From a virus, in IMG/VR virus record IMGVR_UViG_3300030107_002608, positions 1 through 29,601 of that record: a DNA stretch of 29,601 nucleotides; one strand, written 5' to 3'. The translations under genes and the position numbers were made by a program. Positions 1 to 29,601 of this stretch are shown here, piece by piece; within the stretch, counting starts at the first letter, position 1, and each line of letters begins with the position of its first letter. The notes beneath the pieces were generated by a model that was not told the origin of the DNA, did not search any database, and worked only from the letters and a program-made list of their open reading frames with translations.

Positions 1-598
1 CCATGCGCGGGTCATAAGCACCAATGCTTTGTTCATACAGTTGACGAGCGCGAGGGTCTGCAAACATGCCTGCAGATCTTGGATCAAAGCCCTGTGAAGC
101 TTGCCGAAACATGTCTTGGGCTTCGGAAAGTTGTTGACCAAAACCACCAAGGCCTTGACTCAAGTTGCGTGCTTGTACTTCTAGTGGCGAAAGACCAGCT
201 ACCTGGCGAACTGGTATTGGAATGGGCTGAGTTATCATTCCGCTTTCAGGATTAAGATATAAATCCATCAAGTTTCGTGCAGCAAGTTCTGATGCTGGAT
301 CAGCAGAGCTAAACTGCATACTTGGCTGAACTACCGGGACAGACTCATCGTATGTCTTGGTCTTGCTGCCTTTGGCTGCGCCAATCGCTTGAGCACCTCC
401 AATGATCGCTGGGAGATATTGAAGGAAAGCTTCAGGCTGACCTGTTTGCGGATTTGTTGTTAAATCTCCAACTGGAGAAGTTTTTCTCAAAATATCGACT
501 TCCGCTGGATTCATGTGAACCAGCATTGAGTCTCCATAACGGCCTTGTTTGGCAAGCTTTTCTGCTTGCTTCTGCATGGGGTATTTTTTGCTCGCCAT
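1..598 (-). CDS. Probable internal virion/ejection-type protein, 3' end cut by window
   Basis: The first 199 codons of a longer gene start at the ATG at 598 and run off the left edge with no stop. The start overlaps the stop of the preceding gene as TAATG. The N terminus is basic (MASKKYPMQKQAEKLAKQGR) and is followed by a block reading VHMNPAEVDILRKTSP, which I associate with a protein family frequent in marine phages. A mildly hydrophobic Ala/Gly stretch (FLQYLPAIIGGAQAIGAAKG) lies near residues 58-77, and the rest is rich in Gln, Ala and Pro. Its place at the end of the structural operon, after the tail hub, is where podovirus-like phages often keep internal or ejected virion proteins. That role is an inference; no catalytic motif is visible in the part present. 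Confidence 0.75.
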   Translation of the reverse strand, partial: MASKKYPMQKQAEKLAKQGRYGDSMLVHMNPAEVDILRKTSPVGDLTTNPQTGQPEAFLQYLPAIIGGAQAIGAAKGSKTKTYDESVPVVQPSMQFSSADPASELAARNLMDLYLNPESGMITQPIPIPVRQVAGLSPLEVQARNLSQGLGGFGQQLSEAQDMFRQASQGFDPRSAGMFADPRARQLYEQSIGAYDPRM

Positions 599-1695
599 TA
601 CGCTTTCCTCATCGCCTTTTCACCGGCATTTTGCAGCGCATACATCATACGAGCACCCTCTTTGCGCTGTTCAGCTTTGGTCTTGCCAGCGCCCTTCAAG
701 CGACCAATACCTCTGACCGCTTTTGCGTTAACAACAAACTCGCCATCACTAAGCATGGCAGGTATATCATCAGATGTTTCGGTGCCTGGGCCAGAGATAG
801 GGCCGTTCATGCGGGGGAAGTCAACGTTACCGCCTTCAGACATACTGACCAAGTCAAGCTGGTCTTTACCATATTTAGGCTGAAAGCCAGGGTCACCTTT
901 TGGCTTTGCGCCCATTCCAGAACTAGACTTTCCCTGAAGCATGTTTATAAGTTCGATCAACTCTTCACGAGTCATCGTCTTTGGATCTTTTTCCAGAAGA
1001 TCTTTATTTGTTTCTGCTTTTGCTTGATTGGCACGGTAATTTTCCATGCCTCTTTCTAAAAACCCACCAATACCTTGAGCCGCACTTCTAATGCCAGAAC
1101 CTATGCCGCTCGCTATGTTTCCTAGCGTTGACATGATGCCGCCTTCAGACATCATCATGGGATTTAAGGAGGCGATTCCCCCTCCGTACATTCCGATTGG
1201 GCCTATTTGATCATTTATGTAGTCTTGAAATGTATTAAAAGGATCTAAACCCCTTTCCATCCTTTCGTTGTTTATTTCATCTAAAAATTCTTTCTGTCTT
1301 TTTTCAATCTGATCTGGGTCGTTTGGATCAAACTCATCAGTTTCTTCTTCAATTGTGTCTGGCACAGGGCTGCCGTCTGGATAGACACTTATGACCTCTG
1401 GCTGTGTGCCCTCTGGAACAAACCCAGCTGGTGGTTGAGGCTGGGTAAGTGACCCTCCAACATTTGGTGCGGCCCTTTCATAATTCACATACTGAGCACC
1501 GGGCGTGCGTTGTTGTTGGAAAGCACCCGCATACGGGTTTGGCACCCCAGTTGGGAGAAAGCTTGTGGCTCCTGCAAACCTAGGATCTAGTTGTTGAAGC
1601 TGGCTTTGAGGGAACTGTCTAAACAGGTTAGGATTTTGTAAAACCTGCCTTGTTCTTGTCCTTAAATCTGAGCTTAACTGTTCTCGACTTACCAT
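598..1695 (-). CDS. Virion-associated protein with the IPAMLSDGEFVVNAKAVRG domain
   Basis: A 365-residue protein. The N-terminal third is Gln/Pro-rich and disordered-looking, and an acidic stretch (TIEEETDEFDPNDPDQIEK) lies near residues 114-132. The middle has a Gly/Met/Ala-rich, weakly hydrophobic segment (GGGIASLNPMMMSEGGIMS, then LGNIASGIGSGIRSAAQGIG). The last 75 residues hold GPGTETSDDIPAMLSDGEFV followed by NAKAVRG, a block that recurs in many marine phage structural or tail proteins; its biochemical role is not known to me. The C terminus is basic and helical. The start at 1695 directly abuts the stop of the preceding gene and its own stop overlaps the next start as TAATG, so it is embedded in the late operon. 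A virion role is inferred from domain company and position. Confidence 0.8.
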   Translation of the reverse strand: MVSREQLSSDLRTRTRQVLQNPNLFRQFPQSQLQQLDPRFAGATSFLPTGVPNPYAGAFQQQRTPGAQYVNYERAAPNVGGSLTQPQPPAGFVPEGTQPEVISVYPDGSPVPDTIEEETDEFDPNDPDQIEKRQKEFLDEINNERMERGLDPFNTFQDYINDQIGPIGMYGGGIASLNPMMMSEGGIMSTLGNIASGIGSGIRSAAQGIGGFLERGMENYRANQAKAETNKDLLEKDPKTMTREELIELINMLQGKSSSGMGAKPKGDPGFQPKYGKDQLDLVSMSEGGNVDFPRMNGPISGPGTETSDDIPAMLSDGEFVVNAKAVRGIGRLKGAGKTKAEQRKEGARMMYALQNAGEKAMRKA

Positions 1696-2016
1696 TTAAC
1701 ACTTCCACCTACGTCTAGCTTGTCGTAGCCTTGAGTTTGGATTTTTTGCTGCCTTTGGAAACTTCTTCATTTGCCCAGCAGATCGAGCGCAGAAAGACTT
1801 CCTGCGCTTTGCACGTTTGCCTGTGGGCTTGTCCTCCGTTACCGCCGTCTGGAGTTTACTACCAGGATTTGCCCTACGATAGGCCTTTACACCCGCTTCT
1901 GTCATCCCCGCGCCTTCTTTTGTAGGGCGAAAATTTTTCTTATTACGCTTTGGCATCTTGTCGCGTTTGCGAACAGATCCGCCATTTGAAAACTCTTCAG
2001 CGTAACGTCTAAACAT
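1696..2016 (-). CDS. Small basic conserved phage protein (KSFCARSAGQMKKFPKAAK type)
   Basis: 106 residues, strongly cationic. A Lys/Arg-rich N terminus is followed by GMTEAGVKAYRRANPGSKLQ, then RRKSFCARSAGQMKKFP and a C-terminal RQARRRWKC. The KAYRRxNPGSKL and KSFCARSAGQMKKFP blocks are, from memory, conserved among cyanophages, pelagiphages and some large DNA viruses as a domain of unknown function. The Cys residues and charge suggest nucleic-acid or metal binding, but no recognised fold is visible. The start overlaps the upstream stop as TGATG and the next gene starts directly after its stop. It belongs to a run of four consecutive small basic genes (1696-2883) that look like a functional group. 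Confidence 0.8.
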   Translation of the reverse strand: MFRRYAEEFSNGGSVRKRDKMPKRNKKNFRPTKEGAGMTEAGVKAYRRANPGSKLQTAVTEDKPTGKRAKRRKSFCARSAGQMKKFPKAAKNPNSRLRQARRRWKC

Positions 2017-2357
2017 CAGGAGTACCTAGTCCTCTTGCGACGGTCAGACATAATCGCACCGCACCCTCTATGGTTGCGCATCACTTCGCCGCCAGAAGCT
2101 TTCTTAATGATTGTCTTCACATTCGTAGGCTTCCCACCCACACCTTGTGGCTTGGCACGCTTTCGACGCACTGCGCTACGCCGTTCAGCCTCAGTCATTT
2201 GTTTTGCTTTTGCCCTGGGCACGCACTTAGGGTACTTGCGCTTTGAGCCTTTTGCTTTAGCACGGCCACAGGCTTGGAACTTACCGTCTTTCTTCGGTGC
2301 TCCAATATCTACCCAGTCGCCCTTTGGGCCTTTGCCAAACCAGTCTTGTAAACTCAT
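2016..2357 (-). CDS. Small basic Cys-containing protein with a C-terminal RGCGA tag
   Basis: 113 residues, very basic. The N-terminal block DWFGKGPKGDWVDIGAPKK is followed by KFQACGRAKAKGSKRKYPKC, a segment widely found in marine phages as a conserved protein of unknown function. The two Cys residues in that segment plus Arg/Lys-rich flanks suggest nucleic-acid or metal binding. The middle is basic and the C terminus reads MRNHRGCGAIMSDRRKRTRY plus Ser, resembling the ends of other proteins in this window that carry RGxGA near their last residues. Its start overlaps the previous gene by 4 bases (ATGA) and its stop overlaps the next start as TGATG. Likely late-expressed; a virion component is possible but unproven. 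Confidence 0.8.
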   Translation of the reverse strand: MSLQDWFGKGPKGDWVDIGAPKKDGKFQACGRAKAKGSKRKYPKCVPRAKAKQMTEAERRSAVRRKRAKPQGVGGKPTNVKTIIKKASGGEVMRNHRGCGAIMSDRRKRTRYS

Positions 2358-2638
2358 TTTTTCTTCTGAGAATCAATAAATTGTCTGTAGATCTTAGCGG
2401 CTCCTGGTTTCTTAGCCACTTTCGCTCTTTGTTCCATGGCTACCGCTGCTTGTATTTTGTGAGCATGAGTTCGACCAGATCTTCTTATCTTAGAAACGCT
2501 GGTTTTTGCATCAGCTATGGTCGCAAACTTTAGGCCAGTAATAGTGCCCTTTGGATTTTCATCGGTGTAAAGGTCACTGTGTTTTCTGCTTCTAGCAGGC
2601 TGACCCTTCCTCCTTGGTATCCTAGGATTGCTTCTCAT
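2354..2638 (-). CDS. Small basic conserved phage protein (HSDLYTDENPKGTI type)
   Basis: 94 residues. The N terminus MRSNPRIPRRKGQPARSRK leads into HSDLYTDENPKGTITGLKFA, then SGRTHAHKIQAAVAMEQRAK and a C-terminal YRQFIDSQKKK. These blocks form a recognisable small family in marine phages. The T-H-A-H-K-I-Q-A-A-V-A-M-E-Q-R segment is predicted helical. Function is unknown. Both ends overlap neighbours by 4 bases (ATGA), so its translation is probably coupled within the set 1696-2883. No signal peptide or membrane segment is present, which points to a cytoplasmic or virion location. Confidence 0.8.
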   Translation of the reverse strand: MRSNPRIPRRKGQPARSRKHSDLYTDENPKGTITGLKFATIADAKTSVSKIRRSGRTHAHKIQAAVAMEQRAKVAKKPGAAKIYRQFIDSQKKK

Positions 2639-2883
2639 CGATCTATCAATCTAGCCCTTCGCGCTATGAAGCCACCGCCCTTTACGCTTCTAATCTTCTT
2701 TGCAGCAGAGGATGTACCACTGCTTTTAGGTTTTGGCCCTCTAAAGTCTTTTCTTTTTACTCCAGATGGGTCTTTGATTTTGCCTGCACATATCTTGCTG
2801 GCATAGGCATTCGCGTAAGCTGATGGATATACCTTGAACTTGCGCTTAGCTGCTGCTTTACCTCTAGGGCATAGTTTTGTCAT
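2635..2883 (-). CDS. Small basic conserved phage protein (CPRGKAAAKRKFKVYPSAYANAYAS type)
   Basis: 82 residues. The core reads CPRGKAAAKRKFKVYPSAYA and continues to SKICAGKIKDPSGVKR. This Cys-plus-basic YPSAYANAYAS family is, from memory, common in marine phages and occurs in algal viruses as a domain of unknown function. The C terminus (SVKGGGFIARRARLIDR) resembles the Gly/Arg tags on several other proteins here, though more divergently. Starts and stops overlap both neighbours by 4 bases. It may bind nucleic acid given its charge, but no residue-level evidence fixes a function. Confidence 0.8.
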   Translation of the reverse strand: MTKLCPRGKAAAKRKFKVYPSAYANAYASKICAGKIKDPSGVKRKDFRGPKPKSSGTSSAAKKIRSVKGGGFIARRARLIDR

Positions 2884-3224
2884 GAACCTACACTCACTAC
2901 TATATTGCCGTTAGTAATCACTTGAACCGAACCCACAAGCGCAGTCGCTTCAAGCGGATCAGTGGTATATGGTAACTCTTGAGATAAACTTATCCACTCG
3001 TCACCATCGTACACCTGCAACACATTGATTGATGTGTTCCAGATAATATCGCCTCTGTTGAACTTTAACTCATCTCGTTCTTTTCTGGTAAACAAAGGTG
3101 TCGAGTCTGGATCAAGAGAATCAAGGCTCAACTCTAGCAAACGCACCGTTCTGTTGAATACGTCACCGTCAACTGGGCCATTGGCGTTAACAAAAGGTAA
3201 ACGTCCTTGTAAAACTTTACTCAT
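2880..3224 (-). CDS. Small tail-fibre-like virion protein
   Basis: 114 residues. The middle holds FTRKERDELKFNRGDIIWNT followed by NVLQVYDGDEWISLS. This matches the short 'ERD.L....GDIIWNT..N..QVYDG..W' unit seen in many phage fibre, baseplate and collar proteins, where the Trp/Tyr-rich strand packs onto a beta structure. The C terminus (VGSVQVITNGNIVVSVGS) is beta-rich. It sits directly downstream of the tail hub and overlaps its stop by 4 bases (ATGA), consistent with a tail tip or fibre-anchor part. Receptor binding is an inference from the motif and the neighbours. Confidence 0.7.
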   Translation of the reverse strand: MSKVLQGRLPFVNANGPVDGDVFNRTVRLLELSLDSLDPDSTPLFTRKERDELKFNRGDIIWNTSINVLQVYDGDEWISLSQELPYTTDPLEATALVGSVQVITNGNIVVSVGS

Positions 3225-5116
3225 CGCCTGCCGTTTGGTTGCACATCTAGTCGAGTGCCGCCAATCCTAAACCCAAGGCCAAGCCTAACGCCTGTATCTC
3301 CATCATCGTCGGATTCAAATCTTACAGTCGCTTGTCTGCCACGAGCTCGTGCATCTATTTTCGTTGTGCTTGCCGTGAAAGCCGTGGTCTGGTCTGTTGT
3401 TAAAGAATCACCAGGGAAGTTTCTAGCTTTAATGACAAAGTTCATGGTTTGAGTAGAGCCACTATCTCCTGTGAATTTAACATCTGGTATGCATCTGCGT
3501 ATAAATTGAAACTGTTCTCCATCGCCAAGGTCAAAATCAGCACTTTCAATAAACACGTTGTCCATTGGACTGCCATCGTTGTCATGGCCTGTTTCATGTG
3601 AATAAACGTAGTTTCTAGTGCCATCATTCCCTGTCGCACGAGGAAAGCTTTCTAAGCCTTCATCAAGCCATGCCGTTCTAGAGAGATTGCCTATAGCCCA
3701 AGTTTGATCAACGTAGTTGTATGTCACATATCGATCAATCACTGTGTTTGTGCCAGAACAGTAAAACCAACCTACTTCATCAAACTGCTTGTTCAAAAAC
3801 CCAAACACTTGAAACGCTTGGCCTTCGTTAAAGTCATCAAATACATAAGACCTGACGCTGCACGGCACAGATTGCACGGCACCTTGATAGGAGTAAAAGC
3901 CTTTCTTATCCATCCAGAATACTCCTGAAGGTGTATTCACTGGAGCATTTGGACTGATTAAGCTTACTCCTTCGTTGATTAAGTTAAGACCGAATGTAAG
4001 AGGCGCCCCAATAAACTGTAGGCTGTAAAGAGCAACATCAGTCCATATCAATGTTTCTTGCCTAGCTCGCAGTCCACCAATGATCTGTGATCCCGCAGAG
4101 CATCTAAGTGATCCTGCCGTGTTTGTGGAAGTTGGAAACCACTCTGCTGGATTCTCTTGATCAGAGAACGCAACTAAGAGTGGGTCAGATGCCCCTGTCC
4201 TTGCAGTTGCACTATCATTTATTGGGTCTGCACCAAGAGCAATAACGTGTCGATCTATGTCAGAAACAAGAACTTGCAAGGCCACTGTTGGTGTAAAGTT
4301 TGCGCCAGCTAAATCTGCTATATCTACAGCTCTATCTGTTCCCAATGTCTTTGCGCTTGTGTCCCAGTAATAGATTCGACCTGCTCGCACATTCGCTATC
4401 AAGTCTTCGCCAAAGCTATCTAAAGACCATAGACGAAGCTGATTTAAAGAGCTTAGAGAACTTGATGAGCCCCAAGTCCCAGAGCCCCAAGCTGCTGATC
4501 CCCAACCTGTGCCATCAACAAACACATCAAGCCCTACGTTAATCTGATATGCGCCTACCACAGAACTACCACCGTTGCCGCTATCACTGCTGTTGGCAGT
4601 GACAGTTGTGCCAGAAGTATCTTTTGCTGTAATCACATAGATATCAGTGCTGGTGATGGAATCAATCTCATATTCTTGATTAAGAACTGCTGCGGTGACA
4701 TTGCCGCCTAGAGATGCTGCGCCACTAAAAGTAACAAAGTCGCCTTTGGCCGCACCATGGGCAGTATCAGTCACGTTGATTGAACTTGATCCGTTTGTTG
4801 CGCCAAATGTTACATCACCAGCAGCTGTGGTAGAGCGTATGGGAGTGATGTCGTTATAATTCGCGCCTGATTGTATGTAGAGTTTGGTGCGAGTGCCAAG
4901 GCCAAGAAGCTTTGTGCCTGCTAAAGATGTCCAGCCTAGTAGTTTTCTTCCTGTGCCGTTAAATGAAGGAGTGATAAATTTAACCCAGCCACCTATTTTT
5001 TCAGGCAACCCCTTACGGAATCTAACAAGATTGCCGTCAAACCATCCGCCTTCAGCGGTATAGTCGGTGCCCTCTTTGTTAATTCCAGGATTAAATATGT
5101 ATTTTTGCAAGGGCAT
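3221..5116 (-). CDS. Tail hub/nozzle-type virion protein (P22 gp10-like position)
   Basis: 631 residues. It opens with MPLQKYIFNPGINKEGTDYT, then GGWFDGNLVRFRKGLPEKIG. This N terminus is typical of a large structural protein in marine short-tailed phages that takes the place of the P22 gp10 or T7 gp12 tail hub or nozzle. The rest is beta-rich with repeated Trp/Gly segments (LLGWTSLAGTKLLGLGTRTK; WGSAAWGSGTWGSSSSLSSL) suggestive of a propeller-like body, and the C terminus is basic (DVQPNGRR). Its start overlaps the lysozyme stop as TAATG. The assignment rests on the N-terminal pattern, the size and the operon position; an unspecified structural tail protein is the alternative. Confidence 0.7.
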   Translation of the reverse strand: MPLQKYIFNPGINKEGTDYTAEGGWFDGNLVRFRKGLPEKIGGWVKFITPSFNGTGRKLLGWTSLAGTKLLGLGTRTKLYIQSGANYNDITPIRSTTAAGDVTFGATNGSSSINVTDTAHGAAKGDFVTFSGAASLGGNVTAAVLNQEYEIDSITSTDIYVITAKDTSGTTVTANSSDSGNGGSSVVGAYQINVGLDVFVDGTGWGSAAWGSGTWGSSSSLSSLNQLRLWSLDSFGEDLIANVRAGRIYYWDTSAKTLGTDRAVDIADLAGANFTPTVALQVLVSDIDRHVIALGADPINDSATARTGASDPLLVAFSDQENPAEWFPTSTNTAGSLRCSAGSQIIGGLRARQETLIWTDVALYSLQFIGAPLTFGLNLINEGVSLISPNAPVNTPSGVFWMDKKGFYSYQGAVQSVPCSVRSYVFDDFNEGQAFQVFGFLNKQFDEVGWFYCSGTNTVIDRYVTYNYVDQTWAIGNLSRTAWLDEGLESFPRATGNDGTRNYVYSHETGHDNDGSPMDNVFIESADFDLGDGEQFQFIRRCIPDVKFTGDSGSTQTMNFVIKARNFPGDSLTTDQTTAFTASTTKIDARARGRQATVRFESDDDGDTGVRLGLGFRIGGTRLDVQPNGRR

Positions 5117-5550
5117 TACTGATACTCACCCGTGCGTATAAGCTCAGTAACCTCCACTGCACGATCACCTACCTGACTTGCCCACCTGCTATCCATAAAC
5201 TCATCAGCAGCCACATCGTATTGTCCACGGGACATAGCTTCTAAGGCTTTGACAAACCCGCGCAGTCTGGTCAGACCAAGGTTAAAGCACAGATTTATCA
5301 TGGCATCGCGTCTAGGTTTTTTGAGATCCCTGTACCAATCGTAAGCGTTTTCTAACTCTTCGTCACAACGCTCTATGTCATTCAACAGCAGGTATTCAAT
5401 TTCATCGTCAGACAGGCCGATACCGCCATCTTCGTCTATGCAGCGCCCGACACCGATGGTGGTCTTGTCGGCTGTACATTGGTATGCGAAAGCCTTTACA
5501 CCCTCGTGCCGTTTCAGTGTTTCTATTAACTGGCCCATGAAAGTCACCAT
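5116..5550 (-). CDS. Endolysin: GH24 (T4-type) lysozyme with Cys at the catalytic Asp position
   Basis: 144 residues, hydrolysing the MurNAc-GlcNAc bond of peptidoglycan to release progeny. The N terminus has the lysozyme signature: Glu16 in KRHEGVKAFAYQC, Tyr23, then Cys25 and Thr31 in TTIGVGR. By alignment with T4 lysozyme these correspond to Glu11, Asp20 and Thr26, giving an E-x8-C-x5-T triad rather than E-x8-D-x5-T. The C-terminal lobe carries RRDAMINLCFNLG and the core GFVKALEAM. There is no signal peptide or N-terminal anchor, so release should need the adjacent holin. The upstream TAG abuts the ATG at 5550; a second in-frame ATG at 5538, preceded by GGTGA, is an alternative start. Confidence 0.93.
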   Translation of the reverse strand: MVTFMGQLIETLKRHEGVKAFAYQCTADKTTIGVGRCIDEDGGIGLSDDEIEYLLLNDIERCDEELENAYDWYRDLKKPRRDAMINLCFNLGLTRLRGFVKALEAMSRGQYDVAADEFMDSRWASQVGDRAVEVTELIRTGEYQ

Positions 5551-5934
5551 CTATTTTTCTCGTGCTACGGAGTTGACCTTCTCGTAGGAACGCATAGCTC
5601 CCAACCCAAGCATGCCCATCATAACGGGCACAAGCAGCGTTGTATCTACTTCTGGCACATCTACCCAGATGCTGATTATGTTGGCGATGATGGTGTTGTA
5701 GAGCAGGCCCAGAGCACAGATCCAGCCTATGGCAGGTCGCCACCCGGCAACAAACAGACTCTTGTGTGCCGCTTCCATCTTGTTGATTTCAAGCTGGCCT
5801 TTGAGCGCCTCATGCGCTTGCTTCTCGGCAAGCGTAGCAATTTCGTGACTAAGGCGGTTCTTCTGATCCTTGTCTTCAATGAACTTATCCAGGAGTCCAG
5901 TAACCGGCCCAACTAGCGATGCAACAATACTCAT
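5551..5934 (-). CDS. Holin, three-TM GTA/phage type
   Basis: 127 residues from the ATG at 5934, which overlaps the upstream stop by 4 bases (ATGA) and has GAGGGAACGGAAA just before it. An upstream in-frame start at 5958 is possible but lies inside the preceding gene. The N terminus is mildly hydrophobic (MSIVASLVGPVTGLLDKFI), followed by a charged helix and then AGWRPAIGWICALGLLYNTI and a last membrane segment (LLVPVMMGMLGLGAMRSYEK). The AGWRP-IGW and MLGLGAMRSYEKV blocks match the 3-TM holin family found in gene transfer agents and many phages. It would permeabilise the inner membrane to release the lysozyme encoded immediately downstream. Confidence 0.85.
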   Translation of the reverse strand: MSIVASLVGPVTGLLDKFIEDKDQKNRLSHEIATLAEKQAHEALKGQLEINKMEAAHKSLFVAGWRPAIGWICALGLLYNTIIANIISIWVDVPEVDTTLLVPVMMGMLGLGAMRSYEKVNSVAREK

Positions 5935-6275
5935 TTTCCGTTCCCTCGATTCTGCCAAGCTGAAGCGCCATAGTAGGATGCGACGAGCGCGGCAGTGCTC
6001 ACATAGTATGTGGGGGCCATATTACCTAGCAGATTTGCCGCTTGCTCCAAACCTATCCAACTACTGATAACAACCAGCGAAGGGTAAAGTAGCATCCCTA
6101 GCAAAGCGAACCACGCCATTGCTCTTTGTGCATCAGCCTTTTCACTCGACAGCTTTAGCTCTTTAAGTTGACGGCTGGTTTCAAGCTCCGAGTCCGATAC
6201 AACACCATCGCCATCAGTATCATATTCAGCGTATTCAGAGCCTTCTTGTAACTTCTTTGCTGCCATATCAGTCAT
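5931..6275 (-). CDS. EF-hand two-TM membrane protein, holin-like
   Basis: 114 residues. Residues 19-30 form a textbook 12-residue EF-hand loop (DTDGDGVVSDSE: Asp at positions 1, 3 and 5, Gly at 6, Val at 8, Glu at 12), so calcium binding is likely. A charged helix (res. 31-51) leads to a hydrophobic segment at about 52-74 and another at about 84-106, with a short basic tail. Similar proteins are, from memory, common near the lysis genes of marine phages. The gene overlaps the secreted-looking gene upstream by 8 bases and the holin downstream by 4, placing it in the lysis cassette. Either a second holin or a holin regulator would fit; neither is shown. An in-frame ATG at 6266 is an alternative start. 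Confidence 0.8.
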   Translation of the reverse strand: MTDMAAKKLQEGSEYAEYDTDGDGVVSDSELETSRQLKELKLSSEKADAQRAMAWFALLGMLLYPSLVVISSWIGLEQAANLLGNMAPTYYVSTAALVASYYGASAWQNRGNGK

Positions 6276-6483
6276 AGAATTGTATGTTTGGTCTAACTTT
6301 AACAGGGATACAGTAGGCTGTAATGTTCTGCTGGTTGTTCAACCGCCTGCCCTCTACAGGTTTGATGGTTCCCTGCTCTAGCCAATAAGCAAACTGATTG
6401 CACCTGTGAATGTTGCGGAAATGAAACTGACCGGCTACTTGTTCGCCCTCTACCAACATAACTAACAAGAATGCCATTATCAT
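6268..6483 (-). CDS. Small secreted or membrane-anchored protein in the lysis cluster
   Basis: 71 residues (start MIMAFLLVMLVEGEQVAGQF). The N terminus is a short hydrophobic stretch (res. 1-11) that could act as a signal or anchor. Two Cys residues (RCNQF and AYCIP) could form a disulfide, consistent with export. Similar small proteins with an N-terminal hydrophobic stretch and a later C-x-P motif occur next to holins in marine phages. The start overlaps the stop of the 32-residue gene upstream (ATGA, 6480-6483). It might be a periplasmic lysis helper such as a spanin-like factor or a regulator, but there is no lipobox or coiled coil to support a spanin call. Confidence 0.65.
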   Translation of the reverse strand: MIMAFLLVMLVEGEQVAGQFHFRNIHRCNQFAYWLEQGTIKPVEGRRLNNQQNITAYCIPVKVRPNIQFYD

Positions 6484-6578
6484 GAGAGATCTAGCCAGTA
6501 ACTAGCCGCAAACAACAACGTCGGGCCAGCGATGCCGCTAATCAAGACGCCCCAAAGTATTTTTTCCAATACGCTCAT
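6480..6578 (-). CDS. 32-residue single-TM microprotein in the lysis cluster
   Basis: Translation from the ATG at 6578 gives MSVLEKILWGVLISGIAGPT followed by LLFAASYWLDLS and TGA, 32 residues in total. The central stretch of about 21 residues (ILWGVLISGIAGPTLLFAASY) is a membrane segment with a charged N-terminal start. The start overlaps the stop of the upstream 154-residue gene by 4 bases (ATGA) and its own stop overlaps the start of the 71-residue gene by 4 bases (ATGA). This double coupling makes a real gene much more likely than a chance ORF. It has no SD of its own and probably depends on re-initiation. Function unknown; pinholin-like, antiholin or host-membrane effector are all open. 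Confidence 0.7.
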   Translation of the reverse strand: MSVLEKILWGVLISGIAGPTLLFAASYWLDLS

Positions 6579-7039
6579 CCGTACACCCTTAAAATAATCA
6601 CAAAGCCCATTGCGATTATTGATCCGCCCACGATTAGGGTAGTCCCTCCTACAAGTATCTGATTAATAAGATGTTGCCTCTCCTTTTTCTTTCGAGCAAT
6701 CATCTTTAAGTGCGCTTGTCGATCACGTTCCTGCTGCGCCTTTGCTGCTTTAAAGTCATCGAGCAATTTAGGGTCGCTTACCAATAATAGGTCATGCACT
6801 GACTGCCAATGCCGGTCATATTGACGCTTTAGCATTTGCAGCTTCAAGATTTCATTCTGAGTAAGTGGCTTGAACGTGCTTTGACGCCGCCTAGCCTCAA
6901 ACTCAGTAATGCCCTCTCCAAAATCGGAAATCATGCCCATCACCTGATGGACACCTTGCCCTGTCTCGTTAACCTGAGAGATCAGGCCGTTTATGGCCGA
7001 CAAGGTTGCGGAGGCCGCTGCGATTGATTCAATCACCAT
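6575..7039 (-). CDS. C-terminally anchored coiled-coil membrane protein
   Basis: 154 residues. The first 45 residues are hydrophobic or amphipathic and Ser/Ala-rich (SIAAASATLSAINGLISQVN). Residues about 60-125 are a long charged helix, probably coiled coil (LKLQMLKRQYDRHWQSVHDL; AKAQQERDRQAHLKMIARKK). A C-terminal membrane segment spans about 127-150 (ILVGGTTLIVGGSIIAMGFV). This resembles a conserved marine phage family of unknown function found among tail and lysis genes. Its stop overlaps the start of the 32-residue gene as ATGA. An inner-membrane lysis factor or a virion protein interacting with the membrane on entry are both possible; I cannot decide. Confidence 0.75.
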   Translation of the reverse strand: MVIESIAAASATLSAINGLISQVNETGQGVHQVMGMISDFGEGITEFEARRRQSTFKPLTQNEILKLQMLKRQYDRHWQSVHDLLLVSDPKLLDDFKAAKAQQERDRQAHLKMIARKKKERQHLINQILVGGTTLIVGGSIIAMGFVIILRVYG

Positions 7040-7045
7040 AGGGGG

Positions 7046-7234
7046 TCACCCCATAAAAAACTGCGGCAACGCTGCCGCTGCAATCAATGCGTACAGCCCG
7101 TAAATAAGATGTTCTAAGTGCTTAAATTTGGCAGAGCCTTCTGCTAGACGCTCTTCGATACGTTGGTAGCGCAAGGCACACTCCCGCTCATGGGCGTTAA
7201 CTTCATTCAATGCTTGTTCGCCTTTATCGCTCAT
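7046..7234 (-). CDS. Small protein with amphipathic helix and C-terminal TM (XhlA-like layout)
   Basis: 62 residues: a soluble helical N terminus (ALNEVNAHERECALRYQRIE) followed by a C-terminal membrane segment at about 43-61 (LIYGLYALIAAAALPQFFMG). A charged helix then one TM is the layout of XhlA-type haemolysin/holin-accessory proteins; this is similarity of architecture, not sequence proof. The start overlaps the upstream gene by 4 bases (7231-7234, ATGA). It opens the membrane-protein run that leads to the holin and lysozyme. Confidence 0.7.
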   Translation of the reverse strand: MSDKGEQALNEVNAHERECALRYQRIEERLAEGSAKFKHLEHLIYGLYALIAAAALPQFFMG

Positions 7235-7437
7235 ACCGATACGTTTACTCGTTGGGTGGATGCAAGCGGTTGTGCTTCTACTTTGCTGCCCTCCTTGGTG
7301 TAGAGAACAGGCATGACGGTTTCGACCATCTCTCGGACAGTCTCACCTTCGGCACCTGTACGCAGGCGCTCTTGCTTTTGAATTGCGACCTGCTTCCAAC
7401 TAATCTGAGCAGATTCGCTAACCGAACCTACGTCCAC
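7231..7437 (-). CDS. Small conserved-looking protein of unknown function (GTG start)
   Basis: 68 residues beginning at GTG (7437). The only membership clues are position and coupling: it lies 5 bases after the previous stop and overlaps the next gene by 4 bases. The sequence (ESAQISWKQVAIQKQERLRT, then EMVETVMPVLYTKEG) is soluble with a predicted helix and no membrane segment. There is no clear Shine-Dalgarno before the GTG, so translation probably depends on coupling to the gene upstream. I do not recognise the family. Confidence 0.6.
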   Translation of the reverse strand: MDVGSVSESAQISWKQVAIQKQERLRTGAEGETVREMVETVMPVLYTKEGSKVEAQPLASTQRVNVSV

Positions 7438-7442
7438 AGTCG

Positions 7443-7655
7443 CTATTGTAGCTGCCCAGAAACAACAGGCTCTTCGTCAAGTGTAGCCACATTGTCTTGT
7501 GCTGGGGCTTGCTCTTTGAGTTCAGACATAAAGCGATCTCGCATTGCACCCATGTGGCTCATCGCTTCGCCCGACACCATGCCGTTCTTCGCGGCAGCAT
7601 CAATAAGGTTCAATACGTTAGCTAGATCGTGAAGCTGTATGTGTTTTGTTTCCAT
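7443..7655 (-). CDS. Small helical protein of unknown function
   Basis: 70 residues (METKHIQLHDLANVLNLIDA). It looks helical in the first two thirds with an acidic, flexible C terminus (LDEEPVVSGQLQ). No cysteines, signal or membrane segment. It directly follows the 111-residue fibre-associated gene with no spacing (start 7655, previous stop at 7656). Similar short proteins occur downstream of fibre genes in marine phages, but no function is known to me. Confidence 0.65.
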   Translation of the reverse strand: METKHIQLHDLANVLNLIDAAAKNGMVSGEAMSHMGAMRDRFMSELKEQAPAQDNVATLDEEPVVSGQLQ

Positions 7656-7991
7656 TTACCAAGGCACTCCTGATGCATCTACTGGTGTTGCTTTTTTGTT
7701 GATCTGACCTTGTAAGCCAGCTTCCTTAGCGGCGGCTGAGTCTTCATCTTCGTCAGCATCTAGCGCAGCTTTGACCCACGCAATAGCGTTATCTTTGGTC
7801 ACGCTATCGTAGGCAATAAAGTCTGACGAACTTGGATCACCAGACACGCCTTTTGAGCCGTAACAGTCTGCTGTGTACTCAGTGCCGCTAATAGTTTCAA
7901 CGGCTGAAAGCCGCCAGTGAATGTTGGTAATAAGCCCAGAGGAGACTTGCCTGTCCACCTGCGGGATGTCCCATGTGAATGTCGCAGCCAT
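7656..7991 (-). CDS. Fibre-associated beta protein (conserved marine phage family)
   Basis: 111 residues. The N-terminal half is a beta strand-rich domain (FTWDIPQVDRQVSSGLITNI; HWRLSAVETISGTEYTADCY) that corresponds to a small conserved domain which, from memory, follows fibre genes in cyanophages and pelagiphages. A helical stretch (AIAWVKAALDADEDEDSAAA) and a C terminus ending DASGVPW follow. Its start overlaps the fibre stop as TAATG. Possibly a fibre-tip or fibre-assembly partner; this is inferred from location. Confidence 0.7.
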   Translation of the reverse strand: MAATFTWDIPQVDRQVSSGLITNIHWRLSAVETISGTEYTADCYGSKGVSGDPSSSDFIAYDSVTKDNAIAWVKAALDADEDEDSAAAKEAGLQGQINKKATPVDASGVPW

Positions 7992-10900
7992 TAGCTACCT
8001 CCTTTCAGTTTTGCCAGTTCTGTTTCCAGCGTTTCGATTCGAGCCATAGCTTCCTGTAAAGCCTTAGTAAGTTGCGGAGTAATTCTGCCGTAATCTACCG
8101 CCCAAGGTTCTTTTGCAGCTTCTTCCCCACCCACATAAACAACCTGTGGAATCTGTTCATGTATCTCTTGCGCGATGAATCCAGTTTCTTCGTTGCCGTT
8201 ACCAATCCATTCGTAATCTCTCACCTGTAAGGCTTTAATAGTGTCCCACTGAGATGCTGTGTCTTGAATGTTGGTTTTTAAGCGCATGTCGGAAGATGTG
8301 TTATAAGCAACACTGCCTGTACCATCTCCCGTAATACTTCCTTGCTCACCACCTATATCTCGGAAACTAACGTATTTTGCAGCAGAAAATGCGTTGTCAT
8401 TAGAAAACATAACAGCCATGCAAATAGAACCAGACTCAACACTTGTATCGGAGTCATCGACAATCAGCGACGGGCCAGTAGTGGTCGCATTTGAGGCTAT
8501 GTGACATGCTCTAGCAGTCATGTCATCAGCAACAGTAGTTGTTGTTCCTACGCATAAGACATCACTTATCAGTCTGGCTGCTTCACTTGCACCCACAGTA
8601 AATCGAATTGAATCATCATTATGAACATATTGAATCATTCCTACGTTGTTATCGTCAGGATCACCAAAATGAATCGAAGCGGTAGCGTCATTAGGGCAAA
8701 GAAAAGCCATACCCACTGAGCTGCTGTTTTCTAAAACAAGCTCGTCAGCAGCAGAACCAGCAGAGACAGTGCCTGCCGTCGCAGTATGAATGTGTAGCTG
8801 CCCATCTGGTGAGGAGGTCTTAATACCGACCTTGTTGGTTCCTGCGTTTACAAACAAACAGTGCGTAGCGCCGTCCGACTCAACGCGAAAGTCTAAATTT
8901 TGGCCGCCATCGTTAAAAACCGCTTCTGTGCTGGAAAACTTTAATCGCTGAACCTCGGAGCCTGACACTAAAGTGTTAAAATCCATCCTAGCTGATTCGC
9001 TGCCGCTGGTAACTCCTGTAGAAATTACTTCGATACTCGCATATGTATCTCTATTGCCATCGCTGTCATCTGCTTTGAAGTTAATAACCGCTATATCATC
9101 CGAAGTACCGGGAGAAGCCGAATCACGAATAAAATCTAAGATCGGGCCATCATTAGCATCACCGTCAGTACAAACGAGGGCAAGAGTTGTGTTGTTGTCA
9201 CCTCTAGCTATGTTTAGTTTGCCGCCGTAATCGGTAGTGGTATTTATTAAGACAGCACCTGACTGCTTGATTCGCATGGCCTCTGATAAACTTGAGCTAC
9301 CATCGGGAGTGGTTTCAAATGTAAGTCTGCCCGGCACATCGTTTTCACCCGGTGTTCCGTCAATAGCTGCTCCAATTTTTGCTGATTGGTGAGCCATATC
9401 AACACCATCGGCGCCTATAAAGGAGATTCGTCCAAGAGCATCGCCAGACTGAACAATGGTGAAATTATCCCCAACGCTAGTAGACCTCGATTTTGTTAAA
9501 TTTATAAATGTCCCAGAAGTGTTATTCGTATAACGGCTAATTGACATACCTGCATTAGCATTAGAATTGCCTTGTATTTGGAAGGTTGGGGCAACTGCAA
9601 GCGAACTAACTGGAGCGTTGTTGCCTATCACAACTACATTGTTGCCACCATCAACGAAAAACTTATTGGCTGCTCCATCGGTTTCGACTCGGAAGTCGAG
9701 GTCTACGCTGTTTTCGTTAAAGACAGTTTCGGTAGCGTTAAAATCTAAACGGCTTCTAGTTGTCCCAGCAACTTTTGTTGAAATGGTTAATCCTGCATCT
9801 TCAGAGCCATTAGTGGGGTCAACAATGCGAGATGCGATATTTACATAATCAAGAGTATTTCCCCCACTATCTTTGCCACTAAAATCAATACGCCCCATAT
9901 CATCATCGGCTGCGGGGGTGGCGGAACTCCTATCTAATTGAAGAATTGGCCCAACAGAAGTGCCGCCGTTGGTGCATTCTATGATGACTCCTTCATCTTG
10001 AGTTGCAGTTGTTACATGGAGCTTTGTTGAAGGCGACGAATCTCCGATTCCGATGTCACCTGCGTTTGTAATTCGTAGTGCCTCAGCTATTGAGGCAGAA
10101 CCATCAGGAACAGTAGAAATAACCAACCTTCCCGGCACATCGTCTGATCCGGGGGTGCCATCTATCGCCGCTGCTATTTGTACGGGTTTAGTAGCAACGT
10201 CGCCGCCATCATCAGCAGCAAACTGTATCAATCCCACGGTGTCGCCAGACTGAACGATTGTGCCCCCAGCTGTTGCAATTGAACCGTTTCGGCTTTTGCC
10301 TAATATAAATCTAGGGCCAGCTGTATCAGCAGAGTATCGAACAACACCAAGAGTGGTGCCTCCGTTGTCCGTTCCAACAACCCCCAGATGAGGATTAACT
10401 CCTGCCACCGCTATTTGCGCGTTAAAACCAAGCATCACTCGGTTGGTGCTTCCTTGGATAAACAAAGCGTTTGCATCGGTATCTGTTTCGACTCGGAAGT
10501 CGAGGTCTTGACTGTCTTGATTAAAAACAGTTTCTGTTGAGGTCATCTGAATACGACTTCGATTCGTCCCATTGACTATCGAATCTATTTCTAAAAGACC
10601 GTCTTCTGTGCCATCTGAGACATCGGCAAGCAGCATCCGAATAAAGCCAAAGCTGGTTTCTTCAGCCGCATCGTTGTTCGCCATAAAACGAATTTGACCT
10701 GCCACGTCATCATCTGCGGGACTTGCACTCAACCGTGATAAATCCAAACGGGGGCCAACACTTGCATCTGCGTCTGTCGAAATAAGCTGGAGACCAGTGG
10801 TATTACCCTCTTGCTCAGTTATAAGGTTTTTCACGTTTAGGTCAGTAAACGCATCTACCATTTTCCCGCCAGAGCCTGCGCCATCAGAGTAAATGGCTTT

Positions 10901-11260
10901 GACTTGACCATTGCGAATCGTGACCGTAGCGCCAGAACCTTGCTTGATAATGATTGACTGAGAACCGCTGGTTGCGTTCTCAATGAACCACAGCTTGCTG
11001 ACCGTGTTAGGGCCTATCGTGATGGTGCAAGTGCTATCAAGAGTGCCAGTATATTGAAGATAGATTGACCTGCCGGGATCAGTAGCGCCATCGGCAATCG
11101 TAGTGGTATGCGTGTCAGCATTGGTCGTAATCGCCTCTGTTCCAAAAGAAAACGCTTCAGCAACTAACTCTAAATTTGTATTCGTACTAGTGCCCCAGGT
11201 GCCTGACTCGTCGCCAGTAGCAATCTCTTTTAGACGTAGATCATTAACATAAGTTGCCAT
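7991..11260 (-). CDS. Tail fibre/spike with three ~268-residue repeats and C-terminal S74 chaperone
   Basis: 1089 residues. The N terminus (ATYVNDLRLKEIATGDESGT; WGTSTNTNLELVAEAF) matches the virion-attachment end of many phage fibres. The shaft holds three copies of a beta-rich unit centred on [ET]AVFN/ETVFN...LDFRVE[TS]D near residues 245, 513 and 781, with partner blocks AAIDGTPG..DVPGRL. Residues about 989-1089 form an intramolecular chaperone (Peptidase_S74) with SSDMRLKTNI, TGFIAQEIHEQIPQVV and WAVDYGRITPQLTKALQE, then a coiled coil. In this family the chaperone helps the fibre trimerise and cuts itself off at the conserved Ser, probably next to residue 989 here. It would bind the host surface. 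Confidence 0.93.
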   Translation of the reverse strand: MATYVNDLRLKEIATGDESGTWGTSTNTNLELVAEAFSFGTEAITTNADTHTTTIADGATDPGRSIYLQYTGTLDSTCTITIGPNTVSKLWFIENATSGSQSIIIKQGSGATVTIRNGQVKAIYSDGAGSGGKMVDAFTDLNVKNLITEQEGNTTGLQLISTDADASVGPRLDLSRLSASPADDDVAGQIRFMANNDAAEETSFGFIRMLLADVSDGTEDGLLEIDSIVNGTNRSRIQMTSTETVFNQDSQDLDFRVETDTDANALFIQGSTNRVMLGFNAQIAVAGVNPHLGVVGTDNGGTTLGVVRYSADTAGPRFILGKSRNGSIATAGGTIVQSGDTVGLIQFAADDGGDVATKPVQIAAAIDGTPGSDDVPGRLVISTVPDGSASIAEALRITNAGDIGIGDSSPSTKLHVTTATQDEGVIIECTNGGTSVGPILQLDRSSATPAADDDMGRIDFSGKDSGGNTLDYVNIASRIVDPTNGSEDAGLTISTKVAGTTRSRLDFNATETVFNENSVDLDFRVETDGAANKFFVDGGNNVVVIGNNAPVSSLAVAPTFQIQGNSNANAGMSISRYTNNTSGTFINLTKSRSTSVGDNFTIVQSGDALGRISFIGADGVDMAHQSAKIGAAIDGTPGENDVPGRLTFETTPDGSSSLSEAMRIKQSGAVLINTTTDYGGKLNIARGDNNTTLALVCTDGDANDGPILDFIRDSASPGTSDDIAVINFKADDSDGNRDTYASIEVISTGVTSGSESARMDFNTLVSGSEVQRLKFSSTEAVFNDGGQNLDFRVESDGATHCLFVNAGTNKVGIKTSSPDGQLHIHTATAGTVSAGSAADELVLENSSSVGMAFLCPNDATASIHFGDPDDNNVGMIQYVHNDDSIRFTVGASEAARLISDVLCVGTTTTVADDMTARACHIASNATTTGPSLIVDDSDTSVESGSICMAVMFSNDNAFSAAKYVSFRDIGGEQGSITGDGTGSVAYNTSSDMRLKTNIQDTASQWDTIKALQVRDYEWIGNGNEETGFIAQEIHEQIPQVVYVGGEEAAKEPWAVDYGRITPQLTKALQEAMARIETLETELAKLKGGS

Positions 11261-11392
11261 TTATCTTCTCCGACGTTTAGCAACGGGCTTTTTCATAGAG
11301 GCCACATGCTTCTTGAGCGTTTCAGCTTGTTTTTTATGAGTCTTGGAGGCTTTTTCTAGTCCCTTGATAATCTTCTTCACTTTACGTGGCAT
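11261..11392 (-). CDS. 43-residue basic microprotein
   Basis: Translation from the ATG at 11392 gives MPRKVKKIIKGLEKASKTHK, then KQAETLKKHVASMKKPVAKR and RRR before TAA. The ATG overlaps the stop of the upstream gene (TAATG) and the TAA directly abuts the ATG of the fibre gene at 11260, so it fills the only gap in this part of the operon exactly. About 20 of 43 residues are Lys, Arg or His, and the sequence is predicted as one amphipathic helix with a basic tail. I recall similar short KKIxKGLxKASKTH peptides next to fibre genes in other marine phages, but no function. DNA binding or a fibre-assembly role are guesses. Confidence 0.75.
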   Translation of the reverse strand: MPRKVKKIIKGLEKASKTHKKQAETLKKHVASMKKPVAKRRRR

Positions 11393-12027
11393 TAAGCTAC
11401 CTCTTCCCAATTTGGAGTTTGACTGTCTGTTACATCAGTCCAACTCGGTGTTTGACTATCTGACACACTTGACCAGGTTGGCGTTTGACTATCTGAAACG
11501 CTTGACCAGGTTGGTGTTTGACTATCAGTTATACTACTCCAATTCGGGTCTTGCCCGTCATTTATGATACCGTAAACGTTAAAATATCCTATCGCTCCCG
11601 TTGACGAAACGCCTGTAGGAGTTGCGTTAGCCGAGCCCGATACTGATACAGATCCAATCTCTCCGCTACCTTGTACGCCAGTAACTGATACATTCGCTGC
11701 ACCTGTGACCGTAATCGAGCCAACGGCTCCAGTCCCAGTATTACCAGTAACACTAACATTCGCATCAGCGGATACAGTAGCCGTTCCGATAGATCCAGTG
11801 CCTGCCACGCCCGTGACAGATACATCGATACCCGCCCCTTGGACGATTGTGACCGACCCGATTGACCCTGTGCCAGAAACGCCTGTGACAACGGCATCTG
11901 TGCTGAGGATGACCGTGACTGATCCAACAGAACCTGTTGCAGATACGCCAGTAACTTCAATAGGCGCTTCTTCGCCCCAAGCGCCCTCACCCCAAGTGCC
12001 TCTGCCCCAGCCCGTGACATTAGCCAT
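11392..12027 (-). CDS. Two-repeat beta protein: 22-residue VTGVxGTGSIGSVTV units and 11-residue Trp repeats
   Basis: 211 residues with three parts. The N terminus is Trp/Gly-rich (VTGWGRGTWGEGAWGEE). Residues about 25-153 hold six copies of a ~22-residue unit of the form VTGV.GTGSIGSVTV, likely a stacked beta structure. Residues about 160-210 hold five 11-residue units around DSQTPTWSSVS with Trp at 163, 174, 185, 196 and 207. Proteins with these elements occur among virion genes of marine phages. It lies between tail/connector genes and the fibre, so a fibre, whisker or capsid-decorating role is plausible but unproven. The stop overlaps the 43-residue gene as TAATG. Confidence 0.8.
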   Translation of the reverse strand: MANVTGWGRGTWGEGAWGEEAPIEVTGVSATGSVGSVTVILSTDAVVTGVSGTGSIGSVTIVQGAGIDVSVTGVAGTGSIGTATVSADANVSVTGNTGTGAVGSITVTGAANVSVTGVQGSGEIGSVSVSGSANATPTGVSSTGAIGYFNVYGIINDGQDPNWSSITDSQTPTWSSVSDSQTPTWSSVSDSQTPSWTDVTDSQTPNWEEVA

Positions 12028-12030
12028 TCC

Positions 12031-12462
12031 CTATGCGATGCGAATAATCGCATTCGACGCATCAGCTGCAGGAAACTGTATTGTAAAATCACCAGAACTT
12101 GATGACTTATCTGCGCCAAAATCAAGCGCACACACAGATGGATCACCTGATGCGCTGTCATTGAATATCAGTGCCCCTCTTGCTGTTAAAGTGCTTGAGG
12201 AGAAGGTCAAGTCAGAAAAGTCTGTTATGGCAGTGGTCCCATCGTTGCTAGGATCGACGCGAGTAAGTGCTGCGCCCTTTGCTGTGTATCCTGTGCCTGA
12301 TATCTCATTTGATGTGGTGTAAGCCGTGGTGCTTGCCCCCAGGGAAGCAGAGCTTGTGTACAGCGCAAGATTGAATGTGCTGCCGCCTGAGTTTTTGAAG
12401 TTGTGAACTGCCTCTAATATTTCTTTTTTAAATGTTGTGCACATCGCTGTTGTTATGGCCAT
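12031..12462 (-). CDS. Conserved beta-rich virion protein
   Basis: 143 residues: MAITTAMCTTFKKEILEAVH at the N terminus, then FNLALYTSSASLGASTTAYT and GYTAKGAALTRVDPSNDGTT, with a Ser/Thr-rich beta-type C-terminal half. It resembles a family repeatedly found in marine phage structural operons and usually listed as virion-associated or hypothetical. The start follows AGGAG at good spacing and overlaps the previous stop as TAATG. Likely part of the tail or the tail-capsid joint, by position only. Confidence 0.75.
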   Translation of the reverse strand: MAITTAMCTTFKKEILEAVHNFKNSGGSTFNLALYTSSASLGASTTAYTTSNEISGTGYTAKGAALTRVDPSNDGTTAITDFSDLTFSSSTLTARGALIFNDSASGDPSVCALDFGADKSSSSGDFTIQFPAADASNAIIRIA

Positions 12463-12755
12463 TACAGACTCCTGATTATGTTTGCCATATCATCATGGCC
12501 TTGTTTTTCCAATTCTGCGATCAAAGTCGTTCTGTCGCTCTTGATGGCTTCTTTAATGTAAAACGCCACAGTTGCCTCTACAGATTGTTTGAAAGCCTCT
12601 GCTTGCTGAGCAATTAAAGGATGGCAGTTTCCACCAACACTCACAATCTTATCTGCAGCAGCCTTTGCCCAAAACTCTGGGTCATGGCCTTTCCCTACAG
12701 TTGTCTCAACAATGACATTACCAATTTCAAGTTTGGTTGCTTCAAAAAAAGCCAA
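12462..12755 (-). CDS. Small helical conserved phage protein
   Basis: 97 residues: a short beta opening (KLEIGNVIVETTVGKGHDPE), then helices (FWAKAAADKIVSVGGNCHPL; AQQAEAFKQSVEATVAFYIK) and a C terminus ending GHDDMANIIRSL. Its 'HP.IA.QAEAFK' helix resembles a conserved small family located between connector and fibre genes in marine phages. No active-site or membrane feature is visible. It starts 2 bases after the adaptor stop and ends overlapping the next start (TAATG). Function unknown. Confidence 0.75.
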   Translation of the reverse strand: MAFFEATKLEIGNVIVETTVGKGHDPEFWAKAAADKIVSVGGNCHPLIAQQAEAFKQSVEATVAFYIKEAIKSDRTTLIAELEKQGHDDMANIIRSL

Positions 12756-12757
12756 AA

Positions 12758-13393
12758 CTAAGTGCTCGCGATGTCGTATCTATATTCGTCCCTTGCTCCA
12801 TAACCTTCGCCAAGCTTTTTAAGAGAAGATATAGCCATCATAAAACGTTGCTCGTACTGGCCTATTTCTTCAGGAACCTTGAGAAATGTCGCTGCTTCTA
12901 CAAGCGTTCCATAAAGCATAGCGTCAGGGGCGTTTGTAGAAAGCCAAGTGGTGCCGCTGTCTGCGCCCGCCGTAAGTGACGCTGGCCTGTATTTGTAGTG
13001 AAGCTCAAACGAGTAATCAGATGCAGGCGTAGGCGCTAAAATGAACGTATTGTCATCAAAAAGAGCGTAATACTTTGTTTCGCCGGTTGTTGATGCGTTA
13101 GGCGTGTAATCTCTAATAAAAGAAACATGCTTTAACAACGGATATGTGTAAACGCTATTGATGATGAGCGCCAAGCTGTAAGAAGCCAAGAAGTCTGAAG
13201 GGGTTGATAGGTACTGAAAACCTGTGGTTGCGTTACCTGTGACGTTCTTTCTGAACACAGGCAACTGAACGTTCTTCAGTATGCGCTCTTCAGCTTCTTT
13301 TATGAATGTATCAAGATCAGCTACAAAAGTGGTTTCTGCAGTTTCACAGTAGTCTTGAACCGTTGATTTCAGTGTCGCTAATGTAAAACTCAT
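12758..13393 (-). CDS. Head-tail adaptor-like protein (SU10/T7 gp11 type)
   Basis: 211 residues. The N terminus is helical (TLATLKSTVQDYCETAETTF), followed by DTFIKEAEERILKNVQLPVF and a mixed core with LSTPSDFLASYSLALIINSV and FELHYKYRPASLTAGADSGT, then helices ending KLGEGYGARDEYRYD. The helix-beta-helix order, the 'FI..AE.RI...' helix and the 'YP.LLY..L.EA..FL' style C-terminal half fit phage adaptor proteins that link the portal ring to the tail. It overlaps the zinc-ribbon gene by 4 bases. Assigned by pattern and by the neighbouring P22 gp4-like gene. Confidence 0.7.
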   Translation of the reverse strand: MSFTLATLKSTVQDYCETAETTFVADLDTFIKEAEERILKNVQLPVFRKNVTGNATTGFQYLSTPSDFLASYSLALIINSVYTYPLLKHVSFIRDYTPNASTTGETKYYALFDDNTFILAPTPASDYSFELHYKYRPASLTAGADSGTTWLSTNAPDAMLYGTLVEAATFLKVPEEIGQYEQRFMMAISSLKKLGEGYGARDEYRYDIAST

Positions 13394-13731
13394 GTTGTCA
13401 CCACCGTTACTGTTCCAACAGATCCCGTTGCGCCATCTATACTAAACTCAGAACCTATCGGATCACCTGTAGTAGACATCATTTGATTGTCATCAATCGT
13501 TCTTACAACGCCTGCCCCGGCAACCACATCAGGAGAAAGATTAGGCCTAGGAAAGCGCAGCGCCTCTGGATCAGAAACATTATGAATGGGCTCTAGCTGC
13601 GGATGTTTTGGTTCGTAACACTCAGGGCAAACACGAAAGCCTGTCCACTCTTTTTTTAGCTCAAGGTATTTGTATTGAAAGCCACATCTATCGCATATGG
13701 CAATTGCATACTTGCCAGAAGCAAAAGCCAT
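13390..13731 (-). CDS. Zinc-ribbon protein carrying one copy of the downstream repeat unit
   Basis: 113 residues. Cys13 and Cys16 (ICDRCGFQYKYLELKKEW) pair with Cys35 and Cys38 (CPECYEPKHPQLEP) to form a zinc ribbon of the type that recurs beside connector genes in many phages. The middle (NVSDPEALRFPRPNLSPDVV) is loop-rich. The last ~15 residues (DGATGSVGTVTVVTT) match one unit of the VTGVxATGSVGSVTV repeat in the gene at 11392-12027. It lies between two connector proteins and overlaps both neighbours (TAATG, ATGA), so a structural or assembly role in the neck is likely. Metal binding is expected from the four Cys residues. Confidence 0.8.
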   Translation of the reverse strand: MAFASGKYAIAICDRCGFQYKYLELKKEWTGFRVCPECYEPKHPQLEPIHNVSDPEALRFPRPNLSPDVVAGAGVVRTIDDNQMMSTTGDPIGSEFSIDGATGSVGTVTVVTT

Positions 13732-14411
13732 TACGCTCTCCTGTAAGACCTGGTATCGGGATAAACATTAAAAGATGCTCTGCTTTCATCTTGATCGGCT
13801 GCTCTAGCAAATTCTTCTTCATAGAATCCTTTGAGCATTTGCACGCGATCAGGCGCCTTTTTCAATGCTATGTAGTACGCCAGTCCTGCTGACAAACAGG
13901 GGTAGAATCGAAAAGGCACATCGACTGTGTTCACGCTAGCGTCTGCATCTTCAATCCGAACCAATCGATTAATGATCAATTGATCTGTTGAGTTCTCTGA
14001 TGCTGGCCAGATATAAAGACGAGGCGTCAATTGTTTATCAAGAAAGAACTGAGTCGGCCTTGCTTGAGTGGATTTGGTTGGAATGTTGTAATACTCAGAC
14101 CTTCCTATCTGCTCCATAGTGATATCTGTGGTCGTTGAGCCTTCAGTTCTTCTGATAACAACATCAAGCACATCAATCGTGCTCGCAGATAAGTCAATGA
14201 ACTCATCGCCAGTTGTTAGAGTAGTTGTGCTATTGGTTACCGTCCACTGATTCAAGCCTCTGTTTGCCCAGTCAGCAAACAAAAGATTCAAAGATCTTCT
14301 TGCAGTTACGCCATCGTAGCCGGTGCGGAATTCAAGGCCACATCTTTCAAATGCTTCCTCTATGTATTCCGCAACATCTGGCTCAAAGTCTCTGCTTCCA
14401 GAAGTGGCCAT
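13731..14411 (-). CDS. P22 gp4-like head-tail connector/adaptor
   Basis: 226 residues. The N-terminal half has helices in the classic connector pattern: DVAEYIEEAFERCGLEFRTG, then ARRSLNLLFADWANRGLNQW. A beta section with FIDLSASTIDVLDVVIRRTE follows, and then LNVYP-like C-terminal residues (SFNVYPDTRSYRRA). The 'EAFERCG...G.....ARRSLN.L...W..RG.N.W' block matches the P22 tail-accessory gp4-like family that binds the portal bottom. Both ends overlap neighbours by one base (TAATG). No lysozyme activity motif is apparent. Confidence is good for the family and moderate for the exact role. Confidence 0.8.
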   Translation of the reverse strand: MATSGSRDFEPDVAEYIEEAFERCGLEFRTGYDGVTARRSLNLLFADWANRGLNQWTVTNSTTTLTTGDEFIDLSASTIDVLDVVIRRTEGSTTTDITMEQIGRSEYYNIPTKSTQARPTQFFLDKQLTPRLYIWPASENSTDQLIINRLVRIEDADASVNTVDVPFRFYPCLSAGLAYYIALKKAPDRVQMLKGFYEEEFARAADQDESRASFNVYPDTRSYRRA

Positions 14412-14812
14412 TAATAACTCTTTATGACCTCAAGGATCACGGTGTATGTGTCGCCACTACTTGCACCAATCGTGGTGAACTGAACGTCACCAGTCTTACC
14501 TGATCCTGCGTTATTAGGTATGCCAGAAAACGGTGTGTAATCGTGCATACCATTAGAGTCAGGAGATAAAGCAATGATCAACGTGTCTGTGGTTGCGTCA
14601 TTCAAAAGCTGAACGCCCATGCCAACACACTGCCACCAGATCTTTGATATCGCCACCTCTGTGCAGGAGTCGCCCTTGCTGTTTGCCTGAAGAGCACTGA
14701 CATCAATCTTGGTTACTGCGCTTTCGCCAGAGCCATCACTGATGTTCGTAAACTTCAGAACAGCTTTACGATTGTCATCCTGAATTGTTTGTGATGTGAC
14801 TGTATCAGCCAT
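14411..14812 (-). CDS. Conserved beta-rich virion protein
   Basis: 133 residues: MADTVTSQTIQDDNRKAVLK, then FTNISDGSGESAVTKIDVSA, a Trp-containing strand (ISKIWWQCVGMGVQLLNDAT) and a C terminus of alternating hydrophobic residues (TYTVILEVIKSY). It resembles a family found next to connector genes in marine phages and likely forms an all-beta domain, perhaps decorating the virion. SD-like GGAGAG lies shortly before the start. Function is not established. Confidence 0.75.
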   Translation of the reverse strand: MADTVTSQTIQDDNRKAVLKFTNISDGSGESAVTKIDVSALQANSKGDSCTEVAISKIWWQCVGMGVQLLNDATTDTLIIALSPDSNGMHDYTPFSGIPNNAGSGKTGDVQFTTIGASSGDTYTVILEVIKSY

Positions 14813-14824
14813 CTCGCTCTCCTA

Positions 14825-15334
14825 TTACTGGTCAGCAAAAGCAGGCGCAGTAGTGCTCGTTACATTTCCAAAGATTTGATAGTTGGTTGTGTTTAAGCCG
14901 ACAATGGTTACCTCAAATCCAGCAGGCACGTTCAACTGTATGCTGCTGTTTGAGCTTCCGTTAGAAAATACTGAGCTAACTTCGTTGCCGTCTGTGTCTA
15001 AGAAAGTAACACCACCAATATAAAAATTAGTATTGCCGGGAGTAATAATGAGCGCGTCTGTAGCATCAGCAGCGCCACCAGCGTATACAAACTTGAAAAC
15101 AGATCCAGCAACAGGAGCAGGAAGCGTATAAGTATTATCTTGGCCACCATCTGGAACAAAAAGAATCCTGCCGCTGTGAGTTGCATTGGTTAGAGTTACG
15201 TTGCCATCTGAAAGACTAACTGGTGCTCCACCATAGGTTGTGATCTCGGTGATTGCGCCGCTAGTTGCGTCTTTGCTGATAGACTTAAAGCCATTCTCTG
15301 ATCGGACTGGTCCGTTGAATGTCGTATTAGCCAT
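14825..15334 (-). CDS. Beta-rich virion protein (possible decoration/fibre-base protein)
   Basis: 169 residues beginning MANTTFNGPVRSENGFKSIS and continuing with beta-rich Gly/Ser/Thr segments (NVTLTNATHSGRILFVPDGG; NVPAGFEVTIVGLNTTNYQI). The NTTFNGPVRSENGFKSIS opening is a family hallmark in marine phages. It is the first gene after the terminator that follows the capsid gene and has a strong ribosome site (AGGAGATCCCC before ATG). Decorating protein or short fibre are both possible. Confidence 0.75.
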   Translation of the reverse strand: MANTTFNGPVRSENGFKSISKDATSGAITEITTYGGAPVSLSDGNVTLTNATHSGRILFVPDGGQDNTYTLPAPVAGSVFKFVYAGGAADATDALIITPGNTNFYIGGVTFLDTDGNEVSSVFSNGSSNSSIQLNVPAGFEVTIVGLNTTNYQIFGNVTSTTAPAFADQ

Positions 15335-15411
15335 GGGGATCTCCTGTCTTGGCTAGTGTCAGGCACGGTATGCGCCTGTCAGGGATAGATCGTTTATACA
15401 GCAGAAAAAGA
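15335..15411 (-). promoter_or_regulatory. Intergenic leader between capsid terminator and tail genes
   Basis: This stretch follows the terminator on the minus strand and precedes the ATG at 15334. It holds the strong ribosome site AGGAGAT, a TATAAA-like -10 candidate near 15392-15397 without a well-spaced -35, and two CCTGACA copies. If the terminator is efficient, a promoter for the downstream genes should lie here or within the capsid gene; I cannot identify one with confidence. Confidence 0.3.
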
Positions 15412-15434
15412 AAAGGGGCAACAAGTGCCCCTTT
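15402..15434 (-). terminator. Rho-independent terminator after the major capsid gene
   Basis: On the minus strand AAAGGGGCA and TGCCCCTTT form a perfect 9-bp stem (15412-15434) with a 5-base loop (CTTGT), followed by the T-rich run TTCTTTTTC. It lies about 23 bases after the capsid stop. This should reduce transcription past the most highly needed product, so downstream genes would rely on read-through or a new promoter. Confidence 0.85.
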
Positions 15435-15439
15435 CTTAC

Positions 15440-15455
15440 TGTTCCATGTGGAACA
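15440..15455 (-). promoter_or_regulatory. Inverted repeat TGTTCCA-TG-TGGAACA next to the capsid stop
   Basis: A perfect 7-base inverted repeat with a 2-base spacer lies one base past the TAA of the capsid gene and just before the terminator hairpin. It could stabilise the 3' end of the capsid mRNA or be a protein-binding site. No second copy was noticed in the window. Confidence 0.5.
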
Positions 15456-15456
15456 A

Positions 15457-16365
15457 TTATGCGCCTTGTGAAGCGAACACTGCGCGTGGATTGCTAAAGC
15501 CAAAGCTATATCGCTCGCGGGCTTTGTAACGCACGTTACCAGTGTTGAAGTCACCTTCCATGGAAGTCGCAATCGGGCTGCGCTCAAAGTGCTTGAAGCC
15601 ATCTGGGCAGTCGGTCAGTACGAAGAACGCATCAGTATCAGTCAAGAAGTGGTTGACTGCATAACCTTGAGGCAGCAGACCCATGTTCCTGATTGCGTTG
15701 ATGTCGTTGTCCGCAGTCTCGACGCGCCCTGGCGTTTCCAGCAGACGATCAGCTACGAATTGCAGTTGAGGCGGAACAACAAGCTTGGTTCCTTGCAGAG
15801 CCAAGATCATGTTTCGATCATCCACAAAAGTAGAAATGCTGATCAACGCATTCTCCAGCGACGTTTCGTTCAAGTCTGCAAATGCAGATGGACGATTTGA
15901 GAAGGTGCCACCACCAGCCAGTGGGTGATCGGTAGCCACAAGTGACTTGCCATCACCGCCAGTGAAAGAGCTAGAAAACGCATTGTTCAATACGTTTGCA
16001 GCCTTCACCTGCTTGGTGTGAGCCATGCTTCGTGCAAGAGCCTTCGTATAACGCGCACCAAGGCGGTCATACAAATTATCTTCTACACTTTCCTCGGTTA
16101 GCGCGAACGCCAAAGCAACTGTCTCGTGCGTGTAACGCGCAGTAAAACCCTCAGAAGCTTGGTCGTATGCAACGCCTTGCCCTTCAGATTTATCACGAGC
16201 GTTACCAAAGCCTACGATCAAAACCTCTTCTTCAAACGCTCGGTCTGAAGCTTCGGTTTCAAAGATCTCGGCGTGCTCGTTTTCATAACGAGAGTATTCC
16301 ATGCCAAATAAAGCGTTGAGGCCGGGCTCTAGCTCTTTGGCTAATTGTGCTCTTGAAATAGCCAT
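15457..16365 (-). CDS. Major capsid protein (HK97-fold, Mu gpT-like)
   Basis: 302 residues. The N-terminal section (MAISRAQLAKELEPGLNALF, then EMYSRYENEHAEIFETEASD-like text) leads into ETVALAFALTEESVEDNLYD, GARYTKALARSMAHTKQVKA and a GDGKSLVATDHPLAGGGTFS loop. The C-terminal half holds TKLVVPPQLQFVADRLLETP, a pattern shared with Mu gpT-type and related HK97-fold capsid subunits. It follows the scaffold and decoration-type genes and is followed by a terminator, as expected for the most abundant product. No separate protease gene is visible in the window, and no N-terminal delta domain is obvious, so the separate scaffold gene probably guides assembly. Confidence 0.9.
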   Translation of the reverse strand: MAISRAQLAKELEPGLNALFGMEYSRYENEHAEIFETEASDRAFEEEVLIVGFGNARDKSEGQGVAYDQASEGFTARYTHETVALAFALTEESVEDNLYDRLGARYTKALARSMAHTKQVKAANVLNNAFSSSFTGGDGKSLVATDHPLAGGGTFSNRPSAFADLNETSLENALISISTFVDDRNMILALQGTKLVVPPQLQFVADRLLETPGRVETADNDINAIRNMGLLPQGYAVNHFLTDTDAFFVLTDCPDGFKHFERSPIATSMEGDFNTGNVRYKARERYSFGFSNPRAVFASQGA

Positions 16366-16376
16366 TAGTTAGCCTC

Positions 16377-16961
16377 CTATGCTAAACCGGCGCCTTTTTG
16401 GCCGTAGATTGAGTTCTGAATCACAACGAGAACGTTGGTATTCGCCGTGGCGACATCTGAGTTTTCTGGATCAGCAGAAATATCAATTGCCTTGATTGGC
16501 AAGCCCGCTGTAGTCGCACCTGTTGCTACATCTAGCTCAGCGCCAGAGATACCTGTTACGGTGCTGCCAGAACTGGTGTACACGATATCGAAATTACCGA
16601 ACAAGTCAGTAATTGGAAACGTGTCATCAGCTTGAACTTCATACACAACATTTGGGTCATCGATAATAAAAGCGATGATGTCCGAAGCATTGGTGCTTGC
16701 AGGGTAAAAGTTGCTGAACACTTGCTCACTTGTTGTGGGGTCAGTGAAAGAGCAACCGTTGAACACACCAACGATAGGCACAGTGCCTCCGTCAGCGTGA
16801 ACCTCTACCGTACCACCAGTAACCTGTGCAACCATATCTCCTTGGAAGATAGCAGTTCCATAGTTAGCGGCGATTCGGTATCGGCTTTGTCCGCCAGTGT
16901 AGGGGCCGCCCCCTATCATCCGAACTGGACGCATTCCAAAAGCGGCATCTTGATTAGCCAT
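16377..16961 (-). CDS. Probable head decoration/stabilising protein
   Basis: 194 residues. It opens MANQDAAFGMRPVRMIGGGP and continues TGGQSRYRIAANYGTAIFQG, then a beta-rich body (GDMVAQVTGGTVEVHADGGT; PIVGVFNGCSFTDPTTSEQV). Strand-rich proteins with this N terminus directly upstream of the capsid gene are common in marine phages and fit a decoration or capsid-stabilising role, in the way lambda gpD does. No direct homology to gpD can be claimed from reading. It lies 11 bases before the capsid start, so stoichiometric expression with the capsid is likely. Confidence 0.7.
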   Translation of the reverse strand: MANQDAAFGMRPVRMIGGGPYTGGQSRYRIAANYGTAIFQGDMVAQVTGGTVEVHADGGTVPIVGVFNGCSFTDPTTSEQVFSNFYPASTNASDIIAFIIDDPNVVYEVQADDTFPITDLFGNFDIVYTSSGSTVTGISGAELDVATGATTAGLPIKAIDISADPENSDVATANTNVLVVIQNSIYGQKGAGLA

Positions 16962-16997
16962 TTTTGAATCTCCTAGTTAAACACAATCAAAATGAGG

Positions 16998-17477
16998 CTA
17001 CGTTGATTTGTTGCCTCGCCCAAAAGATACCTGCGTCTTTCTCTCTTTTGAGATTGGCATCGCAGGGTGTTCTTCGCGCATCAGATCGTTATCTACAGCA
17101 TTCATCTGCTGATCGGTCTGTTTTGCGAAGTAAGCATTTCGCTCTTCCACAGTCTCTTCTGGAATTTTGGTAAGCATCAAACCACCGACACCGACTGTCC
17201 CTGCATGGTTACCATCATCGATAACCGGCAAGTCATAGCCTGCGACTTCGCTTGGATGTACAGGTTCGTACCCCTCACGAAATCTCATGTGCACGTTAGT
17301 CTTATCTGCTTCACCCCGTATGTGGGTTCGCACCCAACGATACTGCATCCCTTCAGGAGCCTCTGGAGTTTCCAATACTTGAGGTGGAGTCCATGGTTTT
17401 CTTGCGGCCTTTGAAGACCGTGAAGAAGCACGCCGTGGAGTTCTATCAGAACCAGGTACTGTAGTTTCTTCGCTCAT
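16998..17477 (-). CDS. Conserved phage head-module protein of unknown function
   Basis: 159 residues. The N-terminal ~30 residues are basic and Ser/Arg-rich (SDRTPRRASSRSSKAARKPW). Then come YRWVRTHIRGEADKTNVHMR, GGLMLTKIPEETVEERNAYF and a C terminus PMPISKERKTQVSFGRG. The block 'GGLML.KIP.E...RNAYF' occurs widely in marine phages between scaffold and capsid genes. The start overlaps the scaffold stop by 4 bases (ATGA). It may be a head-assembly or minor capsid component; that rests on position only. Confidence 0.75.
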   Translation of the reverse strand: MSEETTVPGSDRTPRRASSRSSKAARKPWTPPQVLETPEAPEGMQYRWVRTHIRGEADKTNVHMRFREGYEPVHPSEVAGYDLPVIDDGNHAGTVGVGGLMLTKIPEETVEERNAYFAKQTDQQMNAVDNDLMREEHPAMPISKERKTQVSFGRGNKST

Positions 17478-18553
17478 GAATTTTGTAACCTCATTTTTTG
17501 TTTTGCGTATTCTTTGAACGGTACTCCAAGCTTCCTTGCTAATGCTTGTTCACTTGGATTCAGTTCAACTCTACGAGAGTTTTGATTGCGTCCAGTTCCA
17601 GTCGTGCGCGATCCAGAGACAACGGTTTGGACGTTGTTGTTGCCTCTCGCGTTAGATTGCCCGTTGAATTTATGTGGCAGTTCTTGCCGCATACGGGAAT
17701 TAATTTCAGCGTAGTATTCATCAGATTCTAAGTCAACACCGTTATCCATAAGCTCTTTATGAATAGCAAAGGCAACGTTGGTCATGACAGAGTCTCTACC
17801 GAACCATTCATTGTCATTAGCCCACTGCTGAGCTTTCTGAGATGGTTCTTGATACTCAGGCTGTTCGTATTCTGGCTGGCCATAATCTTCTTGTTGAACG
17901 TATTGATTTTGTTCAACAGCATTTTGTTGTTGTTCAAGCCAGGCAGCGTAATCAACTTTGTACTGCTCAAGGTCGCGTTGATACTGAGCCAGTGCGTTGC
18001 GATCAGCTTCAGCCTTTGCAAGCAGCTGCTGAGCATCTGCCATGGCCTCTGGATCACCAGACTCATACGCTGTCTTTAAGTGCCTTTTTGCAGCTTCAGC
18101 TTGAGTATCTACGCGAGTAGCAAACTCATCGCTGTACGTTTCCTGCATTTTGAGATTTTGTTGTGCAGTAGATGTTTGAGTATTTTGCAGTTGAGAGGCT
18201 AGTTGCTCATTTTGCTCTTGCAGTTCTTTCGCATACTGAAGTGCCTGCAACTCTCTGCGCTGGTAGTCTTTCGCCTGCTTAACCGCTTGGTTGATACGAT
18301 TTTGAGCCGTGCGAGCTCTCACTTCTGCTTCAGATAGCTCTTCTTCACCTTGAACTTCAGGTGCGTCAAAGTCTTCTTGCACAGAATCTTCTGTAACAGG
18401 CGAGATGTCTTCCATCTCTTCTTCAGAAAACTCTATATAAGTTGCGTCGTCCTGAACTTCTTCCTCTACGCGCTTACCTTCAGGCAGTGCTGCGCTGTTT
18501 ATGTTGTCATCGTCAAGCTTTGATAAAGCTTCACTCAATGTTTCTTCGGCCAT
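17474..18553 (-). CDS. Capsid scaffolding protein
   Basis: 359 residues. The first ~100 residues are very acidic (EEEVQDDATYIEFSEEEMED). Residues about 90-220 form a long Gln/Glu/Ala-rich coiled coil (LQALQYAKELQEQNEQLASQ; ANLAQYQRDLEQY-type repeats). The C terminus is basic (RRVELNPSEQALARKLGVPF, then KEYAKQKMRLQNS). An acidic-coiled-basic layout immediately upstream of the head proteins is characteristic of phage scaffolding proteins, whose basic end docks to the capsid subunit. It is expected to be lost from the mature head. No sequence family was decisive. Confidence 0.8.
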   Translation of the reverse strand: MAEETLSEALSKLDDDNINSAALPEGKRVEEEVQDDATYIEFSEEEMEDISPVTEDSVQEDFDAPEVQGEEELSEAEVRARTAQNRINQAVKQAKDYQRRELQALQYAKELQEQNEQLASQLQNTQTSTAQQNLKMQETYSDEFATRVDTQAEAAKRHLKTAYESGDPEAMADAQQLLAKAEADRNALAQYQRDLEQYKVDYAAWLEQQQNAVEQNQYVQQEDYGQPEYEQPEYQEPSQKAQQWANDNEWFGRDSVMTNVAFAIHKELMDNGVDLESDEYYAEINSRMRQELPHKFNGQSNARGNNNVQTVVSGSRTTGTGRNQNSRRVELNPSEQALARKLGVPFKEYAKQKMRLQNS

Positions 18554-18563
18554 TGTTTTTTAC

Positions 18564-18998
18564 CTATGCTGATTTGATATCGTCTGGATTAAGAATTGTT
18601 CCGATTACTTCATCATCGTTGATGATGCGAACCTCGTGGTCATCCTCTAAAGAGAATCGAGCACCCGCATAACGACCAATGAGAACCCAGTCGCCTTCTT
18701 GGCACCAAGGCTCGTTGCCAAACTTATCTAGATCACGATAAGCCAATGGGCCAACTTTCAGAACGTAACAAACAGATGTAGCAAGATTTTCCTTGCTTAC
18801 TGTGGATTCAAGCAGCTGTATGCCGCCATCTGTTACACCTTTTCCTTTGTATGGAAGGACAAGAAGTCTCCATCCAGAGGGATCAGGCATTCTTTCAACT
18901 AACGTCTTATCTAGCACAGAAGGGTCCAAAACCCTTTCACTCACATATGCATCCGTAACGGACGGTTTTGCGATGGAATCTAATGATAGATCACTCAT
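18564..18998 (-). CDS. GroES-like co-chaperonin (phage Cpn10)
   Basis: 144 residues from the ATG at 18998, which has AGGAGATCCCCTCG before it; an in-frame ATG at 19016 overlaps the previous gene by 26 bases and lacks that site. Residues about 36-137 form a Cpn10-like beta barrel: RMPDPSGWRLLVLPYKGKGV, a mobile-loop segment with GGIQL (res. 58-62, compare the GGIVL of GroES), then GDWVLIGRYAGARFSLEDD and VRIINDDEVIGTIL. A ~36-residue N-terminal extension is not typical of host GroES. Like T4 gp31, it may form the lid for host GroEL to fold the capsid protein; it sits just ahead of the scaffold and capsid genes. Confidence 0.88.
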   Translation of the reverse strand: MSDLSLDSIAKPSVTDAYVSERVLDPSVLDKTLVERMPDPSGWRLLVLPYKGKGVTDGGIQLLESTVSKENLATSVCYVLKVGPLAYRDLDKFGNEPWCQEGDWVLIGRYAGARFSLEDDHEVRIINDDEVIGTILNPDDIKSA

Positions 18999-19191
18999 CG
19001 AGGGGATCTCCTTCAATATGCAACGCTTCTTTTAGCTCATCACGAAGGGTGCGAAGCATCGATAACTCACCCATCGCAAATTTGTAGTCCTCCATATCCT
19101 TGATATTGCCAGAGGTTATGTAATCAATATGAGACTCCTCATATTGATCTATTTTCTTATAAATGTAGGCCGCGAGAGATATTGAATCCAT
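18991..19191 (-). CDS. Small helical conserved phage protein
   Basis: 66 residues (MDSISLAAYIYKKIDQYEES, then HIDYITSGNIKDMEDYKFAM). It is predicted as helix-turn-helix-like segments with an acidic C terminus. The 'GNIKDMEDY' type block is familiar from marine phages next to the portal and scaffold genes, but no function is known. It directly abuts the previous stop and overlaps the co-chaperonin start by 8 bases. Confidence 0.7.
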   Translation of the reverse strand: MDSISLAAYIYKKIDQYEESHIDYITSGNIKDMEDYKFAMGELSMLRTLRDELKEALHIEGDPLDE

Positions 19192-20604
19192 TTAACGATA
19201 TGGAAGAAATTCTGTAATTTGATCTCGTCCTAAAGGAGCCCCTATCCTTGCACTAGGAGGCCTTGGTGCAACAAAAACTGGTCTTGCTGCGTTCATGACA
19301 GGCTCTGCGTCAGGCTGCGGCTCTGGCATGGGGAAAGGCACTGTCTCATAGATTGGGTCTGGCCTTGGCACATAGCTTGGGAAGAAGTCTGTTGGCATAG
19401 GCTGAGACTGAGCCAATCCTGCGTATGGCGCCATTGCAAACATAGGAGCTCGTTGCCCATAACCGCCAAACGTGCTGCTAGGTTGCTGCTGTTGCGGGCC
19501 CATAAACGAACCTTGATATGGATTTTGTTGCCCGCCAGCAAACGCCGCTAAGTAAGGATTGAAAGACTGCCCAACAATGTTGCTGGGAATCAAAGAATCT
19601 GGCGTGCCTATAGGCGATGTTGGTGGCCGATACCTGCCTTCAAACTTATCTGGCGGATCAGATGGAGGGGGTGTCGGGGCAGGCGCTGGAGCAGGCGCTG
19701 GAGCGGGTGCTGGTGCTGGTGCTGGCGCAGGCGCGGTGTACGTCACCCTTGATGGCTTACTAGCCTCCCACTTGGCCAAATCGCTTTCGTATTTCTTTCT
19801 TCTCGCTTGATAACTTTTGCTTGCTGCGCCCATGCCGCCAGGCCTTTTAGGAGCGGTAGGCTTAGATTCTAGCCAATCAATATAATCTGACTCAAAAGAA
19901 CCACCACCAGTTTGCTGTTGAGTCGGAGGTGGCGCGGGAGGCTGTGGCGCAGGCGTTTGTGGCGCAGGCGTTTGTGGCGCAGGTGTTTGTGGTTGAGTTT
20001 GCTGCTTGGGTGGTGTGTACCCTTTGTTTGCAGCAGCCCAGTTCTTCTTGAAGGCTTCACCGACCTCAGAACCTTTAACTGATGTGCGTATCGGACCTGC
20101 AAACCCACCAATTGTGCCATAATAAGTGTCAGTTTCAGGGTCGTATCTATCAAATACAGTAGTGCCGCTACTTACTCTTCCGCTTCCAGGTGTGCCCTCA
20201 AAATCACTGTAATCTCGCTTTGGAGTTTTATATTCAAACTTTTTTGCTGCAGTTTTCTTAGGCGCAGCTTTTTTCTTAGGCGTAGTCTTGCGAGGCGTAG
20301 TTTTGCGCGAAGTCGTAGGTGCCTTTATTTGGCCTGAAGCTATCATCTCTTGAATTCTTTTTTGAACGCTCTTAGGTATGTCAGGCATGCCTGGATAAGA
20401 TTCACGCCCCAATTCACCTATGCGCGTGACTGGTCTTTTTCTGGCAACAGGTTTTTTAGTTGTTGGTTTTTTGCGCACAGGCTGAACTGCAGGCCTGCGA
20501 CGAGCAACTGGCTTTGATCTTTTAGATGAAGCCTTTTTGGGCAAAGATTTCATCCGCTCCTCTATCTGCCTCATGATTTCAGGAGGTATTCTTGGCTCTC
20601 TCAT
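19192..20604 (-). CDS. Low-complexity basic N-terminus plus Pro/Ala-rich protein
   Basis: 470 residues. Residues about 20-125 are Lys/Arg/Pro-rich with histone H1-like texture (KKASSKRSKPVARRRPAVQP; KTTPRKTTPKKKAAPKKTAA). A short ordered block follows (FDRYDPETDTYYGTIGGFAG). The middle has repeats TPAPQTPAPQTPAPQ and a run of alternating Pro/Ala (about residues 290-310), then Pro/Gln/Gly-rich text with PNPYLAAFAGGQQNPYQGSF-like motifs. Most of it should be intrinsically disordered. Its role is unknown: DNA-condensing virion component, capsid-associated linker, or ejected protein. It belongs to the cluster of low-complexity genes between portal and head module. Confidence 0.7.
   Translation of the reverse strand: MREPRIPPEIMRQIEERMKSLPKKASSKRSKPVARRRPAVQPVRKKPTTKKPVARKRPVTRIGELGRESYPGMPDIPKSVQKRIQEMIASGQIKAPTTSRKTTPRKTTPKKKAAPKKTAAKKFEYKTPKRDYSDFEGTPGSGRVSSGTTVFDRYDPETDTYYGTIGGFAGPIRTSVKGSEVGEAFKKNWAAANKGYTPPKQQTQPQTPAPQTPAPQTPAPQPPAPPPTQQQTGGGSFESDYIDWLESKPTAPKRPGGMGAASKSYQARRKKYESDLAKWEASKPSRVTYTAPAPAPAPAPAPAPAPAPAPTPPPSDPPDKFEGRYRPPTSPIGTPDSLIPSNIVGQSFNPYLAAFAGGQQNPYQGSFMGPQQQQPSSTFGGYGQRAPMFAMAPYAGLAQSQPMPTDFFPSYVPRPDPIYETVPFPMPEPQPDAEPVMNAARPVFVAPRPPSARIGAPLGRDQITEFLPYR
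19680..19742 (-). repeat. Pro-Ala dipeptide-coding tract
   Basis: GGCGCTGGAGCAGGCGCTGG-type text on the plus strand encodes an uninterrupted Pro-Ala alternation on the minus strand. The 6-base unit varies mostly at third positions, which suggests selection on the protein as well as slippage. A second tract, coding three TPAPQ units by a near-exact 18-base repeat (TTGTGGCGCAGGCGTTTG family), lies at about 19937-19990. Confidence 0.8.
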
Positions 20605-20636
20605 TTGCTGCTTCTTCTTTCGCCCATCATTAATAC

Positions 20637-21650
20637 CTACATGAATGTTCGCATGTTAGTAGGCAGCCCCATACCTATAGGCTTGCCATCAAAACCGTAC
20701 TGCATTTCAAGTTGTCCACGGCCTCGACTACCAAACATTCCGCCTGCTGCTTGCATTTGTTGCGCTCTTAAGTTTTGTGGCCCTTGAGATTGAAACCCAC
20801 CACCAAACTGGCGCATTTGACCGCCAAACCCACCACCTTGCATTTGCTGCATTCTTTGTTGAGATGCTTGCAACTGACTTAATGCACCTTGGTCTTGACC
20901 CCTGCTTCGTTCGTATCGTTTCAGCGCAGATTGATACTGAGGAGAATTCATCTCACGATCAAAACTTTGTTGAAATGGACTTTGACTGCCGCCCATACCG
21001 CCGCCGAACCCACCACCAAACATAGGTGGCCTAGGCATAGGTTGTGGCCTAAATCCACCACCAAAACCACCACCAAACCCACCGCCATACATGGGCGGTT
21101 GCGGACGGTTAAACTGTTGTTGAGGAAAAGCAAAACCTCCCATGCCGGGCATCTGCATACCACCGCCTATACCAGGGAAGTTTTGCTGTGGCATGCCAAA
21201 ACCGCCACCAAAACCACCACCAAGAAATCCGCCGAATCCACCACCGAATCCACCGCCGTACGTGGGTGGTCTGGGCATGTCGGGCATGCGTGTGGGTGGA
21301 GGCATGGGTCCTGCAACGCCTATTCCACCAGGGAGAAAGCCTCCACGGAAGCCTCCACCGAAGCCTCCACCGAACATGGAGCCACCCGGCCCTGCGGTGC
21401 CTAGTGGGTTAGGTCCATAACCTGACCCACCAAGAGTGCCTATCATGTTGCCAAATCCTCCACGCGCTGGGCCATCTCCGAAACCACGGCCTCGCTGCCG
21501 TTCAATATCTTCTCTAGTTATGGGTGGTTTCATGCGGCCAAAGCCTGGCCCACCAAGAGTGCCCATCATGGATGGTGGAGGTCGATTTGAGATTGGATCA
21601 GACTCATAAGCCCTATACATTGAAGACAGGTCGCCTGGAAACATGCTCAT
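20637..21650 (-). CDS. Gly/Phe-rich low-complexity protein (GGGFGGGFGG repeats)
   Basis: 337 residues. After a short N terminus (MSMFPGDLSSMYRAYESDPI) most of the chain is Gly, Phe, Pro, Met and Gln: RMKPPITREDIERQRGRGFG, then many GGGFGGGFGG units broken by PMPRPPMF or GIGVAGPMPPP-like linkers. The last third is Gln-rich (QLQASQQRMQQMQGGGFGGQ). The composition predicts disorder with aromatic stickers; phase separation or adhesive behaviour is conceivable but unsupported. The stop of the 64-residue gene at 21650 overlaps its start. I cannot name a function; expression in the virion operon suggests a structural or DNA-associated role. Confidence 0.7.
   Translation of the reverse strand: MSMFPGDLSSMYRAYESDPISNRPPPSMMGTLGGPGFGRMKPPITREDIERQRGRGFGDGPARGGFGNMIGTLGGSGYGPNPLGTAGPGGSMFGGGFGGGFRGGFLPGGIGVAGPMPPPTRMPDMPRPPTYGGGFGGGFGGFLGGGFGGGFGMPQQNFPGIGGGMQMPGMGGFAFPQQQFNRPQPPMYGGGFGGGFGGGFRPQPMPRPPMFGGGFGGGMGGSQSPFQQSFDREMNSPQYQSALKRYERSRGQDQGALSQLQASQQRMQQMQGGGFGGQMRQFGGGFQSQGPQNLRAQQMQAAGGMFGSRGRGQLEMQYGFDGKPIGMGLPTNMRTFM
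21045..21395 (-). repeat. Gly/Phe codon-repeat tracts
   Basis: Plus-strand runs such as CCACCACCAAAACCACCACC recur through this interval and encode GGGFGGGFGG units on the minus strand. The units differ in third-position bases and in spacing, so the region is an imperfect array of 9-12 base units, not a CRISPR or integrated repeat element. Confidence 0.8.
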
Positions 21651-21844
21651 TAGTAGATCCCGCTGAACTTCTTACCGCGAATCGCTGCGCCACCACCACG
21701 CATTTCACCTGCGCCATAAGGAGCAGAAGAAGTAGGCGTGGCTACAGACTCACTTTTAGCATAGTTCACGGTGCCTTGGTCTTTGATAGAAACGCTACTA
21801 TCGGTGACTTTAGGCTGGGGAAAACTCGTTTGACGCTTGATCAT
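21650..21844 (-). CDS. Small protein with C-terminal MRGGGAAIRGKKFSGIY tag
   Basis: 64 residues: MIKRQTSFPQPKVTDSSVSI, then a Ser/Thr-rich flexible middle and the C terminus MRGGGAAIRGKKFSGIY. The tag is similar to the ends of the 340- and 177-residue proteins near terL (RGVGAALRGFG/RGVGAALRGYG). Start overlaps the upstream stop by one base (TAATG) and its stop overlaps the next start by one. Otherwise featureless; probably disordered. Virion association is inferred from the shared tag and the operon. Confidence 0.7.
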   Translation of the reverse strand: MIKRQTSFPQPKVTDSSVSIKDQGTVNYAKSESVATPTSSAPYGAGEMRGGGAAIRGKKFSGIY

Positions 21845-22059
21845 TACTTCTTGCCTTTTGGTGCTGATTTAGCTTTAGCTTTGGCCTTTGGAGCAGCTTT
21901 CTTTTTAGGTGCTGCCTTCTTCTCTGGTGCTGGTTCCGCAACTTCCTCAACCTTTTGTTCAACAGGTGCAGGCGTTGGTTCTTCACCAAGTCGCAGCCTT
22001 TCTTCTGCTTTGTTGACGGCCTTTTGAACTGCAGCCATCTTCTGTCTTACTGAACTCAT
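21844..22059 (-). CDS. Lys/Ala/Pro-rich histone H1-like small protein
   Basis: 71 residues from the ATG at 22059, chosen because AGAGGGA lies just upstream; an in-frame ATG at 22158 would overlap the portal by 80 bases. Residues 1-30 are a charged helix (MSSVRQKMAAVQKAVNKAEE), residues 31-46 are acidic and Pro-rich, and the C-terminal ~25 residues are a Lys/Ala/Pro tail (EKKAAPKKKAAPKAKAKAKS) like the C-terminal domain of histone H1. This composition points to DNA or polyanion binding. It sits 19 bases after the portal stop. Whether it is packaged with DNA is unknown. Confidence 0.7.
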   Translation of the reverse strand: MSSVRQKMAAVQKAVNKAEERLRLGEEPTPAPVEQKVEEVAEPAPEKKAAPKKKAAPKAKAKAKSAPKGKK

Positions 22060-22078
22060 TGTAAATCCCTCTTTTGAT

Positions 22079-24628
22079 TTACCTTCTGAAAAAATCTTTC
22101 GTAATATTTTCTGCAGTTTTAGCCATTTGCGCGGATCTCTGCAAGCCAATACGTTCACGAGCCACTTTATCTTTCATCATAGCAAGTTCTTCTTGAAGAT
22201 CTAATCGCTCTTCAGCTTGGTCAGCGTTGTTGTCTATACGCTCTGCTTCAAGATCAATACGTCGATCTGCTTCGCTTGCTTTGCGCTCCATATCCGCTTC
22301 TTTGATATCCAACTCTCTGGCTCTTAGCTCAACAAGTGGATCTTCAGGTTGCTGTTGAGGTGGCATCAACTCTGGCGCTAACTGCTGTAAAAGTTGGTTT
22401 GTAATCTGAGCGACTTTGTCTTCCATGATCGGCTGCATCTGTTGCTGCATCTGCATCATTTGCTGCTCGCCTTGCTGAGCCATCATGGGGTCCATCTGAA
22501 ACTGCTGCTGCATTTGCTGCATTTGTTGCTGCATCTGTTGAATCTCTGGGTCTTGTTGCGCCATCTCACGAGCCTTGAAGTCAACATGCTGGAATATATG
22601 CGCTTGAATCATAGCAGCCACAGGGCTTTGACCAGGAGGCATAGCGGCGACGATAGGTGACTTGAGAAGCGTTAGGTGCGCCTGTATGTGTGCATCATGG
22701 TCTTGATCTTCAAACGCCTGTGCAGGTTGGCCTTGTAAGAACCCGGCGTTCTCCATGGCAGGTGACATCGGCTGTGGCTGCGGAGGTGGAGGCAACAACT
22801 GTTCTATCTGTTGCACACCCATTGCTTCATACAAACGACGATATGCCTCGTACATTCCCATAGGGCCATGAATTTCAGGCGCTCCTTGAACCATTTGCAT
22901 CATCTCTTGAGCAAGCATAACGCGCTGGCTCATGGAGAAGATGTTGGGGTCAGATACAGGAATGATGTCGATACGATCATCAAAGTCCTGCGGTAACAAC
23001 TGCTGCTGACCGCTGGCTATCTGGTATGGATACGTTTGTATCGGTGATTCTTTGATTACCCTAGCCAGAAGATTGAACTCAACCTTTTGGCTGTAGTGCA
23101 TGCGCTTGTGTATCGCGCTCATCACCTTAGTGCCACGCTCAAGTAGCGCAATCGTAGTGCCGACAGGCGCCTGCTGGTTACCGTCACCGACCTGCATATC
23201 ACCCACAGAAGCAAAACGACGGCCTGCTTCTACCAACATGCCAAGCAACTGCAGCAATGTGCCGCTTGGCTCTTTGAAAGGAAGCGGCATCAATGCATCA
23301 CGCAGTGACCCGCCAGGGGCGTCCATATCCCTAAACTCACCAGGCTGCAGTGGCACATCGGTATCACGAATACGAATGCCACGAGCCTTGAAACCTGCAG
23401 GCAGATTAGCCAGCGTACCAGCGTCGATCAGCTGGCGCAGAATCGAGGTGGATGCCTGAGACAATCCACCAATCATATGGGTCAGACCAAAACCATAAAA
23501 ACCAACACCTGGGAGAAACTTGTAATGCACAAAATAGTCAATGCGACGGCGCATAATGTCCGTTTCGACATAGTTCCTGCGTATCGAAAGAATCGTGTTT
23601 TGCTTGGGGAGTAATGTGACGATATAGGGTAGCTTGATACCTGTTTCTTCACCTTGTGCGTCCTTATCTTCAAAGCCGGGTATATCAAGCTCAACGTGAA
23701 CCTCCATAAGCTCTGCTTCGTAATCGCTAGAGCTACCAGATGGCTTCACGCCCTGCAGTTCATCGATCTCTTGCTCAACGTCAGTAGACGAATATGTCGT
23801 ATCATCAGACTCGCCAGACACCTTGGTCTTACGGTAGAACCCAGTCTGCTGAAGCTTGAGAATGTCGTTCATCGACATGTCAATCACATGCGTGATACGC
23901 ACCGCATTATCAAGACTGGTGGTGCCGTAAGGCACAATCAATTTTTCAGATGGGATGAAACGAGAAACAGGTCGCCCTAGTGACTGATCAAAATGAACCT
24001 TGCGAAACGCGCTGCCAGACAAAGGCAAATAAAACAGCAGTTGATCAGTCTCAGGATCGTATTCCTTCATTTCCTGAGTGATCAGATAGTTCATGAACTC
24101 CTGAACACGAGCCGCTTGCAAACTGGTTTGAGGCGTAGCAAAGCCAACCACTGTGGTCTTAACAGGACCACCAGCAGGTAATAATTCTTTGTATGCTTGT
24201 GCTTGGAACTGAGTAACAGACTCGGCAAGCAAAGGATGAATCACACCAGATGCGCCATCAAAAGGCTCAGTGCGATCTTCAAATTTCATGCCCAAGAACT
24301 TCAAGCCCTCGGTATACTGATCAACCCACTCTTTGCGCGATGACTTATCGTCATCAATGTCAGCCATCAAGTCAGAATAGATTCTACCCAGATCAGCCTT
24401 ATCAATGACTTCAGCTAGGTTGGCGTTGAAGGGAACAGGCGCATCAGCCATGAGATCTTGTGCGCCAAACACCATCGTGCCATCGTCCATGAGAGCGGCA
24501 TCTTCATCGTCCATGCCATCGAACATGAGATCTTCAGAAGACTCTGCTCCGACTTCGATCTCTTTGGTGTTGTCCTCGATCCCTAGCTCATCGATATCAA
24601 CGTCATCTACACCGCGCTCTATGGCCAT
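22079..24628 (-). CDS. Portal protein (P22 gp1-like)
   Basis: 849 residues, forming the dodecameric ring through which DNA is packaged and ejected. Residues 94-160 carry KSSRKEWVDQYTEGLKFLGM and EPFDGASGVIHPLLAESVTQ, and later PLPFKEPSGTLLQLLGMLVE, RRFASVGDMQVGDGNQQAPV and GTTIALLERGTKVMSAIHKR, the conserved core of the P22-type portal family. The first ~65 residues are acidic. The C-terminal part is extremely Gln/Met-rich (MQQQMQQMQQQFQMDPMMAQ) and then a long charged helix, probably the barrel or coiled-coil extension seen in long portals. It follows an AAGAAGGGCAGG ribosome region and lies 37 bases after the preceding gene. Confidence 0.9.
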   Translation of the reverse strand: MAIERGVDDVDIDELGIEDNTKEIEVGAESSEDLMFDGMDDEDAALMDDGTMVFGAQDLMADAPVPFNANLAEVIDKADLGRIYSDLMADIDDDKSSRKEWVDQYTEGLKFLGMKFEDRTEPFDGASGVIHPLLAESVTQFQAQAYKELLPAGGPVKTTVVGFATPQTSLQAARVQEFMNYLITQEMKEYDPETDQLLFYLPLSGSAFRKVHFDQSLGRPVSRFIPSEKLIVPYGTTSLDNAVRITHVIDMSMNDILKLQQTGFYRKTKVSGESDDTTYSSTDVEQEIDELQGVKPSGSSSDYEAELMEVHVELDIPGFEDKDAQGEETGIKLPYIVTLLPKQNTILSIRRNYVETDIMRRRIDYFVHYKFLPGVGFYGFGLTHMIGGLSQASTSILRQLIDAGTLANLPAGFKARGIRIRDTDVPLQPGEFRDMDAPGGSLRDALMPLPFKEPSGTLLQLLGMLVEAGRRFASVGDMQVGDGNQQAPVGTTIALLERGTKVMSAIHKRMHYSQKVEFNLLARVIKESPIQTYPYQIASGQQQLLPQDFDDRIDIIPVSDPNIFSMSQRVMLAQEMMQMVQGAPEIHGPMGMYEAYRRLYEAMGVQQIEQLLPPPPQPQPMSPAMENAGFLQGQPAQAFEDQDHDAHIQAHLTLLKSPIVAAMPPGQSPVAAMIQAHIFQHVDFKAREMAQQDPEIQQMQQQMQQMQQQFQMDPMMAQQGEQQMMQMQQQMQPIMEDKVAQITNQLLQQLAPELMPPQQQPEDPLVELRARELDIKEADMERKASEADRRIDLEAERIDNNADQAEERLDLQEELAMMKDKVARERIGLQRSAQMAKTAENITKDFFRR

Positions 24629-24665
24629 GGCCTGCCCTTCTTGGATTTATCTCATCTGGTCGAGT

Positions 24666-25364
24666 TTACTCTTCCTCAGTATCGTGGCCACTATCTGCGT
24701 ACAGATTATCGAAGATACGATTCACATCAAGCGTGTAATCCAAATCCGACTTGCTGTAGTGAATGTGCTGAGAAGGCTTGAAGTCAGGTGCCCCACTGCC
24801 AGTCTCAAACCACGCAGGATGCGTCACTCGCACCCGGTTGTTGGGCAAAGCTACTATATTCCCAGTCCACTCGCCAGCATCAAGTAACTCCATCACATGC
24901 GATTGTTTGTGCTGCGCAGGATCATCAGCGATCTCATTCTCCGCATAATCAACCGTAAACAGATACTTTGCCGGGTACATGTTGCCATCGATCTTGGCAA
25001 GCCAGGGGCATGGCGTAGCGCGATCTAGAACGTATACAGCATGAGTGTGAGAAGAGCAGTCCCAAGGCTGGGCATCGTGTACTGCCATAGGGACGGGCCA
25101 ATCTTCAAACGGCGTGTCCGCCACCAAAGCAGTGATCGGCATCCTTGCCCACATGGCCCCACCATGCACATTCGGCTCGTCCTCTTCGTCATCGACTTCA
25201 CAGCCCGTAAAGATTACCTGAAAGCTCAAGCACCTCGTGGGCATGGTGGTCACAGCGATTGCCATCGCATGTAAGAACTCGCCGTGATATTTCTGATGGT
25301 TGTGTGTGTACTCTCTTCTCACCCAGCACTTGAAGTGCGGGATGTTGCTTTGCAGATATGGCAA
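24666..25364 (-). CDS. Conserved phage protein of unknown function (TTG start)
   Basis: 232 residues starting at a TTG at 25364, chosen because AAAAGGATCAGT sits at ribosome-site distance and the protein then opens MPYLQSNIPHFKCWVRREYT. The chain is rich in His, Trp and acidic residues (GAMWARMPITALVADTPFED; VPMAVHDAQPWDCSSHTHAV) and ends in SGHDTEEE. It resembles a family placed between terminase and portal in marine phages. No catalytic motif can be assigned, though the conserved His/Asp/Cys residues could bind metal. Its place suggests a packaging or head-completion role. Confidence 0.75.
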   Translation of the reverse strand: MPYLQSNIPHFKCWVRREYTHNHQKYHGEFLHAMAIAVTTMPTRCLSFQVIFTGCEVDDEEDEPNVHGGAMWARMPITALVADTPFEDWPVPMAVHDAQPWDCSSHTHAVYVLDRATPCPWLAKIDGNMYPAKYLFTVDYAENEIADDPAQHKQSHVMELLDAGEWTGNIVALPNNRVRVTHPAWFETGSGAPDFKPSQHIHYSKSDLDYTLDVNRIFDNLYADSGHDTEEE

Positions 25365-25396
25365 AACTGATCCTTTTGTTTCTAGTCTATCTTAGT

Positions 25397-25930
25397 TTAC
25401 TTAAGTGCTTTTCCGTAACCACGCAAGGCTGCGCCCACTCCTCTGGGCTTCGTCTTATTGCGAGAGCGTGTGGTTCCGTTGGCGATTGTCTTGGCGGCAG
25501 AAGCCATGCCTCCGTTGGCCTTTTTTTCAACCTTGCGGCCAGTCTCTGTGTTGTAAGTCTTTCCAGAAACAGTGAACGTTGGATTATTTTCTCGCTTGGC
25601 TTTTTTTCTAGCGTTATCAAAAGCCCTTCTCCTTGCTTCACGATTTAATCTAGAGCGATCCGCCAACTCTTTGCCTGCGACTGCTGCTCCAGCTATCCCA
25701 ACCGGAGCAGTAATTGCAAGTGCTGTAAGAGCATCTTTATCACTCTTTGACATTCCTGTTCCAATCTTGGCTCTGCGAGCTTTTCTTGCTCGTTGTGCCT
25801 CTTTCATGTCTCTTCGAGAAGAAGGGCCAGATTCTTCTTGAGTCTTGCGAGCACGCCTTTTCTGAGCAGGCGTCATAAGGTTTTCGCGGGCTTTAGTAAC
25901 GCCTTTAATTATTGATTTTACTTTGCTCAT
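25397..25930 (-). CDS. Basic protein with a hydrophobic segment and a C-terminal RGVGAALRGYG tag
   Basis: 177 residues, highly basic. The N-terminal 60 residues are Arg/Lys-rich (PAQKRRARKTQEESGPSSRR; EAQRARKARRAKIG). Residues about 67-90 form a hydrophobic Ala/Gly stretch (ALTALAITAPVGIAGAAVAG) flanked by charges, which could insert in membrane or pack in a virion. The C terminus is TKPRGVGAALRGYGKALK, almost identical to that of the preceding gene (KPRGVGAALRGFGKAMK). The two may be paralogues: both have a basic N-terminus, an Ala/Gly segment and this tag. Start and stop overlap as TAATG. Possibly an ejected DNA-binding protein; unproven. Confidence 0.75.
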   Translation of the reverse strand: MSKVKSIIKGVTKARENLMTPAQKRRARKTQEESGPSSRRDMKEAQRARKARRAKIGTGMSKSDKDALTALAITAPVGIAGAAVAGKELADRSRLNREARRRAFDNARKKAKRENNPTFTVSGKTYNTETGRKVEKKANGGMASAAKTIANGTTRSRNKTKPRGVGAALRGYGKALK

Positions 25931-26952
25931 TATTTCATCGCCTTACCGAATCCGCGAAGCGCAGCACCTACGCCGCGAGGCTTAGTAGCTTTGCGAACAG
26001 AACCGCCTTTGGCCATGCCTTTTTTGGTCATACCACCCATGGCATAACCTTTCTTCTTCATGGCGCCACCTTTAGCCATACCCTTCTTCTTAACTGGGCC
26101 TCCCATGGCGTAGCCCTTCTTCTTCATGGCGCCACCCTTGGCCATGCCTTTGGACTTCATCATGCCGCCGCCCATCATCTTTTTGGTGAGATCGTTAGGG
26201 CCCTTGCCATCAGCTGCAAATGCAGGAACTTTCATCCCGTTCACAGTCTTCATGGGCATGCCGCCATTTTTCATGCCCGTGGGTCTGCGGCCACCCTTCG
26301 CGCCACCCTTTGACGCCATCTTGGATTTCATCATGCCACCGCCCATGCGGCGAACAATACGACGGCCCTTGCCACTAGCAGGAGAAGTAAATCGACGCTT
26401 CTTCTTCTCTTCTTTCTTCTCAGTCTTGGCCGCAGCAGTGGGCTTAGAAGAAGTTGTTGGTTTAGAAGAAGTTGTTGGTTTAGATGGCTTTTTAGGAGGG
26501 AGTTTTGATGGATCAGTCATGATACCAGGAGCCGTACCACCTATCGGCTTGCCTCGGCCAACAGATGAGCCACGAGGGCTAGTCTTCTGCTTTCGTTCAC
26601 CACGAGTCGCGCCAGCCTTCTTAGGAGTCTCAGTGCGCTTGACAGAATCACCGCGCTTCATCTTGCCAACTTTGGTGGATTGCTTCTTGCCGCCCTTGTC
26701 AGCCATAGCTGCAGATCCTGCCGCAGCGGCGCCAGTTGCTGCTGCCGCACCACCCGTTACTTTCTGACCTCGCTTGACTCTTTCACCACGAGTAACAGAG
26801 CGAACCTGACCAGTCTTGGAGTCTCTTTGAAAAACGTTAGATTTCTTTTTCTTTTGTCGCTGGGCACCACGAGTGGTTGCTGTTCCAACTTTTTCAAAAG
26901 CATCGTCAAATAACGAGCTAATACCCTTAGTCAGTTTTTTAGCTTTTGCCAT
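25930..26952 (-). CDS. Lys/Gly/Met-rich repeat protein with a C-terminal RGVGAALRGFG tag
   Basis: 340 residues, very basic. The N terminus is helical and basic (KAKKLTKGISSLFDDAFEKV), followed by an Ala/Gly stretch (GGAAAATGAAAAGSAAMADK), a Thr/Ser/Pro/Lys-rich linker (KPTTSSKPTTSSKPTAAAKT) and a C-terminal third made of MKKKGYAMGG / VKKKGMAKGG units of about 10-11 residues. It ends KPRGVGAALRGFGKAMK. Proteins with MGGGMMKSKMA and KKGMAKGG texture are common in marine phages directly after terL. Strong positive charge suggests DNA contact inside the virion. Function unproven. Confidence 0.78.
   Translation of the reverse strand: MAKAKKLTKGISSLFDDAFEKVGTATTRGAQRQKKKKSNVFQRDSKTGQVRSVTRGERVKRGQKVTGGAAAATGAAAAGSAAMADKGGKKQSTKVGKMKRGDSVKRTETPKKAGATRGERKQKTSPRGSSVGRGKPIGGTAPGIMTDPSKLPPKKPSKPTTSSKPTTSSKPTAAAKTEKKEEKKKRRFTSPASGKGRRIVRRMGGGMMKSKMASKGGAKGGRRPTGMKNGGMPMKTVNGMKVPAFAADGKGPNDLTKKMMGGGMMKSKGMAKGGAMKKKGYAMGGPVKKKGMAKGGAMKKKGYAMGGMTKKGMAKGGSVRKATKPRGVGAALRGFGKAMK
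25998..26160 (-). repeat. Tandem MKKKGYAMGG / KKKGMAKGG coding repeats
   Basis: Plus-strand text such as GCGTAGCCCTTCTTCTTCAT and CATGGCGCCACCTTTAGCCA appears in closely related copies about 63 bases apart, encoding ~21-residue units on the minus strand. The array is imperfect and coding, so it looks like a recombination-prone protein repeat and not a separate element. Confidence 0.7.
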
Positions 26953-26993
26953 GAGATATCTCCTTTCCCCGTAGGGTATGCCCGTATGGGGGC

Positions 26994-28457
26994 TTAATAA
27001 TATGCGCGCCTATCTCGGTACACTTCTTCTTCATCCTCGTCAGAATAAAGATTGATAAAGTTACCCTGTCTGAATCTTAATATCGCCTGCGTCGTAGTGT
27101 CCACATAATCATCGTGCGGTGCAAACGGAAATGCAGCGCACTCCTCAATCACCTCATCCGCAAATACACGGTCAGGTGCCCACACCATACCAGCCTCAAA
27201 CACAGGACTCGCCGCATGAACACGAGTCATCTTGTCATTGCCCCTAGATGGCCGATAATTCACCACAGGGATACCCATCGCCCGTAACTCATGCGTCAAC
27301 GGCGTACCACTCGCTTGAGCCTCAATCAACACCATGTCGGGGTTGAACTCAACATACTGCTCCTGCGCAACGGCCTTCAACTCAGGGAAGTCCCACCGGC
27401 CTTTCTGCGCATCCAACAAGATAATCGCGTCACCCATGCCTTCCTGTGGCGAAAATACGCCCCATGTGGTAATAGCGGAGTAGTCCGCCGTTTCCTTCTT
27501 AGAAAACGCCGTATCATACGACTGAATAACATAATGACACGCAGGAGGATCTTCAGCTTCCCATAGCTGCCACCACTCCCGCTTGATAATCGCACCCTCT
27601 TCCGACGTAGGATTCTGCTGATACTGCGCATTCCACTTGGAAACAGGGATCGAAGCCTTAACTGCATCCAATTCCTCCTTCTTCCAGAACTCTGGCCACA
27701 ACACATTGCCCGAATCTTCAAAAATCGCAGGCAGTTCCACCACCTCCCACTGGTCAGAGTGCGTTTCTGTCTGCCTAGTCAGCAATCTGCCCGTCAAATC
27801 TGCTGTATTCCACCGGGTCATCACGATTACAATCGAACCACCGGGCTGAAGTCGCTGTCTCGGCCCCGATGTGTACCATTCGTAGCAAGAATCCAGCAGA
27901 TTTATCGACATCGCGTCCTGTTCAGAGTGCGGATCGTCAATAATCAGCAAATCTGCACCCCTACCCGCTATAGCACCACCCACACCTGCTGCAAAATACT
28001 CGCCCCCTTGGCTTGTTTGCCACTTTCCAGCACTTTTTGAGTCAGAGGCCAAGGATACCTTGGGAAAAATATTAGAATACTCGTCTGAATCCATCAGGTT
28101 ACGCACCTTGCGGCCAAAATTAATCGACAAATCAGCCGTGTGCGTGGTCTGCATGATCTTCATGTCAGGATTCAAGCCCATCACCCACGATGGAAAGTAG
28201 ATCGAAGCGAACTCAGACTTTGTATGACGGGGCGGCATGTTCACAATCAGCCGTTTCAACTCCCCCTTGGCCACACGAGTCAGTTTATCCGCAATGATTC
28301 TATGGTGATCACCCTCAATGAAGCTCGGCCAGATGTACCGAATGTACTCCATGAACGAATCCCTGGCCTTGTGCTGCGTGTCGAGAAGCATCAAACGCTC
28401 CTGCAACATCAAAATCTCTTTCATCTCACCTTCAGAGAGGTGACTCAGGTTAGCCAT
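26994..28457 (-). CDS. terL: Terminase large subunit
   Basis: 487 residues, the DNA-packaging motor and headful or cos nuclease. The ATPase half has a Walker A-like PPRHTKS (res. 75-81; the P-loop Gly positions are altered, as in many TerL), Walker B LLIIDDPHSE (170-179) with catalytic Glu179, and a coupling motif VMTRWN (212-217). The RNase H-like nuclease half has SYDTAF with Asp315, LIEAQASG with Glu379 and HDDYVD with Asp449/450/453. The length is typical. The ATG at 28457 has no clear Shine-Dalgarno. It is the first gene of the minus-strand operon. No small terminase gene is recognisable upstream or downstream in the window. Confidence 0.96.
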   Translation of the reverse strand: MANLSHLSEGEMKEILMLQERLMLLDTQHKARDSFMEYIRYIWPSFIEGDHHRIIADKLTRVAKGELKRLIVNMPPRHTKSEFASIYFPSWVMGLNPDMKIMQTTHTADLSINFGRKVRNLMDSDEYSNIFPKVSLASDSKSAGKWQTSQGGEYFAAGVGGAIAGRGADLLIIDDPHSEQDAMSINLLDSCYEWYTSGPRQRLQPGGSIVIVMTRWNTADLTGRLLTRQTETHSDQWEVVELPAIFEDSGNVLWPEFWKKEELDAVKASIPVSKWNAQYQQNPTSEEGAIIKREWWQLWEAEDPPACHYVIQSYDTAFSKKETADYSAITTWGVFSPQEGMGDAIILLDAQKGRWDFPELKAVAQEQYVEFNPDMVLIEAQASGTPLTHELRAMGIPVVNYRPSRGNDKMTRVHAASPVFEAGMVWAPDRVFADEVIEECAAFPFAPHDDYVDTTTQAILRFRQGNFINLYSDEDEEEVYRDRRAYY

Positions 28458-28507
28458 TTCTATTTTTCATAAGATTATGGGTGGTGAACGTTATATATAC
28501 ACTAACA

Positions 28508-28527
28508 CTATACGCTGCGCTGTATAG
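28508..28527. promoter_or_regulatory. Operator-like dyad CTATAC-N8-GTATAG
   Basis: Inverted repeat arms of six bases are separated by GCTGCGCT and lie centrally between the two divergent transcription units. The GTATAG arm overlaps the -10 of the candidate minus-strand promoter. This fits a repressor or activator site controlling both directions, but no cognate regulator gene is seen in the window. Confidence 0.35.
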
Positions 28528-28549
28528 GGGGTGGTGGGGGTCGCGACAA
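28521..28549 (-). promoter_or_regulatory. Candidate promoter for the terL operon
   Basis: On the minus strand TTGTCG (28544-28549) and TATACA (28521-28526) are separated by 17 bases, each matching four of six sigma70 consensus positions. It lies about 65-90 bases upstream of the terL start. The -35 falls inside the GTCGCG hairpin, so it could be masked or shared with regulatory use. Confidence 0.35.
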
Positions 28550-28565
28550 GTCGCGGGCTTTTTTT
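28542..28565 (+). terminator. Hairpin with T7 tract on the plus strand
   Basis: CGCGA and TCGCG pair around CAAG, followed by GGC and TTTTTTT. This is a short but GC-rich intrinsic terminator. It lies upstream of the plus-strand genes, so it may block antisense transcripts leaving terL or serve as a leader attenuator for those genes. Confidence 0.5.
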
Positions 28566-28696
28566 GGGTGCACGTCCTAGGGTACCTAGGCCGCGCGCAG
28601 GTTATGCAAACTGTTAGGCTGAGCGGGCGACTTAGTGGCGCGATGGAAGGCCGAGGCGATGTGAGCGCGGAAGTTAACATGGAGAGCGGTCCCGCG

Positions 28697-28777
28697 ATGT
28701 CTAAGTTGTGTCTAGGTTATTGCATTGGCGTTGCGTTGTTTTGCTTGTGCGTTGGGTGTAGCATCACACTTGTGTGA
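28697..28777 (+). CDS. Possible 26-residue hydrophobic micro-peptide
   Basis: From the ATG at 28697 the reading frame gives MSKLCLGYCIGVALFCLCVG then CSITLV and TGA. It looks like a membrane segment with a weak lipobox-like CVGC near its end. GGAGAG lies 11 bases before the ATG; an in-frame ATG at 28679 would add six residues. The stop lies inside the hairpin preceding the next gene. The evidence is only composition and position, so this is doubtful. Confidence 0.3.
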   Translation: MSKLCLGYCIGVALFCLCVGCSITLV

Positions 28778-28779
28778 TG
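28762..28779 (+). promoter_or_regulatory. Hairpin CATCACAC-TT-GTGTGATG before the first plus-strand gene
   Basis: Perfect eight-base inverted repeat arms with a two-base spacer lie about 12 bases before the ACAACAAAAGGAAA ribosome region. The same hairpin-then-ribosome-site layout occurs before the other plus-strand genes, so it may control translation or mRNA processing. Confidence 0.5.
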
Positions 28780-28807
28780 AGGCACAACAACAAAAGGAAA
28801 GCGAAAA

Positions 28808-29119
28808 ATGGATTTAGCAAAAATGACTTGGGGCGAGATGAAAAAGGAAGAGGCACAGCTTGATGCCTACCTCATGAAGCGCAGCCCAAAGTACAAGAGA
28901 GCGATGGCGTTGCGCGAAGAAATGAACCGAGTCAGAGATCTAGCCAGAGAAGAAGCAAAAGAACTCGACAAGAAAAATCACTTCAAGAATGACGTTTGGA
29001 CAGTGAAAGAGTTTGAAGGCTCAATAGACATAGAAGGCAGAGAGATTTCTTACAAGATTGGCACTCGAAACGTTAAGGCAAAACCGGCACACGTTCAGCG
29101 ACCATTTACGATCATCTAA
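28808..29119 (+). CDS. Small protein of unknown function, first plus-strand gene
   Basis: 103 residues (MDLAKMTWGEMKKEEAQLDA at the start). It is helical and charged in the first 60 residues (KRSPKYKRAMALREEMNRVR) with a short beta end (SYKIGTRNVKAKPAHVQRPF). The ribosome site ACAACAAAAGGAAAGCGAAA precedes the ATG. I do not recognise the family. Opposite orientation to the late operon suggests early or middle expression. No membrane or export signal is visible. Confidence 0.75.
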   Translation: MDLAKMTWGEMKKEEAQLDAYLMKRSPKYKRAMALREEMNRVRDLAREEAKELDKKNHFKNDVWTVKEFEGSIDIEGREISYKIGTRNVKAKPAHVQRPFTII

Positions 29120-29130
29120 ATCTCAGCGTG

Positions 29131-29173
29131 GTGAGCATCCTATGGGTGCTCACTGCGATGCGATTTTGCATCG
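29131..29173 (+). promoter_or_regulatory. Two tandem hairpins in the leader of the second plus-strand gene
   Basis: GTGAGCATCC pairs with GGGTGCTCAC around TAT (29131-29153; ten pairs including one G-U). Then CGATGC pairs with GCATCG around GATTTT (29156-29173). They fill the space between the previous stop and AAAAAGGAAAAATC before the ATG at 29191. Without a following U run the first is less likely a terminator than an mRNA-stabilising or regulatory structure. Confidence 0.55.
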
Positions 29174-29190
29174 AAGAAAAAGGAAAAATC

Positions 29191-29538
29191 ATGGAAAGAG
29201 AACAGATAGCCGCGATTCTAATCGAAGCAAACGAGCGCGGACGCATTGCCGCAGCCGAAGCTCAACCAGAGTTGATTCAGGTAAAGGATCAAGATGGCAG
29301 AGTGTTCGACCCGTTCCCTATATGCGGATTCGCGTCCGTAAGAGTGAAGGGTTTGAGGGGCAAAGCACTCGAAGAATTCAAGCGTCGAGGCTTTGAAAAA
29401 TCATATGGGGGCGGGCAATCCCTTTGGGTTAGCGACTATAACCAGTCATATGATCTCAAGTCGGCATACGCTAGAGCATACGCTAAAACGCTGAAAGAGC
29501 ACGGATTCAACGCATGGTCTGAATCCAGACTCGACTAA
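29191..29538 (+). CDS. Small conserved phage protein of unknown function
   Basis: 115 residues from the ATG at 29191, chosen because AAAAAGGAAAAATC lies directly before it; the longer frame would start with GTG at 29128 inside the hairpin leader. The protein has a helical start (MEREQIAAILIEANERGRIA), a core with CGFASVRVKGLRGKALEEFK and a conserved-looking end SLWVSDYNQSYDLKSAYARA followed by YAKTLKEHGFNAWSESRLD. The YNQS..LK.AYARA..K.L...G segment recalls a small family present in many phages and mobile elements; no function is known to me. Confidence 0.75.
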   Translation: MEREQIAAILIEANERGRIAAAEAQPELIQVKDQDGRVFDPFPICGFASVRVKGLRGKALEEFKRRGFEKSYGGGQSLWVSDYNQSYDLKSAYARAYAKTLKEHGFNAWSESRLD

Positions 29539-29545
29539 CCAACGC

Positions 29546-29561
29546 GGGGGCTTCGGCCCCC
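29546..29561 (+). promoter_or_regulatory. UUCG-tetraloop hairpin GGGGGC-TTCG-GCCCCC
   Basis: A perfect six-base GC stem closed by the very stable cUUCGg tetraloop lies 8 bases after the stop of the preceding gene. It lacks a T-run, so a complete rho-independent terminator is doubtful. It is followed by CTCACAACAAAAGGAAA, the same ribosome region as upstream of the gene at 28808. Confidence 0.6.
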
Positions 29562-29587
29562 ATCCCCTCACAACAAAAGGAAATCGA

Positions 29588-29601
29588 ATGAACTGGCATG
29601 A
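29588..29601 (+). CDS. Start of a further plus-strand gene (four codons, cut by window)
   Basis: AAAAGGAAATCGA precedes the ATG at 29588, which reads MNWH before the window ends. The matching ribosome region and spacing to those of the two upstream genes support a real start. Nothing can be said of its product. Confidence 0.5.

Follow-up and report, generated by a model that had tools for sequence, protein, structure and literature searches.

What is one short repeat unit doing both at the end of a small zinc-ribbon protein and, in six copies, within a separate protein of the same virus? The window considered here is the whole of an IMG/VR virus record, 29,601 bases long. On its minus strand, the genes for the terminase, portal, major head protein, a first adaptor (13731..14411), the zinc-ribbon protein (ZR; 13390..13731, 113 residues) and a second adaptor (12758..13393) are followed by those for a 97-residue protein, a phrog_644 protein and the repeat or array protein (11392..12027, 211 residues), and then by an S74-type fibre, a lysozyme, a nozzle-like protein (3221..5116) and a nozzle-adjacent protein (2880..3224, 114 residues). 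The range 11392-13731, singled out in a first-pass annotation of this DNA, also contains adaptor 2 and two other genes.

Both adaptors match the Pfam family SU10_adaptor (E 1.7e-8 for adaptor 1). Adaptor 2 also matches PDB 7z47 (E 1.4e-4); adaptor 1 gave no PDB match by sequence. The label 'nozzle' is our reading of matches to phrog_3287 and to PDB 9nwi_Y (E 3.7e-9), a chain present in six copies in its entry and deposited there as 'Capsid and scaffold protein'. With SU10_adaptor genes and a nozzle, the window holds a tail module of the SU10-like short-tailed type, and by gene content we assign the virus to the SU10/HTVC023P-like short-tailed phages. The genes are tightly packed: the stop of adaptor 1 and the start of ZR have one base in common, the start of adaptor 2 overlaps the ZR stop by 4 bases, and the nozzle-like and nozzle-adjacent genes likewise overlap by 4 bases.

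ZR consists of a CxxC...CxxC zinc ribbon, a variable linker and a C-terminal unit, DGATGSVGTVTVVTT (13393..13437). Its two CxxC pairs (cysteines 13, 16, 35 and 38) lie about 20 residues apart as in a zinc ribbon, and no Pfam zinc-ribbon model reaches its cut-off on the window protein. The last codons of the unit contain a Shine-Dalgarno-like GGTGGTGA and overlap the start of the next gene (ATGA). The array protein carries a WG motif, GWGRGTWGEGAWG (11974..12012), near its N-terminal side, then six units (residues 25-153; 11569..11955, with unit 1 at 11890-11955) and finally 11-residue SQTPxW repeats. The first-pass annotation had proposed that the last residues of ZR match the first array unit, and this is borne out: the C-terminus ...EFSIDGATGSVGTVTVVTT and unit 1, VTGVSATGSVGSVTV, are identical at 9 of 10 core residues. 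At the DNA level, the 32-base core of the ZR tail (13403-13434) finds its best ungapped match elsewhere in the window, on either strand, in unit 1 (11912-11943), 1491 bases away from start to start. The match extends over 25 of 32 bases, one fewer than the 26 originally given; the next best, 21 of 32, is another array unit. Against 100 dinucleotide-shuffled versions of the window, the best matches covered only 18 to 22 bases (mean 19.2). These shuffles, together with the array-trained profile described below, rule out chance as the source of the match. A frame artefact at the 3' end of ZR is excluded as well, by a frame that is open from start to stop and by the in-frame motif in complete relatives. 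Of the nine identical residues five also have the same codon, where 2.5 would be expected, a weak excess.

The motif is a constant feature of ZR relatives. Among the best 80 of at least 600 IMG/VR loci, all 78 complete proteins have it in frame, which answers the question, raised in the first-pass annotation, of whether other phages have the unit on this protein; in four of the 78 a proline-rich linker comes after it, and then a domain whose end lies near YYYCTNHSGMGG. A wider set of 182 ZR reading frames comprised 129 with one terminal unit, 33 that carry an array (31 from IMG/VR, 2 from named phages), 4 with a unit plus an extension and 16 with none, the last class resulting from a narrow pattern that is partly too strict: six of its members show a variant unit and one is a short frame. 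With a looser pattern and more loci, the motif ends 257 of 342 complete ZR frames, the other 85 being array-bearing, extended, cut-short and unit-less forms. All these counts come from the best 80 loci per search and are not a census. Some contigs appear under two locus identifiers (the window itself is present twice among the 182), and near-identical sequences were merged only for counts given as distinct and for the overlap, GTG and 16S-pairing tests below. The array alignment omits one locus, whose listed range contains stops.

The tail is conserved as strongly as the ribbon. Across 47 aligned ZR sequences the mean frequency of the majority residue is 0.75 in the tail core, 0.77 in the ribbon and 0.43 in the linker, and the glycine of the ATGSVG half is invariant with all four of its codons in use. 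The tail holds its position down to about 34% protein identity. The CxxC pattern is kept in 73 of 119 distinct complete relatives and absent from 46, and 14 of the 119 have lost the cysteines and kept the tail.

The first-pass annotation had suggested a search for the unit at the ends of unrelated phage proteins, and this search was positive. Scanning the viral collection with a degenerate DNA pattern (unit, three residues, stop) that is blind to gene family returned at least 116 loci: 78 ZR genes, 34 members of a nozzle-adjacent family, 2 split nozzle genes and 2 fragments at contig ends. The nozzle-adjacent family, of about 100 residues and typically starting MSRNL, has the unit at the end of 110 of 111 complete frames and directly follows the nozzle gene in 105 of 116 cases; tblastn gave no match to it in named phages. 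The nozzle-adjacent protein of the window ends in a diverged unit, EATALVGSVQVITNGNIVVSVGS (2883-2951), whose VGxVQV...IVV pattern recurs in 87 of 87 relatives, 77 of them encoded directly after the nozzle. The two nozzle-adjacent families may be remote kin (P 0.037 in a profile comparison). With their tails removed, neither showed a relation to ZR when profiles built from 14 to 16 selected sequences were compared (P 0.12 and 0.98). In the split nozzle genes, found in two related contigs (L338 and L342), the frame is cut after about 100 residues and followed by the unit and a stop, and the rest of the gene starts in an ATGA overlap.

A profile built from 327 array units alone recognises the same proteins. 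At a loose limit it detected 143 of 188 ZR and 73 of 87 window-type nozzle-adjacent proteins, against 114 of 21,917 other reading frames; at 8 bits or more it retained 115 ZR, 25 window-type nozzle-adjacent proteins and 10 others, namely five array proteins and five antisense frames. As a set, ZR tails are therefore recognised as array units by a profile that contains none of them. Individually they score weakly (E 0.002 to above 1; 0.18 for the window tail), and the case for sharing, as read from these profiles, rests on sets. Such a short, low-complexity unit could also have arisen by convergence on a common strand sequence. Taken together, the searches support the view that the unit is a C-terminal module shared by otherwise dissimilar tail proteins.

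The number of copies varies. In ZR of the relatives of lake phage DSL-LC04 it ranges from one unit (116 residues) to about six (228 residues), as counted by eye in 31 of 80 loci. The ZR of Roseobacter phages CRP-901/902, like that of their IMG/VR relatives, bears an entire array and has a WG motif at its C-terminal end, and no separate array frame was found in the 22 loci of this type tested, most of them short. A search with the CRP-902 protein hit one place per CRP record, and also matched Synechococcus and Planktothrix phages. A simple fusion of the ZR and array genes is ruled out for the CRP phages, because the module order differs: the units precede the WG motif in the CRP-type ZR and follow it in the array gene. 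The CRP-type protein looks instead like the outcome of unit growth and the gain of a WG motif, and the single ZR tail reads, on these comparisons, as the first step of an array. Four named records in total were hit by array queries: DSL-LC04, ct7L0027, HTVC027P and HTVC023P. HTVC027P and ct7L0027 have the array protein and no clear unit on ZR, HTVC023P has it with a ZR end that is doubtful as a unit, and in 023Pt_psg01 and ct2G2228 neither an array nor a ZR unit was found.

What could such a unit do? In strand-addition joints of the donor-strand type, an unfolded terminal strand completes the sheet of its partner, and by analogy we propose a mechanism of this kind for the unit; the likeness extends to the proposed mechanism only. 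Modelled on its own, ZR has a ribbon with pLDDT of 80-84, the one informative part of the model, and a disordered tail with pLDDT of 53-57, which corresponds to one strand and its loop. The array protein may be a beta-solenoid, a fold recognised by coiled strands in a confident structure; its model shows two short strands per unit and is poor (pLDDT 44.6). No convincing PDB relative of ZR, the array protein or the MSRNL family was found by sequence. The types of ZR tail and array vary together across clusters: the association was reached in 15, 16 and 6 of 5000 permutations at 70%, 80% and 90% clustering, respectively. At 70%, the TG fraction of the array is 0.79 in 12 clusters with TG tails and 0.10 in 3 clusters without. 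A tree test of this covariation yielded one supported independent pair only, so shared ancestry may account for it. A tail that is conserved, predicted to be disordered in isolation and variable in step with the array type makes docking by the terminal unit, also suggested in the first-pass annotation, plausible.

We accordingly favour, with about even confidence, a reading in which the shared unit would serve as a docking strand on ring-coupled tail proteins and as a stack in the array protein. A strand-loop-strand unit of about 22 residues is common to several tail proteins of this phage group. The array protein stacks six or more copies, and ZR and the nozzle-adjacent protein each end in one, ZR in some phages carrying up to about six or a whole array. 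The terminal copy would fold only on joining an edge strand, either in the array protein or in another tail that bears the unit, and the adaptor ring, nozzle and array protein could in this way be linked through a common strand-addition joint. Anchored by ZR, the array protein would sit at the neck, beside the fibre; this placement of the two proteins in the virion is deduced from gene order.

A less likely possibility is common descent without docking. The ZR tail would then be a relic of an old array, or an assembly or stability tag derived from one, and would be kept since it folds together with the other copies of itself where ZR chains form a ring. The copy-number series, the array-bearing ZR and the lineage dialect common to tail and array speak for it. 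It accounts less well for a tail as conserved as the zinc ribbon itself, and for the presence of the unit on other tail proteins.

The position of the unit at the very end of its genes suggests another role, at the level of translation. Overlap with the start of the next gene (ATGA or GTGA) occurs in 171 of 215 members of the ZR family, 62 of 70 of the MSRNL family and 16 of 26 of the window-type nozzle-adjacent family, compared with 0 to 37% in 14 other families of the same contigs; these counts take whole families, unit-bearing or not, and some overlap by paralogy is possible between the two adaptor families. The last valine of the motif is encoded by GTG in 166 of 177 terminal units with an overlapping start but in just 3 of 217 internal array units. 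Pairing with a 13-base 16S tail, which we take to be the common bacterial one and which may not be that of the host, exceeds that of random synonymous versions in 143 of 158, 55 of 57 and 23 of 23 cases, and in 21 of 29 without overlap. Ribosome-binding sites in the end of the preceding gene are usual for overlapping genes. Very probably, then, as its codons indicate, the last part of the terminal unit also serves the overlapping next gene as a ribosome-binding site, and the GTG at the terminal valine follows from this double use.

With this second role, less of the VTVxTT similarity can be put down to protein function, and in the extreme case the shared C-terminus would be chiefly a signal for translation. 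For an ATGA overlap, a Shine-Dalgarno sequence has to lie within the last codons, and GGTG(GTG)A in frame reads T-V-(V)-T, so that unrelated genes would converge on VTVxTT. The overlap, the GTG bias and the 13-base pairing excess all speak for such convergence, yet it accounts for the codons and roughly the last five residues and leaves the ATGSVG half, with its invariant glycine, untouched. Motif ends without overlap also exist, 25 in ZR (13 with GTG) and 6 in MSRNL, although 5 of the latter do have GTG. The motif occurs inside the array gene, too, and ZR units multiply to about six. Moreover, the size of the pairing excess varies with the 16S tail that is chosen: it is small if nine bases are used (-4.14 for ZR and -3.35 for MSRNL, against -3.06 for the internal control). 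We judge it quite unlikely that translation is the main explanation.

The two roles could be combined. In a dual-purpose cassette, which we offer as a speculative and on balance unlikely extension, the protein half would be a universal joint strand and the DNA half a ribosome-binding site with an ATGA start. Inserted in a gene, the cassette would leave a docking tail on the N-terminal part, and the second part would still be translated. Phages could then divide tail proteins and join them again while keeping both assembly and expression, and such a cassette would offer a route to split or extend phage structural genes with assembly and translation still coupled. The split nozzle of the two related contigs looks like an insertion of this kind.

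It is very improbable that one DNA module was recently copied within the genome, or spread by gene conversion, onto many genes: the window match of 25 bases is reached by only 5% of other genomes' arrays and a split nozzle gene with the unit occurs in two related contigs, but across 101 loci (relatives not merged) ZR tail DNA matches its own genome's array at 19.05 of 30 bases and other arrays at 18.63, the positions of the unit are old and stable, and terminal and internal units differ in codons. Of the earlier proposal of a mobile module that copies itself onto unrelated genes, the sharing stands and the recent self-copying is not supported, for want of a general same-genome excess.

Among known systems, the SU10-type tail (adaptor gp11, nozzle gp17; PDB 7z47) resembles the window in its adaptor and nozzle components, the window having a pair of SU10_adaptor-like genes and one nozzle-like protein. 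The adaptor ring is the docking site of the long tail fibres in SU10 (PMC9509320). The SU10 tail differs in that the portions of that article available to us name no zinc-ribbon or repeat-unit protein, and 'zinc' is absent from its main text. In HTVC023P-like pelagiphages and CRP-901/902 roseophages, too, ZR comes after an adaptor gene, with a phrog_644-like gene, judged by eye, two positions further on; the array gene comes next in HTVC027P, lies elsewhere in HTVC023P and was not found in the CRP phages. The accessible text of PMC10149686 names adaptor, fibre and portal genes and not the unit, and that of PMC9599517 does not treat tail proteins. Within the partly available literature that we searched, neither the unit nor its sharing is named, which is no proof of absence in print.

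The distribution of the unit also recalls the promiscuous Ig-like domains, one domain type appended to unrelated phage head and tail proteins. Those domains have an Ig fold of 80-100 residues, and some are attached by frameshift. The likeness lies in one module on unrelated tail proteins. The window unit differs in being about 22 residues long, in frame in the window and its relatives, present as half to several repeats and in stable gene positions; it has two short strands in a low-confidence model and no Pfam Ig match. If docking is true, the unit would mark out by sequence those uncharacterised small proteins of these phages that join the neck and nozzle, and would supply a rule by which tail parts whose bodies are unrelated recognise a single partner.

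Lastly, a motif like the WG motif of the array protein is found inside the nozzle protein of the window (4469-4507), another being the one at the end of the array-bearing CRP-901/902 ZR.

In four relatives (IMG/VR loci L064, L069, L076 and L078), the zinc-ribbon protein continues past its strand-loop-strand unit into a proline-rich linker, followed by a domain that ends near YYYCTNHSGMGG. This domain may be cupredoxin-like. Searching the extended L064 protein against Pfam returned zero domains at or above the cut-off.

The nozzle gene is in two parts in the related loci L338 (positions 12673-13403 of the reverse complement, minus strand) and L342 (8400 bases), where the break carries a unit, then a stop, then a new start overlapping it as ATGA. 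In the window, the nozzle-like protein contains an internal WG motif, GWGSAAWGSGTWG (window 4469-4507), resembling that of the array protein, which bears six units. The N-terminus of a 97-residue protein (window 12462-12755), LEIGNVIVETT, bears a weak likeness to the unit; in relatives, the array-unit profile gives it a score of about 4 to 7 bits.

The array protein ends in SQTPxW repeats of 11 residues each (window 11395-11568), which match Pfam CTD (Spt5) weakly, under the cut-off, and differ in number from relative to relative. Between the array and fibre genes lies a lysine-rich reading frame of 43 residues (window 11261-11392, minus strand), whose start shares one base with the stop of the array gene. 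A GroES-like co-chaperonin gene, assigned by Pfam Cpn10, is located at window 18564-19016.
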